From: an uncultured Pelagibacteraceae bacterium
Lineage (GTDB): Bacteria > Pseudomonadota > Alphaproteobacteria > Pelagibacterales > Pelagibacteraceae
Assembly: GCA_902541745.1 (NCBI GenBank)
Contig: CACBRW010000004.1
Coordinates: 1-56,878 of the forward strand
Direction: 5' to 3'
Length of the DNA stretch: 56,878 nt
The notes beneath the pieces were generated by a model. It was not told where the DNA came from. It saw nothing but the letters and a program-made list of their open reading frames with translations, and searched no databases. A program made the translations under genes and the position numbers. This document shows positions 1 to 56,878 of the stretch, piece by piece (positions within the stretch are counted from its first letter, which is position 1; the number at the start of each line of letters is the position of its first letter).

Positions 1-1533
1 AAACTTGAATTATTGAGAATAGCTGAAGCCGTTGCTTTAGAAAAATCAATTGATAAAGAACTTATTATTAGTTCTATGGAAACAGGTATTGCTAAAGCTG
101 CAAAATCAAAGTTTGGACAGGAAAATGAAATTAAAGTTTCTATTAATAGAGACAATGGAGATATTGAACTTTTTAGAAAATTAGTGATTGCTGAAAATCC
201 TGAAAATGCAAATACAGAGATAAAATTAGAGGATGCAATTATTTTAGATGAATTAAATAAAGATAAGTCTATTGGCGATGAGGTATTACAACCACTTCCT
301 TCATTTGATTTTGGAAGGATAGCTGCTCAAACTGCAAAGCAGGTAATTAGTTTTAATGTAAGAGAAGCTGAACGAGAAAGACAATTTAATGATTTTATTG
401 ATAAGAAAGACTCGATTTTAAGTGGGATTGTTAAACGATTGGAGTTTGGAAATATAATTGTTGATTTAGGTAGAACCGAAGCGATAATTCAAAAAAATGA
501 ATTGATCCCTCGAGAAAATATTAAGGCAGGTGATCGTATAAAAGCATACTGTTATGATGTAAGAAGAGAGCCAAGAGGTCAACAAATATTTCTATCTAGA
601 GCTCATCCTAAATTTATGGAAAAGCTTTTTGTTCAGGAGGTCCCAGAAATTTATGATGGATTAATAGAAATTAAATCCTCCTCAAGAGATCCTGGAAGCA
701 GAGCTAAAATATGTGTGAAAGCAGTTGATACATCTTTAGATCCAGTTGGTGCCTGTGTAGGTATGAGGGGCTCAAGAGTTCAAGCTGTTGTAAATGAACT
801 GCAAGGAGAGAAAATTGATATAGTTAATTGGTCAGAAGATCCTGCTATTTTGGTTTCAAATGCGTTATCTCCAGCTGAAGTTCAAAGAGTTAACGTCGAT
901 AGTGAAAGAAAAAAACTTGATGTAATTTTAACTGAAGAAAACTTAAGTAAAGCAATTGGAAGAAGAGGTCAAAACGTTAGACTTGCTACAAAACTTCTAA
1001 GCTATGAAATTAATATAATGACTGATGCAGAAGATTCTGAAAGAAGACAAATAGAATTTAAAGAAAAAACAGAGAACTTTGTAAAAAATTTAGAGTTAGA
1101 CGAAACATTGGGTCAGTTACTTGTTGCAGAGGGTTTCTCAACTATTGACGACATTAAAGATAGTTCAGCTGAAAACTTGATTAAGATTGAAGGTATAGAA
1201 GAAGATACTGCCAAAGCATTGATTGAAAGAGCGAAAGAGTTTCACGAAAAAGACCAGGAGGATATTTCTCAAAGAATAAAAGATTTAGGTCTTGAAGATG
1301 ACTTGATCAATTTGAAGGAATTAACCCCAGGAATGTTAGTTACACTTGGTGAACAAAAAATATTAACATTAGAAGATTTTGCAGACTTAGCATCTGATGA
1401 ATTAACTGGTGGTTATGACGTAGTGAAAGGTGAGAGAGTAAAAATCCAAGGATATCTTGAAGATTTTGCTTTATCTAAAGAAGAAGCGGATGAATTAATT
1501 ATGTCTGCTAGAAACATTGTTTATAAAGATTGA
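1..1533 (+). CDS. nusA: Transcription termination/antitermination factor NusA (5' partial)
   Basis: NusA binds RNA polymerase and nascent RNA and modulates pausing, termination and antitermination. The reading frame is open from base 1, so the true start lies upstream; the first visible residues match the NusA N-terminal helix region (RIAEAVALEKSIDKE). Then come the S1 domain, two KH domains (the second with AIGRRGQNVRLA) and a long acidic C-terminal part with helix-hairpin-helix-like repeats (QLLVAEGFSTIDDI and LVTLGEQKILTLEDFADLA). About 510 residues are visible, normal for the family. It heads the nusA-infB-rbfA-rpsO-pnp operon, 10 bases before infB. The usual alphaproteobacterial upstream partner rimP would be outside the window. 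Confidence 0.97.
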   Translation, partial: KLELLRIAEAVALEKSIDKELIISSMETGIAKAAKSKFGQENEIKVSINRDNGDIELFRKLVIAENPENANTEIKLEDAIILDELNKDKSIGDEVLQPLPSFDFGRIAAQTAKQVISFNVREAERERQFNDFIDKKDSILSGIVKRLEFGNIIVDLGRTEAIIQKNELIPRENIKAGDRIKAYCYDVRREPRGQQIFLSRAHPKFMEKLFVQEVPEIYDGLIEIKSSSRDPGSRAKICVKAVDTSLDPVGACVGMRGSRVQAVVNELQGEKIDIVNWSEDPAILVSNALSPAEVQRVNVDSERKKLDVILTEENLSKAIGRRGQNVRLATKLLSYEINIMTDAEDSERRQIEFKEKTENFVKNLELDETLGQLLVAEGFSTIDDIKDSSAENLIKIEGIEEDTAKALIERAKEFHEKDQEDISQRIKDLGLEDDLINLKELTPGMLVTLGEQKILTLEDFADLASDELTGGYDVVKGERVKIQGYLEDFALSKEEADELIMSARNIVYKD

Positions 1534-1543
1534 GTGATGAGAT

Positions 1544-3763
1544 ATGGAGAAAAAAACAAAATTAACAATTTCAGGCTCAGCCAAAAAATCAATCAAGAAC
1601 ATTGAGATTGCTAAGACTCAAGGAAAAAATTCCGTAGTAATTGAAAAACAAACAGGAAAATTCTCTAATAGAGGTGGATCTTTTAGAGCTAGTACAAATA
1701 AGCCAAAAGGAACCTCAATGTTCAATAGAGGAGCTCCTTTAAAACCTTCATTCAACCCTAAATCACCTTCTATTGCTAATGATTTTGAGAAAAGAAAGCT
1801 GGCAGAACAAAGAGCTACTAAAAGACTTAAAGATGATACTGAAAGCAAAGATAGAAAGACTTTAAAATCAGGAACAAAGAAAAGAGAATTAAAATTAACT
1901 GTATCAAGAGCATTGAGTGATGAGATTGATGCAAAACAAAGAAGTTTAGCTTCAGTTAAGAGAGCAAGACAAAAAGAAATTAAAAATGCTACAAAAGATG
2001 ATTATCAAGAAAATTTAAAACAGATTAAAAGAGATGTTAATATTCCTGAAGCAATCACAGTAAGAGAACTCGCAAACAGAATGGCTGAACAATCAAGCAA
2101 TGTAATTAAGCATTTATTTGGTATGGGCGTTACTGTGACTATCAATCAAACATTAGCCGCAGATACTGCAGAATATTTAGTTAAAGAATTTGGTCATAAT
2201 CCAATTAGGGAAGAGAAAGCTGAAGAAATAATTCAAAAAATAAAAGCTTCAAGAACTGAAAATTTAAAAAATCGACCCCCTATAGTCACTGTCATGGGTC
2301 ATGTTGATCATGGCAAAACGTCAGTACTAGATGTGCTCAGAAGTGCAAACGTTGTTTCAGGAGAATTTGGTGGAATAACACAACACATTGGAGCTTATCA
2401 AATTGAAAGCCAGGATAATAAATTAACATTTATTGATACCCCAGGTCATGCTGCATTTACAGAGATGAGAGCAAGAGGATCAAAATTAACAGACGTGGTT
2501 GTTTTGGTAGTTGCTGCTGATGATGGAGTTAAACCTCAAACAGTTGAGTCTATTAAACATGCTAAAGCTGCAAATGTTCCAATAGTTGTAGCAATAAATA
2601 AATGTGATCTACCAGAGGCAGATCCTCAGAAAATTAAAAATCAATTATTGGAGCACGAACTAATTGCTGAAGATTTATCTGGTGATACTTTAATGGTTGA
2701 AATTTCAACTAAAACAAAACAGAACTTAGATAAATTAGTAGACTCAATAATACTTCAAGCAGAGATTTTAGATCTTAAAACTGATTATGAATCAAAAGCT
2801 ACAGGTATAGTTTTAGAGTCTAAAATTGATGTTGGTAGAGGTCCTGTTGCAAATATAATTGTAACAACAGGAACACTTAAGAGAGGTGATTTTTTTGTAA
2901 GTGGTTTAAAGTGGGGAAAAGTAAGAGCTATTATTAATGACAAAGGTAAAAATATTAATGAAGCATTACCATCTACACCTGTTGAAATTTTAGGAATAAA
3001 TGGCGCAGCAAAAGCTGGTGATGATTTTATTGTACTAGACACAGAAAAAGAGGCCAAGACATTGAGTGAAAACAGAGCTCAAGAAAGCAAAGATGGAAAA
3101 AATCCACTAACTTTTGCAACTCAAGATTCAGCTTTCTCAGACAAATCCACAGAAGAATTAAATTTAATAATTAAATCTGATGTACATGGATCATCTGAAG
3201 CAATAAAAAATGCAATTACTCAAATCAAACATGATGAGGTTAAACCTAAAATAATTTTAGCAGATATTGGAATGGTAACAGAAACGGACGTTACATTAGC
3301 TAAAGCTTCAAATGCAGTATTAATTGCCTTTAATGTTAAACCGAGTAAAGAAGCAAAAAAACTTGCCGAAAATGAGAAGATAAAAATATCTTCATACAAT
3401 ATTATTTATGAAGTTTTAGATTACATTAAACAAAGAATGTCAGGATTATTGGCGCCCGATGTCCAAGAAAAAATTACTGGTACTGCAAAAATTTTGGAAA
3501 TTTTTAAAGTTTCAGGTGCAGGAAAAGTTGCTGGCTCAAAAGTAACAGAGGGTGAAATTAATAGCACTTCAGATGTAAGAATTATTAGAGATGGTGCTAT
3601 TATTTATACTGGAAAAGTCTCAACAATATTTAGAGAAAAAAACCAAGTTAAACAAGTAAGTGATGGTCAAGAGTGTGGAATTACAGTTAAGGATTATATG
3701 GATTTTCAAAAAAATGATACAATAGAAGCGTTTAGTGTTACATCTACAGAGAGGTCAATTTAA
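1544..3763 (+). CDS. infB: Translation initiation factor IF-2
   Basis: GTPase that delivers initiator fMet-tRNA to the 30S subunit and promotes subunit joining. It has a Lys/Arg-rich disordered N-terminus (about residues 1-165), an IF2_N segment (ITVRELANRMAEQSSNVIKH, about 171-190), and the G domain with G1 GHVDHGKT (252-259), G3 DTPGH and G4 NKCD, followed by the beta-barrel and C-terminal domains. At 739 residues it is shorter than the roughly 890 of E. coli because the N-terminal extension is reduced, which fits a streamlined genome. The start is an ATG ten bases after the nusA stop. Its stop codon shares one base with the rbfA start (TAATG), suggesting coupled translation. Confidence 0.97.
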   Translation: MEKKTKLTISGSAKKSIKNIEIAKTQGKNSVVIEKQTGKFSNRGGSFRASTNKPKGTSMFNRGAPLKPSFNPKSPSIANDFEKRKLAEQRATKRLKDDTESKDRKTLKSGTKKRELKLTVSRALSDEIDAKQRSLASVKRARQKEIKNATKDDYQENLKQIKRDVNIPEAITVRELANRMAEQSSNVIKHLFGMGVTVTINQTLAADTAEYLVKEFGHNPIREEKAEEIIQKIKASRTENLKNRPPIVTVMGHVDHGKTSVLDVLRSANVVSGEFGGITQHIGAYQIESQDNKLTFIDTPGHAAFTEMRARGSKLTDVVVLVVAADDGVKPQTVESIKHAKAANVPIVVAINKCDLPEADPQKIKNQLLEHELIAEDLSGDTLMVEISTKTKQNLDKLVDSIILQAEILDLKTDYESKATGIVLESKIDVGRGPVANIIVTTGTLKRGDFFVSGLKWGKVRAIINDKGKNINEALPSTPVEILGINGAAKAGDDFIVLDTEKEAKTLSENRAQESKDGKNPLTFATQDSAFSDKSTEELNLIIKSDVHGSSEAIKNAITQIKHDEVKPKIILADIGMVTETDVTLAKASNAVLIAFNVKPSKEAKKLAENEKIKISSYNIIYEVLDYIKQRMSGLLAPDVQEKITGTAKILEIFKVSGAGKVAGSKVTEGEINSTSDVRIIRDGAIIYTGKVSTIFREKNQVKQVSDGQECGITVKDYMDFQKNDTIEAFSVTSTERSI

Positions 3764-4131
3764 TGGCAGATAGAATAGGAAAACCAGTGTCACAAAGACA
3801 GTTAAGAGTAGGCGAAATGATTAAGCAGTCTTTAAGCATGATTTTTATAAGAAATGAGGCTAAGGTGCCGAATTTAGAAACAAACAATATAACGGTTACT
3901 GAGGTTAGAATGAGTCCTGATTTAAAAATTGCAAAAGCATATGTGCTTCCATTGGGTGGAAAAGATGCTGAGGAAACAATTAATATTTTAAAGGAATACT
4001 CATTTTTAATTAGAAAAATTTTATCACAAAAAGTGGTTATGAAATTTTTACCAAAATTACTTTTTAGAAAAGACGAGTCTTTTGAGTATGCGGAAAAAAT
4101 AGAAAACTTAATAAAACAAACAAATAAATAG
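3763..4131 (+). CDS. rbfA: 30S ribosome-binding factor RbfA
   Basis: Small KH-like protein that helps mature the 16S rRNA 5' end and the 30S subunit. The 122-residue length is typical. The family pattern is visible: QRQLRVGEMIKQSLSMIF near the N-terminus, then VTEVRMSPDLKIAKAYVLP, and the C-terminal KFLPKLLFRKDESFEYAEKI. It starts on the last base of the infB stop codon (TAATG) and lies 12 bases before rpsO. In many proteobacteria truB sits between rbfA and rpsO; here there is no room for it. Confidence 0.95.
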   Translation: MADRIGKPVSQRQLRVGEMIKQSLSMIFIRNEAKVPNLETNNITVTEVRMSPDLKIAKAYVLPLGGKDAEETINILKEYSFLIRKILSQKVVMKFLPKLLFRKDESFEYAEKIENLIKQTNK

Positions 4132-4143
4132 GAAGAAAGAGGC

Positions 4144-4392
4144 ATGAACAAAAAGGCACAAGAATTAGCAATGCATGATAAAGATACTGGATCTTCAGAG
4201 ATACAAATCGCTTTGCTAACAGAGAAAATTGAAACTCTCTCTAAACATATTAAGCAATTCAAAAAAGATAAACATTCATCTGTTGGATTGTTGAGAGCGG
4301 TAAATAGAAGAAAGAAATTGTTAGAATACCTAAAGAAAAATAAAATGGATTCTTACAAAAATGTACTGTCGAAATTGAATTTAAGAAAATAG
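4144..4392 (+). CDS. rpsO: 30S ribosomal protein S15
   Basis: Primary 16S rRNA-binding protein of the 30S platform. At 82 residues it is slightly shorter than the usual 88-89, with the shortening at the N-terminus. The diagnostic stretch [16 protein letters not shown] and the conserved [20 protein letters not shown] helix are intact. An AG-rich ribosome-binding site (aggaagaaaggc) precedes the ATG. It is followed by pnp, the conserved bacterial order, but the 62-base spacer between them is an unusual purine repeat described separately. Confidence 0.96.
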
Positions 4393-4407
4393 AAGTCAAA
4401 ATAGATA

Positions 4408-4454
4408 GAACGGAATGGAATGGAACGAAACGAACGAAACGAAATGGAAATGAA
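4408..4454 (+). repeat. Purine-rich GGAAT/GAAAC short tandem repeat between rpsO and pnp
   Basis: The transcribed spacer upstream of the pnp ATG consists of imperfect 4-6 base units (GAAC, GGAAT, GGAAT, GGAAC, GAAAC, GAAC, GAAAC, GAAAT, GGAAAT). It is nearly pure purine, with one pyrimidine per unit, so it cannot fold on itself. In E. coli this spacer carries an RNase III-cleaved hairpin used for PNPase autoregulation (established knowledge). No such hairpin is visible here. The repeat contains several Shine-Dalgarno-like GGAA cores before the pnp start. What it does is not known. Confidence 0.75.
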
Positions 4455-6527
4455 ATGTTTAAAGTATATAAGAAGGAAATTGAAGTAGCGGGAAAGAAGA
4501 TAAGTTTAGAAACAGGTAAAGTAGCAAGACAGGCAGACGGTGCAATAATCGCAACATGTGGAGAGACAGTCGTACTAGCAACAGTAGTAGGAGCAAAAAA
4601 AGTAAATCCTGATATGGATTACTTTCCATTATCTGTAAATTACCAGGAAAAGTATTATGCAGCTGGAAAAATTCCAGGTGGATATTTTAAAAGAGAAGCA
4701 AGACCAACTGAAAGTGAAACATTAATCTCTAGATTGATTGACAGACCAATCAGACCTTTGTTTCCTGATGAGTTTAAAAATGAAGTACAGTTATTACCAA
4801 CAGTAATTTCATACGATAAAGAAAATGAACCAGATATTTTATCAATCACTGCATCTTCAGCAGCTTTAGCTATATCAGGAATGCCATTTATGGGTCCTGT
4901 AGGAGCATCAAGGGTTGGCTTTGTAGATGGAAAATATGTTTTAAACCCATCTAAAGCAGAATTAGAAAAATCAAAATTAGATTTAGTTGTTGCAGGAACA
5001 AAAGATGCTGTTCTTATGGTTGAGTCTGAAGCTAATGGTTTAACAGAAGAAGAAATGTTAAATGCAGTCAAATTTGGTCACGAGGGCTTTGTTCCAGTGA
5101 TTGAAATGATTGAGGAACTTGCAAAAGAATGTAAAAAACCTGAGTGGACAGTTGAGAAAAAAGATTTATCTGAAGTTAAGAAAAAACTTGAGGAAACTTT
5201 TACGGAAGATCTTAAGAAAGCTTTTGCAACAAGAGATAAACAAGATAGATCAAATCAGATTTCAGAGATTACTGATAAAGCTAAAAAGCTTTATGAAGAA
5301 AATGAAAACTACACTGATCTTGATGTTAACAGTCAGTTAAAAAATCTGGAAAAATCAATTGTTAGAACTGATATTCTAAAAAATAAAAATAGAATTGATG
5401 GAAGAGGTTTATCTGATGTAAGACCTATCGAATGCGAAGTGGGTGTTTTACCAAGAGCTCATGGTTCTGCATTATTTACTAGAGGAGAAACACAAGCAAT
5501 TGTTGTTGCAACTTTAGGAACATCTGATGATGAACAAAGAATTGAGAGCTTAGATGGATTGCAAAGAGAAAGATTTATGCTTCATTATAACTTTCCACCT
5601 TTTTCAGTTGGAGAAACTGGAAGAATTGGAACAGGTAGAAGAGAAATTGGTCATGGTAAATTAGCTTGGAGAGCAATTAACTCTTCACTACCAACCAAAG
5701 AAGCATTTCCATATACTTTTAGAGTAGTTTCAGAGATTACAGAGTCTAATGGTTCTTCTTCAATGGCTACTGTTTGCGGAACTTCTTTAGCATTAATGGA
5801 TGCTGGAGTACCAATAAAAGAGCCAGTTGCTGGTATTGCAATGGGATTAATTAAAGAAGGTGATGATTTTAGTGTTCTTTCAGACATCCTAGGTGATGAA
5901 GATCATCTTGGTGACATGGACTTTAAAGTTGCTGGAACTAAAGATGGAATTACTTCTCTCCAAATGGATATCAAAATCACAGGTATTACATTTGAAATTA
6001 TGGAGCAGGCATTAAGCCAAGCCAAAGATGGAAGGGTTCATATCTTGGGAGAAATGAATAAAGCATTATCAGCTTCAAGATCTGATGTTGGAAAACATAC
6101 TCCAAAAATGGAACAAGTTAATGTAGATAAAAAAGACATTGCTGCTGTGATTGGAAAAGGGGGTGCAACAATCAGAGAGATAGTTGAAAAATCAGGTGCG
6201 AAAGTAGATGTAAACGACGAGGGTGTAGTAACAGTTGCTGCGCCAGATGAAGAGTCTAGAAACATCGCAATGCAAATGATTAAAGACATCACTGCAAAAG
6301 CTGAACTAAATAAAATTTATTCAGGTAAAGTAATGAAGATTATGGAGTTTGGTGCATTTGTTAATTTCTTAGGAAAACAAGATGGATTGGTTCATATTTC
6401 AGAACTTGCAGATAAAAGAGTTGCTAAAGTTACTGACGTTGTCAAAGAAGGTGACGAAGTAAAAGTTAAAGTGATTGGTTTCGATAGAGGTAAAGTTAAA
6501 CTATCTATAAAACAAGCTACTGAATAA
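4455..6527 (+). CDS. pnp: Polyribonucleotide nucleotidyltransferase (PNPase)
   Basis: Phosphorolytic 3'-to-5' exoribonuclease and degradosome component. The 690 residues carry, in order: a first RNase PH domain, an alpha-helical linker, a catalytic second RNase PH domain ([34 protein letters not shown]), a KH domain ([19 protein letters not shown]) and a C-terminal S1 domain ([19 protein letters not shown]). Length and domain order are standard. The ATG sits directly after the purine repeat. The gene ends the plus-strand operon and is convergent with a 39-codon gene whose stop lies three bases from the pnp stop. Confidence 0.97.
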
Positions 6528-6529
6528 AA

Positions 6530-6649
6530 TTAAAACCCACCTCGCCAATTGTTTTTATCATCAAATTGGTCTTTTTCATTTTTAGAGGTGGGTCTAAATA
6601 AATAATAAATTACAAATATAAGACACAATAAAAATATTAGGATTTCCAT
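6530..6649 (-). CDS. Small single-pass membrane peptide (39 aa), unknown function
   Basis: A 39-codon ORF fills the gap between fabI and the pnp end exactly. It starts with ATG 14 bases downstream of the fabI stop and ends three bases from the pnp stop. The peptide has one hydrophobic N-terminal segment (MEILIFLLCLIFVIYYLF) and then a polar, charged C-terminal tail ending in NNWRGGF. This N-in single-anchor topology with a soluble tail is typical of real small membrane proteins. There is no strong ribosome-binding site, so translation may be coupled to fabI. I do not recognise a family. The tail codons overlap a long inverted repeat (listed separately). Confidence 0.55.
   Translation of the reverse strand: MEILIFLLCLIFVIYYLFRPTSKNEKDQFDDKNNWRGGF
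6535..6593. repeat. Nested inverted repeat in the pnp/fabI convergent region
   Basis: ACCCACCTC (6535-6543) pairs perfectly with GAGGTGGGT (6585-6593). Inside it CCAATT (6545-6550) pairs with AATTGG (6564-6569), giving a two-tier stem. It begins eight bases after the pnp stop, so in pnp mRNA it would form a 3'-end hairpin that could block exonucleases. No T-run follows on the plus strand, so it is not a classical intrinsic terminator. The same bases encode the tail of the 39-aa minus-strand peptide. Confidence 0.6.
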
Positions 6650-6663
6650 ACCATTGATTTAAT

Positions 6664-7449
6664 TTAGCTTATATTTTTAGGATCTGGCATCCCAACTTTG
6701 TTATATCCGGCATCTACATAGTGAATTTCGCCAGTAACTCCATTTGCAAGGTTGCTTAATAAATATAATGCTGAATTTCCGACATCGTGAATATCTACAT
6801 TTCTCTTAAGAAAAGAATGGTCTTCATTCCACTTATAAAGGAATTTTGCATCTCCAATAGCAGAAGCTGCCAGCGTTTTAATAGGCCCGGCACTGATTGC
6901 GTTCACTCTAACACCTTTAACTCCTAAGTCTCTAGCTAGGTATTTTACACTTGCTTCTAAAGCAGATTTGCAAACACCCATTACATTATAATTTGGAATA
7001 GCTTTAGTAGACTCATAAGTTAAAGTTAATAAACTTCCACCTTGTTTTATTACCTTTGAAGCTTCTTTTGCTACTTCAGTAAATGAAAAGCATGAAATCA
7101 ACATACTTCTTAAAAAGTTTTCTCTAGTCGTATTTAAATATTCACCTGATAATTCTGATTTATCAGAGAAAGCAACTGCATGAACTACAAAATCAATTTC
7201 ACCCCATTGAGATTTGATATCTTCAAATAATTTTACAACTTCTTCTTTTTTCTCAACATCACAACTAAATGTAACGTTTGAATTTAACTTTTCTGCTAAA
7301 GGAACTACTCTTTTTTTTAAAGCGTCTCCTAAATAAGTAAATGCAAGTTCAGCTCCTGCTTCAGCAAGTTTTTGAGATATACCCCAGGCAATAGATCTTT
7401 CATTGGCGACACCCATGATTAATCCTTTTTTACCTTTCATTAAACTCAT
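6664..7449 (-). CDS. fabI: Enoyl-[acyl-carrier-protein] reductase (NADH), FabI
   Basis: Short-chain dehydrogenase-type enoyl-ACP reductase that performs the last step of each fatty-acid elongation cycle. The cofactor motif is the FabI-specific GVANERSIAWGI (residues 13-24), and the catalytic pair Tyr154/Lys161 (Y-x6-K) is present. The length of 261 residues is normal. The ATG at 7449 lies three bases after the fabB stop; an in-frame ATG at 7440 (MKGKKGLIMG) is an equally family-like start. It is the third gene of fabA-fabB-fabI, a conserved alphaproteobacterial grouping for unsaturated fatty acid synthesis. Confidence 0.96.
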   Translation of the reverse strand: MSLMKGKKGLIMGVANERSIAWGISQKLAEAGAELAFTYLGDALKKRVVPLAEKLNSNVTFSCDVEKKEEVVKLFEDIKSQWGEIDFVVHAVAFSDKSELSGEYLNTTRENFLRSMLISCFSFTEVAKEASKVIKQGGSLLTLTYESTKAIPNYNVMGVCKSALEASVKYLARDLGVKGVRVNAISAGPIKTLAASAIGDAKFLYKWNEDHSFLKRNVDIHDVGNSALYLLSNLANGVTGEIHYVDAGYNKVGMPDPKNIS

Positions 7450-7452
7450 AAA

Positions 7453-8664
7453 TTAAACCTTTTCAAAAATTAAAGCTGCATTAGTTCCACCAAAACCAAA
7501 GCTATTTGACATTACTGTGTTTAAGTTTACTCCAGTTTCAGTTTTTGAAACTATAGGATATTTTTTAGCATCATCATCCATTTCAGTAATATTTGCAGAA
7601 CCTGTAATGAAATTATTCTTCATCATTATCAAACAATAAATTGCTTCATGAACTGAAGCAGCCCCTAATGGATGGCCTGATAAAGATTTAGTTGAACTTA
7701 TTTTTGGAATATCATTCCCAAATGTTTCTTTAATAGCATTTAGTTCAGTAATATCTCCAACAGGTGTTGATGTTCCGTGAGTATTAATATAATCAATTTT
7801 ATTTTTTGTAGTTGCCATCGCCATTTTCATACATCTAACAGCGCCTTCTCCTGATGGAGCTACCATATCATATCCATCCGAAGTTGCTCCATAACCAGTT
7901 AATTCTGCGTATATTTTAGCACCCCTTGCTTTAGCATGTTCGTACTCTTCAAGTACTAATACACCTGCACCACCTGCAATTACAAATCCATCTCTAGTTT
8001 TATCATAAGCTCTAGACGCAGATTGAGGAGTATCATTATATTTTGATGATAAAGCCGTCATAGCATCAAACATTGCTGTCATCGCCCAATGAATTTCTTC
8101 ACTTCCACCTGCAAAAACAACATCCTGTTTACCCATTTGAATTAATTCCATAGAATTTCCTATGCAGTGTCCACTTGTTGCACATGCAGAACTCATTGTG
8201 TAGTTAGTTCCTTTAATTTTAAATGGTACGGCAAGTGTTGCTGAAGCAGTACTGGCCATTGTTCTTGGAACAATAAATGGTCCCATTAATTTTGGTGTCT
8301 TAGCTCTAGTTTTATCTGCTGCTAAAATTACATTTTCTATAGAAGGTCCTCCTGAACCCATCACAATTCCAGTTTTGAAATTACTTACTTCGCTTTCTTC
8401 TAATCCAGAGTCTTTAATGGCTTCTTTCATTGCGATATAATTGTAAGCTGATCCTGAACCCATAAACCTTATTGTTTTTCTATCGATATGATCTTCAAGT
8501 TTAATATTTGGTTTACCGTGAACATGGCTTTTTAAATTATGCTCTTTGTATTCTTCAGCATAAGATATTCCTGATTTTGAATTTAATAAAGATTGATGAA
8601 CTTCATCTTGATTATTTCCTAAACAAGAAACAACTCCTAAACCTGTAATAACTACTCTTCTCAT
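7453..8664 (-). CDS. fabB: 3-oxoacyl-[acyl-carrier-protein] synthase I, FabB
   Basis: Condensing enzyme needed to elongate the cis-3-decenoyl-ACP made by FabA. The Cys-His-His triad is visible: Cys161 in [10 protein letters not shown], one His in [11 protein letters not shown] and one in [12 protein letters not shown]. The C-terminal [14 protein letters not shown] loop is typical. At 403 residues it is full length. Its ATG overlaps the last base of the fabA stop codon (TAATG). The FabA partner directly upstream favours FabB over FabF. Confidence 0.95.
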
Positions 8665-9164
8665 TATTTAAATAACCCTACTTTTAAACTTTCAGCTGAA
8701 TATATTTGTTTATTATCTGCAAGAACGATTCCATTTGCAAGCCCAACAGTTGTTCCTCCAGGAGACATAATTTTTTTCATATCTATTTCATATCTTACAT
8801 TTTTTACACTCTGTAATACTTCACCTGTAAATTTCACAGTACCCACTCCTAAAGCTCTTCCTTTTCCAGGATTACCTAGCCAACCTAGAAAAAAACCTAC
8901 TAGTTGCCACATAGCATCTAAACCTAGGCACCCTGGCATAACTGGATCTTTTTTAAAATGACAATCAAAAAACCAAAGATCATCTTTAATATCTAATTCA
9001 GCCTTTAAAGAGCCTTTATTAAATGCTCCATTATTTTCATTGATTTCCGTTATTCTGTCAAACATAAGCATTGGTGGGAGTGGTAATTTTGCATTACCAG
9101 GACCAAAAAGATCACCATTCCCACAAGTTATTAGGTCATCATAGGAGTATGAGTTTTTTTTCAT
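8664..9164 (-). CDS. fabA: 3-hydroxydecanoyl-[ACP] dehydratase/isomerase, FabA
   Basis: Hot-dog-fold enzyme that dehydrates 3-hydroxydecanoyl-ACP and isomerises the double bond, starting anaerobic-type unsaturated fatty acid synthesis. The active-site His69 (WFFDCHF) and Asp83 ([12 protein letters not shown]) fall almost exactly where E. coli FabA has His70 and Asp84. The 166-residue length is normal for FabA and longer than FabZ, which supports the assignment. It is divergent from irr across 91 bases; this irr-fabA neighbourhood is common in alphaproteobacteria. Confidence 0.96.
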
Positions 9165-9233
9165 ATTCGAGCACCCTTAATACTTGATTTAATCCTAATA
9201 TAATATAATAAAACAATATATTTTTATTCATAC

Positions 9234-9250
9234 TTTAGAATAGTTATAAA
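9234..9250 (+). promoter_or_regulatory. Iron-control-element (ICE)-like palindrome upstream of irr
   Basis: TTTAGAA-TAG-TTATAAA matches the rhizobial Irr-binding ICE pattern TTTAGAA-N3-TTCTAAA at 13 of 14 defined positions, with one mismatch in the right arm. It ends five bases before the irr ATG and downstream of AT-rich -10-like sequences at 9199-9209, where a bound regulator would be expected to block transcription. That implies negative autoregulation of irr and possible influence on divergent fabA. The match is seen in the sequence; binding is inferred. Confidence 0.6.
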
Positions 9251-9255
9251 AAACA

Positions 9256-9684
9256 ATGTCAAAAAACTGCAATTTTATTGAAAAATTAAGAGAAGTTGGG
9301 CTTAGACCCACTAAGCAAAGAGTAAAAATGTGTGAAGTTTTGTATAATAGAGAAAAAACTTTTCATTTCACAATTAACGATTTGGTTAAATTGTTATCTG
9401 AGAGAATGAATCAAAAGATATCTCTAGCTACAGTTTATAACACAGTTCATGCATTTGAAAAAAAAGGATATCTAAAAGAAATTTCAATCGATAGTCATAA
9501 AAGTTATTTTGATACAAACACATCAGCACATCATCATTTTTTTGATGAAGATACGCATGAGTTGATTGATTGTGATGAGAGCGACATAGACAAAATAAAT
9601 ATTAGAAAAAACATTTCAGGAAAAAAAATAAATTCTGTTGAAGTGTTAGTTAGAGTTGCGAGTGATAATCAAACTCAAAAATAA
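9256..9684 (+). CDS. irr: Fur-family iron response regulator Irr
   Basis: DNA-binding regulator that in alphaproteobacteria senses haem/iron status rather than free iron. The winged helix is at residues 10-85 (LRPTKQRVKMCEVLY; SLATVYNTVHAFEKKGYLKE). The Irr hallmark is the SYFDTN segment followed by the His cluster HHHFF (residues 92-96), the haem-linked site of rhizobial Irr. The CxxC structural zinc motifs of Fur are absent and the 142-residue length fits Irr. The N-terminal Cys-Pro haem regulatory motif of Bradyrhizobium Irr is not present, as in many other Irr proteins. An ICE-like palindrome lies just upstream. Confidence 0.88.
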   Translation: MSKNCNFIEKLREVGLRPTKQRVKMCEVLYNREKTFHFTINDLVKLLSERMNQKISLATVYNTVHAFEKKGYLKEISIDSHKSYFDTNTSAHHHFFDEDTHELIDCDESDIDKINIRKNISGKKINSVEVLVRVASDNQTQK

Positions 9685-9713
9685 TTTAATTAAATCATAC
9701 ACTTAAAATCTAC

Positions 9714-9730
9714 ATTATAATAATTCTAAA
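9714..9730 (+). promoter_or_regulatory. ICE-like palindrome upstream of the rubrerythrin promoter
   Basis: ATTATAA-TAA-TTCTAAA has a perfect right arm (TTCTAAA) and five of seven matches in the left arm of the Irr consensus TTTAGAA-N3-TTCTAAA. It ends three bases before a TTGACA -35 box, so a bound Irr could either activate by contacting polymerase or repress by overlapping its footprint. Two such palindromes within 500 bases, one in front of irr itself, make chance less likely even in AT-rich DNA. Confidence 0.5.
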
Positions 9731-9733
9731 CTA

Positions 9734-9763
9734 TTGACATACTGTTAATATGCATTATATGAT
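9734..9763 (+). promoter_or_regulatory. Sigma70-type promoter of the rubrerythrin operon
   Basis: TTGACA at 9734-9739 is followed, after an 18-base spacer, by TATGAT at 9758-9763, placing the transcription start near 9770, about 20 bases before the rubrerythrin ATG. A strong Shine-Dalgarno (AAGGAG) lies eight bases before the start codon. A perfect -35 box is uncommon in this AT-rich window, which suggests high expression. Confidence 0.6.
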
Positions 9764-9789
9764 TTGTTAATCATTAAAAAGGAGAAAAA

Positions 9790-10206
9790 ATGTCTTTAAA
9801 AGGAAGTAAAACAGAAGAAAATTTAAAAGAAGCGTTTGCTGGTGAAAGTCAAGCAAATAGAAGATATCTTTATTTCGCCCAAAAAGCTGACATAGAAGGT
9901 TACAATGATGTAGCTGCAGTTTTTAGATCAACAGCCGAAGGTGAAACTGGTCACGCACATGGTCATTTGGAGTATCTAGAGGAAGTTGGTGATCCAGGAA
10001 CTGGTATGCCAATTGGTGAAACAAAAGCAAATTTAGCTTCGGCAGTACAAGGCGAAACTCATGAGTATACTGATATGTACCCTGGTATGGCTAAAACAGC
10101 TAGAGAAGAAGGCTTTGAAGAAATTGCTGACTGGTTTGAAACTTTAGCTAAAGCTGAAAAATCACACGCTGGTAAATTTCAAAAAACTTTAGAGTCTATT
10201 AGCTAA
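9790..10206 (+). CDS. Rubrerythrin-type diiron protein (no rubredoxin domain)
   Basis: Four-helix-bundle diiron protein of the rubrerythrin/ferritin-like group, in which characterised members reduce hydrogen peroxide. Ligand motifs are visible on the helices: Glu19 (AGESQAN), Glu52-xx-His55 (GETGH), Glu89 (QGETHEYT) and Glu123-xx-His126 (AEKSH). The 138 residues end right after the bundle, so the C-terminal rubredoxin domain of classical rubrerythrin is missing and an external electron donor is needed. It has its own promoter, an upstream ICE-like site and a strong ribosome-binding site. The next two genes encode an Fe-S protein and a DUF3501 protein, a conserved proteobacterial trio. Confidence 0.9.
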
Positions 10207-10215
10207 TCAAATTTC

Positions 10216-10239
10216 TTAGTGGGCTTAGTCGCCCACTAA
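10216..10239 (+). promoter_or_regulatory. Hairpin after rubrerythrin (mRNA 3' stabiliser or attenuator)
   Basis: TTAGTGGGC (10216-10224) and GCCCACTAA (10231-10239) form a perfect 9-bp stem with a 6-base loop, ten bases after the rubrerythrin stop. It is followed by A residues rather than a T-run, so it is not a canonical intrinsic terminator in the plus direction. Its place between a small abundant-type protein gene and a larger downstream gene suggests protection of the rubrerythrin mRNA end and lower downstream expression. Confidence 0.65.
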
Positions 10240-10270
10240 AAACAATTCGAATTTCAAAAAACTTAATTAT

Positions 10271-11602
10271 ATGAGCAAAGAAGGAAGTTTAGGCGCACCT
10301 ATACGACATCCTATAGATTTTGAGCATCCTAATTTTTTAAATCCTGAAAAATTAGATGCTGAAATGAGAAGAGTGTTTGATATTTGTCATGGATGCAGAA
10401 GGTGTTTTAATCTCTGCGATTCATTTCCTAAACTATTTGACATGATTGATGAGTCTAAAAATGAAGATGTTGAAAGCTTATCTAGTGATCAATTTGCTCC
10501 TGTCGTTGATGCATGCACTTTGTGCGATATGTGTTTTATGACTAAATGCCCATATGTTCCACCTCATGATTTTGATTTGGATTTTCCACATTTAATGCTG
10601 CGATATAGAACGGCTCAAAAAAAATTAGGTAAATTACCAAGTGTACCAACACAATTAGCTCAAATAGATCGAAACGCTAAAATTGGTATTATGTTCTCAA
10701 AAATAGTTAACTGGGCATCAAATATTAAAAATAAATTAATTAGAAAAATTTTAGAACTAATTACTGGAATAGATAAAAGAGTTCAGTTACCAAAATATAA
10801 CTCAGAAACTTTTTCATATTTTTTTAAAAAAAATAAAGATAAGATAAATTATCTAACACCTTCTAAAGATAGAAAAGTAGTTATTTATTCAACTTGTTTT
10901 GTAAATTTTAATAAAAAAAATACGGGTGTTGCTGCTTTAAAAGTTTTGAAAAAAAATGGTGTAGAGGTTCAAGAAGCTTATCCTGGTTGTTGTGGGATGC
11001 CTTTTTTAGAGCAAGCAGATCTGCCAAAAGTTGTTGAACAAGCGAAAAAAGTTTCTAAAGATTTAATTGAATGGATTGATAAAGGATATAAAGTAGTAAC
11101 CTTAACAGCTAGTTGTGGATTGATGTTAAAATTCGAATGGCCCTTGTTACTACCAAACGATGAAAAAATAAAAAAATTATCTTCAAATGTTATGGATATT
11201 GATGAGTATGTTGTGGATATTGCAAACAATGAGGGATTAGCAGAAGGATTAAATGAGATTGATGGAGGAGTAACCGTGCATCATGCTTGTCATGCTAGAG
11301 CACAGAATATGGGTATCAAAGCAAGAGATATGTTAAAATTGATACCAAAGATTAAAATTGATGTAGTTGAAAGATGTGCAGGTCATGGAGGAACTTTTGG
11401 CGTAATGAAAGAAACTCATGATTTAGCAAATAAAGTTGGAAGACCTACAGCTAGACAAATAAAAACTAAAAATAATAAATATATGGCCTCTGATTGTCCT
11501 TTAGCTGGTAAACATTTAAAACAGTTAGAAGTTGATACAAACATATCTAATGATGAGGCACTACACCCTATCGAATTGGTGGCAAAAAGTTATAACTTAT
11601 GA
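10271..11602 (+). CDS. Fe-S oxidoreductase with two [4Fe-4S] sites and CCG domains (GlpC/HdrD-like)
   Basis: Predicted electron-transfer protein. Two N-terminal ferredoxin-type cluster motifs are visible: Cys39-x2-Cys-x2-Cys-x3-Cys (CHGCRRCFNLC) and Cys81-x2-Cys-x2-Cys-x4-Cys (CTLCDMCFMTKC). The C-terminal half has two CCG-like domains: the first complete (YSTCFVNF then YPGCCGMPF), the second altered (HHACHARA then CAGHGGTFG, with one Cys of the CCG pair replaced). The 443-residue length matches GlpC-like proteins. It has no membrane helix. Located between rubrerythrin and DUF3501, it is a good candidate donor for the rubredoxin-less rubrerythrin, but that is inference. The stop overlaps the next start (ATGA). 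Confidence 0.85.
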   Translation: MSKEGSLGAPIRHPIDFEHPNFLNPEKLDAEMRRVFDICHGCRRCFNLCDSFPKLFDMIDESKNEDVESLSSDQFAPVVDACTLCDMCFMTKCPYVPPHDFDLDFPHLMLRYRTAQKKLGKLPSVPTQLAQIDRNAKIGIMFSKIVNWASNIKNKLIRKILELITGIDKRVQLPKYNSETFSYFFKKNKDKINYLTPSKDRKVVIYSTCFVNFNKKNTGVAALKVLKKNGVEVQEAYPGCCGMPFLEQADLPKVVEQAKKVSKDLIEWIDKGYKVVTLTASCGLMLKFEWPLLLPNDEKIKKLSSNVMDIDEYVVDIANNEGLAEGLNEIDGGVTVHHACHARAQNMGIKARDMLKLIPKIKIDVVERCAGHGGTFGVMKETHDLANKVGRPTARQIKTKNNKYMASDCPLAGKHLKQLEVDTNISNDEALHPIELVAKSYNL

Positions 11603-12198
11603 TCATGCCTAGAGAAAAAAGAGAAATTCAAAAAGAAGACATCATGCCTTTAGATGTTTATATAGAAAAGAGACGTGAATTAAGAAAAAGTATTGTTGAT
11701 TATAAAAAAAATAGAAGAGTTGCTTTAGGGCCTTATGCTACTTTTTATTTTGAAAGTTATGAAACAATGTTAGCTCAAGTACAAGAAATGCTATACATTG
11801 AAAAAGGTGGTGATGAGCAACTTCAGGATGAGTTAACTGCGTACAATCCTTTAATACCTAACGGCAAAGAACTAACAGCAACTTTAATGTTTGAAATAGA
11901 TAATCCTATATCAAGGGCTGCGTTTCTTGGAAAAGTTGGTGGAATAGAAGAAACAGTATTTATGCAAATAAATGGTGAGAAAATTAAAGCAGATCCTGAA
12001 GAAGATGTTGATAGAACTTCTTCTGAAGGAAAAGCTTCATCAGTACAGTTTATTCATTTTAATTTTACTGATGATCAAATAGAAAAATTTCAATCTAATA
12101 GCTCAGAAATTGAGCTTGGAATTGACCATAAAGAGTATTCTCATAGCACAAAATTATCTAAAGAAAATATAGCCTCTTTATCTACTGATTTTAGTTAA
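11599..12198 (+). CDS. DUF3501 family protein
   Basis: Conserved protein of unknown function, recognised from its N-terminal REIQKEDIMPLDVYIEKR pattern and from its place after rubrerythrin and a CCG Fe-S protein. It is 199 residues, soluble, acidic toward the C-terminus, with no cysteine-rich cluster motif or membrane segment. The start overlaps the upstream stop (ATGA); an alternative ATG two codons later at 11605 gives MPREKREIQ. It ends in a tail-to-tail overlap with the minus-strand SH3 gene. Linkage suggests a role in peroxide or iron stress with the rubrerythrin, but no activity can be assigned. Confidence 0.82.
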   Translation: MIMPREKREIQKEDIMPLDVYIEKRRELRKSIVDYKKNRRVALGPYATFYFESYETMLAQVQEMLYIEKGGDEQLQDELTAYNPLIPNGKELTATLMFEIDNPISRAAFLGKVGGIEETVFMQINGEKIKADPEEDVDRTSSEGKASSVQFIHFNFTDDQIEKFQSNSSEIELGIDHKEYSHSTKLSKENIASLSTDFS

Positions 12199-12650
12199 TT
12201 TAGTCCCCAAATATTATCTGTTTTAATCCAACCTTCAAATTCTTCTGATGTAATTTTACACCAATTTTGTTCACATTTTTCTACAATTAATAATCTTCCC
12301 TCTTTTATTTGAGCAATTGGTTTAGCGAAAGATGTGGGTTTTTTAAATAAAACTTTATCTTTCATAGCTATTACAGAATTATTTTTTTTTAATTGAGAGA
12401 TATGAATCCACCCACTGTTATTTTTTAAATCTATAATTCGCCTGAAATTCTCTTTTTTATCGATTTGTTTTAATGGAAGATTTATTTTTTTATAAACGTA
12501 TTTAATATCAGATTCAAAACTTGGTCCGTAACGAACGTTTACTTTATTTTTTTTAAGAGAGACAAAAATTTCATTAGCAAACGAAATGTGAGTAAAAAAT
12601 AACAAAAAAAAAACTATATAAATTTTTTTTATTATTAGTTGCATAAGCAT
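12195..12650 (-). CDS. Exported bacterial SH3-domain protein
   Basis: Predicted periplasmic protein with a cleavable signal peptide (hydrophobic stretch about residues 5-25, ending SFANE) followed by two bacterial SH3-like repeats. The first has the typical VNVRYGPSFESDI and SGWIHISQL pattern, the second ends WCKITSEEFEGWIKTDNIWG. At 151 residues it matches the small SH3 (DUF1058-type) proteins of alphaproteobacteria, thought to bind peptidoglycan or peptides. The start overlaps the end of the MoeB/ThiF-like gene by 16 bases; a second ATG at 12644 is also possible. It is the last gene of the minus cluster. Confidence 0.82.
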   Translation of the reverse strand: MLMQLIIKKIYIVFFLLFFTHISFANEIFVSLKKNKVNVRYGPSFESDIKYVYKKINLPLKQIDKKENFRRIIDLKNNSGWIHISQLKKNNSVIAMKDKVLFKKPTSFAKPIAQIKEGRLLIVEKCEQNWCKITSEEFEGWIKTDNIWGLN

Positions 12651-13390
12651 TTTTTTCTTTTATTAATTTTTGCTTTTCTGAAATTTAAATTTAATAGATC
12701 TAGAATTAGAATATATCCATTTAAATTTTGTCCAATATTTAATATTTTTTTTAAAACCTCATTGGCTTGTAACGTACCTATTATTCCTGCAACGGTTCCT
12801 AAAATTCCCTCATATTCACAATTTAAAATTTCATCAGATATTGTTTCTTCTTGATAAAAACATCTCAAGCAAGGATCTTTTTTGTTAATAAAATTAAAAG
12901 TAAAAATGTGTCCATCAAACTTGCTTATAGCACCAGTAACTAGAAATTTTTTATATTTTAGACTTAAATCATTTATTAAAAATTTACTTTCAAAGTTATC
13001 AGTCCCATCAACAATATAGTCATAATTTTTAATTATTTTTTCAAATGTAGTTTTATTTAATTTTAAATTAAAAATATCTATTTTTGTCTTTGGATTAATT
13101 TTATTTAATTTTTGTTTTGCAATCTTTACTTTAGATTCATTTATATCTTTTTCATTATACAGGCTTTGTCTGTGGATGTTAGAGAGACTTACAGTATCAT
13201 GATCTACAATCCCAAGTGTACCAATACCCGATCTAGTTAAAAATTCTGCTACTGGGCAACCTAGACCACCCATACCAACTATTAATACTTTTGAAGATAA
13301 AATTTTTTTTTGACCTGTTGTACCAATATTTTTAAGAATTATTTGCCTCGAGAATTTCTCTATTTCTTTTTTGTTTAAATTTTTGCTCAT
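12635..13390 (-). CDS. MoeB/ThiF/HesA-family adenylyltransferase
   Basis: E1-like enzyme that adenylates the C-terminal Gly-Gly of a sulfur-carrier protein (ThiS or MoaD). It shows the nucleotide-binding GMGGLGCPVAEFLTRSGIG, DHDTVSLSNIHRQ, and VDGTDNFESKFLIND. The first half of the zinc site is PCLRC; the second half is only CLC at the extreme C-terminus (KKCLCN), where CxxC is usual, so zinc binding may be altered. At 251 residues it has the length of MoeB/ThiF without a rhodanese domain. No thi or moa genes are adjacent, so the choice between MoeB and ThiF stays open. It overlaps dut (ATGA). Confidence 0.85.
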   Translation of the reverse strand: MSKNLNKKEIEKFSRQIILKNIGTTGQKKILSSKVLIVGMGGLGCPVAEFLTRSGIGTLGIVDHDTVSLSNIHRQSLYNEKDINESKVKIAKQKLNKINPKTKIDIFNLKLNKTTFEKIIKNYDYIVDGTDNFESKFLINDLSLKYKKFLVTGAISKFDGHIFTFNFINKKDPCLRCFYQEETISDEILNCEYEGILGTVAGIIGTLQANEVLKKILNIGQNLNGYILILDLLNLNFRKAKINKRKKCLCN

Positions 13391-13824
13391 TTTCCTGTTG
13401 AGCCAAACCCACCTTCTCCTCTAATTGTTTCTGGTAGATCATCAGTTTCCTCAAGATCCATTTTAATTACAGGAGTTAAAATCATTTGTGCTATTCTATC
13501 CTTATTATTTATTAGGAAATCATTTTTTCCATGATTAAAAAGTATTACTTTTATTTCTCCCCTATAATCACTATCAATAGTTCCAGGTGTATTTAAAACA
13601 CTAATGTTGTTTTTTGCAGCTAAACCAGATCTTGGTCTTATTTGTATTTCGAAATCACTTGAAAATGCAACAGCAAGCCCTGTTGGCACTAAGCATGATG
13701 AGTCTGGTTTAAGATTAATAGGTTCTTTTACTAATGCCATCAAATCCATACCTGATGCACCTTCCGTTTTGTAAGCGGGTAATTCAACCGCAGGGTCTAA
13801 CTTTTTGATAAGAACTTTCGCCAT
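13387..13824 (-). CDS. dut: Deoxyuridine 5'-triphosphate nucleotidohydrolase (dUTPase)
   Basis: Trimeric dUTPase that hydrolyses dUTP to dUMP and keeps uracil out of DNA. The five family motifs can be read in order: GASGMDLMA, RPRSGLA, NTPGTIDSDYRGEI (uracil pocket and catalytic Asp), RIAQMIL and the flexible C-terminal GEGGFGSTG. The length of 145 residues is typical. The start codon overlaps the last base of the coaBC stop (TAATG). The coaBC-dut pair is a conserved proteobacterial arrangement. Confidence 0.96.
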   Translation of the reverse strand: MAKVLIKKLDPAVELPAYKTEGASGMDLMALVKEPINLKPDSSCLVPTGLAVAFSSDFEIQIRPRSGLAAKNNISVLNTPGTIDSDYRGEIKVILFNHGKNDFLINNKDRIAQMILTPVIKMDLEETDDLPETIRGEGGFGSTGK

Positions 13825-15029
13825 TAATTTAATTGATCAATTATTCTATCAACTATTTCATCAGAAATTCCAGATTTTTTTTTGTACGAAAGTTTTTCTT
13901 TTTTAATGTCTTTGTTTTTATAATGAATTGTTACTTCATTATAATCAGAATTAAATCCTATATCTTTATTTGATACATCATTAGAAATTATCCAGTCACA
14001 ACTTTTCTTATTTAATTTTTCCTCTGCATTTTTATCAATCTCATTAGTTTCTGCTGCAAATCCAATGACAAGTTCAGGTCTCATAGAGTTATGGTTAGAC
14101 ACATAATGAAGTATATCTACATTCTTTTCTAAATTTAAGTTTAAGTTCTCTTGTTTTTTAATTTTATTTTCATACTTTTTGTTAATTTTAAAATCAGCTA
14201 CCGCAGCAGAAAAAATTGCTACATCAACAGGTAAATTTTCTTGAGTAGCAACTAACATTTCATCTGCTGTTTCAACTTTTATAAGATTAATATCTTTAGT
14301 TATTTCAAGATTAGTTGGACCTGATATTAATGTTGTATCAAAACCTTTTTTGGATAATGATTTTGCTAATTCATATCCTTGTTTGCCACTTGATTTATTT
14401 GTAATAAAACGAACTGGATCTATGTACTCATTAGTTGGACCTGCTGTAACTAATGCTTTAAATTTTTTGTTATTTTTTTGAGTTAAGAAATATTTATCAA
14501 CTTCTTCAGCAATTACTGATGGGTCTGACATTTTACCCTCTCCATATTCACCACATGCCATATCACCAACATCTGGACCTATTAGTTTATATCCAAACCC
14601 TTTTAATTTTTTTATATTTGTTTTAGTAGTTGGATGCTCCCACATTCTTACATTCATTGCTGGTGCTAAAATAATGTCTTTATCTGATGCCAAAACAACA
14701 GTGGATGCTAAATCATCAGTTGTTCCTTGAGCCAGTTTCGAAATTGTATTTGCCGTTGCAGGTGCAATTACAATTATATCTGCCCATCTTGAAAGTGAAA
14801 TATGATCCATTTCAGCCTCATTTTCTACACTAAATAAATCACTATAAACTTTACCTTGAGAAAGTGATGTTATTGAAAGTGGAGTTACAAACTCTTTTGC
14901 ACTTGTTGTAAGAATTGTCTTTATTTCTGAACCATTCTTTTTAAAAAGCCTAATTGTTTCAAGACTTTTATAAGCAGATATTCCTCCACAGATAATAAAT
15001 AGTATTTTTTTATTTAACAAATTTTTCAT
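13824..15029 (-). CDS. coaBC: Bifunctional phosphopantothenoylcysteine decarboxylase/phosphopantothenate-cysteine ligase
   Basis: Catalyses two steps of coenzyme A synthesis. The N-terminal flavin-dependent CoaC half (residues 1-180) has the ICGGISAYKSLETIRL start, the HISLSRWAD histidine region, the PAMNVRMWEHP substrate clamp and ACGEYGEGKM. The CoaB half begins at about 190 with ALVTAGPTNEYIDPVRFITN and continues through FSAAVADF and VIGFAAET. The 401-residue length is normal. It lies eight bases after ubiB and overlaps dut by one base. Confidence 0.95.
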   Translation of the reverse strand: MKNLLNKKILFIICGGISAYKSLETIRLFKKNGSEIKTILTTSAKEFVTPLSITSLSQGKVYSDLFSVENEAEMDHISLSRWADIIVIAPATANTISKLAQGTTDDLASTVVLASDKDIILAPAMNVRMWEHPTTKTNIKKLKGFGYKLIGPDVGDMACGEYGEGKMSDPSVIAEEVDKYFLTQKNNKKFKALVTAGPTNEYIDPVRFITNKSSGKQGYELAKSLSKKGFDTTLISGPTNLEITKDINLIKVETADEMLVATQENLPVDVAIFSAAVADFKINKKYENKIKKQENLNLNLEKNVDILHYVSNHNSMRPELVIGFAAETNEIDKNAEEKLNKKSCDWIISNDVSNKDIGFNSDYNEVTIHYKNKDIKKEKLSYKKKSGISDEIVDRIIDQLN

Positions 15030-15037
15030 CTGCAGAA

Positions 15038-16606
15038 TTAAAATACTATAAGGCCAAAAATTACAAGAAGTAATAAACCAATAATAGATTGATTTCTAAA
15101 TGCTATCATTTCTGATTTCTTATCATTTAGAGCGGTGTAAGAATTTGAATTTTGTGGAATTTGACCACTAGCTAAAAACGTTAATGCTTGATTTGCTTTA
15201 TCCATAATCTCAGGAAATTCTGGTAAACGTTTTATAACTTCAGATGTATTTTTTAAAGTTTCATTTAAATTATTAATTGGATCTTTGGTTTCTTTAAGCC
15301 AATTTTCTAGTACAGGCTTTGAAGTTGTCCAAATATTTGTGTTGGGATTTAATTTTCTTGCTACACCTTCAACAACAACCATAGTTTTTTGCAACATTAA
15401 TAATTGAGGTTGAGTTTGCATATTAAACTTTTCTGTTACATCAAACAATTGTTTGAGTAATTTACCTCCTGAAATATCTTTTACTTCTTGACCAAATATA
15501 GGCTCACCAATTGATCTCAAAGCTTGAGCTAGATCATCGATTGGTACTTCTTTTGGAACTAATCCGGCCACTAAGTGAACTTCAGCTACTTTACGATAAT
15601 CTCTTTGAATAAACCCAAATAAAATTTCTGCTAAAAACCTTTTACTAAGTTTGTCTAACCTGCCCATAATCCCAAAATCTATAGGTACAATTTGGCCACT
15701 ATTATCAACAAAAATATTTCCTTGATGCATATCTGCATGAAAAAAACCATCTCTTACAGCATGTCTTAAAAAATGTTGGATAATATCTTCAGCTATTTTA
15801 TTAGTATCTAAATTTCTTTTTTTTAACTCCTCAGCTTCTCTTATTGAAACTCCATCTATCCAATCTAAAGTCATGACGTTTTCACTAGTAAAATTCCAAT
15901 AAATCTCAGGAACTCTAAACCCAGCATCATTTTTAGTATTTTCTGCATATTCATTTGCTGCAGCAGCTTCAAATCTTAAATCCATTTCAAGATTAGTTAT
16001 TTCTTTTAGTAAAAAAACAACTTCAACAAGTTTTAATCTTTTTGTTTTTTTTACAAATGACTCAATAATAAATGCAAATAACATCATTGCATCTATTTCT
16101 TCATTGAATATTTTTTTTATATTTGGTCTTAAAATTTTTATTGCAACATCTTTAATAGTTCCATTGTCATTTATTTTTGCTTTATGAACTTGTGCGATTG
16201 ATGCGGCAGCAACTGGTTCACTTAAATCAATTATTGAATTAAACGCATCAACTCCAAGATCTTCTTTAATAATTTCTTTTGCTTCGTGAATTGAAAAAGG
16301 TGGTAATCGATCTTGAAGTTTTTCTAGCTTTAAAGATAATTCTTCTCCAATTATATCAGGTCTAGTAGCAAGAAATTGTCCTAGTTTGATGAAAGTTGTA
16401 CCCATAGATTCTAAAGATCTAGAAAGTCTCTCACCATCATCTTCAATTAAATTGTTTTGTTCCTTTTTTTCAAATGAAATAGATAAAATTTGGAATAATA
16501 TTGTTATAGCTATAGGAGGTTTTTTAAATTTTGATGCAATTTTTAAAATATCAGATTTTGCAATTTTTCTTCCTAATTTAAATAAAGTAACAAGTTTTTT
16601 AATCAT
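15038..16606 (-). CDS. ubiB: Ubiquinone biosynthesis regulatory protein kinase-like UbiB
   Basis: Atypical ABC1/ADCK-type kinase-like ATPase needed for ubiquinone synthesis. The family marks are KLGQ in the KxGQ motif (TTFIKLGQFLATRPD), the Ala-rich loop AAASIAQVH, HADMHQGNIFVD and IDFGIMG. One C-terminal hydrophobic anchor is present (IIGLLLLVIFGLIVF). I chose the ATG at 16606 because it makes a TAATG overlap with ubiE, like many junctions here. The in-frame TTG at 16618 would add four residues (about 526 in all). Operon partner of ubiE. Confidence 0.94.
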   Translation of the reverse strand: MIKKLVTLFKLGRKIAKSDILKIASKFKKPPIAITILFQILSISFEKKEQNNLIEDDGERLSRSLESMGTTFIKLGQFLATRPDIIGEELSLKLEKLQDRLPPFSIHEAKEIIKEDLGVDAFNSIIDLSEPVAAASIAQVHKAKINDNGTIKDVAIKILRPNIKKIFNEEIDAMMLFAFIIESFVKKTKRLKLVEVVFLLKEITNLEMDLRFEAAAANEYAENTKNDAGFRVPEIYWNFTSENVMTLDWIDGVSIREAEELKKRNLDTNKIAEDIIQHFLRHAVRDGFFHADMHQGNIFVDNSGQIVPIDFGIMGRLDKLSKRFLAEILFGFIQRDYRKVAEVHLVAGLVPKEVPIDDLAQALRSIGEPIFGQEVKDISGGKLLKQLFDVTEKFNMQTQPQLLMLQKTMVVVEGVARKLNPNTNIWTTSKPVLENWLKETKDPINNLNETLKNTSEVIKRLPEFPEIMDKANQALTFLASGQIPQNSNSYTALNDKKSEMIAFRNQSIIGLLLLVIFGLIVF

Positions 16607-17310
16607 TAGATTTTCCAACCACTGTGAATTGAAACAATACCCCCAGAAAGATTTCTATAAGAACATTCTTGAAAATTATTTTTCTCCATCAACTCTATTA
16701 ATTCATCTTGATTAATAAATTGTTCAATACTTTTGATTAAATAATCGTAAGGTTCTTTTTCTCCAACTACAAACTGGCCAATTATAGGAATAAGTTTTGA
16801 GTAATTTTTATATATAAAATCAAGATTTGAATTTTGAATTTTAGAAAATTCCAGACATAGATAACGCCCACCAGGTTTTAAAACTCTATAGGCTTCTGAA
16901 AGTACTTTGTTTAAATTTTTTGTATTTCTTAGCCCAAAACTAATAGTGTAATAATCAAATGAGTTGTCCGCTATGGGTAATTTTTCTGCTGGCGAAATAA
17001 CCCATTTTACATTTCTATAATTAGATAATTTTTGTTTTCCCTGACCAATCATACCTTTATTGGGATCTACACAAGTAATTTCAGCCTTTTTATTTGTGCT
17101 ATCTAAAAATAACTTTCCAATATCTCCTGTCCCACACGCAACATCGATTAGTTTTCTCTTGTCTCTTGGATTCATCGTATTAATTAAACTTTTTTTCCAA
17201 TATCTATGAACACCCATAGACATAAAATCATTCATCAAGTCATATTTATTGAAAACCTGATTAAATACATTTTCTACAAGGCCTTTTTTATTTTGAAGAT
17301 TTTGTTGCAT
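16606..17310 (-). CDS. ubiE: Ubiquinone/menaquinone C-methyltransferase UbiE
   Basis: SAM-dependent methyltransferase of the ubiquinone ring. UbiE signatures are NKYDLMNDFMSMGVHRYWKK at the N-terminus, SAM motif I DVACGTGDIG, SFGLRNTKN, and EAYRVLKPGGRYLCLEFS. The length of 234 residues is standard. It is the first gene of ubiE-ubiB-coaBC-dut and is divergent from mutM across only 29 bases, which must hold both promoters and leaders. Confidence 0.95.
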   Translation of the reverse strand: MQQNLQNKKGLVENVFNQVFNKYDLMNDFMSMGVHRYWKKSLINTMNPRDKRKLIDVACGTGDIGKLFLDSTNKKAEITCVDPNKGMIGQGKQKLSNYRNVKWVISPAEKLPIADNSFDYYTISFGLRNTKNLNKVLSEAYRVLKPGGRYLCLEFSKIQNSNLDFIYKNYSKLIPIIGQFVVGEKEPYDYLIKSIEQFINQDELIELMEKNNFQECSYRNLSGGIVSIHSGWKI

Positions 17311-17339
17311 AAAAAAATATATATTGAATATAGTATCAA

Positions 17340-18203
17340 ATGCCAGAATTACCAGAAGTAGAAATTGTTAGACAATCCCTTCATAAAAAGATCAAAAAAA
17401 AAAGCATTCAACAAGTAATAATTAGAAACAGGAATTTAAGGTTTAAAATACCGGTTGATTTCGAAAATTTTATAAAAAATAAAAAGATAATTAAAGTAAG
17501 TAGGTTTTCTAAATATTTAATCATTCATTTTCAAAATGAGGACTATTGCTTGATTCATTTAGGAATGTCGGGAACAATCCATATTCTTGATAAGAAAAAG
17601 CCTCTAAAATTTACAAACACTAGTTTTTATCATTCACCTTATTTACCTGAAAAACACAATCATGCAGAGTTTGTATTTGATAACTTGAAAGTAATTTATA
17701 ATGATCCAAGACGCTTTGGATTTTTTGAAATAATTAGAAATCATCAAGATTTAGATAAAAGATTTACATCAATGGGACCTGAGCCCTTTAGCAATAAATT
17801 TAACTTAAATTATGTAGTTAATTATTTTAAGAATAAAAATAAGGATATAAAAAGTTTTTTACTTGACCAGAAATTTGTTTCTGGAATAGGTAATATTTAT
17901 GCAAGTGAAATTCTTTTCGCTAGTAAAATTAATCCATTTAAAAAGGCAAAAAGACTTAATAAAAATGAATGTTTAAGTGTTATTTTAAATTCCAAGAGAA
18001 TACTTAAACATGCAATTAACAAGGGAGGTTCAAGTATCAGAGATTTTAAAGATATCTCAGGTAACAAAGGTAACTTTCAAAAGGAGTTTAAAGTTTATCA
18101 GCAAGAGGGAGCTCATTGTAAGCGTACGAATTGTAAAGGTATTATAAAAAAAAAAATAACATCAAATAGGTCGACTTTTTTTTGTGTTTCTTGTCAAAAA
18201 TAG
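17340..18203 (+). CDS. mutM: Formamidopyrimidine-DNA glycosylase (Fpg/MutM)
   Basis: Bifunctional glycosylase/AP lyase that removes 8-oxoguanine and formamidopyrimidines. The N-terminal PELPEVE (Pro as catalytic nucleophile, Glu as general acid) is intact. The middle has VSGIGNIYASEILF, and the C-terminal zinc finger is complete (CKRTNCKG then CVSCQK). At 287 residues it is of usual size. Divergent from ubiE; followed 50 bases later by rpsT. Confidence 0.96.
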   Translation: MPELPEVEIVRQSLHKKIKKKSIQQVIIRNRNLRFKIPVDFENFIKNKKIIKVSRFSKYLIIHFQNEDYCLIHLGMSGTIHILDKKKPLKFTNTSFYHSPYLPEKHNHAEFVFDNLKVIYNDPRRFGFFEIIRNHQDLDKRFTSMGPEPFSNKFNLNYVVNYFKNKNKDIKSFLLDQKFVSGIGNIYASEILFASKINPFKKAKRLNKNECLSVILNSKRILKHAINKGGSSIRDFKDISGNKGNFQKEFKVYQQEGAHCKRTNCKGIIKKKITSNRSTFFCVSCQK

Positions 18204-18253
18204 TTAAATATTTAGTTGACCACCATAAATTCTCAAGCTATACCCCTGCGCAG

Positions 18254-18514
18254 ATGGCAAATACAAAATCAGCAATTAAGAGAATTAGAAGAATTTCTAA
18301 ACAAACAGCAGTAAATAAAGCTAGAAAGAGCAGGTTTAGAAACGCTCTTAAAAAAATGAACCTTTTAATTGATGGTAAAAAGAAAGATGAAGCTCTTAAA
18401 TTTTTACCAAAGTTAAACTCTGAGTTGATGAAAATTGCAAAGACAGGAATAATAAAAAAACAAAATGCTTCTAGAAATGTTTCTAGAATTACAAAAAAAA
18501 TTGCTGCAATCTAA
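18254..18514 (+). CDS. rpsT: 30S ribosomal protein S20
   Basis: Small 16S-binding protein. The sequence MANTKSAIKRIRRISKQ at the start and the alternating Lys/Arg helices are characteristic. An upstream extension of the frame to 18182 overlaps mutM and lacks S20 similarity, so the ATG at 18254 is the right start, giving 86 residues, a normal S20 length. It lies alone between mutM and the long spacer before dnaA. Confidence 0.95.
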   Translation: MANTKSAIKRIRRISKQTAVNKARKSRFRNALKKMNLLIDGKKKDEALKFLPKLNSELMKIAKTGIIKKQNASRNVSRITKKIAAI

Positions 18515-18825
18515 ACGTTAATTTAAATTTTTAAACAACTCCTGATATCCACATTATATATTTAAGTTTTGTGCTAAGTTACTATATTTAGATTTAGTAA
18601 ATATTTGGATTATAGTCATTCAATCTATATTCGATTTAGTTTTAATTCGATCAATTAATTGATTCAATCTATATTTGATTCAATTTGTAATTTTAAATTT
18701 AAACTAAATTTAGATTTATTTTTTTAATCTAAATCACAATCATAGATTTTATTTTTTTTAAAATTTCTTTATTAACTTGTTGCAAATTTTTTTAAATAGT
18801 TCTAACTGAGATTTCCCCTAAAGTT
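18515..18825. other. AT-rich repeat-containing spacer upstream of dnaA (possible origin/DnaA-regulated region)
   Basis: The longest gene-free stretch in the window (311 bases). It holds a DnaA-box-like ATATCCACA (18545-18553, one mismatch to TTATCCACA), a direct repeat pair of 19 bases with one difference (18618-18636 and 18662-18680), the perfect palindrome ATCAATTAATTGAT (18650-18663), and a hairpin ATTTAGATT/AATCTAAAT (18708-18716 with 18726-18734). T-rich tracts follow toward dnaA. Only one DnaA box is convincing, so origin function is not established; it may simply be the dnaA promoter region. Confidence 0.45.
18618..18680. repeat. Direct repeat pair with central palindrome, upstream of dnaA
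   Basis: Two 19-base copies starting ATTCAATCTATATT, 44 bases apart, differ at one position. Between them and touching the second copy is the perfect 14-base palindrome ATCAATTAATTGAT. The motif ATTCRAT recurs in both orientations. The arrangement looks like a protein-binding array rather than slippage. Confidence 0.6.
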
Positions 18826-20244
18826 ATGAATAAATTAACAAATACAAAAAATATTAACAATTTTTCTTCTGAAGGCTTTGAATGGAAGCAAGTGCAGAAT
18901 GAAATGAAAAATAAACTAGGCTTAGAAGTTTATGAGAGCTGGTTAAAAAAGATTTCGTTTGTAGAGGAATTCAATAATTATTTATTATTATCAGTTCCAA
19001 CAAGATTTATTAGAGATTGGATTACATCAAGGTATTTAGACCAAATATTAAAAATAATTAAAGTTTATAAAAAAGGCATTATTAGAATTGAGTTCAAAAT
19101 AGTTGAAAAAGCTCAAGATATCACTTTAAAGAAAAATAATATTAATGAGAACAATACTAAAGAAAATGTTTCATTTATAAAAGACTCTTATCTTCAGTAC
19201 AATCGAATTGATCCAAATAAAAGATTTGATAATTTTATTACAGGTTCAAGTAATAAATTAGCTTACGAAGCTTCCTTAAAAGTTTCAGAAAATATATCTC
19301 ATTATAATCCTCTTTATATTTATGGTGGTGTTGGAATGGGAAAAACTCACTTATTAAATTCGATAGGTTTAGAGCTTAAAAAAAATAATAAAGTAATGTT
19401 TATTTCTGCAGAACGTTTCATGTATCAGTTTGTAAAATCAATAAAATCAAACGATATGGTTAAGTTTAAAGAATATTTTAGAAATACAGATATTTTATTA
19501 ATCGATGATATCCAGTTTATAAGTGGAAAAGAGGCCATGCAGGAGGAGTTCTTTCATACATTTAATGCATTACTTGATAAGGGATCTCAAATAATTGTAT
19601 CGGCTGATCGATCACCAAACAAACTATCAAGGATTCAAGAAAGAATTAAATCAAGATTTTCTGGCGGATTAGTTGTTGATATTCAAAAGCCAGACCTTGA
19701 ACTAAGAAAAAAAATAGTTGAAAAAAAAACTGAAGAATTGAATGCTCTATATTTTGAACAATTACAAGTTTCTAAAGAAATTCAAGATTTTATAAGTAAT
19801 GAAATAACTGGAAGTGTAAGGGAACTAGTTGGAGCAATAAACAGAGTTGTTTCATTTTCAAGAATTTACAACAAAGTCCCAAATCTTGCTGAAACTAAAG
19901 TAGTTTTAAAAGATTTATTAAATTTATCAGAAAACAAGGTTACAATAGATCTTATCCAGACAATTGTTTGTAAATTTTTTAAAATCAGCAAAAATGAAAT
20001 GCTATCATCTAGAAGATCAAGATATTTAGTAAGACCCAGGCAAACAGCAATTTATTTAACTAAAATTTTGACTTCTAAATCATTACCTGAAATTGGAAGA
20101 GAATTTTCTAACCGAGACCATACGACAATAATTCATTCAGTAAAAACTATTGAAAAGATAAAAGAAAAAGATCCTGAGATGGTTGATAATATTAATAAAT
20201 TAAAAAACCAGATTTTATATAATAATAAAGAAAATGAAATTTAA
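18826..20244 (+). CDS. dnaA: Chromosomal replication initiator protein DnaA
   Basis: AAA+ initiator that binds DnaA boxes and melts the origin. Domain I is at about residues 18-95, a short Asn-rich linker follows, then the ATPase with Walker A GGVGMGKT (167-174) and Walker B LLIDDIQF with FISGKE. The C-terminal DNA-binding domain has the signature REFSNRDHTTIIHSVKTIEK. At 472 residues it is full length. The ATG is the first good start after the repeat region. It overlaps dnaN by 11 bases. Confidence 0.97.
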   Translation: MNKLTNTKNINNFSSEGFEWKQVQNEMKNKLGLEVYESWLKKISFVEEFNNYLLLSVPTRFIRDWITSRYLDQILKIIKVYKKGIIRIEFKIVEKAQDITLKKNNINENNTKENVSFIKDSYLQYNRIDPNKRFDNFITGSSNKLAYEASLKVSENISHYNPLYIYGGVGMGKTHLLNSIGLELKKNNKVMFISAERFMYQFVKSIKSNDMVKFKEYFRNTDILLIDDIQFISGKEAMQEEFFHTFNALLDKGSQIIVSADRSPNKLSRIQERIKSRFSGGLVVDIQKPDLELRKKIVEKKTEELNALYFEQLQVSKEIQDFISNEITGSVRELVGAINRVVSFSRIYNKVPNLAETKVVLKDLLNLSENKVTIDLIQTIVCKFFKISKNEMLSSRRSRYLVRPRQTAIYLTKILTSKSLPEIGREFSNRDHTTIIHSVKTIEKIKEKDPEMVDNINKLKNQILYNNKENEI

Positions 20245-21346
20245 CGTTAATCAGCAAGACCTTCAGCAAGCATTAAATTATTGCCAAGGCGTTATTGAAA
20301 AAAGAAGTACATTACCAATACTTTCTAATATTTTGTTAGATGCAAGCAACTCAAAACTTAACATCACTGCAACTGATCTAGATTTAATATTTATACATCA
20401 GTTAAACAATGTAGAAATTTTAGAAGAGGGCAAAACCACCACAACTTCCTCAATAATGTATGATATTATAAGAAAGTTAAACTCAGGAAAAAAAATAAAT
20501 CTTTCTTTAACAGATATAAGTAAATTACAAGTAGAGTCTGAAAAATCAATTTTTAATTTGAATTGCATAAGTGCAACGGAGTTTCCACTGACAGATGAAA
20601 ATTTCAATCAAAATGAATTTATAATTAAATCAAAACAATTATTGAAATTATTAAATAAGTGTAAATTTTCAGTTTCAAATGATGAAACAAGGCATTACCT
20701 AAGTGGAATTTATTTTCACCAAACAGAAGTTGAAGATAATAATTATTTAACAGCAGTTGCAACTGATAGTCATCGAATGTCTATTTCAAAAATTAGATTA
20801 GAGGAAAAAATTGATTTTGATCCAGTAATTTTACCAAAAAAAACAATATTTCAACTTTGCTCTTTATTAGATAACTATGATGGAGATGTAAAAGTTTCAA
20901 ATGTGAAATCAAAAATAAAATTTGAATTAAATAATAGTATTTTAATTTCAAAACTTATTGATGGAAAATTTCCTAATTACATTCAAGTTATACCTAAAAA
21001 TAATCAAAAAAAATTAGAGATAGACTTAAAATTATTTTTAAACTCTGTTGATAGAGTAGCATCTGTTTCATTAGACAAAAAAGACGGTGTGAAGTTCAAT
21101 TTATCTAAAGACACTCTAGATCTTTCAGTAAATAATACCAACAGTGGTGATGGTAAAGAAACTTTAAATGTTAAGTTTGATCATGATTTAGAGATAAGTT
21201 TTAACTCTAGATATTTGATTGATGTTGCTTCACAATTAGATGGAGATAGAGTTGAAATTTTCTTTAATGATACTGGTTCACCAGCATTAATAAAAGATCC
21301 AGGTGATTTTGATAGTATTTTTGTTGTTATGCCTATGAAGGGTTAA
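20234..21346 (+). CDS. dnaN: DNA polymerase III subunit beta (sliding clamp)
   Basis: Ring-shaped processivity clamp. It begins with MKFNVNQQDLQQALNYCQGV and ends with the clamp C-terminus DSIFVVMPMKG; the ATDLDLIF and ATDSHRMS segments are typical. The length is 370 residues. It follows dnaA directly, but recF and gyrB, the usual next genes, are not present; the gene instead converges on plsC with overlapping ends. Confidence 0.97.
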   Translation: MKFNVNQQDLQQALNYCQGVIEKRSTLPILSNILLDASNSKLNITATDLDLIFIHQLNNVEILEEGKTTTTSSIMYDIIRKLNSGKKINLSLTDISKLQVESEKSIFNLNCISATEFPLTDENFNQNEFIIKSKQLLKLLNKCKFSVSNDETRHYLSGIYFHQTEVEDNNYLTAVATDSHRMSISKIRLEEKIDFDPVILPKKTIFQLCSLLDNYDGDVKVSNVKSKIKFELNNSILISKLIDGKFPNYIQVIPKNNQKKLEIDLKLFLNSVDRVASVSLDKKDGVKFNLSKDTLDLSVNNTNSGDGKETLNVKFDHDLEISFNSRYLIDVASQLDGDRVEIFFNDTGSPALIKDPGDFDSIFVVMPMKG

Positions 21347-22044
21347 TTAATTAAGTCTAACTCTGAATAAATATTTTTTTCAAGAACTTTAATAAAATTT
21401 TCCTTTGTTAATCCAGATGGAATTGGTTTAAGAATAGAGATTGTAATAGTTCTATTAGATTTTTTTTCTCCTTTTTTAGGCCACACATATCCAGAGTTAA
21501 TTGCAACTGGTTGGCAAATAACATTTAGTTTTTCATAAATTCTCGATGCACCTTTTTTAAAAGATGGTCTTTCATCTGGAAGAACTCTAGTTCCTTGAGG
21601 AAAAATAATTAAAGGTCTATTAGAAATAGCCATCATTTTTGAAATATCATCAAAAAAACCCAAATTATCTTTTGTAACTTTATTTCTTTTTATTGAAATT
21701 GATCCTATTTTTTTTAAGTACCAACCAAATATTGGAATTAATAATAATTCTTTTTTTAGAATAAATACAGGTGAGTTAAAGATTGTTTGTAAATAAAAAG
21801 TTTCAAACATTGATTGATGAGATGCTGCTATAAAAAATTTTTCATTATTAATAATATTTTCTCTTCCCTTGATTGAAATTTTTACTGAAAGAACAAACCT
21901 TAAACAAAAACTAGCCCAATAGCCCATTAATTTACCTCCTATCAGAACAATTTGTTTAGGCAAAAAAAATGATGGTAAAAAAATTATCGAAATAAAAATA
22001 ATTCCAGTGAAAAATAATATTGAAAATAAAAAGTTTCTTATCAT
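21343..22044 (-). CDS. plsC: 1-acyl-sn-glycerol-3-phosphate acyltransferase (PlsC family)
   Basis: Membrane-bound acyltransferase that makes phosphatidic acid from lysophosphatidic acid. A hydrophobic N-terminal segment is followed by the catalytic motif HQSMFE (an HX4E form of HX4D, common in alphaproteobacterial members), a GSISIKRN segment and FPQGTR, which matches the FPEGTR binding motif. I use the ATG at 22044 (233 residues); an in-frame TTG at 22053 would add three. It is the last gene of argH-lptM-lysA-plsC and converges on dnaN with overlapping stop codons. Confidence 0.88.
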   Translation of the reverse strand: MIRNFLFSILFFTGIIFISIIFLPSFFLPKQIVLIGGKLMGYWASFCLRFVLSVKISIKGRENIINNEKFFIAASHQSMFETFYLQTIFNSPVFILKKELLLIPIFGWYLKKIGSISIKRNKVTKDNLGFFDDISKMMAISNRPLIIFPQGTRVLPDERPSFKKGASRIYEKLNVICQPVAINSGYVWPKKGEKKSNRTITISILKPIPSGLTKENFIKVLEKNIYSELDLIN

Positions 22045-22056
22045 TTTTGTCAAAAG

Positions 22057-23271
22057 CTAAATTATATCTTTATGCTTTTGTCTTTTTCTTATTACTGTAA
22101 TTTTTGATCCCTTTATTAATAATTCTACTGGTTTGGGTCTTAAATTATAATTTGAACTAAGTGACATTCCATAGGCTCCCACATCACATATTGCTATTAA
22201 CTCTCTTTCTTTCAAAACTTGAAACTTTTTTAATGTAACAAATTTATCTGTACTTTCACAAATAGGCCCTACAAATTCATATGGTTTTTTAGATGTTTTG
22301 TTAGATTTTGTAACAGGTAAGGTTTTGTGAAACGCACCATACAAAGCAGGTCTCATTAAATCATTCATTGCAGCATCTAAAATAATAAATTTTTTACTTC
22401 CGCTATCTTTTATATAAATTATTTTTGATACTAATGTACCAGTATCACCAATAATTGATCTACCTGGCTCAAATATAATTTTAACTTTATGTTTTCTTAA
22501 AAATTTAAGAATGGCTGTGTTGTATTTTTTATAATTAAGTTTTTTATTTTTATCAGTGTAAGTAATACCCATACCTCCCCCTAAATCTATAAATTCAAAT
22601 TTATGATTTGTTTTATTAAGAATTTGACTAACTGCTTTAAGCATTTTTTCGTAAGGCCTATGGTCTAAAATTTGACTACCTATGTGAACGCTTAGACATT
22701 TTAAATCAATATTTTTTGAATTTTTGCAATAATTTATAATTTCAGAAAATGTATTTTTATTTACACCAAATTTATTTTCTTTTCTCCCGGTAGATATTTG
22801 ACTTAATGTTTTTGCATCTGTATTAGGGTTTAGCCTTACACCAATTTTTATTTTTTTATTTTTTGATTTTGCTATTCGATTTATTTCTTTTATTTCACTT
22901 AAAGACTCAGCATTAATAAGCAAAATTTTTTTATCAATAGCAAAGCTGATTTCACTTGTTGTTTTACCAACACCAGAGAATACTATTTTGCTTGGATTAA
23001 TTCCTGCTTTTAGTGCCATCATCAGTTCCCCTACTGAAACAACATCAGCACCTAATCCAAATTTTTTGATTTCTCTAATTATATTAACATTGGTGTTGGA
23101 TTTGACCGCAAAGCAGATGAGTGGTGAAAAGGATCTAAAGTTTTTTTTAAAATTATTAATATTTTCTTTTAATTTAGAATAAGAATAAGAATAAAATGGA
23201 GTTCCAAATTTATTTGCAATTTTTTGGAGACTAATTTTTTCTATTGTTAATCTTCTATTTATGTATTTCAT
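22057..23271 (-). CDS. lysA: Diaminopimelate decarboxylase
   Basis: PLP-dependent (fold type III) enzyme for the last step of lysine synthesis. The PLP lysine lies in CFAVKSNTN, with further motifs SVHIGSQI, DLGGGMGI, EPGRSIIGDTG and the substrate-binding CESTDKF. The length of 404 residues is normal. The ATG overlaps the stop of the small lipoprotein gene by one base (TAATG). The argH-lipoprotein-lysA order is conserved in alphaproteobacteria. Confidence 0.95.
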   Translation of the reverse strand: MKYINRRLTIEKISLQKIANKFGTPFYSYSYSKLKENINNFKKNFRSFSPLICFAVKSNTNVNIIREIKKFGLGADVVSVGELMMALKAGINPSKIVFSGVGKTTSEISFAIDKKILLINAESLSEIKEINRIAKSKNKKIKIGVRLNPNTDAKTLSQISTGRKENKFGVNKNTFSEIINYCKNSKNIDLKCLSVHIGSQILDHRPYEKMLKAVSQILNKTNHKFEFIDLGGGMGITYTDKNKKLNYKKYNTAILKFLRKHKVKIIFEPGRSIIGDTGTLVSKIIYIKDSGSKKFIILDAAMNDLMRPALYGAFHKTLPVTKSNKTSKKPYEFVGPICESTDKFVTLKKFQVLKERELIAICDVGAYGMSLSSNYNLRPKPVELLIKGSKITVIRKRQKHKDII

Positions 23272-23402
23272 TAAGTTAAGTTAATTGAAACTTCTTTTAT
23301 TTCTGCTTTTTTATCTGGATCTATGTATTTAGGATCACCTTTCTTCCCACAAGAAATAACTGCACAAAATAACAATATAATTAAAGTAAATTTTCTAATC
23401 AT
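23271..23402 (-). CDS. lptM: Small LptM-like lipoprotein (43 aa)
   Basis: A 43-codon ORF fits exactly between argH and lysA. Its ATG overlaps the argH stop (ATGA) and its stop overlaps the lysA start (TAATG). The product has a short signal peptide and lipobox (CAVISC, predicted lipidated Cys18) followed by GKKGDPKYIDPD, the family pattern C-G-x-K-G-x-x. In E. coli LptM assists oxidative maturation of the LPS translocon LptD. The position next to lysA is the expected one. Function here is by family resemblance. Confidence 0.85.
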   Translation of the reverse strand: MIRKFTLIILLFCAVISCGKKGDPKYIDPDKKAEIKEVSINLT

Positions 23403-24790
23403 TTTTCTTTTTTATATTTCATTATCATTTTTTTAATATTATCAAAAGAAGTTCCACCATATGATTTTTTCGAATTAATTGAATTTTTTAAATTAAATAC
23501 TTTTAATACGTCATCTTTAAGTTTAGGTTCAATTTTTCTTAATTCCTCTAGAGTCAATTCAGTTAATTTCTTTTTTCTTTTTTCGGCAAAATTTACTATT
23601 GTTGCAGTTTTTTGATATGCTTTTCTAAAAGACATTGAGTGATTATTTACAAGATAGTCAGCTAAATCAGTTGCTGTAATGTATCCAGAATTAGCAAGTT
23701 CTAACATTCTACTCTTATTTGGATTGCAATTTTTTAGTACTTCATCAAAAATTTTTAAACAATTATTAAGATTATCGTTTGATTTAAAAACAATTTCCTT
23801 ATCGTCTTGTAAATCTTTAAAATAAGACAATGGTAAGCCTTTTAAAATTGTAAGCATCGAAAATAAATTTCCATAAGCGCTTCCTGATTTTCCACGCAAG
23901 TACTCTAAAAGATCAGGATTCTTCTTTTGTGGCATTATCGATGATCCAGTAACAACTTTATCAGATAAATTGATTAAGTTAAAACCATCAGAGTTCCAAA
24001 TAATTAACTCTTCAGCAATTCTAGAAATATGCATAGCACACACAGATGAAGCGTATAAAAAATCTAAAACAAAATCTCTATCTGAAACTGTGTCTATAGA
24101 ATTATTTGTAGGTATTTTAAAACCAAGTTTTTTGGTAGTATAATTTCTATCTATATTAAACGATGTCCCTGCTAAAGCTGCAACACCTAAGGGATTTTCA
24201 TTTAAACTATTTAAATTATTAGAAAATCTCTTTTTGTCTCTGTTAAACATTTCTACATAAGACATTAAATAATGTGCAAAAGAGATAGCCTGAGCATTTT
24301 TAAGATGTGTAAATCCAGGCATAATAGTTTCAACATTTTTTTCAGCTAACTTGATTGTGCTCTTAATAACTTTATCAATATTTCTATTTATTTTGTTGGT
24401 CGAATTTTTCATCCAAATTTTAAAATCAGTAATTACTTGATCATTTCTTGATCTTGCAGTGTGAACATAGCCAGCTTCTTCACCGATAATTTGAAAAAGT
24501 CTTTTTTCGATATTAATATGAATATCCTCATATTTTTTATTAAACTCAAATTTATTTTTTGCGATTTCCTTATCAATTTTTTCCAGCCCATAAATAATTT
24601 TATTTTTTATTTTAAATGAAATTATTTTTTGTTTAAAAAGCATTTCAACATGAGCAATTGATCCCTGGATGTCTTCTTTGTAGAGCCTTTTATCAATATC
24701 TATTGAATTACCGACTTTTTGAAACAAACTTGATGCATTTTTTTTTATCCGTGAGTTCCAGATTGCTTGGTTGTTTTTATTTTTTGCCAT
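23399..24790 (-). CDS. argH: Argininosuccinate lyase
   Basis: Fumarase/aspartase-superfamily enzyme that releases arginine and fumarate from argininosuccinate. The superfamily signature GSSIMPQKKNPD is intact, as are HTARSRNDQV and GFTHLKNAQ. The length of 463 residues is normal. It opens a minus operon leading to the LptM-like gene and lysA, and is divergent from the TlpA-like gene with only 24 bases between start codons. Confidence 0.96.
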   Translation of the reverse strand: MAKNKNNQAIWNSRIKKNASSLFQKVGNSIDIDKRLYKEDIQGSIAHVEMLFKQKIISFKIKNKIIYGLEKIDKEIAKNKFEFNKKYEDIHINIEKRLFQIIGEEAGYVHTARSRNDQVITDFKIWMKNSTNKINRNIDKVIKSTIKLAEKNVETIMPGFTHLKNAQAISFAHYLMSYVEMFNRDKKRFSNNLNSLNENPLGVAALAGTSFNIDRNYTTKKLGFKIPTNNSIDTVSDRDFVLDFLYASSVCAMHISRIAEELIIWNSDGFNLINLSDKVVTGSSIMPQKKNPDLLEYLRGKSGSAYGNLFSMLTILKGLPLSYFKDLQDDKEIVFKSNDNLNNCLKIFDEVLKNCNPNKSRMLELANSGYITATDLADYLVNNHSMSFRKAYQKTATIVNFAEKRKKKLTELTLEELRKIEPKLKDDVLKVFNLKNSINSKKSYGGTSFDNIKKMIMKYKKEK

Positions 24791-24814
24791 GATATTTAAT
24801 TATACCTATTTAAC

Positions 24815-25324
24815 ATGAGATTTTTAATAATATTTATTTTTTTGATAACAAATGTTGTAGCTGAAGAGCTACCCGGAATTAAAAATATTGTTATCCATAA
24901 AGTACCAAAAACATATGATAATGTTATTTTTTTAGACAAAAAAGATCAAAAAATTAATATCAATGAATATAGAGGCAACTTATTGGTATTAAACTTTTGG
25001 GCAACTTGGTGTGAACCTTGCAAAGAAGAAATGCCATCGTTAGACAAACTTCAAGCTAATCCAAAATTAGATAAAATTAAAATTTTTGCAATCAATATTG
25101 GTAAAGAAAATTTAGATAAAGTTAATAAATTTTTTATAGATTTTAATATTAAAAATTTTGAACCTTATTTTGATTCCCCTACTACGTTAGCAAAAATGTT
25201 TTCTTTAAGAGGTGTTCCTACATCAATTCTAATAAATAAAGAGGGTCAAGAATTTGCAAGAATAATAGGTTCAATTGATTTTGAGGATAAAAATTTTGTT
25301 AATTGGATAAAACAATATAACTAA
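24815..25324 (+). CDS. TlpA/ResA-family thiol:disulfide oxidoreductase
   Basis: Exported thioredoxin-like reductant. An N-terminal signal or anchor (MRFLIIFIFLITNVVA) precedes a thioredoxin fold with the active site WATWCEPCKEEMP (Cys66, Cys69) and the cis-Pro loop RGVPTSILI. At 169 residues it fits TlpA, which in alphaproteobacteria supplies electrons for cytochrome oxidase or cytochrome c maturation. Divergence from argH is a conserved alphaproteobacterial arrangement. The stop overlaps that of the convergent HIG1-type gene. Confidence 0.88.
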   Translation: MRFLIIFIFLITNVVAEELPGIKNIVIHKVPKTYDNVIFLDKKDQKININEYRGNLLVLNFWATWCEPCKEEMPSLDKLQANPKLDKIKIFAINIGKENLDKVNKFFIDFNIKNFEPYFDSPTTLAKMFSLRGVPTSILINKEGQEFARIIGSIDFEDKNFVNWIKQYN

Positions 25325-25524
25325 TTTTTAAAAAAATAAGCAAAGCCAACTAAAGCAATAATTGCAATAAACTGTAATATAACTCTTAACTGCATTAATT
25401 TATTTGAATATTTCTTACTTGTCTCTCCTCCCTTAAAAAGAGTTCCTATACCTAAGATTAAAACTATTCCAACAGCTATCAAAAGGGCGATTGATAAAAT
25501 TTTTACTAATATTCCTGAAATCAT
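25321..25524 (-). CDS. HIG1-domain twin-transmembrane protein
   Basis: A 67-residue protein with two hydrophobic helices (ILVKILSIALLIAVGIVLIL and ILQFIAIIALVGFAYF) joined by a polar loop containing KLMQLRVILQ. This fits the HIG1-type motif around RxxxQ. Relatives in mitochondria (Rcf1/HIGD) associate with respiratory supercomplexes, and alphaproteobacterial forms are small inner-membrane proteins. Divergent from the esterase gene across 49 bases. Role in respiration is inferred from the family. Confidence 0.82.
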   Translation of the reverse strand: MISGILVKILSIALLIAVGIVLILGIGTLFKGGETSKKYSNKLMQLRVILQFIAIIALVGFAYFFKN

Positions 25525-25573
25525 TTTTTTATTTTAGATTGTGTTTTGACATAAAAAACATAATTTATCTACT

Positions 25574-26239
25574 ATGACATTTTGCCTAGATTCCATAATA
25601 ATTAAACCAGAAAATGGTGTTGAAATTAAAAATGCAATTATTTTGCTTCATGGTTATGGAGGTGATGGAAAGGATATTAGCATGTTATCTTTAAACTGGA
25701 AGAGACATATGCCTAATACAGTCTTCATTTGTCCAAATGGTCACGAGCCATGTGCTATAAATCCTTCCGGTTATCAATGGTTTGATTTAACTAAAGAGGA
25801 TTCTGATTACATATTAGAGCAATCATTTAAAGCTGAAGAAGTCTTAAAAAAATTTATTAATGAAATAAAAAAAGAGTTTAAGTTATCAAATAATCAAATA
25901 TGTTTATCAGGATTCAGCCAAGGATGCATGATGTCTATAAATGTTGGTCTTACATTTAGAGAAAATTTTTTATGTATAGTTGGTTTTTCTGGAAAGATAA
26001 TAAATCAAAATGATTTAAAAAATAGAATCAAAAATAAAACTGAAACATTACTTATACATGGTGAGGCTGATCAAATTGTCCCATCTATCCATTTACTTGA
26101 AGCAAAAGATTTTTTAATTAGAAATAATGTTAAAGTTGATACACTATTAATAAAAAATTGTGATCATCATATTCCTATTGAAGCATCAAGTACAGCTTTA
26201 AATTTTATTTTAAAAAAATTTAATATCTCTTATTATTGA
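25574..26239 (+). CDS. Alpha/beta hydrolase, phospholipase/carboxylesterase family
   Basis: Predicted serine esterase. The oxyanion segment LLHGYGGDGKDI, the nucleophile GFSQGC, the Asp region HGEADQIVP and the His region CDHHIP form a complete triad in the expected order. The 221-residue length and sequence pattern match the acyl-protein thioesterase-like YpfH/carboxylesterase group. No signal peptide is visible. The substrate cannot be told from sequence; the HNH gene follows after 32 bases. Confidence 0.88.
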   Translation: MTFCLDSIIIKPENGVEIKNAIILLHGYGGDGKDISMLSLNWKRHMPNTVFICPNGHEPCAINPSGYQWFDLTKEDSDYILEQSFKAEEVLKKFINEIKKEFKLSNNQICLSGFSQGCMMSINVGLTFRENFLCIVGFSGKIINQNDLKNRIKNKTETLLIHGEADQIVPSIHLLEAKDFLIRNNVKVDTLLIKNCDHHIPIEASSTALNFILKKFNISYY

Positions 26240-26271
26240 TAAAATTGTTCAACTAAGTTAAAATTAAATTA

Positions 26272-26841
26272 ATGAATGACTTTATTGAACAAAATGTTTC
26301 ATTAGAAAAGTGCCCTGCATTAGTCCTCAATGCAGATTATAGACCCTTGAGTTACTACCCTTTATCTTTGTGGTCATGGCAGGATACAGTTAAATCTGTT
26401 TTTCTGGATCGAGTTATTATTGTTAGTAATTATGACAGAACTATTAGAAGTCCATCATTTAATATGAAATTACCAAGTGTTATCGCATTAAAGGATTATA
26501 TTGTACCTCAAAGCAAACCAAGTTTTACTAGATTTAATGTATTTTTAAGAGATAAATTTTCCTGTCAATATTGTGGAAGCAATGAAGAGTTAACTTTTGA
26601 TCATTTATTACCTAGATCAAAAGGGGGTGAAACTAATTGGGATAATGTTGTAACAGCTTGTTCTGCATGTAATGTAAAAAAGGGTGGAAAACTATTAAAA
26701 CATTCAGGTATGAAATTACATCAGCACCCTTATCGACCATCAACGGAGGATCTGCATAAAAATGGCAAACATTTTCCACCAAATTTTTTACACAAAAGCT
26801 GGATGGATTACTTATATTGGGATGTAGAACTAGAGTCTTAA
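26272..26841 (+). CDS. HNH endonuclease family protein
   Basis: A 189-residue protein with one HNH domain: CQYCG, then TFDHLLPRSKGGETNWDNVVTAC-type core and a second Cys pair (CSAC), giving a zinc-stabilised betabetaalpha-metal fold. It starts with the conserved ALVLNADYRPLSYYPL segment of a widespread chromosomal HNH group in alphaproteobacteria. The context is housekeeping and there are no mobile-element marks, so it is probably not a homing enzyme. Its cellular role is unknown. Confidence 0.87.
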   Translation: MNDFIEQNVSLEKCPALVLNADYRPLSYYPLSLWSWQDTVKSVFLDRVIIVSNYDRTIRSPSFNMKLPSVIALKDYIVPQSKPSFTRFNVFLRDKFSCQYCGSNEELTFDHLLPRSKGGETNWDNVVTACSACNVKKGGKLLKHSGMKLHQHPYRPSTEDLHKNGKHFPPNFLHKSWMDYLYWDVELES

Positions 26842-27371
26842 ATTTTCTCAGAAATATTTATTGCAATTTTTGATCCAGTTTTAATTATTTTATCTAAAAT
26901 AGAGTAAGGACCTACTTTTGTTGCACCCTTTTCATAAGCAGTATCTTTATGACTTAATTCATCTTCTCTAAATTTAATAATTTTTTTTTTAAGTTTTGGT
27001 TCACTTTTATCAAGTTGTTTTATTTGGTTTAAATAATGTTCATCTATAACTTCTTCAACAGAAGCAGTGCATAGCATAGCTGCTTTCTTTCCAAGCAAAG
27101 TTGAACCAAACCCTAATCCTACACCTAATAAATCCCATAAGGGTAAAAATTTTGTTGGTTTTATATTTCTTTTTTTAATTTCTTCTTCAAAATAATCAGA
27201 ATGTTCTTTTTCGTGAACTTTCATTTCTTCAATTGTTTTTTTTAAAGCTTCATCTTTAACTAATGTGTTTAGAGCTAGCAACTGTCCTTCATAAATTTTA
27301 ACAGCACCACGTTCTCCAGCATGATCAACTCTAATGAATTCTTCTATTTTCTTTTTACTTATTGTTGTCAT
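26838..27371 (-). CDS. coq7: Demethoxyubiquinone hydroxylase Coq7
   Basis: Diiron carboxylate oxygenase for the C6 hydroxylation of the ubiquinone ring. Ligand motifs repeat in the Coq7 order: RVDHAGERGAVKIYEGQ (Glu), HEKEHSDYF (ExxH), SVEEVIDEHYLNQ (Glu, ExxH) and FREDELSHKDTA (ExxH). The 177 residues match the bacterial Coq7 form rather than flavin-dependent UbiF. It overlaps the upstream dsbB-like gene by 17 bases and complements ubiE and ubiB found elsewhere in the window. Confidence 0.95.
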   Translation of the reverse strand: MTTISKKKIEEFIRVDHAGERGAVKIYEGQLLALNTLVKDEALKKTIEEMKVHEKEHSDYFEEEIKKRNIKPTKFLPLWDLLGVGLGFGSTLLGKKAAMLCTASVEEVIDEHYLNQIKQLDKSEPKLKKKIIKFREDELSHKDTAYEKGATKVGPYSILDKIIKTGSKIAINISEKI

Positions 27372-27840
27372 AATTTAAATAAGTTTTTGTTGTAAAATAA
27401 ACTATTAATATTGATATTATAATATTGTAGCTTGTAAGCGATAATCCTAAAACTTTAAATGTAACATCTTTGCAACTTACATTTTTTTCTTGCAATTGTC
27501 TCAATATGTCCTCTTTTGAAAGTAAATTAGAGCCATTTTTTAAATCACAAACTAATGATTCTTCAATAAAACCTTGCTCAATACCTAAATGATATAAAGA
27601 TAAAATAGTAGCTACTAAAAAAATTAAAATAAGAGAAAGAATGAAGTATTTTTCAAGATAAATAAATTTGTAATTTAATACAATAATTAGTAATGCTAAT
27701 ATGTATGGAATTCTTTCCAGTATACATAAGTTACAAGGTTGATGACCTAGAATATATTCAATAAAAAATGCTGAAGCTAAAGCAATAATGCTGATTAAAA
27801 AAATTAATTTTAAGGTAATTGTTTTGTTAATCTCAACCAT
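27355..27840 (-). CDS. dsbB: Disulfide bond formation protein B (DsbB)
   Basis: Inner-membrane quinone reductase that reoxidises DsbA. Four hydrophobic segments are visible, the first periplasmic Cys pair is HQPCNLC next to an Arg (ERIPY), and the second pair lies in VCDLKNG and VSCKDV. The 161-residue length is normal. It lies between a DedA-like gene and coq7 with overlapping ends. Confidence 0.92.
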   Translation of the reverse strand: MVEINKTITLKLIFLISIIALASAFFIEYILGHQPCNLCILERIPYILALLIIVLNYKFIYLEKYFILSLILIFLVATILSLYHLGIEQGFIEESLVCDLKNGSNLLSKEDILRQLQEKNVSCKDVTFKVLGLSLTSYNIIISILIVYFTTKTYLNYDNNK

Positions 27841-28438
27841 TAAATTTAAAAAATAAATAAATAATAATAAATATTATAACTATAATAATTCCAATTATGG
27901 TGAACCATTTTGATCCATGTTTTTCCATGTACTCTGTGAATAATTCTCCAAATCTATAAGATAAATAGGCAACTATAAAAAATCTTAGGCTTCTTGAAAT
28001 TAAACTAACAATTATAAAAATAGGAAGATTAAAAGCAATTAAACCACTTGAAATCGTAAAAGCTTTATAGGGTAATGGAGTAAAGCCAGCTAAAAAAAGA
28101 ATACTCAGCCATGCGAGGAATCCACTACCTTGAGACATGCTTAATTTTAAATTTTCAACTTTATTTTGATAACCATAAAATTCGATTAAATACATTGCTA
28201 AATCAAAAAATAAATAACCTATCAAATATCCAAAGATTCCTCCAAGAACTGAAAATATTGCTGCTATTAAAAATATTTTTAGATATTCCTTTTTTTTAGC
28301 GATAACCATTGGGATTATCATTGCATCTGGGGGTATAGGAAAAAAAGAACTTTCTATAAAAGATACAAGCCCTAAATAAAAATTAGAACTTTTATGTGCA
28401 GCTAATTCTAAACATTTTTTGTAAAGTGTTTGAAACAT
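27833..28438 (-). CDS. DedA/YqaA-like VTT-domain membrane protein
   Basis: A 201-residue membrane protein with the DedA (SNARE-associated/VTT) pattern: the re-entrant segment SFIESSFFPIPPDAMIIPMV, then GGIFGYLIGY and the second re-entrant FLAGFTPLPYKAFTISSG, followed by several hydrophobic helices. The YqaA subgroup fits best. Members are linked to lipid or undecaprenyl phosphate flipping and membrane homeostasis. First gene of DedA-dsbB-coq7; divergent from tRNA-Leu. Confidence 0.87.
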   Translation of the reverse strand: MFQTLYKKCLELAAHKSSNFYLGLVSFIESSFFPIPPDAMIIPMVIAKKKEYLKIFLIAAIFSVLGGIFGYLIGYLFFDLAMYLIEFYGYQNKVENLKLSMSQGSGFLAWLSILFLAGFTPLPYKAFTISSGLIAFNLPIFIIVSLISRSLRFFIVAYLSYRFGELFTEYMEKHGSKWFTIIGIIIVIIFIIIYLFFKFNG

Positions 28439-28457
28439 TTTTTGGTTTTAATATAAA

Positions 28458-28485
28458 TTTAGTTCTTATACTATTTAAATATAAT
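28458..28485 (+). promoter_or_regulatory. Putative promoter of tRNA-Leu
   Basis: A perfect TATAAT (28480-28485) lies 15 bases before the mature tRNA 5' end, with a weak TTTAGT (28458-28463) 16 bases upstream as -35. It probably also transcribes the acyl-CoA synthetase gene that follows the tRNA. Confidence 0.4.
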
Positions 28486-28500
28486 TTAATTAAATACCTA

Positions 28501-28585
28501 GGGCGAATGGCGGAACTGGTAGACGCGCACGACTCAAAATCGTGTTTCGTAAGAAGTGAGAGTTCGATTCTCTCTTCGCCCACCA
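28501..28585 (+). tRNA. tRNA-Leu (anticodon CAA)
   Basis: Cloverleaf read by eye: acceptor GGGCGAA pairs with TTCGCCC, discriminator A and an encoded CCA follow. The anticodon stem CACGA/TCGTG encloses the loop CTCAAAA, giving anticodon CAA. The long variable arm (about TTTCGTAAGAAGTGAG) marks a class II leucine tRNA, and the T-loop is GTTCGATTC. The mature 3' end lies only seven bases before the next ATG. Confidence 0.95.
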
Positions 28586-28592
28586 AGTAACT

Positions 28593-30323
28593 ATGAATTT
28601 AGATAATTTAAATAACTTAATCGAATTATTTGCTAATCAAGCAAATAAACAAAATAAAAAAGATATTTTTTTAGAATGGCTAAACCCAACCAATAAAAAA
28701 ACATACACATGGGGACAAACTGAAAAGAATATTTTAAAATTATCAAAAGTCATTAAAGAAAATATAAAAGAAGGCGATAGATGTCTTTTAGTTTCGGAAA
28801 ACAGACCCGAGTGGTTTGTTTCTGATTTATCTATAATGTTAGCTGGTGGAATTACTGTTCCAGCATATACAACATATATAGAAGATGATTATAAGTACCT
28901 GATAGAAGATTGTGAGCCTAGCTTAGTAATTGTTTCAAATAATGAAATATTAAAAAAATTAAATAATTCAATTAATGAAAAAGACTTTATCAAAAAGGTT
29001 ATTACTTTAGATGAAAAAGCTAAGGTAACAAATAATTTAAATATAATTAACAAAGAAAAATATTTAGATTTTAACTTAATTATAAAAAATAATTTATTAG
29101 CAGAAGATAAAATTGAAAATAATAAGTTAAAAAGAAATTCTCCAGCATGTATCATTTATACTTCTGGAACCGGAGGAAATCCAAAGGGTGTAATTTTAAG
29201 TCACGGTGGAATTTTAAATAATGTTGTTGGATCGTGTGAAATTACAAAACCATTATTTAATTCAAGACCAGTATTTTTAACTTGGCTTCCGCTTTCTCAT
29301 TCTTATGAGCACTGTCTTCAATTTGTACAGATAGCAGTAGGAGCTAGAGTATTCTATGCAGAAAAAATAGAAAAACTTTTAGAAAATATATCTGAAGCAA
29401 AGCCTACAATTATGGCAGCTGTCCCCAGGTTTTACCAAAACCTTTACAACAAAATAAACATGAATTTAAAAAAACAAAAGGGTTTTAAAGCAAAATTAAT
29501 TGAAGCAACTCTTCGTCTGGGAAGAAAAAAACTATTAAATCAAAAAATGACTTTTAATGAAAAATTGCACGATTTTGTAGTTGATAAATTAGTTAGAAAG
29601 AAAATAAAAAAACAGTTTGGTGGAAATTTAAAAGCTTTCGTTTCAGGTGGTGGTGCTTTAGATAAAGAAATAGGTGAATTTTTAAATGCTATAGGACTAC
29701 CGACACTTCAGGGATACGGCTTAACAGAAACATCACCAGTAGTAAGTTGCAATCCAATACATAAAATTAAAGTGGAAACCGTAGGACCTCCATTTAAAGG
29801 AAATGAAGTTAAAATTGCAGAAGACGGAGAAATATTAGTTAAAGGCGAAAATGTAATGCTAGGATATTGGAATAAAAAAGAAGAAACTGAGAAAGTAATT
29901 ATAAATGGATGGCTTCATACTGGTGATATTGGAGAAATAGACCCGGATGATGGTTATTTAAAAATTACTGATAGAAAAAAAGATATTATAGTAAGTGCTG
30001 GAGGAGATAATATTTCGCCAGCTAAAATTGAAAATATGATTACAAATGAGCCAGAAATTGATCAATGTATGGTTTATGGTGATAAAAAAAATTATTTAGT
30101 TGCTTTAATAGTGCCTAATAAAGATTTTTTAAATGAAAAAGAAAAAATAAATAAAGTAATTGAAAAAATAAATACAAAATTGACTTTATTGGAAAAAATA
30201 AAAAAGATTCAATTAATAGATGAAAATTTTTCTATTGAAAATGGTTTAATGACACCAACAATGAAAGTAAAAAGAAAAAAAGTTACAGAAAAATATAAAA
30301 ATCAACTAGAAAATCTTTATTAA
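28593..30323 (+). CDS. Long-chain acyl-CoA synthetase (AMP-forming)
   Basis: ANL-superfamily ligase that activates fatty acids. Motifs: IIYTSGTGGNPKGVILSHGG (P-loop), TWLPLSHSYEHC, LQGYGLTETSPVV and WLHTGDIGEIDPDDGYLKI with the hinge DRKKDIIVSAGG. At 576 residues it resembles bacterial long-chain acyl-CoA synthetases with the insertion typical of the FAA1-like group. Its ATG is seven bases after the tRNA-Leu CCA end, leaving almost no leader once the tRNA is processed, and there is no Shine-Dalgarno (see findings). Confidence 0.92.
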   Translation: MNLDNLNNLIELFANQANKQNKKDIFLEWLNPTNKKTYTWGQTEKNILKLSKVIKENIKEGDRCLLVSENRPEWFVSDLSIMLAGGITVPAYTTYIEDDYKYLIEDCEPSLVIVSNNEILKKLNNSINEKDFIKKVITLDEKAKVTNNLNIINKEKYLDFNLIIKNNLLAEDKIENNKLKRNSPACIIYTSGTGGNPKGVILSHGGILNNVVGSCEITKPLFNSRPVFLTWLPLSHSYEHCLQFVQIAVGARVFYAEKIEKLLENISEAKPTIMAAVPRFYQNLYNKINMNLKKQKGFKAKLIEATLRLGRKKLLNQKMTFNEKLHDFVVDKLVRKKIKKQFGGNLKAFVSGGGALDKEIGEFLNAIGLPTLQGYGLTETSPVVSCNPIHKIKVETVGPPFKGNEVKIAEDGEILVKGENVMLGYWNKKEETEKVIINGWLHTGDIGEIDPDDGYLKITDRKKDIIVSAGGDNISPAKIENMITNEPEIDQCMVYGDKKNYLVALIVPNKDFLNEKEKINKVIEKINTKLTLLEKIKKIQLIDENFSIENGLMTPTMKVKRKKVTEKYKNQLENLY

Positions 30324-30338
30324 ATTATTTAAATAAAT

Positions 30339-30359
30339 TGTTTATTAACCGCATAAACA
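30339..30359. other. Small hairpin after the acyl-CoA synthetase gene
   Basis: TGTTTAT (30339-30345) and ATAAACA (30353-30359) form a 7-bp stem with a 7-base loop 16 bases after the stop codon. It lacks a T-run, so it may be an mRNA 3' end element rather than an intrinsic terminator. The remaining sequence up to 30442 is AT-rich with nothing recognisable. Confidence 0.35.
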
Positions 30360-30442
30360 TTAACTAAATTAATTAAAAAAAGTTTTATAAAAATAAAAAA
30401 ATTTAAAATAGTTTTTACAAAATTTAACTTTTAATTAAAGAA

Positions 30443-30471
30443 TTGACATAACTTGTATAAAAAAATAAAAA
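30443..30471 (+). promoter_or_regulatory. Putative promoter of the Lys-rich peptide gene
   Basis: A perfect TTGACA lies at 30443-30448, about 75 bases before the peptide start. The -10 is ambiguous: TAAAAA-type sequence at 17 bases, or a better TATGAT (30472-30477) at an over-long 23-base spacing. The perfect -35 is like that of the rubrerythrin promoter. Confidence 0.35.
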
Positions 30472-30482
30472 TATGATAACAG

Positions 30483-30499
30483 CGAATCATTTTGATTCG
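30483..30499. promoter_or_regulatory. Perfect CGAATCA/TGATTCG dyad in the leader of the Lys-rich peptide gene
   Basis: A 7-bp perfect inverted repeat with a TTT centre, 23 bases upstream of the ATG and in the predicted 5' untranslated region. It could be an operator or an mRNA hairpin just ahead of the AGGGAG ribosome-binding site. Confidence 0.5.
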
Positions 30500-30522
30500 T
30501 TTAACTAAAAAGGGAGCTAAAG

Positions 30523-30615
30523 ATGCCTAAGAAAAGAAAAAAAGCGGCAAAGAAAACTAAGAAAAAAGCTAAGAAAAAAGCTAAGAAAAAAGCTAAAAAA
30601 AGAAGAAGAAAATAG
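30523..30615 (+). CDS. 30-residue Lys/Arg-rich histone-tail-like peptide
   Basis: A complete small gene: promoter-like sequence, dyad, strong Shine-Dalgarno (AGGGAG, 6 bases before ATG), 30 codons, TAG stop, and a strong intrinsic terminator 22 bases later. The peptide is 18 Lys and 4 Arg of 30, built from three AKKK-type units after MPKKRKKAAKKTKK and ending KKRRRK. Its composition resembles the C-terminal tails of histone H1-like bacterial proteins (Hc1, AlgP) and the N-terminal tail of the CarD protein encoded opposite. Nucleic-acid binding is the likely role; this is inference. The independent signals argue that it is really expressed. Confidence 0.72.
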   Translation: MPKKRKKAAKKTKKKAKKKAKKKAKKRRRK

Positions 30616-30633
30616 TAACTTAGTATTCTTTAC

Positions 30634-30677
30634 AAAAAACGCTTCTCATTACAGTTTGTGTGAGAGGCGTTTTTTTT
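30634..30677 (+). terminator. Intrinsic terminator after the Lys-rich peptide gene
   Basis: AACGCTTCTCA (30638-30648) pairs with TGAGAGGCGTT (30661-30671) in an 11-bp stem with one G-T wobble and a 12-base loop, then eight T residues. An A-tract precedes it, so it may also terminate carD transcripts from the other strand, whose stop codon overlaps the T-run. Confidence 0.88.
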
Positions 30678-31572
30678 ACTCGTCCATCGGTTCGTCGTTA
30701 TCAGAAATTGGCTCGTCAACAGGTAATTCACTAGTTGGAGTTTTTGCAGTTGCTACTGGCTGGGGCTGCCCACCTAAATTTCTTTTCAGTGCTTTATCTA
30801 ATTTTTTCTGAGTATCCTCTAAAGAAACATTTAAAACAATCTGAAATTCAGACAAAATTCTTTCATAAGCCTTTTCAAATAATTGTCTTTCACTATAAGA
30901 CTGGTCAACCATAAGGTCATCACCCTTATTTAAATCTCTTACAACCTCAGCTAATTCATATATTTTTCCAGAAGATATTTTCGCCTCATATTCTTGTGCT
31001 CTTCGACTCCACATTGATCTTTTAATTTTTGGTTTACTTTTTAATATTGAAATGCATTTGTTTACCTGATTGATAGTTGCTAACGGCCTCAAGTGAGACT
31101 GTTTGTTTACAGGGACCATTCCATTAGCTTTATCCTTTTCAAATTTAATAACATATGTTTCAACATCAATTCCACCAATATTAATTTTTTTGAACTCAGT
31201 AATTTGGCCCACACCATGTTTTGGATAAACAACGTGATCTTTAATTTTGTATTCTCTTTTTTCAGTTTCTTGTTTTTTAACTTTTTTTATTTCAGGTTTA
31301 ACTTCATTAGTTTTTGAAATTCTTAAATTATCTACTTTTGTTTCAGCTGCTGTTTCTGCAACTTTAACAGTTTTTTTTATTTTGTTTGATTTAGGTTTGA
31401 CTTTTTTAGCAACTTTTTTGGTTTTTTTTGAAATTATTTTTTTAGCTTTTTTTGCTTTTACATTTTTTTTTGTTTTGACAACCTTCTTTTTAAATACTTT
31501 TTTTTTCACTTTTTTGTCTGTTTTGCCTTTAAAGATTTTCTTTAAAATATTTTTCGTACTTATTTTGCTCAT
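30676..31572 (-). CDS. carD: CarD-family transcription regulator with Lys-rich N-terminal tail
   Basis: CarD/CdnL-type RNA polymerase-binding regulator. The core begins near residue 105 with [19 protein letters not shown], the Tudor-like RNAP-interacting domain, and continues with the helical DNA-contacting part ([32 protein letters not shown]). An N-terminal tail of about 90 residues is Lys-rich with KAKKAKK and KKVAKKVK units, resembling a histone H1 tail; the C-terminus is acidic (SDNDEPMDE). The start is uncertain: ATG at 31572 (MSKISTKN), 31587 or 31614 all overlap fdxA. Linkage to fdxA is typical of alphaproteobacteria. Confidence 0.87.
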
Positions 31573-31855
31573 TTTTAAATTCTTCATGATCCGCTGGTGG
31601 ATCTTTTTTTTCATTTATGTTGGGCCAGATTTCAGAGTATTTTTTATTTATCTCCAACCATTTTTCACTTCCAGGTTCAGTGTCTGCTTTGATGGCATCG
31701 ACAGGGCATTCTGGCTCGCAAACGCCACAATCTATACACTCATCGGGTTTAATTACAAGCATATTTTTACCTTCATAAAAGCAATCAACTGGGCACACAT
31801 CAACACAGTCTGTTAATTTGCACTTAATACATTTGTCGTTAACTATGTATGTCAT
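31529..31855 (-). CDS. fdxA: 7Fe ferredoxin FdxA
   Basis: Soluble ferredoxin with one [3Fe-4S] and one [4Fe-4S] cluster. The first motif [17 protein letters not shown] and the second [16 protein letters not shown] match the FdxA pattern, and the C-terminal extension [19 protein letters not shown] is characteristic. The length of 108 residues is normal. It overlaps terB at its start (ATGA) and carD at its end. Confidence 0.95.
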
Positions 31856-32262
31856 TCTGAATTTTTTTTAATTTTTTCTTTAATATCGCCCATTGTTTTA
31901 TTGTCAATATAAAGCAATCCCGCAAGTCGTCTCATTAAATTAGTTTCATATATATCAGCATTTTTGTTTGAATAAATTATAGACCATAAAGCTTCTACTA
32001 TTTTAATTTTCTCTTGCTCAGGCAGATTTTTTACCTCTCTAGTAAAATCTAAAATTTGATTTGAGCTTTCTTCAATTAATTTTGCTTCTTCAATTGTTTT
32101 AGAAATATTTTCATCTTTCACACCTAGTTCATTAAGTGTTTTCTTAATAATTTCTTCCTCTTTATCTGTATAGTTTTCATCTATTTTAGCGGCATGAATT
32201 AATAAAGCACAAACTTTTGTGAGGAAATTATTATTTTTTGTTTCTTCTTTTTTAAAAAACAT
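31852..32262 (-). CDS. TerB-family (tellurite-resistance-like) protein
   Basis: A 136-residue all-helical acidic protein. The TerB-like pattern is [24 protein letters not shown] with Asp/Glu metal-binding-like residues, then a second [28 protein letters not shown] repeat-like half. TerB domains often sit in stress or RNA-linked operons and their biochemical role is mostly unknown. Here it lies between the SUV3-like helicase and fdxA, where many alphaproteobacteria have an S4-domain gene. Confidence 0.8.
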
Positions 32263-32263
32263 T

Positions 32264-34744
32264 TTAATTTAAATTTAAATTCTTTAATATTTTAAATGGA
32301 TTTTCGTTTGAGATCTTCTTTTTAGTAATTTTTGTAAATTTCTTAATAGGACTGTATTTGAAAAATGTTTCATTTTCTTTTTCAAATATTTTATAATTCA
32401 TTTTTTGAAGTAATTTTTTAAAATTATCTTTACTACATCCTAAAAGATTTAACATTTCAGGAACCAATTTTATTTCAGAATTTTCCTTTGAACTAGAATT
32501 TATTATTAATACAAATAATCTTTCCAAAATATCAATTCTTACAAAAAAATTATCAAATCTTTCAAATCCACACAAAAGCATAAAGTTTTTATTTTTTATT
32601 TCTTTGTCGTCTAAAAAATTCAAACCAAAGGTAGGTGGTTTTAAATTATGAAATTTTTGATAAAAATTTTTCCACAATAATGTTCGCAAAGATACTGCTT
32701 CGGGTTTAATTAATTGATAAAGGAAAACATGGTATCTACCGAACTTTACCCCTAAGTCTCTAAGAATTTTTCTTTCATTTTGTTTTAAGTTTTTTAGGTA
32801 TTCAGAAACTTGATCTCGTTTTAATACTCCATTATTTTCATATAGTTGGTATGCCAGTGCTTTAATTGATGAATTATTTTCTTTTATATTTTTTAAATCA
32901 ATTAAACTTTTAAGTACGTTATTTATTTTTAAATGTATCCATTTGTTAATATAGTCGTTTAAATTTTGTTTATTTTTTTGTCCGATAATATCATCAACGA
33001 TTAAATCAAAATTTGGATTTAAATAATCACTACCTGTTGTTAATTTAGCAATTGGAAAATCATTCCAGTAAATTTTAAAATCTTCATTTAAACTAATTAA
33101 TCCCGTATCAATTATTGATTGTACACGTTTTTCTAATTCCGGACCAATAGTTTGCCTTGCAGCTTTTTTTAAAGACTTAATGTCAGTTTCTAAAGCACCT
33201 TTTTTTAGATCTAGTTCTAATTTAAGTCCTTTAATCTTTCCAATAAATTGATCATCAATTTTAACGTCATTGTTTTGTAAAATTTCAGTTTTAAATTCCA
33301 TATCTTGTTTTAAACCCCTAGCGAGCACACTTGCTCTTTTGTCGATAAAAGTTTTAGTAAGTTCTTCATGCAATCTGTCTGAAAGTCTATCTTCTAAGTG
33401 TTTAGTTTTTTCTATCCAATAACTTTGATTTTCTACCCAATTATTTTTATTTGAAACATATGACCAAGTTCTTACATTTGCAATTCTATTTGATAAAGAA
33501 TCTACATTTCCATCTAGTTTATCAAGTTTCATTAGCTGTAATCTCATATAATCTTCAGAAATTAGTCCTTTTTTGCCAGTTAAAAATTTAAATACATTTC
33601 CAATAACCTCAAAATGATTTCCGTAAGTTTTTTTAACAAAATCAGGTATTTGGCAACATTCCCATAAGAGCATTAAAGTTTTCTTATCAAATCCTCTATC
33701 TAAAATTTTTTGATCTTTTAAAAAATATTTAAGTGCTTTTTCATCCTCACATTCGTGAATTTTTCTTAGCCATTCCACCTGAGGTTTCTCTTCTAAACTT
33801 TTAATTAAACTAATTGGGTTATTGAAATTAAGATTTGAATTTCTCCAAAACAAAGTTCTAATTTCTTCAAATTTATGATTTTCTAATAATTCTACCTCTT
33901 CTGGAGATATTTCTTTACAATCACCAGTAATGCCGAAACCTCCATCGTTTAGGTATCGACCAGCTCTACCGGCTATTTGACCTATTTCAGATAAATTTAA
34001 TCTTCTTAACTTTTTTCCATCAAATTTCTTAACATTTGAAAAATAAACAAAATCTAAATCCATGTTAATTCCCATCCCAATTGCATCTGTTGCAACTAGG
34101 AAATCAACATCTCCAGATTGATATAATTCAACTTGAGCATTTCTTGTTTTTGGACTTAGTGATCCCATTACAATAGCGGCACCACCCTTTTGTCTTCTAA
34201 TTAACTCAGCAATGGCGTAAACCTCCTCTGCTGAAAACGCAATGATTGCTGTTTTTCTGTCAATTCTCGATATTTTTTTATGACCAGTGTAGGTAAGTTT
34301 AGATAGTCTTTCTCTATTTATAAATTCAATATCTCCATCTAATTTTGAAATAATATTTTTAATGGTACTTGAGCCCATCAGCATTGTAAGTTTTTCTCCC
34401 CTCATATTTAAAAGTCTATCGGTAAAAATATGACCTCTTTCATGATCAGAGCACATTTGAATCTCGTCTACGCCAACAAACTCAAGATGTTTGTCAATTG
34501 GCATAGACTCCACTGTGCATAAAAAATATTTTGCATTAGATGGGATTATTTTTTCTTCTCCAGTTATAAGTGCAACTTTATCTAAACTTATTTTCTTGAT
34601 TACTTTGTCATATACTTCTCTTGCAAGTAATCTAAGTGGAAATCCAATCATGCCACTCTCAAAAGAAAGCATGGTTTCGATAGCAAGATGGGTTTTGCCA
34701 GTATTTGTAGGACCGAGAACAGCTGTAATTTTATTTCTAGTCAT
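32264..34744 (-). CDS. SUV3-like DExH-box RNA helicase
   Basis: Superfamily 2 helicase related to mitochondrial SUV3/SUPV3L1, which works with an exoribonuclease in RNA turnover. Walker A is GPTNTGKTH (residues 11-19), followed by GFPLRLLAREVYD, the DExH-equivalent VDEIQM, the SAT-like GSSTIKN, and the motif VI region IGQIAGRAGR. The 826-residue protein has a long C-terminal region rich in Lys and Asn without a recognised domain. First gene of helicase-terB-fdxA-carD. The partner may be PNPase encoded at 4455-6527, by analogy with mitochondria. Confidence 0.9.
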   Translation of the reverse strand: MTRNKITAVLGPTNTGKTHLAIETMLSFESGMIGFPLRLLAREVYDKVIKKISLDKVALITGEEKIIPSNAKYFLCTVESMPIDKHLEFVGVDEIQMCSDHERGHIFTDRLLNMRGEKLTMLMGSSTIKNIISKLDGDIEFINRERLSKLTYTGHKKISRIDRKTAIIAFSAEEVYAIAELIRRQKGGAAIVMGSLSPKTRNAQVELYQSGDVDFLVATDAIGMGINMDLDFVYFSNVKKFDGKKLRRLNLSEIGQIAGRAGRYLNDGGFGITGDCKEISPEEVELLENHKFEEIRTLFWRNSNLNFNNPISLIKSLEEKPQVEWLRKIHECEDEKALKYFLKDQKILDRGFDKKTLMLLWECCQIPDFVKKTYGNHFEVIGNVFKFLTGKKGLISEDYMRLQLMKLDKLDGNVDSLSNRIANVRTWSYVSNKNNWVENQSYWIEKTKHLEDRLSDRLHEELTKTFIDKRASVLARGLKQDMEFKTEILQNNDVKIDDQFIGKIKGLKLELDLKKGALETDIKSLKKAARQTIGPELEKRVQSIIDTGLISLNEDFKIYWNDFPIAKLTTGSDYLNPNFDLIVDDIIGQKNKQNLNDYINKWIHLKINNVLKSLIDLKNIKENNSSIKALAYQLYENNGVLKRDQVSEYLKNLKQNERKILRDLGVKFGRYHVFLYQLIKPEAVSLRTLLWKNFYQKFHNLKPPTFGLNFLDDKEIKNKNFMLLCGFERFDNFFVRIDILERLFVLIINSSSKENSEIKLVPEMLNLLGCSKDNFKKLLQKMNYKIFEKENETFFKYSPIKKFTKITKKKISNENPFKILKNLNLN

Positions 34745-34917
34745 TTCTATCTTTTGTGCTTCTTTTTTTTTACCTACCAGATATTGTTACTGCTAAAGAA
34801 CAAAAATAGACTAAAACATGACCGAATCGGAGGGTAAAAAGTTCTCATTTTCTTTTAAATGTTAGTGAGATTATCATAAATAAGATTAATTCTATAATAG
34901 TAATTTAATTTAATAAA

Positions 34918-36879
34918 ATGAGTAAAAAACTTTGGCAACCTTCTCTAATTGTAAAAAAAAATTCAAATTTATTTGCTTTTGAAAATTACATTTCAAAAAA
35001 ATTAAAAGTAAAATTTAATAGAAATTATAAAAAATTATTAAATTGGAGTATTAAAAATTCACCAGAATTTTGGAGTAAATTTTGGGATTTTAGCAAAATT
35101 AAGGGAATTAAAAGTAATAAAAATTTTAGAAAATCAAAGACTTTTTATAAAAATTTATTTTTACCAGGTAGCAGACTAAATTTTGGTGAAAATTTATTAT
35201 CTAAAAACAACAATGAAAAAGCAGTAACCTTTATTAGTGAAAATGGATTTAGAGAGGAAAGATCTTGGAGACAATTAAATTTAAATTCTAATAAAATTTC
35301 AAATTTTCTAAAAAAAATAAATATTAAAAAAGGAGATAGAGTAGCGGCCTATATGCCAAATACTATTCAAACTGTTGAAGCATTCATTGCTACAACATCC
35401 CTGGGGAGTATTTGGTCCTCTTGTAGTCCTGATTTTGGCTCTAAAGGTGTTATAGAAAGATTTTCTCAAATTAATCCAAAAGTTTTATTCATCACTGATC
35501 AGTATTTTTATAATGGAAAAAAAATAGATGTTTTAAATAGACTTCCAGAGATTTTAAAATTAATCCCATCAATTAAAAGTGTTGTAATTAGTAGCTATCC
35601 TGGAAAAAAGTTTATTAAAAATAAATATAAATTTAAAAAAATTAATTTATTTAAATGGAATGAATTAATGCAAACTAATGTTGAAAAAATTGATTTCAAA
35701 AGATTTGATTTTGAAACAGAGTTAGCAATTTTATATTCAAGCGGAACTACTGGAAAACCCAAATGTATTTGTCATAGATCTGGTGGTGTTTTAATTCAGC
35801 ATATGAAAGAACATCAATTACATTGTAATATTAAAGAAAACGATAACGTTTTTTACTTTACTACATGTGGATGGATGATGTGGAATTGGCTAGTTAGTTC
35901 ATTAGCCTCTAAGGCTTCTATTGTTCTGTTTGATGGATCTCCAATGTTCAAATCACCAGATTTACTCTTGAAAATAGCACAAAGAGAAAGAATAACTTTA
36001 TTTGGTATAAGTGCGAAGTATGTAGACGCTTTGAGAAAGTTTAAGCCAAAATTAAATTATAAATTCAAACTAAATAAATTAAGAACAATTTGTTCAACTG
36101 GCTCACCTCTCTCAAAGCAAAGTTTTAAGTACGTTTATAAGCATATTAAAAAAAATGTACACTTGTCATCTATTTCTGGTGGTACTGATATTGTTTCATG
36201 CTTCGTGTTAGGAAATTTATATCAGTCAGTAAATATAGGGGAAATACAAAACAAAGGTTTAGCTTTAGATGTAGATGTCTTCAATGACAAAGGAAAGTCT
36301 TTAAAAAATATTAAAGGAGAGCTTGTTTGTAAAAATCCTTTCCCATCAATGCCTTTAAAGTTTTGGAATGATAAAAAGGACATTAAATACAAGAATGCAT
36401 ATTTTAATAGATTTAAAAATATATGGCATCATGGTGATTATGCAGAAATAAAGAATAATGGTGGGTATATAATTCATGGTAGATCAGATACAACTTTAAA
36501 TCCGGGAGGTGTTCGGCTTGGAACAGCTGAGATATATTCAGAGGTTGAGAAGTTTAAAGAAATAAAAGAATCTATCGTTGTAGGACAATCTTGGGATAAT
36601 GATGTTAGAATAGTTTTATTTATTGTAATGAGCAAAAATTTTTTATTAACAAAAAAATTAATTAATAAAATAAAATTACAAATAAAAAAAAATGTATCCC
36701 CTAGGCATGTTCCTAGTAAAATTATTGTTGTTAAAGATATTCCTCGAACAAAAAGTGGTAAAATAGTTGAACTAGCGGTTAAAAGTACAATAGAAGGAAG
36801 TGAAATTAAAAATATTGAAGCTTTAGCTAATCCAGAATCTCTTGAACAATATAGCAAGATAAAAGAATTAAATATCTAA
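34918..36879 (+). CDS. aacS: Acetoacetyl-CoA synthetase (acetoacetate-CoA ligase)
   Basis: ANL ligase activating acetoacetate, linking ketone-body or polyhydroxybutyrate-type carbon to CoA pools. Family-specific N-terminus: YKKLLNWSIKNSPEFWSKFW and FLPGSRLNFGENLL. Core motifs: LYSSGTTGKPKCICHRSGG, TTCGWMMWNWLVSS, SISGGTDIVSCF, IWHHGDYAEI and the C-terminal VKDIPRTKSGKIVELAVK with the catalytic Lys. The 653-residue length is standard. It is preceded by a 173-base spacer in which I see no clear element. Confidence 0.92.
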   Translation: MSKKLWQPSLIVKKNSNLFAFENYISKKLKVKFNRNYKKLLNWSIKNSPEFWSKFWDFSKIKGIKSNKNFRKSKTFYKNLFLPGSRLNFGENLLSKNNNEKAVTFISENGFREERSWRQLNLNSNKISNFLKKINIKKGDRVAAYMPNTIQTVEAFIATTSLGSIWSSCSPDFGSKGVIERFSQINPKVLFITDQYFYNGKKIDVLNRLPEILKLIPSIKSVVISSYPGKKFIKNKYKFKKINLFKWNELMQTNVEKIDFKRFDFETELAILYSSGTTGKPKCICHRSGGVLIQHMKEHQLHCNIKENDNVFYFTTCGWMMWNWLVSSLASKASIVLFDGSPMFKSPDLLLKIAQRERITLFGISAKYVDALRKFKPKLNYKFKLNKLRTICSTGSPLSKQSFKYVYKHIKKNVHLSSISGGTDIVSCFVLGNLYQSVNIGEIQNKGLALDVDVFNDKGKSLKNIKGELVCKNPFPSMPLKFWNDKKDIKYKNAYFNRFKNIWHHGDYAEIKNNGGYIIHGRSDTTLNPGGVRLGTAEIYSEVEKFKEIKESIVVGQSWDNDVRIVLFIVMSKNFLLTKKLINKIKLQIKKNVSPRHVPSKIIVVKDIPRTKSGKIVELAVKSTIEGSEIKNIEALANPESLEQYSKIKELNI

Positions 36880-36889
36880 ATATATAAAA

Positions 36890-37315
36890 TTAACCACCAG
36901 GTCCTAAATTAGAAGGTTTTATTTTTATAATTTTCCATACACCAGATGCAGAAGTAATTATTTTATCATTACACTTTAGTTCACAAAATAAGAAGACAAG
37001 AGTATTGGTTTTTTTTAAAATTTTTGTATTACCAATAATTTCATCTCCAACTTTTGAAGCACCTATAAATTTTATATCTAAAGAAATGGTTACACATGGA
37101 GCATTTCCAGCCGCTCTGTGTGCAGCCGTTCCTGCACCTGCATCTATCAATGCAGATAAATAGCCACCGTGAGTTATTCCTGCAGCATTTAAATGATTTT
37201 CAGTAATTATAGACTTAAATTCATATTCATTTTCTGAAAGAGATCTAAATAAAACACCTCCATTGTGTTTCATAAATCCAGGTTTAATACTTATTTGTTC
37301 AAATTCTTTGCTCAT
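36890..37315 (-). CDS. PaaI-family hot-dog thioesterase
   Basis: Small acyl-CoA thioesterase, 141 residues. Hot-dog signatures: HLNAAGITHGGYLSALIDAGAGTA-type helix (Asn and catalytic Asp region) and VTISLDIKFIGASKVGDEI. The substrate is unknown; the convergent acetoacetyl-CoA synthetase gene suggests acyl-CoA metabolism. It lies six bases downstream of the 34-aa membrane peptide gene and may be cotranscribed with it and tRNA-Arg. Confidence 0.87.
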   Translation of the reverse strand: MSKEFEQISIKPGFMKHNGGVLFRSLSENEYEFKSIITENHLNAAGITHGGYLSALIDAGAGTAAHRAAGNAPCVTISLDIKFIGASKVGDEIIGNTKILKKTNTLVFLFCELKCNDKIITSASGVWKIIKIKPSNLGPGG

Positions 37316-37321
37316 AATTTT

Positions 37322-37426
37322 TTATAATACAAAAGTTAAGATTAATAAAATAATTAAAATAATTATAAAAAAATATATTACTGATTTTTGCAAAGATACT
37401 TTTAAAAGCCAATCAAACATTTCCAT
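37322..37426 (-). CDS. Small single-pass membrane peptide (34 aa), unknown
   Basis: A 34-codon ORF fills the space between tRNA-Arg and the thioesterase gene on the same strand. It starts after AAAAGGAAATGG, with a second ATG (MFDWLL) two codons in, and stops six bases before the thioesterase ATG. The product begins with an amphipathic WLLKVSLQKS stretch and ends in one long hydrophobic helix (IYFFIIILIILLILTFVL). No family recognised. High AT content makes hydrophobic ORFs common, so confidence is moderate. Confidence 0.45.
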   Translation of the reverse strand: MEMFDWLLKVSLQKSVIYFFIIILIILLILTFVL

Positions 37427-37434
37427 TTCCTTTT

Positions 37435-37511
37435 TGGTGGACCGCCCAGAACTCGAATCTGGAATCTCCCGGTTCGTAGCCGAGCGCCTTATCCAATTTG
37501 GCCAGCGGTCC
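37435..37511 (-). tRNA. tRNA-Arg (anticodon ACG)
   Basis: On the minus strand the acceptor GGACCGC pairs with GCGGTCC, then discriminator A and an encoded CCA. The anticodon loop CTACGAA in a CTCGG/CCGGG stem gives ACG, read as ICG after deamination, the major arginine CGN decoder. The T-arm has the GTTCGAGTC-like loop in TTCGAGT. Length with CCA is 77 bases. Confidence 0.95.
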
Positions 37512-37560
37512 TCATACTATTTTTCTAAACATACCAAAGTTACTGCATTTTTTGATTTTA

Positions 37561-37577
37561 TTAACAAATTTTGTTAA
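37561..37577. promoter_or_regulatory. Palindrome TTAACAAA-T-TTTGTTAA between tRNA-Arg and the PDH operon
   Basis: A 17-base odd-centred perfect palindrome in the divergent region. It ends 14 bases upstream of a TTGCAC -35-like box (37592-37597) that has TGATAA 17 bases downstream (37615-37620). The placement suits a transcription-factor site controlling the PDH genes, or an upstream element of the tRNA promoter. Confidence 0.5.
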
Positions 37578-37668
37578 ATAAAAATACAGCTTTGCACAAA
37601 AAAACTAATTAATGTGATAAAATAACATTAAACATACTTTTATTTGGGTATATAAACACTCTTTATAA

Positions 37669-40600
37669 ATGAGTGAAAAAATACTTGTACCTGACATTGG
37701 CGACTTTGAAAATGTTGAGGTTATAGAGATACTTGTAAAACCTGGTGATCAAATTAAAGAAAATGACTCAATAGTTACAATTGAAAGTGACAAATCAAGT
37801 GTTGAAATTCCTTCTACTGTCTCTGGAAAAGTAGATAATGTAGCAGTTAAAGTTGGTGACAAAGTTTCTAAGGGAGATTTATTGCTCAATCTTACATTAT
37901 CATCAAAAACATCATCTGAAATCACTCTTCCAAAAGATACAGAGAATATTATTAAACAAGCTGAAGAAGCAATGGCTGAAAAAAAAGAAGAAAAAGAAAT
38001 TATTAGAGAACCAGTAGTAGAGAAAAAACAATCTACAATTCAAGTTGTTAATGGTTCTGATATCGATCCACTCGAAACTCAAGATTGGTTGGATTCTTTG
38101 TCTGCGGTAATTTCCAAAGATGGAAATCACAGAGCCCATTTTTTGATAAAAGAATTAATTAATAAGGCTTATCGCGAAGGGGCAAATATTCCTTATACTC
38201 AAAATACTCCATACATCAATACAATACCTCCTGAGGCTGAAGTAAAGTCTAGTGGTGATCAAAATATTGAAAGAAGAATTAGATCGTTAATTAGATGGAA
38301 TGCAGCCGCGATGGTCGTACGTGCAAACAAAAAATATCCTGAGCTTGGTGGTCACATTGGTACATTTGCTTCTGCTGCAACATTATATGATGTTGGGATG
38401 AATCATTTTTGGAGAGCAAAAAATAACAAATTTGGTGGAGATTTAATTTATTTTCAAGGACACAGTGCTCCAGGAATGTATGCAAGAGCATTCTTAGAAG
38501 GCCGTTTAAATGAAAAACAACTTGATAGTTTTAGACAAGAGGTAAAGCCTGGAGGTTTATCTTCATATCCACACCCTTGGTTAATGCCAAAATTTTGGCA
38601 GTTCCCGACAGTATCTATGGGGTTAGGTCCGATGCTTGCTATATATCAAGCTAGGTACATGAAATATTTAATCAACAGAGGTTTGATTAAAGATGAAGGA
38701 AGAAAAGTATGGGCCTTTTTAGGTGATGGAGAAATGGATGAGCCAGAGTCTATGGGAGCAATTGGATTAGCTGCAAGAGAAAATTTAGATAATTTAATCT
38801 TTGTAATAAACTGTAATCTTCAAAGATTAGATGGTCCAGTTAGAGGTAATGGAAAAATTATTCAAGAGCTTGAGGGAAGTTTCAGAGGATCGGGATGGAA
38901 TGTAATCAAAGTTATTTGGGGATCATATTGGGATTCATTAATTGCAAATGACAAATCTGGTCATTTAGTAAAAGCTATGAATGAGACAGTCGACGGTGAA
39001 TATCAGGCAATGAAAGCTAGGAATGGTGCATACGTGAGAGAAAAATTTTTTGGAAAATACCCTGAAACTCTAGAACTAGTATCAAGCATGTCAGATACAG
39101 ATATTTGGAGACTTAATAGAGGTGGTCACGATCCTCACAAAGTTTTTGCTGCATATGATAAAGCGACCAAACATGAGGGAAGTCCGACAGTGATAATTGC
39201 AAAAACGATTAAAGGTTATGGAATGGGAAAATCAGGAGAAAGTGTAAATACTACTCATCAAACCAAAAAATTAGATGTTGATGACTTGATGTACTATAGA
39301 GATCGATTTGATGTTCCCTTAACAGATGAACAGGTGAGAAATATTGAATACTTTAGGCCTGACGAAAAATCTCCAGAAATAAAATACATAAAAGAAAAAA
39401 GAATTAAATTAGGTGGATATATACCCGAACGTTCGACTTTTGCTAAACCAATCAAAGCACCCTCAAAAGATATTTTTGATTTCATGAAAGTATCAACTGG
39501 TGAAAAAGAAATGTCTACTACTATGGCACTTGTGAGAATGTTAACAAATTTATTAAGGGATAAAAACATATCTCCTAGACTGGTTCCTATTATTCCTGAC
39601 GAAGCACGAACGTTTGGCATGGAAGGATTTTTTCAAAAAATAGGGATTTATGCACACGAAGGACAAAAATATGAACCTGAGGATGCAGCTCAATTAAGCT
39701 CTTATAGAGAAGATAAAAGTGGTCAAGTTTTAGAGGAAGGTATCAATGAAGCAGGTGCTATGTCTTCATGGATTGCAGCTGCCACCGCATATACTAATCA
39801 TGATATTGAAATGATCCCAATTTATATTTTTTATTCAATGTTTGGTTTCCAAAGGGTAGGAGATCTAGCTTGGGCAGCCGGTGATAGTCAAGCTAGAGGA
39901 TTTTTAGTGGGTGCAACAGCTGGGAGAACTACATTAGCTGGAGAAGGTTTACAACACCAGGATGGGCACAGTCATTTAATAGCATCAACTATTCCAAATT
40001 GTGTAACTTATGATCCTACATTTCATTATGAATTAGCAGTTATTTTTCGAGAAGGTCTTAAAAGAATGCATGAGAAAAATGAGAATGTTTTCTATTACAT
40101 TACAACAATGAATGAAAACTATTCACACCCAGAAATGCCAAAAGATAAAAATTGTGAGGAAGGCATTTTAAAGGGCATGTATAAAATAAAAGAATTTAAC
40201 AAATTCAAAAAAACTAAAATCCAACTTTTAGGATCAGGAACAATCTTAAGAGAAATGATGTCTGCTGCAGAGATTTTACAAAATGATTATCAAATTGACA
40301 GTGAGATATGGAGTGTAACAAGTTTTAATGAATTAAGAAAAGATGGAATGGAGGTAGAAAGGCATAACCTTTTGAACCCAGATAAAGAACCAAAAAAATC
40401 TTATGTTGAACAATGCTTAGGCAAAACTGAAGGCCCAATAATGGCTGCATCTGATTATATGAGAATGAATTCAGATCAAATCAGACCTTATACTAATAAA
40501 AGCTTTTATTCATTAGGAGCAGATGGTTTTGGAAGAAGTGATACAAGAAAAAATTTAAGAAAATTTTTTGAGGTAGATAAAGAACATTTGGTTGCTTACG

Positions 40601-40707
40601 GTTTAAGTATTTTAGCAAAAGAACAGCTTATTGCTTCTAAACATGCAAAAGAAGCAATGAAGAAGTATAATATTGATACTAACAAACCAATGCCAACGAA
40701 ATTATAA
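37669..40707 (+). CDS. aceE: Pyruvate dehydrogenase E1 (homodimeric AceE type) with N-terminal lipoyl domain
   Basis: Thiamine-diphosphate E1 that decarboxylates pyruvate and acetylates lipoyl groups of the PDH complex. Residues 1-78 form a complete biotinyl/lipoyl domain with target Lys42 in ESDKSSVEIPS. A Lys/Glu linker follows (about 85-125), and then an AceE of about 887 residues, the length of the whole E. coli enzyme. E1 marks: HIGTFASAAT, the thiamine motif GDGEMDEPES through INCNLQRLDGPVRGNG, and LAGEGLQHQDGHS. The lipoyl domain is close to that of the adjacent E2. E1 proteins normally lack it, so this is a domain fusion. Stop and aceF start overlap (TAATG). Confidence 0.93.
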   Translation: MSEKILVPDIGDFENVEVIEILVKPGDQIKENDSIVTIESDKSSVEIPSTVSGKVDNVAVKVGDKVSKGDLLLNLTLSSKTSSEITLPKDTENIIKQAEEAMAEKKEEKEIIREPVVEKKQSTIQVVNGSDIDPLETQDWLDSLSAVISKDGNHRAHFLIKELINKAYREGANIPYTQNTPYINTIPPEAEVKSSGDQNIERRIRSLIRWNAAAMVVRANKKYPELGGHIGTFASAATLYDVGMNHFWRAKNNKFGGDLIYFQGHSAPGMYARAFLEGRLNEKQLDSFRQEVKPGGLSSYPHPWLMPKFWQFPTVSMGLGPMLAIYQARYMKYLINRGLIKDEGRKVWAFLGDGEMDEPESMGAIGLAARENLDNLIFVINCNLQRLDGPVRGNGKIIQELEGSFRGSGWNVIKVIWGSYWDSLIANDKSGHLVKAMNETVDGEYQAMKARNGAYVREKFFGKYPETLELVSSMSDTDIWRLNRGGHDPHKVFAAYDKATKHEGSPTVIIAKTIKGYGMGKSGESVNTTHQTKKLDVDDLMYYRDRFDVPLTDEQVRNIEYFRPDEKSPEIKYIKEKRIKLGGYIPERSTFAKPIKAPSKDIFDFMKVSTGEKEMSTTMALVRMLTNLLRDKNISPRLVPIIPDEARTFGMEGFFQKIGIYAHEGQKYEPEDAAQLSSYREDKSGQVLEEGINEAGAMSSWIAAATAYTNHDIEMIPIYIFYSMFGFQRVGDLAWAAGDSQARGFLVGATAGRTTLAGEGLQHQDGHSHLIASTIPNCVTYDPTFHYELAVIFREGLKRMHEKNENVFYYITTMNENYSHPEMPKDKNCEEGILKGMYKIKEFNKFKKTKIQLLGSGTILREMMSAAEILQNDYQIDSEIWSVTSFNELRKDGMEVERHNLLNPDKEPKKSYVEQCLGKTEGPIMAASDYMRMNSDQIRPYTNKSFYSLGADGFGRSDTRKNLRKFFEVDKEHLVAYGLSILAKEQLIASKHAKEAMKKYNIDTNKPMPTKL

Positions 40708-41969
40708 TGTCAGAATCTGAAATTAAAGTACCTAATATTGGAGACTTTAAAGATGTTGAGGTTATTGAGGTATTAGTTGCCGAAGGTCAATCAATTAAAA
40801 AAAATGATGCCCTAATAACAATTGAAAGTGACAAATCTAGTGTAGAAATTCCGTCAAATTTAGAGGGTAAAATTAAAAATTTAAAAATAAAGGTGGGAGA
40901 CAAAGTTTCAGAGGGCGACTTAATTTTAACTATAGAAAGTACTTCAGAAGTTAAGAGGGAAGAGGTTAAAGAAAAACCAAAAATTGAAAAAGAGTCTAAA
41001 AAAATTGAGGTAATAAAACCTGAAATCCAAGAAAAAAAATTATCTAAAAATAATATTTCAGATATTGCATCTGCAAGTCCAAAAGCCAGAAAATTTGCTA
41101 GAGAACTTGGTGTAAATATTAATCAAGTAGTTGGAAGTCAGAAAGATGGCAGAGTTGTTGAAGATGATATTAAAAGATTTGTCTCTATTAATTCAAAAAA
41201 CGATGTTGTAGCAAAAGATAGTAAACCAGATAAAATAAAAAATGAATTTGAACATTCTGATTTTGGTGAAATAGAAATTAAAGATATACCAAGAGTTAAA
41301 AAATTATCATCGAAATATCTTACGAATTCATGGACAACAATTCCTCATGTTACAAATCATGATGAGGCCGATATAACAGAGATGGAAAGTTTTAGAAGTT
41401 CTTTAAAAGACATGTATACTAAAGAAAAAATTAAAATTACACCTCTAGCATTTATAATTAAAGCTTTAGTTGCATCTCTTAAGAAATTTCCTAGCTTTAA
41501 TTCTTCAATCGACGAAATTGAGACTGGAAAAATGACTTTAAAAAAATATTACCATATCGGGATAGCAGTTGATACGCCAAATGGATTAATGGTTCCAAAA
41601 ATAAGAAATGCAAATAACAAAAAAATTTCTCTGATAAGTAAAGAATTAAAAGAGGTAAGCGAACTTTGTAGAAATTTAAAAATTGATAAAAAAGAATTGT
41701 TTGGCGGCTCGATGACGATTACGAGTTTAGGTGGCATAGGAGGTTCATTTTTTACTCCTATAATTAATTATCCTGAAGTTGCTATATTAGGAGTAGGAAG
41801 ATCAGAAAAAAAACAAATTTTTATGAATGGAAAGTTTCAAACTAGGACTATGCTGCCAATTTCTTTATCTTATGATCACAGAATTATTGATGGAGCAGAA
41901 GCAGCTAGGTTTAATAATGATCTAAAAGAAAACTTAGGTAAAAATTTTGCCTATAAGCTAGCTGTCTAA
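40707..41969 (+). CDS. aceF: Dihydrolipoamide acetyltransferase (PDH E2)
   Basis: E2 core of the PDH complex. One lipoyl domain (residues 1-77, Lys43 in ESDKSSVEIPS), a charged linker, a peripheral-subunit-binding domain (about 123-160, SPKARKFARELGVNINQVVG) and the catalytic domain ending in the active-site YDHRIIDGAEAARF. At 420 residues it carries one lipoyl domain where E. coli has three; the fused domain on E1 may compensate. No E3 gene follows; a transporter gene comes next after six bases. Confidence 0.94.
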   Translation: MSESEIKVPNIGDFKDVEVIEVLVAEGQSIKKNDALITIESDKSSVEIPSNLEGKIKNLKIKVGDKVSEGDLILTIESTSEVKREEVKEKPKIEKESKKIEVIKPEIQEKKLSKNNISDIASASPKARKFARELGVNINQVVGSQKDGRVVEDDIKRFVSINSKNDVVAKDSKPDKIKNEFEHSDFGEIEIKDIPRVKKLSSKYLTNSWTTIPHVTNHDEADITEMESFRSSLKDMYTKEKIKITPLAFIIKALVASLKKFPSFNSSIDEIETGKMTLKKYYHIGIAVDTPNGLMVPKIRNANNKKISLISKELKEVSELCRNLKIDKKELFGGSMTITSLGGIGGSFFTPIINYPEVAILGVGRSEKKQIFMNGKFQTRTMLPISLSYDHRIIDGAEAARFNNDLKENLGKNFAYKLAV

Positions 41970-41975
41970 TTAAAA

Positions 41976-42869
41976 ATGAGTAAATCCATATCATTATTTA
42001 GTGCCTTACTGTGCACTTTTATTTGGGGAACAACTTTTATTGCCCAAGATACGGGTATGGATAATATTGGCCCTTTTACATTTAATGCTGTGAGGTTTTT
42101 TGTTGGTTTTATAGCCATAATTCCACTTATGATTTTATTTGAATTAAAAAATTTTAAATCAGAATTTAAATTAGATAAAAAAACTTTCATAATTTATTCA
42201 TTATTAATTGGAATTTCTTTATTCTTAGGCTCAGCACTACAACAAGTTGCTTTGCTTTACACAGATGTTGCAAACGCTGCTTTTTTTACAATTTTTTATG
42301 TGCCAATGGTACCGATTATCATTTTTTTGTTTGGTAAAAAATCAATGCATTGGAGTGTATGGCCTTCTGTAGTTCTATGTTTAATTGGAGGATATTTATT
42401 AACAAATTTTCATGATGCAACAGTAAGATTAGGAGATACTTTAGTTGTTCTCGGAGCTCTATTTTGGAGCACCCATATCATTTTTACTGGGATCATTATA
42501 ACTAAATACAATCTGCCACTTACTTTAGGAGCTGCGCAGACTTTAGTTGTGGCTATTTTTTCATTTATAATCGGAATTGTTTATGAAGAGTTTATTTTAA
42601 GTAATATTTTAATGGAAATTTATTCAATTTTATATGCAGGTATTTTATCTGGTGGATTTGCATTTGTATTACAAATTTATGCACAGCGTAACATTACTCC
42701 AGCACCTGCAGCTATAATTTTTTCCCTTGAAGGTGTATTTGCTACTTTAGCTGCTTGGTTTATTTTAAATCAAATTCTAGATGTTAATAATTTACTTGGA
42801 TGCTTTTTTATTCTATGTGGAGTTCTTTTATCCCAATTACTACCTTTAGTTAAAAAAAAGTATATTTAG
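41976..42869 (+). CDS. EamA/DMT-family transporter
   Basis: Ten-helix drug/metabolite transporter-type permease, 297 residues, with two EamA repeats. The first begins ALLCTFIWGTTFIAQDTGMD, the second near LGALFWSTHIIFTGI, and the end PAAIIFSLEGVFATLAAWF is the conserved second-repeat helix 9 region. The substrate cannot be predicted. It closely follows aceF and converges on uppP with overlapping ends. Confidence 0.88.
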   Translation: MSKSISLFSALLCTFIWGTTFIAQDTGMDNIGPFTFNAVRFFVGFIAIIPLMILFELKNFKSEFKLDKKTFIIYSLLIGISLFLGSALQQVALLYTDVANAAFFTIFYVPMVPIIIFLFGKKSMHWSVWPSVVLCLIGGYLLTNFHDATVRLGDTLVVLGALFWSTHIIFTGIIITKYNLPLTLGAAQTLVVAIFSFIIGIVYEEFILSNILMEIYSILYAGILSGGFAFVLQIYAQRNITPAPAAIIFSLEGVFATLAAWFILNQILDVNNLLGCFFILCGVLLSQLLPLVKKKYI

Positions 42870-43630
42870 TAAATTAAATCAAATAAAAATAAAGCAATTA
42901 CAATTCTATAAATTACGAACGCATTCATTGAAAATTTATTTATATAAATTAAAAAGAATTTAACTGTTAGAAAAGAAAAAATAAAAGAAGATATAATTGC
43001 GATAACAACTAGGTAATTAAACTGAATTGATTGCTCAAAAATATCTTTTAAGCTTAAGACACTAGCTCCAGCCAATGCTGGGATTGAAAGTAAAAAAGAT
43101 ATCTTACTTGAGTCTACTCTATTAAATTTTAAAATTCTTGCAGCTGTTATAGCAATTCCTGCCCTACTCACTCCAGGTACAAGAGAGAAAATTTGGAAAA
43201 TACCTATAAATATTATTGATTGAAAATTTAAATTTGAAGAAATTTTTTTATCAAATCGATTTTTGTCTGAGATGTATAAAATTATTGCGAATATTAAAGT
43301 AGTCCAAGCAATGACTTCTAAATTTCTTAACTGATAAATTAAATTTGTACTATAAAGTATGTATCCAACAATTATTAATGGAATAGATCCTAATACAATT
43401 AAATTTAAAATTTTTTTATTTTTTCTGATATCAAACAATTCATCTTTAAAAAAATAAATTATAGCTATTAGTGAACCTAGATGGAGGCTGATATCAATAA
43501 GCAAAGAACTAGATTTAAATTCATATAAAGTAGAAACTAAAATTAAATGTGCAGAAGAACTAATAGGAAGAAATTCAGATATTCCTTGAATTGCAGAAAG
43601 AATTAAAACTTCTATAATATTTTGAAACAT
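42866..43630 (-). CDS. uppP: Undecaprenyl-diphosphatase UppP (BacA)
   Basis: Integral membrane phosphatase that recycles undecaprenyl pyrophosphate for peptidoglycan and polysaccharide synthesis. Motifs: QGISEFLPISSSAHL near residue 14 (catalytic Glu and Ser region) and the second motif PGVSRAGIAI. At 254 residues and with about eight hydrophobic helices it is family-typical. Monocistronic on minus, divergent from gltD across 183 bases. Confidence 0.94.
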   Translation of the reverse strand: MFQNIIEVLILSAIQGISEFLPISSSAHLILVSTLYEFKSSSLLIDISLHLGSLIAIIYFFKDELFDIRKNKKILNLIVLGSIPLIIVGYILYSTNLIYQLRNLEVIAWTTLIFAIILYISDKNRFDKKISSNLNFQSIIFIGIFQIFSLVPGVSRAGIAITAARILKFNRVDSSKISFLLSIPALAGASVLSLKDIFEQSIQFNYLVVIAIISSFIFSFLTVKFFLIYINKFSMNAFVIYRIVIALFLFDLIY

Positions 43631-43743
43631 TGTTTCTTCGTAACTTATAAAGTATTTATTTAAAACAATTCGATTTAAGCATAATAGCTATGCAATAATT
43701 AAAAACGTGTTAATTGGCGGTAATAATTTGAAAATTAAGGTCA

Positions 43744-43776
43744 ATGTATATGACCTATTTTATGCTTTATATACAT
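43744..43776. promoter_or_regulatory. ATGTATAT/ATATACAT dyad upstream of gltD
   Basis: An 8-bp perfect inverted repeat (43744-43751 with 43769-43776) separated by 17 bases, ending 37 bases before the gltD ATG. It may be an operator or leader hairpin for the glutamate synthase operon. In AT-rich DNA such dyads can be chance, so this is tentative. Confidence 0.3.
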
Positions 43777-43813
43777 AAATCAGGGTATATTTTGCCAAAA
43801 ATTAAATAATATT

Positions 43814-45253
43814 ATGCCCGATAAAATGCTCAAATTTGTTAAAATAGGTCAACAAACTCCACCTAAAAGAGAAGTTGATAAAAGAAAGAAAGATTTTAAC
43901 GAAATTTATGACGAGTATATCAATGAAAAAGCCAAAGAACAATCGAGTAGGTGTTCGCAATGTGGAGTACCTTTTTGCCAAGTTCATTGTCCTTTAAGTA
44001 ATAACATTCCAGATTGGCTTAAACTGACAGCAGAGGGAAGATTAAAAGAGGCGTATGAATTATCCCAAAGTACAAACAATATGCCTGAAGTGTGTGGTCG
44101 AATTTGCCCACAAGATAGATTATGCGAAGGAAATTGTGTAATTGAACAGTCTGGTCATGGAACAGTAACTATCGGATCAGTAGAAAAATATATTACAGAT
44201 AATGCTTGGGCTGAGGGCTGGGTAAAACCAATTAAGGTAACAAATGAAAAAAATCAAAGTGTAGGAATTATAGGAGCAGGTCCTGCTGGTTTAGCTGCTG
44301 CAGAACAATTAAGAAAAAATGGATATAAAATTACTGTCTACGATAGATATGATAGAGCAGGAGGATTATTAATTTATGGAATTCCAAATTTTAAATTAGA
44401 AAAAGAAGTTGTAGAGCGAAGAACAAAACTCTTAAAGGATGGAGGAATTGAATTTGTTCAAAATTTTGAAGTTGGTAAGGATGCAAGCTTAGATCAATTG
44501 AGAAAAAAACACGATGCAATTTTAATTGCAACAGGAGTTTATAAAGCAAGAGAAGTAAACTTACCTGGAAATGATCTTGATAATATTTTTCCTGCAATGG
44601 ATTTTTTAACAGCATCTAATAAAAAAGGTCTAGGAGATGATGTTGAGTTGTTTGATAAAGGAATTTTAAATGCAGAGGGTAAAGATATTGTTGTAATCGG
44701 TGGAGGTGACACAGCAATGGATTGTGTAAGAACTTCTATAAGACAGAATGCAAAATCTGTTAAATGTTTGTATAGAAGAGATAAAGAAAATATGCCAGGA
44801 TCTGCTAGAGAAGTTGCAAATGCAGAAGAAGAAGGTGTTGAGTTTGTTTGGTTATCAAGTCCTAAAGAATTTAAAGGTACAAATAAAGTAGAAAAAATAA
44901 TTGTAGATCAAATTAAACTAGGTGATCCAGACGAGACAGGAAGAAGAAAGCCACAAGTACAAGAAGGCTCAAGTTACGAAACAAAAGCAGATATGGTTAT
45001 CAAAGCACTAGGTTTTGATCCTGAAGATTTACCAAATTTATTTGATAGTAGTGAATTACAAGTAACAAAGTGGGGAACTATTAAAACAGATTTTGATACT
45101 ATGGAAACAAATTTAAAAGGAGTGTTTGCTGCTGGTGATATAGTTAGAGGAGCTTCATTAGTTGTTTGGGCGATAAAAGATGGAAGGGATGCAGCAGCTT
45201 CAATTAAAACTTATCTAGAGAGTAAATCTAAAGTGGAAAAAAGAGTGGCTTAA
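43814..45253 (+). CDS. gltD: Glutamate synthase (NADPH) small subunit
   Basis: FAD- and Fe-S-containing subunit passing electrons from NADPH to GltB. The N-terminal Cys clusters CSQCGVPFCQVHCPL and CGRICPQDRLCEGNC bind two [4Fe-4S]. Then the FAD motif GIIGAGPAGLAAAEQLRKNG, the NADPH motif VIGGGDTAMDCVR and the C-terminal FAAGDIVRGASLVVWAIKDG follow. The 479-residue length is standard. It precedes gltB here, whereas the common order is gltB-gltD. The two overlap by one base (TAATG). Confidence 0.96.
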   Translation: MPDKMLKFVKIGQQTPPKREVDKRKKDFNEIYDEYINEKAKEQSSRCSQCGVPFCQVHCPLSNNIPDWLKLTAEGRLKEAYELSQSTNNMPEVCGRICPQDRLCEGNCVIEQSGHGTVTIGSVEKYITDNAWAEGWVKPIKVTNEKNQSVGIIGAGPAGLAAAEQLRKNGYKITVYDRYDRAGGLLIYGIPNFKLEKEVVERRTKLLKDGGIEFVQNFEVGKDASLDQLRKKHDAILIATGVYKAREVNLPGNDLDNIFPAMDFLTASNKKGLGDDVELFDKGILNAEGKDIVVIGGGDTAMDCVRTSIRQNAKSVKCLYRRDKENMPGSAREVANAEEEGVEFVWLSSPKEFKGTNKVEKIIVDQIKLGDPDETGRRKPQVQEGSSYETKADMVIKALGFDPEDLPNLFDSSELQVTKWGTIKTDFDTMETNLKGVFAAGDIVRGASLVVWAIKDGRDAAASIKTYLESKSKVEKRVA

Positions 45254-48200
45254 TGGAAAATTATAAAAAAAACCTTCACCTTTTAAAAGAAAATAATGTT
45301 TATTCAGAAGACATGGAGCATGATGCTTGTGGTGTTGGTATAATTGCATCAACTGAAGGTAAAAAATCTCGTAAAGTTGTAGAGTATGGTATTGAGGCAT
45401 TAAAAGCAGTTTGGCATAGAGGTGCTGTAGATGCCGATGGAAAAACTGGTGATGGAGCTGGGATTCATGTTGAAATACCAAAAGATTTTTTCATTGAAAA
45501 GATAGAAGTGACAGGACACACACATGACAATTCTGAAATATGTGTGGGAATGATATTTCTACCTCGGAATGATTACGCAGCACAAGAAAGTTGCAAAACT
45601 ATTGTTGAAAGTGAATTAACAAAAAATGATTTTAGTATTTATGGCTGGAGACAAGTTCCAGTTAATCCAAAAGTTTTAGGAGAAAAGGCATTCCAAACAA
45701 TGCCTGAAATTATTCAAGTATTGTTTAAACCTTATGATCCAGAATTAACAAATAAAGATTTAGAAAGAAAAATTTATGAAACTAGAAGAAAGATAGAAAA
45801 TGAGGCTTTTAAAAAGTCTTTAAACAATTTTTATATTTGTTCATTGAGTTCTAAATCTATTATTTACAAGGGAATGTTTTTAGCTGAAGCTATCTCAGAT
45901 TTCTACCTTGATCTAAAAGATGAGAGATTTGTTTCAAGGTTTGCTATTTTTCATCAAAGATTTTCAACAAACACAGCACCTAGCTGGAATTTAGCTCAAC
46001 CCTTTAGAGCTATAGCGCATAATGGAGAAATTAATACTTATAGAGGAAATAAAAATTGGATGAAGGTTCATGAACAAGAGATGAAAAGTCCCCTTTTTGA
46101 TGATGTTGAAAACTTAAAACCTGTTATACAACAGGGAGCATCAGACTCTGCTGCCTTAGACAATGTTTTTGAATTATTAAATATATCTGGTCAGCCTGCG
46201 CCTTTGGCGAAGCTTATGTTAGTTCCAGACGCATGGTCTAAAAAAAATAAAACTCTACCAAAAGATCACCAACAATTATTTAATTTTTTAAACAGTACTA
46301 TGGAGCCATGGGATGGACCAGCAGCTATTGCTGGAACTGATAATGAGTGGGTTATAGCTGCAAATGATAGGAATGGATTAAGACCTTTAAGATACGCAAT
46401 TACGAAAGATAAATTATTATTTGCAGGTTCTGAAACAGGAATGATTGAATTAAATGAAAAAAGAATTTTGTCAAAGGGAAGATTGGGTCCTGGGGAAATA
46501 ATTGGAGTTAGAATAGAAAAAGGTAAAGTATTTACTAACAAGCAAATAAAAGATTATTTAGCCAAAGAATATAAACACTTTAATTCACAAATTATCGACC
46601 TAGATGATAAGTTAACCATTTCAGATGAAAAAAATTCTTTTTCGGGAGATGATTTAAGAAGAAGGCAATATACTTTTGGAATAAGTTTAGAAGACCTTGA
46701 GCTCATACTGCATCCTATGGCAGAAGATGCTAAAGAAGCAACTGGATCTATGGGTGATGATACACCATTGGCTGTTTTGTCAGATAGATATAGACCATTA
46801 TACCATTTTTTTAGACAGAATTTTAGCCAAGTCACCAACCCACCAATAGACTCTTTAAGAGAAAACAAGGTTATGAGTTTGAAAACAAGATTTGGAAATC
46901 TTGGAAATATTTTAAATTTTGATAATTTAACAAAGCAAAATATTTATGTTTTAAATAGTCCAATATTATCAAATTCACAGTTTGAAAAATTTATAAATTT
47001 TTTTGGCAATAACTCATCTATAATTGATTGTACTTTTTTTGAAGAAGAGACCTTGTTTGACTCAATTAAAAAAATTCAAAAAGAAGCTGAAATTGCAGTA
47101 AGACAGGGAGTTACTCAATTGATTTTAAGTGACAAAGAACTTTCTAGCTTAAAAATTCCAATACCAATGCTTTTAGCAGTTGGATCAATTAATTCGTTCC
47201 TCATTGAAAAAAAACTAAGAGGATATGTATCAATAAATGTACAATCTGGAGAAGCTTTAGATACACATTCCTTTGCAACCTTAATAGGAGTTGGAGCAAC
47301 TACTGTAAATCCATATTTAGCATTTGATAGTTTATTCCAGCGCCATGAAAAGAAGTTGTTTGGAAAATTTAGCTTTGATGAATGTGTAGAGAGATACATA
47401 AAATCAGTAAACGCTGGTTTATTAAAGATCATGTCTAAGATGGGTATTTCAGTTTTAAGTTCTTATAGAGGTGGATGTAACTTTGAAACCGTAGGTTTAA
47501 GTAGAACAATTGTTGCAGATTATTTTCCAGGAGTGGTCTCTAAAATTTCAGGTATTGGACTTACGGGTATAGAGAAAAAAATTAGAGAAATTCATAAAGA
47601 GGCATTTGAAAGTTCTGAAACCATATTGCCTATAGGCGGTATATATAGATATCGTAAAAATGGTGAAACACATCAATATCAAGGAAAACTAATTCATTTA
47701 CTTCAAAGTGCAGTAGGATCTAATTCTTATGATGCCTATAAAAGATATGCGGATGGAATATATAGTTTACCACCTATTAATCTTAGAGACTTAATTGATT
47801 TCAGAGAAAAAAAATTAAGTGGGCCAATAGATATTTCTGAGGTTGAGCCAATAGAAAATATTTTAAAGAGATTCGGAAGTGGGAGCATGTCTCATGGAGC
47901 TTTATCGAAAGAGGCACATGAAACTTTGGCAACTGGTATGAATAGGATCAAAGGTGCATCATGTAGCGGAGAGGGTGGTGAAGATGCAAGTAGATTTAAA
48001 GTTTTAGATAATGGTGATAGTGCAAACTCAAGAGTTAAACAGATAGCTTCTGCAAGATTTGGAGTTACAGTTAATTATCTTAATAATTGTAATGAGATAG
48101 AAATTAAAATTGCACAAGGTGCGAAGCCTGGCGAAGGGGGTCAGTTACCAGGATTTAAGGTTACTGAAGAAATTGCTAAACTTAGACATTCAACTCCTGG

Positions 48201-49758
48201 AGTAACTTTAATATCTCCACCACCACATCATGATATTTATTCAATCGAAGATCTTGCACAACTAATTTATGATTTAAAACAGATAAATCCTAAAGCAAGG
48301 ATTGGAGTTAAGCTTGTTGCTTCCTCTGGAGTAGGAACAATTGCAGCTGGTGTAGCTAAAGCAAAAGCAGATATAATATTAATTTCTGGACATAATGGTG
48401 GAACAGGAGCAACACCTCAGACTAGTGTTAAGTATGTTGGAATACCATGGGAAATGGGTTTGACAGAAGCAAATCAAGTATTAACTTTAAATAATCTTAG
48501 ACATAAAGTTACATTAAGAACGGACGGTGGAATTAAAACTGGAAGAGATGTAGTGATAGCTGCAATGATGGGTGCTGAGGAATATGGTGTTGCTACTACA
48601 GCATTAGTTGCAATGGGATGTATAATGGTAAGGCAGTGTCATTCAAATACATGTCCCGTAGGCGTTTGTACTCAAGATGAAAAGCTCAGAGAAAAATTTA
48701 CTGGAAGTCCAGAGAAAGTAGTTAATTTGTTCACATTTATAGCCAGTGAAGTAAGAGAAATATTAGCAAATTTAGGTTTTAAATCATTAAATGAAGTGAT
48801 TGGTAGGACTGACTTATTAAAACAGGTTAGTAAGGGTTCTCCAAATTTAGACGATTTAGATTTAAATCCTTTATTTGTTCAAGCTGATACTGGAAATAAT
48901 CCAAAGTATTGTGAAGATCAAGAAATAAATAGTGTACCAGATACTCTTGACCAACAAATTTGGCCAAAAATTGAACAAGCTTTAGATAATTCAGAAAAAA
49001 TTGAGAAAGAATATCAAATAAAAAATACTCACAGAGCAGTAGGCACAAGAATTTCTCATCATTTGTATAAAAAATATGGTTATGAAAAACTTGATGAAAA
49101 CTTTTTAGTTTTAAATTTTAAAGGTTCAGCGGGTCAATCATTTGGAGCATTTTCTTCTAAAGGTTTAAAACTTGTATTAAAGGGAGATGCAAATGATTAT
49201 GTTGGTAAAGGTTTGTCAGGAGCTACTATTTCAATAAAATTACCTGAAGAGAGCAATTTAATTTCAAATGAGAACACAATTTTAGGAAATACTGTTCTTT
49301 ATGGAGCTACTTCAGGAAAACTTTTTGCTGCTGGCCAAGCTGGTGAAAGATTTTCAGTTAGAAATTCTGGTGCGGTTACAGTAATTGAAGGATGCGATTC
49401 TAATGGATGTGAATATATGACTGGTGGAACTGTAGTAATTTTAGGAGATGTCGGTGATAATTTTGCAGCTGGTATGACAGGTGGAATGGCTTTTATATAT
49501 GACAAATCTCGACAATTTGAAAAGAAAGTAAATCCAGAGTCAGTAGTTTGGCAAAATGTAGAGACAGATTATTGGAAAGAATATTTAAAAAATTTAGTCA
49601 GTGAGCACTTTAAAGAAACTGAGTCTCAATTATCGAAAAAAATAATTGAAAACTTTGAAGATGAAGTAAATAATTTTGTTCAAGTGTGTCCTAAAGAAAT
49701 GTTGGATAAATTAAAAAATCCAATTACTTTAAAAAAAGATATAAAAAAAGCTAGCTAA
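45253..49758 (+). CDS. gltB: Glutamate synthase (NADPH) large subunit
   Basis: Makes two glutamates from glutamine and 2-oxoglutarate. After a short propeptide the class II amidotransferase nucleophile is Cys26 (MEHDACGVGI). A central domain, the FMN-binding synthase domain (SGHNGGTGATPQTS), the [3Fe-4S] motif CHSNTCPVGVC and a C-terminal beta-helix with G-rich repeats (GCDSNGCEYMTGGTVVILG) follow. At 1501 residues it is full size. With gltD it provides nitrogen assimilation from ammonium via glutamine. Confidence 0.97.
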   Translation: MENYKKNLHLLKENNVYSEDMEHDACGVGIIASTEGKKSRKVVEYGIEALKAVWHRGAVDADGKTGDGAGIHVEIPKDFFIEKIEVTGHTHDNSEICVGMIFLPRNDYAAQESCKTIVESELTKNDFSIYGWRQVPVNPKVLGEKAFQTMPEIIQVLFKPYDPELTNKDLERKIYETRRKIENEAFKKSLNNFYICSLSSKSIIYKGMFLAEAISDFYLDLKDERFVSRFAIFHQRFSTNTAPSWNLAQPFRAIAHNGEINTYRGNKNWMKVHEQEMKSPLFDDVENLKPVIQQGASDSAALDNVFELLNISGQPAPLAKLMLVPDAWSKKNKTLPKDHQQLFNFLNSTMEPWDGPAAIAGTDNEWVIAANDRNGLRPLRYAITKDKLLFAGSETGMIELNEKRILSKGRLGPGEIIGVRIEKGKVFTNKQIKDYLAKEYKHFNSQIIDLDDKLTISDEKNSFSGDDLRRRQYTFGISLEDLELILHPMAEDAKEATGSMGDDTPLAVLSDRYRPLYHFFRQNFSQVTNPPIDSLRENKVMSLKTRFGNLGNILNFDNLTKQNIYVLNSPILSNSQFEKFINFFGNNSSIIDCTFFEEETLFDSIKKIQKEAEIAVRQGVTQLILSDKELSSLKIPIPMLLAVGSINSFLIEKKLRGYVSINVQSGEALDTHSFATLIGVGATTVNPYLAFDSLFQRHEKKLFGKFSFDECVERYIKSVNAGLLKIMSKMGISVLSSYRGGCNFETVGLSRTIVADYFPGVVSKISGIGLTGIEKKIREIHKEAFESSETILPIGGIYRYRKNGETHQYQGKLIHLLQSAVGSNSYDAYKRYADGIYSLPPINLRDLIDFREKKLSGPIDISEVEPIENILKRFGSGSMSHGALSKEAHETLATGMNRIKGASCSGEGGEDASRFKVLDNGDSANSRVKQIASARFGVTVNYLNNCNEIEIKIAQGAKPGEGGQLPGFKVTEEIAKLRHSTPGVTLISPPPHHDIYSIEDLAQLIYDLKQINPKARIGVKLVASSGVGTIAAGVAKAKADIILISGHNGGTGATPQTSVKYVGIPWEMGLTEANQVLTLNNLRHKVTLRTDGGIKTGRDVVIAAMMGAEEYGVATTALVAMGCIMVRQCHSNTCPVGVCTQDEKLREKFTGSPEKVVNLFTFIASEVREILANLGFKSLNEVIGRTDLLKQVSKGSPNLDDLDLNPLFVQADTGNNPKYCEDQEINSVPDTLDQQIWPKIEQALDNSEKIEKEYQIKNTHRAVGTRISHHLYKKYGYEKLDENFLVLNFKGSAGQSFGAFSSKGLKLVLKGDANDYVGKGLSGATISIKLPEESNLISNENTILGNTVLYGATSGKLFAAGQAGERFSVRNSGAVTVIEGCDSNGCEYMTGGTVVILGDVGDNFAAGMTGGMAFIYDKSRQFEKKVNPESVVWQNVETDYWKEYLKNLVSEHFKETESQLSKKIIENFEDEVNNFVQVCPKEMLDKLKNPITLKKDIKKAS

Positions 49759-50498
49759 ATTAATAATTTAAGCTCTTTTAAAATTATATTTAACCATTTT
49801 TTATTTGATAAACTGTGATCACCTTTTTTTATAATATTTAATTTTTTCTTAGCTTTTGGAAATAATCTTAAAACTTTTCTTGAATATGAGACAGGAACTG
49901 CCTCATCTTTTTCACCATGTACCATTGTTACTTTAATATTTGAATTTATTTTCTTATTTAAGACTTTGTTTTTTCTTCCATCTTTTATTAACTGTAGAGT
50001 AATTGGATATTCATAATTGCCATGTTTTAATTGATAAATACCCTTACGTATTGTTTCTTCTTTCATTTTTTTGGTAAATTTTTTCCACATTAAATTTTCT
50101 AAAAATTCAGGAGCAGCCCCTATTCCTAAAAATCCTTTAATCTGTTTTTTGAAAATTTTGAATTGATTGAGCGAAATCCATGCACCCATACTTGAACCAA
50201 TTAGCACAAATTCTTTTTTTTTAACGTATTTTCTAATTAATATTGACGTCTCTTTACTCCATTTTGAAATATTTCCATTTACAAATTTTCCAGAAGATTT
50301 TCCATGACCAGAGTATTCTAGTGCTAAAAAACTTACTTTATTTTTTTTGGCAAATTTCAAAAATGCATTTGGTTTTTTGCCTTCAAGATCTGACATAAAA
50401 CCATGCAAAAAAACTATAAAAGAACTATTTTTAAAAATTTTAGAAATATGTCTAATTTTCTTTGTATTCGATATTTGATGAAATCTGAAATTTGCCAT
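49755..50498 (-). CDS. Alpha/beta hydrolase (ABHD10-like)
   Basis: A 247-residue cytosolic hydrolase. The triad is complete: FLHGFMSDLEGKKP oxyanion loop, nucleophile GSSMGAW, Asp in VHGEKDEAVP and His in KKGDHSLS. The LEYSGHGKSSGKF segment and overall pattern resemble the mitochondrial ABHD10 thioesterase group found in alphaproteobacteria. The substrate is unknown. Stop codons overlap with gltB; divergent from the glycosyltransferase gene across 42 bases. Confidence 0.85.
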   Translation of the reverse strand: MANFRFHQISNTKKIRHISKIFKNSSFIVFLHGFMSDLEGKKPNAFLKFAKKNKVSFLALEYSGHGKSSGKFVNGNISKWSKETSILIRKYVKKKEFVLIGSSMGAWISLNQFKIFKKQIKGFLGIGAAPEFLENLMWKKFTKKMKEETIRKGIYQLKHGNYEYPITLQLIKDGRKNKVLNKKINSNIKVTMVHGEKDEAVPVSYSRKVLRLFPKAKKKLNIIKKGDHSLSNKKWLNIILKELKLLI

Positions 50499-50540
50499 AA
50501 TCGTTTATAAGTTTTGTCTATTAATATATAATCATATCAA

Positions 50541-51695
50541 ATGTCATCTGATTTAAAAGTTTTACAAGTAATTCCAAGGTTAGGTTATGGAGGAGCCGAA
50601 ACAGGCTGTTATGATATTGCGCATTATTTAGCAGAAAATAATTGCAAATCATTTATTGTAACAAGTGGTGGTGAATTACTTAAATTCGTAGATAAAAAAA
50701 AAGTTAAGGTATTTAGACTTCCGGTACAGAGTAAAAATCCTTTATTAATTTTAATTAATTCTTTCATCTTAATTGGAATAATTTTAGTTAATAATATTTC
50801 TCTTGTTCACGCGAGAAGCAGAGCGCCTGCTTGGTCATGTTTGTTAGCAACAAAAATCACAGGACGAAAATTTGTAACTACATTTCACGGAACATACAAT
50901 TTTAAGAGCAACATAAAAAAAATTTATAATTCAGTAATGACTAGAGCAGATTTAATAATTGCAGGATCTAATTTTATTTTTTCTCATATTAAAAAAAATT
51001 ATTCAAAATATTTAAATGAGAAAAAAAAATTAATGGTTATTTTTAGAGGAATAAATGTCGACTACTTTGACCCAACAACTAAACTTGAAATAGACGAAAA
51101 AAAATTATTAAAAAAATGGGACATTGAAAAAGATAAAAAAATTATACTTTTACCTGGTAGATTAACTTCCTGGAAAGGACAGGAAGTTTTTATAGAGGCA
51201 ATTAATTTAGTTAACATAGAATTGGGTTATGAAGCATTTTATGCTGTCATTCTAGGTAGTGATCAAGGTAGGGATTTATATAAGAAAAAATTAATAAGAC
51301 TTTCGGAGCAATACAGATTGTCTAAACAAATAAGATTTATAGATCATTGTAAGGATATGGCATTAGCTTATAAAGTTTCTGATATTATTGTTTCAGCCTC
51401 AACTGAACCAGAGGCTTTCGGTAGAGTTGCTGTTGAGGCACAATCGATGGAAAAACCAATTATAGCAAGTAACATTGGAGGTTCTAAAGAAACAATAATT
51501 GATGAAAAAACAGGTTTTTTATACGAAGCAGGAAATGCTAAATCATTAAGTAATAAAATTTTAAAAACTCTTAACATGGACGAAACCCTATTAAAATCAA
51601 TTGGTAATGAGGGAAGAAAAAACATAGTCCAAAAATTTAATGTTGAAAAAATGTGCTTTTCTACTTATTCAGAGTATAGGAGATTATTAAATTAA
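50541..51695 (+). CDS. Glycosyltransferase family 4 protein
   Basis: GT-B fold retaining glycosyltransferase, 384 residues. N-terminal Gly-rich acceptor loop VIPRLGYGGAETGCYDIA, then the nucleotide-sugar domain with LLPGRLTSWKGQEVFIEAI and the EX7E motif EAFGRVAVEAQSMEKPIIAS. Probably acts in lipopolysaccharide or surface-glycan synthesis. It lies directly before thrS with no spacer, so it may be the first gene of the translation operon. Confidence 0.88.
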   Translation: MSSDLKVLQVIPRLGYGGAETGCYDIAHYLAENNCKSFIVTSGGELLKFVDKKKVKVFRLPVQSKNPLLILINSFILIGIILVNNISLVHARSRAPAWSCLLATKITGRKFVTTFHGTYNFKSNIKKIYNSVMTRADLIIAGSNFIFSHIKKNYSKYLNEKKKLMVIFRGINVDYFDPTTKLEIDEKKLLKKWDIEKDKKIILLPGRLTSWKGQEVFIEAINLVNIELGYEAFYAVILGSDQGRDLYKKKLIRLSEQYRLSKQIRFIDHCKDMALAYKVSDIIVSASTEPEAFGRVAVEAQSMEKPIIASNIGGSKETIIDEKTGFLYEAGNAKSLSNKILKTLNMDETLLKSIGNEGRKNIVQKFNVEKMCFSTYSEYRRLLN

Positions 51696-53612
51696 ATGCC
51701 GATAATAACATTACCTGACGGAAACAATATTGATTTTCCTAAAAAAGTTACTGGACTGGAAGTAGCTGATAAAATTAGTAAATCATTAGCCAAACAAGCC
51801 ATGGTCATGAGTGTTGATGGTGAGCTTAAAGATCTTGATTTTCTGATTGAAAATGATTGTTCTGTAAAAATTTTTACCTCAAAAAATCCTGAGGGCTTGG
51901 AAACTATAAGGCATGACACAGCTCATATTTTAGCTATGGCTGTTCAAGAATTGTTTCCTGGTACCCAAGTTACAATTGGACCCGTGATAGAAAATGGATT
52001 TTATTACGACTTTGCTAGAAAAGAACCATTCACAGAGGATGATCTAGTAAAAATTGAAAATAAAATGAAAGAGATTGTTGATAGGAATGAAATAACAAAA
52101 AGAGAAGTTTGGGATAGAAATAAAGCAATTAGCCATTTTAAAAAAAAAGGAGAAATTTATAAAGCTGAGTTGATTGAAGCAATACCTGAAAACGAAGATG
52201 TATCAATTTATTTTCATGGAGAATGGCATGATTTATGCAGAGGCCCACATCTCTCTTCCACAGGTAAAATCGGAAAATATTTTAAACTCACAAAAGTATC
52301 AGGAGCATATTGGAGAGGAGACTCTAATAATGAAATGTTGCAACGAATATATGGTACGAGTTGGGCAACTCAAAAAGATCTAGATGAATATTTGAAAAGA
52401 ATAGAAGAAGCGGAAAAAAGGGATCACAGAAAATTAGGAAGAGAAATGGATTTATTTCATTTTAGAGAAGAAAGCCCTGGCTCAGTATTTTGGCATGAAA
52501 GAGGATGGGGTTTATTTCAAAAACTCATTAACTACATGAGAAGTAGACAAGATGCTGCTGGTTATAAAGAGGTAAATACTCCTGAGGTACTAGATAGACA
52601 GTTATGGGAAAAATCTGGGCACTGGGAAAAATATGGAGAAAACATGTACACTTCTGAAACACCAGATGAGAAAGTTTTTGCAATTAAACCGATGAATTGC
52701 CCTGGTCATATCCAGGTATTTAATCAAGGTCTAAAAAGCTATAGAGATCTTCCTTTACGTTTTGCTGAATTTGGCAAAGTTCATCGATATGAGCCATCAG
52801 GCGCTTTACATGGTCTATTAAGAGTAAGAGCCTTTACTCAAGATGACGCCCATATTTTTTGTACAGAGGATCAAATTACTAGTGAATGTTTAATTGTTAC
52901 TAATTTAATACTAGATATTTATAAGGACCTTGGTTTTGAAAATGTAATTCTAAAATATGCAGATAGGCCAGAGGTAAGAGTTGGTGATGATTTAGTATGG
53001 GATAAAGCAGAAGCCTCTTTGCTTGAAGCTGTTAAAGCATCTAAATTAGAATATACTATTAATAAAGGTGAAGGAGCATTTTATGGTCCTAAAATTGAAT
53101 TTGTTTTAAGAGATGCTATTGGCAGAGATTGGCAATGCGGAACATTACAAGTAGATTTGAATTTACCTGGAAGATTAGATGCTTCTTATGTTGACAAAGA
53201 TGGAACTAAAAAAGTTCCTGTTATGTTGCACAGAGCATTATTTGGTTCTCTAGAGAGATTTATTGGAATTTTAATTGAAAATTATGCAGGCAAGTTTCCA
53301 TTTTGGATATCTCCTTTACAGACTATGGTAATACCTATTTCAGAAGAATTTAATGATTATGCAGTTGAAGTATCAAATAAAATAAAAAATTCAGGTATAA
53401 GTTCTGCAGTGGATTTAAAAAATCATAATTTAAATTATAAAATTAGAGATCATTCTTTAGCAAAAATACCGCTTTTATTAATTTGTGGTAAAAAAGAAGT
53501 TGACTCCAATTCAGTAACGATTAGAAGATTAGACTCTAATAAACAAGAAAATATGGGTATAGATCAATTCTTAAAAACATTCTCTGCTTTAAACAAAGCA
53601 TCATCAAACTAA
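51696..53612 (+). CDS. thrS: Threonyl-tRNA synthetase
   Basis: Class II synthetase, 638 residues. Domains in order: TGS (1-60), the editing domain with the HDTAHILAMAVQELFP and HLSSTGKIGKYFKLTKVSGAYWRG segments, the catalytic core with MNCPGHIQVF and HRYEPSGALHGLLRVRAFTQ-type motif 2, and the C-terminal anticodon-binding domain. The ATG immediately follows the glycosyltransferase stop. It heads the conserved order thrS-infC-rpmI-rplT-pheS-pheT. Confidence 0.97.
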   Translation: MPIITLPDGNNIDFPKKVTGLEVADKISKSLAKQAMVMSVDGELKDLDFLIENDCSVKIFTSKNPEGLETIRHDTAHILAMAVQELFPGTQVTIGPVIENGFYYDFARKEPFTEDDLVKIENKMKEIVDRNEITKREVWDRNKAISHFKKKGEIYKAELIEAIPENEDVSIYFHGEWHDLCRGPHLSSTGKIGKYFKLTKVSGAYWRGDSNNEMLQRIYGTSWATQKDLDEYLKRIEEAEKRDHRKLGREMDLFHFREESPGSVFWHERGWGLFQKLINYMRSRQDAAGYKEVNTPEVLDRQLWEKSGHWEKYGENMYTSETPDEKVFAIKPMNCPGHIQVFNQGLKSYRDLPLRFAEFGKVHRYEPSGALHGLLRVRAFTQDDAHIFCTEDQITSECLIVTNLILDIYKDLGFENVILKYADRPEVRVGDDLVWDKAEASLLEAVKASKLEYTINKGEGAFYGPKIEFVLRDAIGRDWQCGTLQVDLNLPGRLDASYVDKDGTKKVPVMLHRALFGSLERFIGILIENYAGKFPFWISPLQTMVIPISEEFNDYAVEVSNKIKNSGISSAVDLKNHNLNYKIRDHSLAKIPLLLICGKKEVDSNSVTIRRLDSNKQENMGIDQFLKTFSALNKASSN

Positions 53613-54158
53613 GTGGCAGACTTCAAACAAAATTATTTTCAAAGAAGAACTAAGGACAGAGGTCCAAGATCTAATAATAGAATTTCTTCTCCCGATGTAC
53701 AAGTTATAGCAAGTGATGGAGAAAATCTTGGAGTGATGAATACCAATGAAGCTATTTCCATGGCAAAAAATCAAGGTTTAGATTTAATTGAAATAGCACC
53801 TAATGCAAATCCTCCTGTATGTAAAATAATGGATATGGGTAAATATAAGTATGATGCTCAGAAAAAAGCAAATCTTGCAAAGAAAAAACAAAAAATTGTT
53901 TCATTAAAAGAAATTAAAATGAGGCCTGTTACGGAAACTCATGATTATGAGTTTAAAGTCAAAAATGCTAAAAAATTTATAGCTAAAGGAGATAAGGTTA
54001 AATTCACAATTAGATTTAAAGGCAGAGAACTTCAGCATTCCCATCTAGGAAATGAACTAATGGGCAAAATTAAAGAAGATATGAAGGATATCGGTAAGGT
54101 AGAATTGCATCCCAAGTTTGATGGGAAGCAAATGATAATGGTAATTCAGCCTTTATAA
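53613..54158 (+). CDS. infC: Translation initiation factor IF-3
   Basis: Binds 30S subunits and proofreads start-codon selection. The N-domain has SSPDVQVIASDGENLGVMNT and the C-domain has KEIKMRPVTETHDYEFKVKN with KGDKVKFTIRFKGRELQH. The start is a GTG directly adjacent to the thrS TAA stop. A non-ATG start is expected for infC, whose product discriminates against rare starts (AUU in E. coli), so GTG may mark autoregulation. The length is 181 residues. Confidence 0.95.
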   Translation: MADFKQNYFQRRTKDRGPRSNNRISSPDVQVIASDGENLGVMNTNEAISMAKNQGLDLIEIAPNANPPVCKIMDMGKYKYDAQKKANLAKKKQKIVSLKEIKMRPVTETHDYEFKVKNAKKFIAKGDKVKFTIRFKGRELQHSHLGNELMGKIKEDMKDIGKVELHPKFDGKQMIMVIQPL

Positions 54159-54211
54159 GCCTTAATAGAGGTTGTAAAATTAAATCTTTCTTTGTATAAG
54201 TCCGCAGAATT

Positions 54212-54418
54212 ATGCCAAAACTAAAAACAAAAAGCTCAGCAAAAAAAAGATTTAAAATATCAGCTAAGGGTAAAGTTATTTCTGCGCAAGCAGGTAAAAG
54301 ACATGGTATGATTAAAAGAACTAATTCACAAATAAGAAAACAAAGAGGCACTACAACATTGTCTAAACAAGATGGAAAAATTGTTAAGTCATACATGCCT
54401 TACAGTTTAAGAGGTTAA
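54212..54418 (+). CDS. rpmI: 50S ribosomal protein L35
   Basis: A 68-residue basic protein with the L35 pattern [20 protein letters not shown], then [20 protein letters not shown] and the end KSYMPYSL. It lies between infC and rplT, the universal order. The 53-base spacer before it (54159-54211) shows no clear L20-binding structure. Confidence 0.96.
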
Positions 54419-54420
54419 TA

Positions 54421-54777
54421 ATGGCAAGAGTTAAAAGAGGTGTAACTAGTAAAGCTAAACATAAAAAAGTTTTAAAAGCTGTAAAAGGTCAATGGGGCAG
54501 AAGAAAAAATACTATTAGAGTTGCTAAGCAAGCTATGGAAAAATCCATGCAATACGCTTACAGAGACAGAAGAAATAAAAAAAGAGACTTTAAATCATTG
54601 TGGATACAGAGAATCAATGCCGGAGTTAGAGCCGAGGGCTTAACTTATTCAAAATTTATCAATGGATTAAATAAATGTGGTATTGTAATAGATAGAAAAA
54701 TTCTTGCTGAAATTGCCTACGATAGCCCAGAAGCATTCAAAACAATTGTACAAAAAGCTCAATCAGCTTTAAATTAA
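54421..54777 (+). CDS. rplT: 50S ribosomal protein L20
   Basis: A 118-residue 23S-binding protein needed early in 50S assembly. It starts [19 protein letters not shown] and contains [19 protein letters not shown] and [18 protein letters not shown], all standard. It follows rpmI after two bases. Confidence 0.97.
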
Positions 54778-54820
54778 TCTTCACTATTGTTTTTATTTCT
54801 TAAGGAAATAATCTACTAAT

Positions 54821-55888
54821 ATGTCAGAGATAAAAAATATTAGAGATCAGTTTATATCAAAGCTTGAAAATGATTTAAGCATTGATCAAATAAATGAAAT
54901 CAAGTCCGAGCTCTTTGGTAAAAATGGTTTAATTTCGTCAAAATTTAAAACAATAGGATCAATTCCAGATACTGATAGAAAAAAATTTGCATCAGATTTA
55001 AATCAAGTGAAAGACGAACTTCAAAATCTGATAACCTCTAAACTTAGTGAGATAGAAGGAAAAAAAATAAACGAAAAATTAGAAAAGGAAAAAGTTGATA
55101 TAACTTTACCTGAGAGACCATTCGTTAGAGGAAAAGTTCATCCAGTATCACAAACTATTGATGAAATTTCATCCATTTTCTCTGAAATAGGATTTAGTGT
55201 TGAGGAAGGCCCTGATGTTGAAAATGAATATAACAATTTTACTGCTTTAAACACACCTGACAATCATCCAGCAAGAGATATGCATGATACGTTTTACTTA
55301 GATGAAAGCAAAGAGGTTTTATTACGAACACATACTTCACCTGTTCAAATTAGAACTATGCTAAAAGACAGACCCCCATTTAAGATCATTGCTCCAGGAA
55401 GAACTTATAGATCTGATAGTGATCAAACACATGCACCAATGTTTCATCAAGTAGAAGGTTTACATATTGACACAAACATTAATATGGGGCATCTGAAAGG
55501 ATGTTTGAATTATTTCATTAAAGAATTTTTTGAAGTTGAAAAAATTAAAATGAGATTTAGACCTAGTCATTTTCCATTCACAGAACCATCTGCAGAAGTT
55601 GATATTGGTTATGAAATAAAAGATGGCAAAATTATTATTGGAGAAGGAGATAAGTGGCTTGAAATTTTAGGCTGTGGCATGGTGCATCCTAATGTTTTAA
55701 AAAACGTAAAAGTAGATCCTTCAAAATATCAAGGATATGCCTTTGGTATAGGTATAGATCGATTAGCAATGCTTAAATACGGTATTAATGATTTAAGAGC
55801 GTTTTTTGATTGTGACTACAGATGGCTAAATCATTTTGGTTTTGATCCACTTGATGTTCCTTCAAATTACAGAGGTTTAAGCAGATGA
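54821..55888 (+). CDS. pheS: Phenylalanyl-tRNA synthetase alpha subunit
   Basis: Catalytic class II subunit, 355 residues. A coiled-coil N-terminal arm (1-90) precedes the core with [19 protein letters not shown], motif 2 [20 protein letters not shown] and motif 3 [24 protein letters not shown] ribosome-binding site lies upstream of the ATG. The stop overlaps the pheT start (ATGA). Confidence 0.97.
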
Positions 55889-56878
55889 AGATTACATATG
55901 ATTGGCTAAAAGATCATTTAAAAATAAGCGCTAAAGAAGATAAACTTCTTGAGAAACTAACAGACATAGGTCTTGAGGTTGAGAGTATAGAAAACTTATC
56001 TGAAGGGTTAGATTTATTTAAGGTAGCAAAAATCTTAAAAACAGAAAAACATCCTAACGCAGACAGACTTAAAGTTTGTGATGTTGATGTTGGTGATAAA
56101 GAAATCAAAAAAGTTGTTTGTGGAGCTGCAAATGCGAGAGAGGGCCTTCTTACTGTATATGCTCCACCAGGCGCTATAATCCCAAAAAACAAAACCAAAC
56201 TTGTTGTTGCTAAAATTAGAGACGTTACATCTTATGGAATGCTCTGTTCTGAATCTGAATTGAATTTATCTGATGAAAGTGATGGGATTACTGAGCTGTC
56301 ATCATCGAAATATGCCAAAAATATTGGAAAAAGTTATTTTTCTAAACCAAGTTCTAATCTTATTGATTTATCAATTACACCAAATAGACCAGACTGTCTT
56401 GGTGTTCGGGGGATAGCGAGAGATTTATCAGCAGCAGGTTTTGGAAACTTAAAACCAGAAAAAGATAAAAAAATTAAATCTAATAAAAAACAGACTTTAA
56501 AAGTAAAAATAACAAAAGAAAAAAATCAAAGCTGTTTATCTTTTGGTAGCTGCTTAATAACTAATGTCAAAAATACAGAAAGCCCTCAATGGTTGAAAGA
56601 TAAATTAATCTCTATAGGCCAAAAACCAATATCTGCAATTGTAGATATAACTAACTATGTCATGATTGATATTAATCGTCCTTTGCACGCTTACGATGCT
56701 GACAAAATCGATAAGGGAATAATTGTTAGAAATTCAAAATCAGGAGAAGAATTTACTGCTCTAGATAATAAAAATTATAAACTAGATGATGGAATGTGTG
56801 TAATAAGCGATAACAAAGGTGTCTTAGGTCTAGGTGGAATTATTGGAGGAGTAAGATCTGGCACAGAGATAGATACAA
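55885..56878 (+). CDS. pheT: Phenylalanyl-tRNA synthetase beta subunit (3' partial)
   Basis: The frame opens with an ATG overlapping the pheS stop and runs to the window end without a stop (331 complete codons). The start [18 protein letters not shown] is typical of PheT. Next comes the EMAP/tRNA-binding domain ([30 protein letters not shown]), and then the B1 and B3/B4 region ([50 protein letters not shown]). The remaining part, including B5 and the catalytic-like domain, lies outside the window. Confidence 0.96.

What the first reader, a model, noticed from the sequence alone, without database searches (positions are those of the whole stretch)
9714..12198. Rubrerythrin / two-cluster CCG protein / DUF3501 operon: an uncharacterised redox module
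Three adjacent genes encode a rubredoxin-less diiron rubrerythrin, a soluble protein with two [4Fe-4S] motifs and two CCG-type domains, and a DUF3501 protein. The rubrerythrin needs an electron donor, and the Fe-S protein is the obvious candidate; DUF3501 has no known activity. The second CCG domain has CAGHGG in place of a CCG-type pair, so its metal or disulfide chemistry may be altered. The trio is a recurring gene neighbourhood, but I know of no biochemical description.
Basis: partly seen in the sequence, partly recalled or inferred. Interest (0 to 1): 0.75.

Follow-up and report, generated by a model that had tools for sequence, protein, structure and literature searches.

The report
Exchangeable peroxidase cassette in SAR11 bacteria
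This marine SAR11 bacterium carries a known three-gene rubrerythrin module, and it sits in a single chromosomal slot, beside an iron/haem regulator, where related SAR11 strains instead carry catalase-peroxidase or peroxiredoxin, which suggests that the module's job is to destroy hydrogen peroxide.

Summary
The three genes are real. The neighbourhood is already in print as rubrerythrin (RBR) / RFO / DUF3501 (Cardenas 2016), with RFO proposed as electron donor, so the trio itself is not new. CAGHGG in RFO is a family trait, not an oddity of this window. What the surroundings add I did not find in print. (1) The Fur-family gene upstream resembles the haem/iron regulator Irr. Irr-box (ICE) sequences precede rbr here, rbr or katG in 61 of 61 SAR11 loci scored, and rbr in most of 38 other alphaproteobacterial loci. 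(2) In Pelagibacteraceae the trio sits between irr and a convergent SH3/thiF gene pair; at that site other genomes carry katG, or rarely a peroxiredoxin. Of 147 genomes 23 have the trio, 95 match katG, none has both. A flanking-gene tree forces at least 8 switches. One katG locus keeps a leftover DUF3501. Exclusivity is not general: among 337 Alphaproteobacteria 68 have both, about as chance gives, and empty slots exist. Best explanation: an Irr-linked, haem-free H2O2-reducing module interchangeable with KatG. The peroxidase role is inferred from genetics; RFO as donor and DUF3501 as adaptor are untested.

The parts
8664..9164 (-). fabA, left border of the exchangeable slot (divergent from irr; fabB and fabI, named by eye, follow)
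   Evidence: PF07977; fabB and fabA at this place in 61 of 61 SAR11 loci with trio or katG
9234..9250 (+). ICE-like (Irr) box in front of irr, downstream of a -10-like TATAAT: autoregulation position
   Evidence: 2 mismatches to TTTAGAATNATTCTAAA; similar boxes seen by eye upstream of irr in most of 20 other trio loci; promoter-like hit 9177-9204
9256..9684 (+). irr, haem/iron-responsive Fur-family regulator
   Evidence: IrrA NF045678 133.9 bits (cut-off 150) and Irr NF045677 121.4 bits (cut-off 170) as best models; PF01475; in front of rbr in 22 of 22 rbr genomes of the family
9714..9730 (+). ICE1 box, directly upstream of the rbr -35
   Evidence: 2 mismatches to the ICE pattern, 12 of 14 fixed positions, reached in 3 of 200 shuffles of this gap; the only exact match to TTTAGAAYNATTATAA in the held genome G000
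9734..9763 (+). rbr promoter: TTGACA, 18 nt, TATGAT
   Evidence: 11 of 12; the region as a whole has no excess of promoter-like hits. Of 21 trio loci 17 have a box of >=11/14 upstream of the -35 and 14 have one downstream of it; in the window only the upstream one
9790..10206 (+). rbr, rubredoxin-less 'aerobic-type' rubrerythrin (diiron)
   Evidence: PF02915; PDB 9onm, 4di0, 8fuh at E 2e-71 or better; E19, E52, H55, E89, E92, E123, H126 in the >=95% conserved set (ligand roles recalled)
10216..10239 (+). hairpin between rbr and RFO (9-bp stem), perhaps lets rbr mRNA exceed RFO-DUF3501 mRNA
   Evidence: -15.1 kcal/mol, z -4.83, 0 of 200 shuffles as good; a stem-loop in the single-sequence folds of this gap in 21 of 21 trio loci; in 12 aligned, 4 of 8 consensus pairs show compensatory change but others are broken in some sequences and the covariation term is only 0.1
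10271..11602 (+). RFO, GlpC-like protein with 2 x [4Fe-4S] motifs and 2 CCG domains
   Evidence: PF02754; GlpC model 201.7 bits; 15 Cys kept in 44-45 of 45 sequences
11599..12198 (+). DUF3501, Cys-free beta-sandwich protein
   Evidence: PF12007; PDB 3fjv E 9.3e-29; model pLDDT 83.5, matches 3fjv at Z 22.9
12195..12650 (-). SH3-domain gene, right border of the slot (thiF, then dut and coaBC, named by eye, follow)
   Evidence: PF06347; SH3 and thiF at this place in 61 of 61 loci; homology between a katG and a trio allele resumes at its 3' end

Best explanation
The trio is an H2O2-reducing module. Rbr reduces H2O2 to water at a non-haem diiron site. RFO, a soluble GlpC-like Fe-S protein, re-reduces Rbr. 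DUF3501 is a Cys-free adaptor or assembly partner that docks RFO and Rbr. Transcription is controlled by the neighbouring haem sensor Irr through ICE boxes at the rbr promoter, and a hairpin after rbr keeps Rbr in excess over RFO and DUF3501. In Pelagibacteraceae the block occupies a single slot (fabA < irr > [cassette] < SH3-thiF) and is exchanged with katG, or more rarely with a peroxiredoxin, while flanks and promoter boxes stay. Shown by sequence: the linkage, the boxes, the exchange and its borders. Inferred: peroxidase function, the RFO-to-Rbr electron path, the DUF3501 role, the hairpin's effect, and Irr binding and its sign.
For: Slot: of 147 family genomes 23 have the trio, 95 match katG (85 over the cut-off, the rest mostly fragments), 0 both. 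katG lies 85-194 bp behind irr in 64 of 64 katG genomes with a strong irr hit; rbr lies 79-119 bp behind irr in 22 of 22. The same flanking genes are present in 21 trio and 40 katG loci. Second set, 80 named loci, 1 with irr DNA identical to the first set: 44 trio (3 cut by contig ends), 34 katG, 1 Redoxin-family peroxiredoxin with two ICE-like boxes seen by eye, 1 cut behind irr. Three more genomes have a Prx in the slot without irr. At least 8 switches are forced by well-supported branches of a flanking-gene tree, 10-11 in bootstraps. L238 holds a katG cassette plus an intact leftover DUF3501, 88% identical to the window's. Homology between a katG and a trio allele stops near the irr 3' end and resumes at the SH3 3' end. 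Irr: an Irr-like gene in 33 of 40 alphaproteobacterial trio clusters; best ICE score unmatched by 100 shuffles in 29 of 38; box of >=11 of 14 in 61 of 61 SAR11 irr-rbr or irr-katG gaps, unmatched by 200 shuffles in 35 and matched by at most 2 in 53. Ferriperoxin, a rubredoxin-less relative, is an NADPH-FNR-dependent peroxidase whose disruptant cannot grow aerobically (PMC3317640, abstract and passages). Loss of Irr raises H2O2 resistance in Rhodobacter sphaeroides, where both Irr-box genes are described as oxidative-stress genes (PMC3413700, passages).
Against: No biochemistry on this trio. Exclusivity is not general: among 337 Alphaproteobacteria DUF3501 170, katG 139, both 68 (p 0.66), and two genomes hold katG inside the same Irr cluster (L266, L267). 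The slot is empty in 8 of 13 fabA loci read in genomes with neither system. 13 loci of the phylum-wide draw, 6 of them from this class, show no irr. The window's own box is not exceptional for its AT-rich gap (3 of 200 shuffles). rbr rose 1.57-fold under iron limitation in Ca. P. ubique (PMC2864753), while PMC3413700 says Irr represses under iron depletion in all species studied: this does not fit simple repression, and it suits an iron role too. That like replaces like is an inference. The RFO model was too poor to use (pLDDT 43.7).
Confidence: 0.73

Rival explanations
1. The trio is an iron-handling (ferroxidase/iron-sequestering) module: Rbr oxidises and holds Fe(II), RFO re-reduces it for release, Irr regulates it as an iron gene.
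For: Irr is an iron/haem regulator; SAR11_0399 rbr annotated 'hyp. ferroxidase' and up 1.57-fold (p 0.025) under iron limitation, SAR11_0401 protein up 2.21-fold (PMC2864753; that 0401 is DUF3501 is inferred from gene numbering). mbfA and bfr, iron genes, are known Irr targets (PMC3413700; PMC7762939).
Against: The genes that take its place in the slot are katG and peroxiredoxin, not ferritins. Ferriperoxin, a rubredoxin-less relative, is a peroxidase.
Confidence: 0.15
2. Rbr is the peroxidase but RFO is not its electron donor: Rbr is reduced by FNR/ferredoxin, and RFO with DUF3501 repairs or metallates the diiron site, or reduces another target.
For: H. thermophilus Fpx is reduced by NADPH/FNR in vitro. 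Thermoproteales have RBR and DUF3501 without RFO (PMC5114695). The second CCG domain of RFO lacks two of the Cys of GlpC. DUF3501 has no Cys in the window and two conserved His (46 and 47 of 47).
Against: RFO and DUF3501 are kept or lost together in all 23 trio genomes of the family, with rbr in 22 and cut off in one. RFO is nearest to GlpC, an electron-transfer subunit.
Confidence: 0.3
3. The katG/trio alternation is passive: the slot is a neutral insertion site and the two cassettes are linked only by recombination in flanks, not by shared function.
For: Flanks are homologous; empty slots exist in 8 of 13 loci read in genomes with neither system.
Against: Every occupied slot that I could read to its end holds katG, a peroxiredoxin or the trio; the trio comes with irr in 22 of 22, and ICE-like boxes are kept in 61 of 61 trio and katG loci.
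Confidence: 0.1

Closest known systems
'Aerobic-type' rubrerythrin system RBR-RFO-DUF3501 (Cardenas, Quatrini and Holmes 2016, PMC5114695)
   Same: Same three families in one cluster; rubredoxin-less Rbr; RFO proposed to replace the rubredoxin domain as electron carrier; co-occurrence of all three in 185 genomes, RBR+DUF3501 only in 25, of 4461 examined.
   Different: A term search of that paper found neither Irr nor Pelagibacter. The Irr boxes and the exchange with katG/Prx are added here.
Mitochondrial aerobic-type rubrerythrin trio of Andalucia godoyi and other protists (PMC7050145)
   Same: All three proteins; RFO and DUF3501 of alphaproteobacterial origin by the authors' trees.
   Different: Genes not physically linked in Andalucia; no regulator named in the passages seen.
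Ferriperoxin (Fpx) of Hydrogenobacter thermophilus (PMC3317640)
   Same: Single-domain Rbr; peroxidase for H2O2 and organic hydroperoxides.
   Different: Reduced by NADPH-FNR in vitro; the RFO gene lies apart in that organism.
Rubrerythrin of Ca. Pelagibacter ubique (SAR11_0399; PMC2864753, PMC5069961)
   Same: Presumably the same gene; called a putative ferroxidase in 2010 and a peroxidase in 2016.
   Different: Passages seen do not mention RFO, DUF3501, Irr boxes or katG exchange.
GlpC, subunit C of anaerobic glycerol-3-phosphate dehydrogenase
   Same: Two ferredoxin-like Cys motifs plus two CCG domains; 95 of 388 aligned residues identical to E. coli GlpC.
   Different: No GlpA- or GlpB-like gene beside it as far as the neighbouring ORFs were read by eye; second CCG domain has lost two Cys and has conserved His.
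Irr regulon / ICE boxes of Rhizobiales and Rhodobacter
   Same: Irr-family regulator and ICE-like palindromes at the promoter.
   Different: Here Irr sits in a cluster with its presumed target; the known Irr-controlled rubrerythrin-like protein MbfA is a different, longer protein (19.1 bits against a cut-off of 450).
KatG catalase-peroxidase of SAR11 and the Black Queen argument (PMC3033426, PMC12636525, PMC11366302)
   Same: Same slot, similar boxes, presumed same task.
   Different: Haem enzyme. PMC3033426 says P. ubique lacks catalase homologues; PMC12636525 reports katG in most offshore genera and a term search found no rubrerythrin in it; PMC11366302 reports rubrerythrin in 4 of 28 SAR11 members and KatG in the clade, without stating exclusion in the passages seen.

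Membership tests
Aerobic-type RBR-RFO-DUF3501 system | Rubrerythrin without rubredoxin domain | tested here: met
   138 aa, no Cys; PF02915 over cut-off
Aerobic-type RBR-RFO-DUF3501 system | RFO (CCG domains, GlpC relative) and DUF3501 adjacent | tested here: met
   contiguous in 38 of 40 and 13 of 13 other loci
Aerobic-type RBR-RFO-DUF3501 system | RFO passes electrons to Rbr | not testable with these tools
   proposed in PMC5114695; no assay found in the searches made
H2O2 peroxidase module | Peroxidase activity | not testable with these tools
   genetic exchange with katG and Prx is indirect
Irr regulator | Score over the curated Irr/IrrA cut-off | tested here: inconclusive
   Window protein 133.9 bits, cut-off 150: best model, under cut-off. 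8 of 8 tested relatives from other alphaproteobacterial trio clusters are over the IrrA cut-off
Irr regulator | HXH haem motif | tested here: met
   H92-H93-H94 invariant in 10 of 10 aligned SAR11 Irr; motif description from PMC7762939
Irr regulator | Binds ICE boxes / haem | not testable with these tools
   boxes present; binding not tested
GlpC (anaerobic G3P dehydrogenase subunit C) | Score over the curated cut-off | tested here: not met
   201.7 of 278 bits, and 128.8 of 279.9 bits
GlpC (anaerobic G3P dehydrogenase subunit C) | Two full CCG motifs including final CxxC in CCG2 | tested here: not met
   DCETC in GlpC is DCPLAG here; CCGIAG is CAGHGG
MbfA (Irr-controlled iron exporter with rubrerythrin domain) | Score over the curated cut-off | tested here: not met
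   19.1 of 450 bits

The most novel reading that the evidence does not exclude
SAR11 has a single-occupancy peroxidase slot under Irr control. Whole cassettes (haem enzyme KatG; diiron Rbr-RFO-DUF3501; thiol Prx) are swapped there by homologous recombination in the flanks, so that a lineage chooses which metal or cofactor it spends on H2O2 defence. SAR11 strains counted as catalase-less beneficiaries of helper microbes then carry their own private, non-leaky peroxide sink.
Probability: 0.58. Interest if true: 0.78.

Novelty: new variant of a known kind. Interest (0 to 1): 0.62.

Why it matters
It turns an orphan gene neighbourhood into a testable peroxide-defence system, because its genetic equivalents are KatG and Prx. 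It names a likely regulator and its sites. It also questions a premise in the literature, that Pelagibacter ubique lacks H2O2 defence (PMC3033426): SAR11 genomes of the type without katG carry the trio at the very katG site. One paper had already called P. ubique rbr a peroxidase (PMC5069961), but not as a stand-in for katG in the passages I saw. It may help explain the coastal/offshore split of katG reported in 2025 (PMC12636525).

Tried and rejected
The four weak DUF3501 hits (L024-L027, 19-25 bits) are OmpH/Skp-like proteins beside a BamA-like gene and lpxD (read by eye): taken as chance matches and dropped. 'CAGHGG is an unusual change': rejected, it is a family trait; the final CPLA stretch is not kept in 9 of the 13 phylum-draw sequences. 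A general law that trio and katG exclude each other: rejected at class level. 'The slot is never empty': rejected. DUF3501 as a redox carrier: unlikely, the window protein has no Cys; its model clearly matches only 3fjv (Z 22.9), then Ig-like sandwiches, CrdA among them, at Z 7.0 or less, which says nothing on function. RFO structure: model too poor, not searched further. The pattern scan for ICE boxes over nine genomes gave 90 hits in all against 104 for its reversed control, so I make no claim on a wider regulon; of its 13 exact hits 11 lie at the irr locus. Rodionov 2006, a reconstruction of Irr regulons (recalled), is not held, so a prediction of this box there cannot be excluded. A three-protein complex could not be modelled with the tool.

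Literature scope: that the katG exchange and the Irr linkage are not in print rests on the searches, over open-licence PMC papers only. Passages found by term, not whole texts, were seen in PMC5114695 (abstract too), PMC7050145, PMC3597751, PMC7465337, PMC2864753, PMC5069961, PMC8707726, PMC3317640, PMC11366302, PMC3033426, PMC12636525, PMC6775983, PMC3413700 and PMC7762939. Other papers were seen as search listings only.
Full report
WHAT IS THERE. The window holds, on the + strand, irr (9256-9684), rbr (9790-10206), RFO (10271-11602) and DUF3501 (11599-12198), flanked by divergent fabA on the left and a convergent SH3-domain gene with thiF, dut and coaBC on the right (dut and coaBC named by eye). 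Rbr has no Cys and thus no rubredoxin domain; solved rubrerythrins of the same length class match at E 2e-71 or better. RFO scores best with GlpC but under its cut-off. DUF3501 has one solved relative, 3fjv, of unknown function.

The trio as a neighbourhood is published: Cardenas and co-workers named RFO in 2016, counted 185 genomes with all three among 4461, and proposed that RFO supplies electrons (PMC5114695, abstract and passages). It also occurs in protist mitochondria (PMC7050145, passages). The CAGHGG motif is real but standard: Cys369 and His372 are each kept in 44 of 45 RFO sequences (window, 39 from other alphaproteobacterial loci, 5 SAR11), and CxGHxG occurs in 13 of 13 from a phylum-wide draw. 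Compared with E. coli GlpC, RFO keeps the first CCG domain and loses two Cys of the second, so a canonical five-Cys non-cubane cluster (description recalled) is unlikely there; three Cys plus conserved His remain.

A SLOT FOR PEROXIDASES. In 147 genomes of the family, full-length DUF3501 occurs in 23, RFO orthologues (over 400 bits) in the same 23, and rbr in 22, the exception being G038, whose contig ends within RFO. katG matches occur in 95 (85 over the cut-off, the rest mostly fragments), with no overlap with the 23 (Fisher p 8e-13, not corrected for kinship). All 64 katG genomes with a strong irr hit have katG 85-194 bp behind irr; all 22 rbr genomes have rbr 79-119 bp behind irr; one more genome with irr is cut by a contig end. 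In the window's genus the 27 genomes divide into 11 trio and 16 katG, one of these (G109) by a broken fragment only. Flanking genes agree in 21 trio loci (window included) and 40 katG loci. Of 31 katG genomes without strong irr I looked at 20: in 8 katG is in the slot without irr, in 12 it lies elsewhere or the contig is too short to tell. Of 29 genomes with neither system, 13 fabA loci could be found: 3 have a peroxiredoxin in the slot without irr, 8 are empty, 2 are cut.

A SECOND SET. They divide into 44 trio loci (41 whole, 3 cut by contig ends), 34 katG loci, one locus cut 57 bp behind irr, and L223, where a Redoxin-family protein stands behind irr with two ICE-like boxes, seen by eye, in its promoter. 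L238 has a katG cassette followed by an intact DUF3501, 88% identical to the window's: a scar of a swap that removed rbr and RFO only.

REPEATED SWITCHING. On a FabB+FabA tree of 62 loci the trio/katG label changes at least 8 times on starred branches, 10-11 times in bootstraps; shuffled labels average 17.5, so the label is clustered yet switched often. A quick tree of 138 loci gives 20 changes on FabB+FabA, 19 on ThiF (133 loci), and 9 on Irr, which suggests that irr tends to travel with its cassette. Between one katG allele and a close trio allele, homology runs to about 20 nt before the irr end and resumes at the SH3 3' end.

IRR CONTROL. The window has ICE-like boxes in front of irr and rbr. 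In 61 of 61 SAR11 loci the short gap between irr and rbr or katG holds at least one box of 11 or more of 14 fixed positions; 19 hold two or more. Against 200 dinucleotide shuffles of each gap the best box is unmatched in 35, matched at most twice in 53; the window's own is matched 3 times, the worst locus 24 times. In 40 further alphaproteobacterial trio loci that I chose from the listing (33 family codes), the trio is contiguous in 38 and an Irr-like gene lies in the cluster in 33; 8 of 8 tested are over the IrrA cut-off. In 38 scored upstream regions of 260 bp, some of which reach into irr, the best ICE match is unmatched by 100 shuffles in 29 and matched by at most 3 in 34. Against this, 13 loci from a phylum-wide draw (6 of this class, 7 of other classes) have the trio and no irr. 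From the literature: Irr can repress or activate by box position and is degraded with haem and reactive oxygen in Bradyrhizobium (PMC7762939, PMC3413700, passages). In the window the one surviving box is upstream of the -35, an activator-like place, which could fit the mild rise of rbr under iron limitation in Ca. P. ubique (1.57-fold, PMC2864753); but PMC3413700 states that Irr represses under iron depletion in all species studied. In katG promoters a box lies downstream of the -35, over the spacer and -10 region, in 38 of 40 loci (L146 has only an upstream box, L162 no -35 call); in trio promoters 17 of 21 have an upstream and 14 of 21 a downstream box. So the sign of control may differ between alleles; this is inference.

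OTHER FEATURES. A hairpin lies between rbr and RFO in the folds of 21 of 21 trio loci; covariation support in 12 aligned gaps is mixed. In L267 the RFO frame runs into DUF3501 after its first CCG domain, next to an intact katG. Rubrerythrin protein of Pelagibacterales was seen day and night in a metaproteome (PMC8707726).

LIMITS. Among 337 Alphaproteobacteria, DUF3501 is in 170, katG in 139, both in 68, close to expectation, so exclusivity belongs to this streamlined family. L266 and L267 hold katG and trio in one Irr cluster, which suggests that both can stand side by side under one regulator. Nothing here measures activity.

VERDICT. The trio is a known kind. Its place in an exchangeable, Irr-linked peroxidase slot was not found in print in my searches, and is strong indirect evidence that it is an H2O2-reducing system.

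Noticed in passing
L131-L169, between katG and the SH3 gene: Many katG cassettes carry one or two extra small genes: an ~80 aa membrane-like protein (looks like DUF2061, by eye) and a ~200 aa protein beginning like F-DFYEVPNLKFDI; function unknown.
   Followed up: no
L267:7826-9481: RFO frame joined to DUF3501 after CCG1, lacking the second CCG domain, in a genome with katG between irr and rbr: a fusion or a decaying trio.
   Followed up: partly
L238:10919-11512: Intact orphan DUF3501 (88% identical to the window's) behind a katG cassette, a swap scar; whether it is still expressed is unknown.
   Followed up: partly
L329, L330, L332, L336-L340: fabA directly beside the SH3 gene with no insert and no irr: empty slots in other genera of the family (codes g5, g7, g9, g12).
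   Followed up: partly
L309, L310 (G009, G022): In genus g9 a Prx-like gene lies about 1.2 kb in front of katG, away from the fabA-SH3 slot.
   Followed up: no
L064:6186-7515: RFO frame broken by stops in G020 (63% complete genome); assembly error or decay, not resolved.
   Followed up: no
L056, L057, L058 between rbr and RFO: The rbr-RFO gap is about 165 nt here, against 45-70 nt in most other trio loci, with a possible short ORF of about 30 codons after the hairpin (by eye).
   Followed up: no
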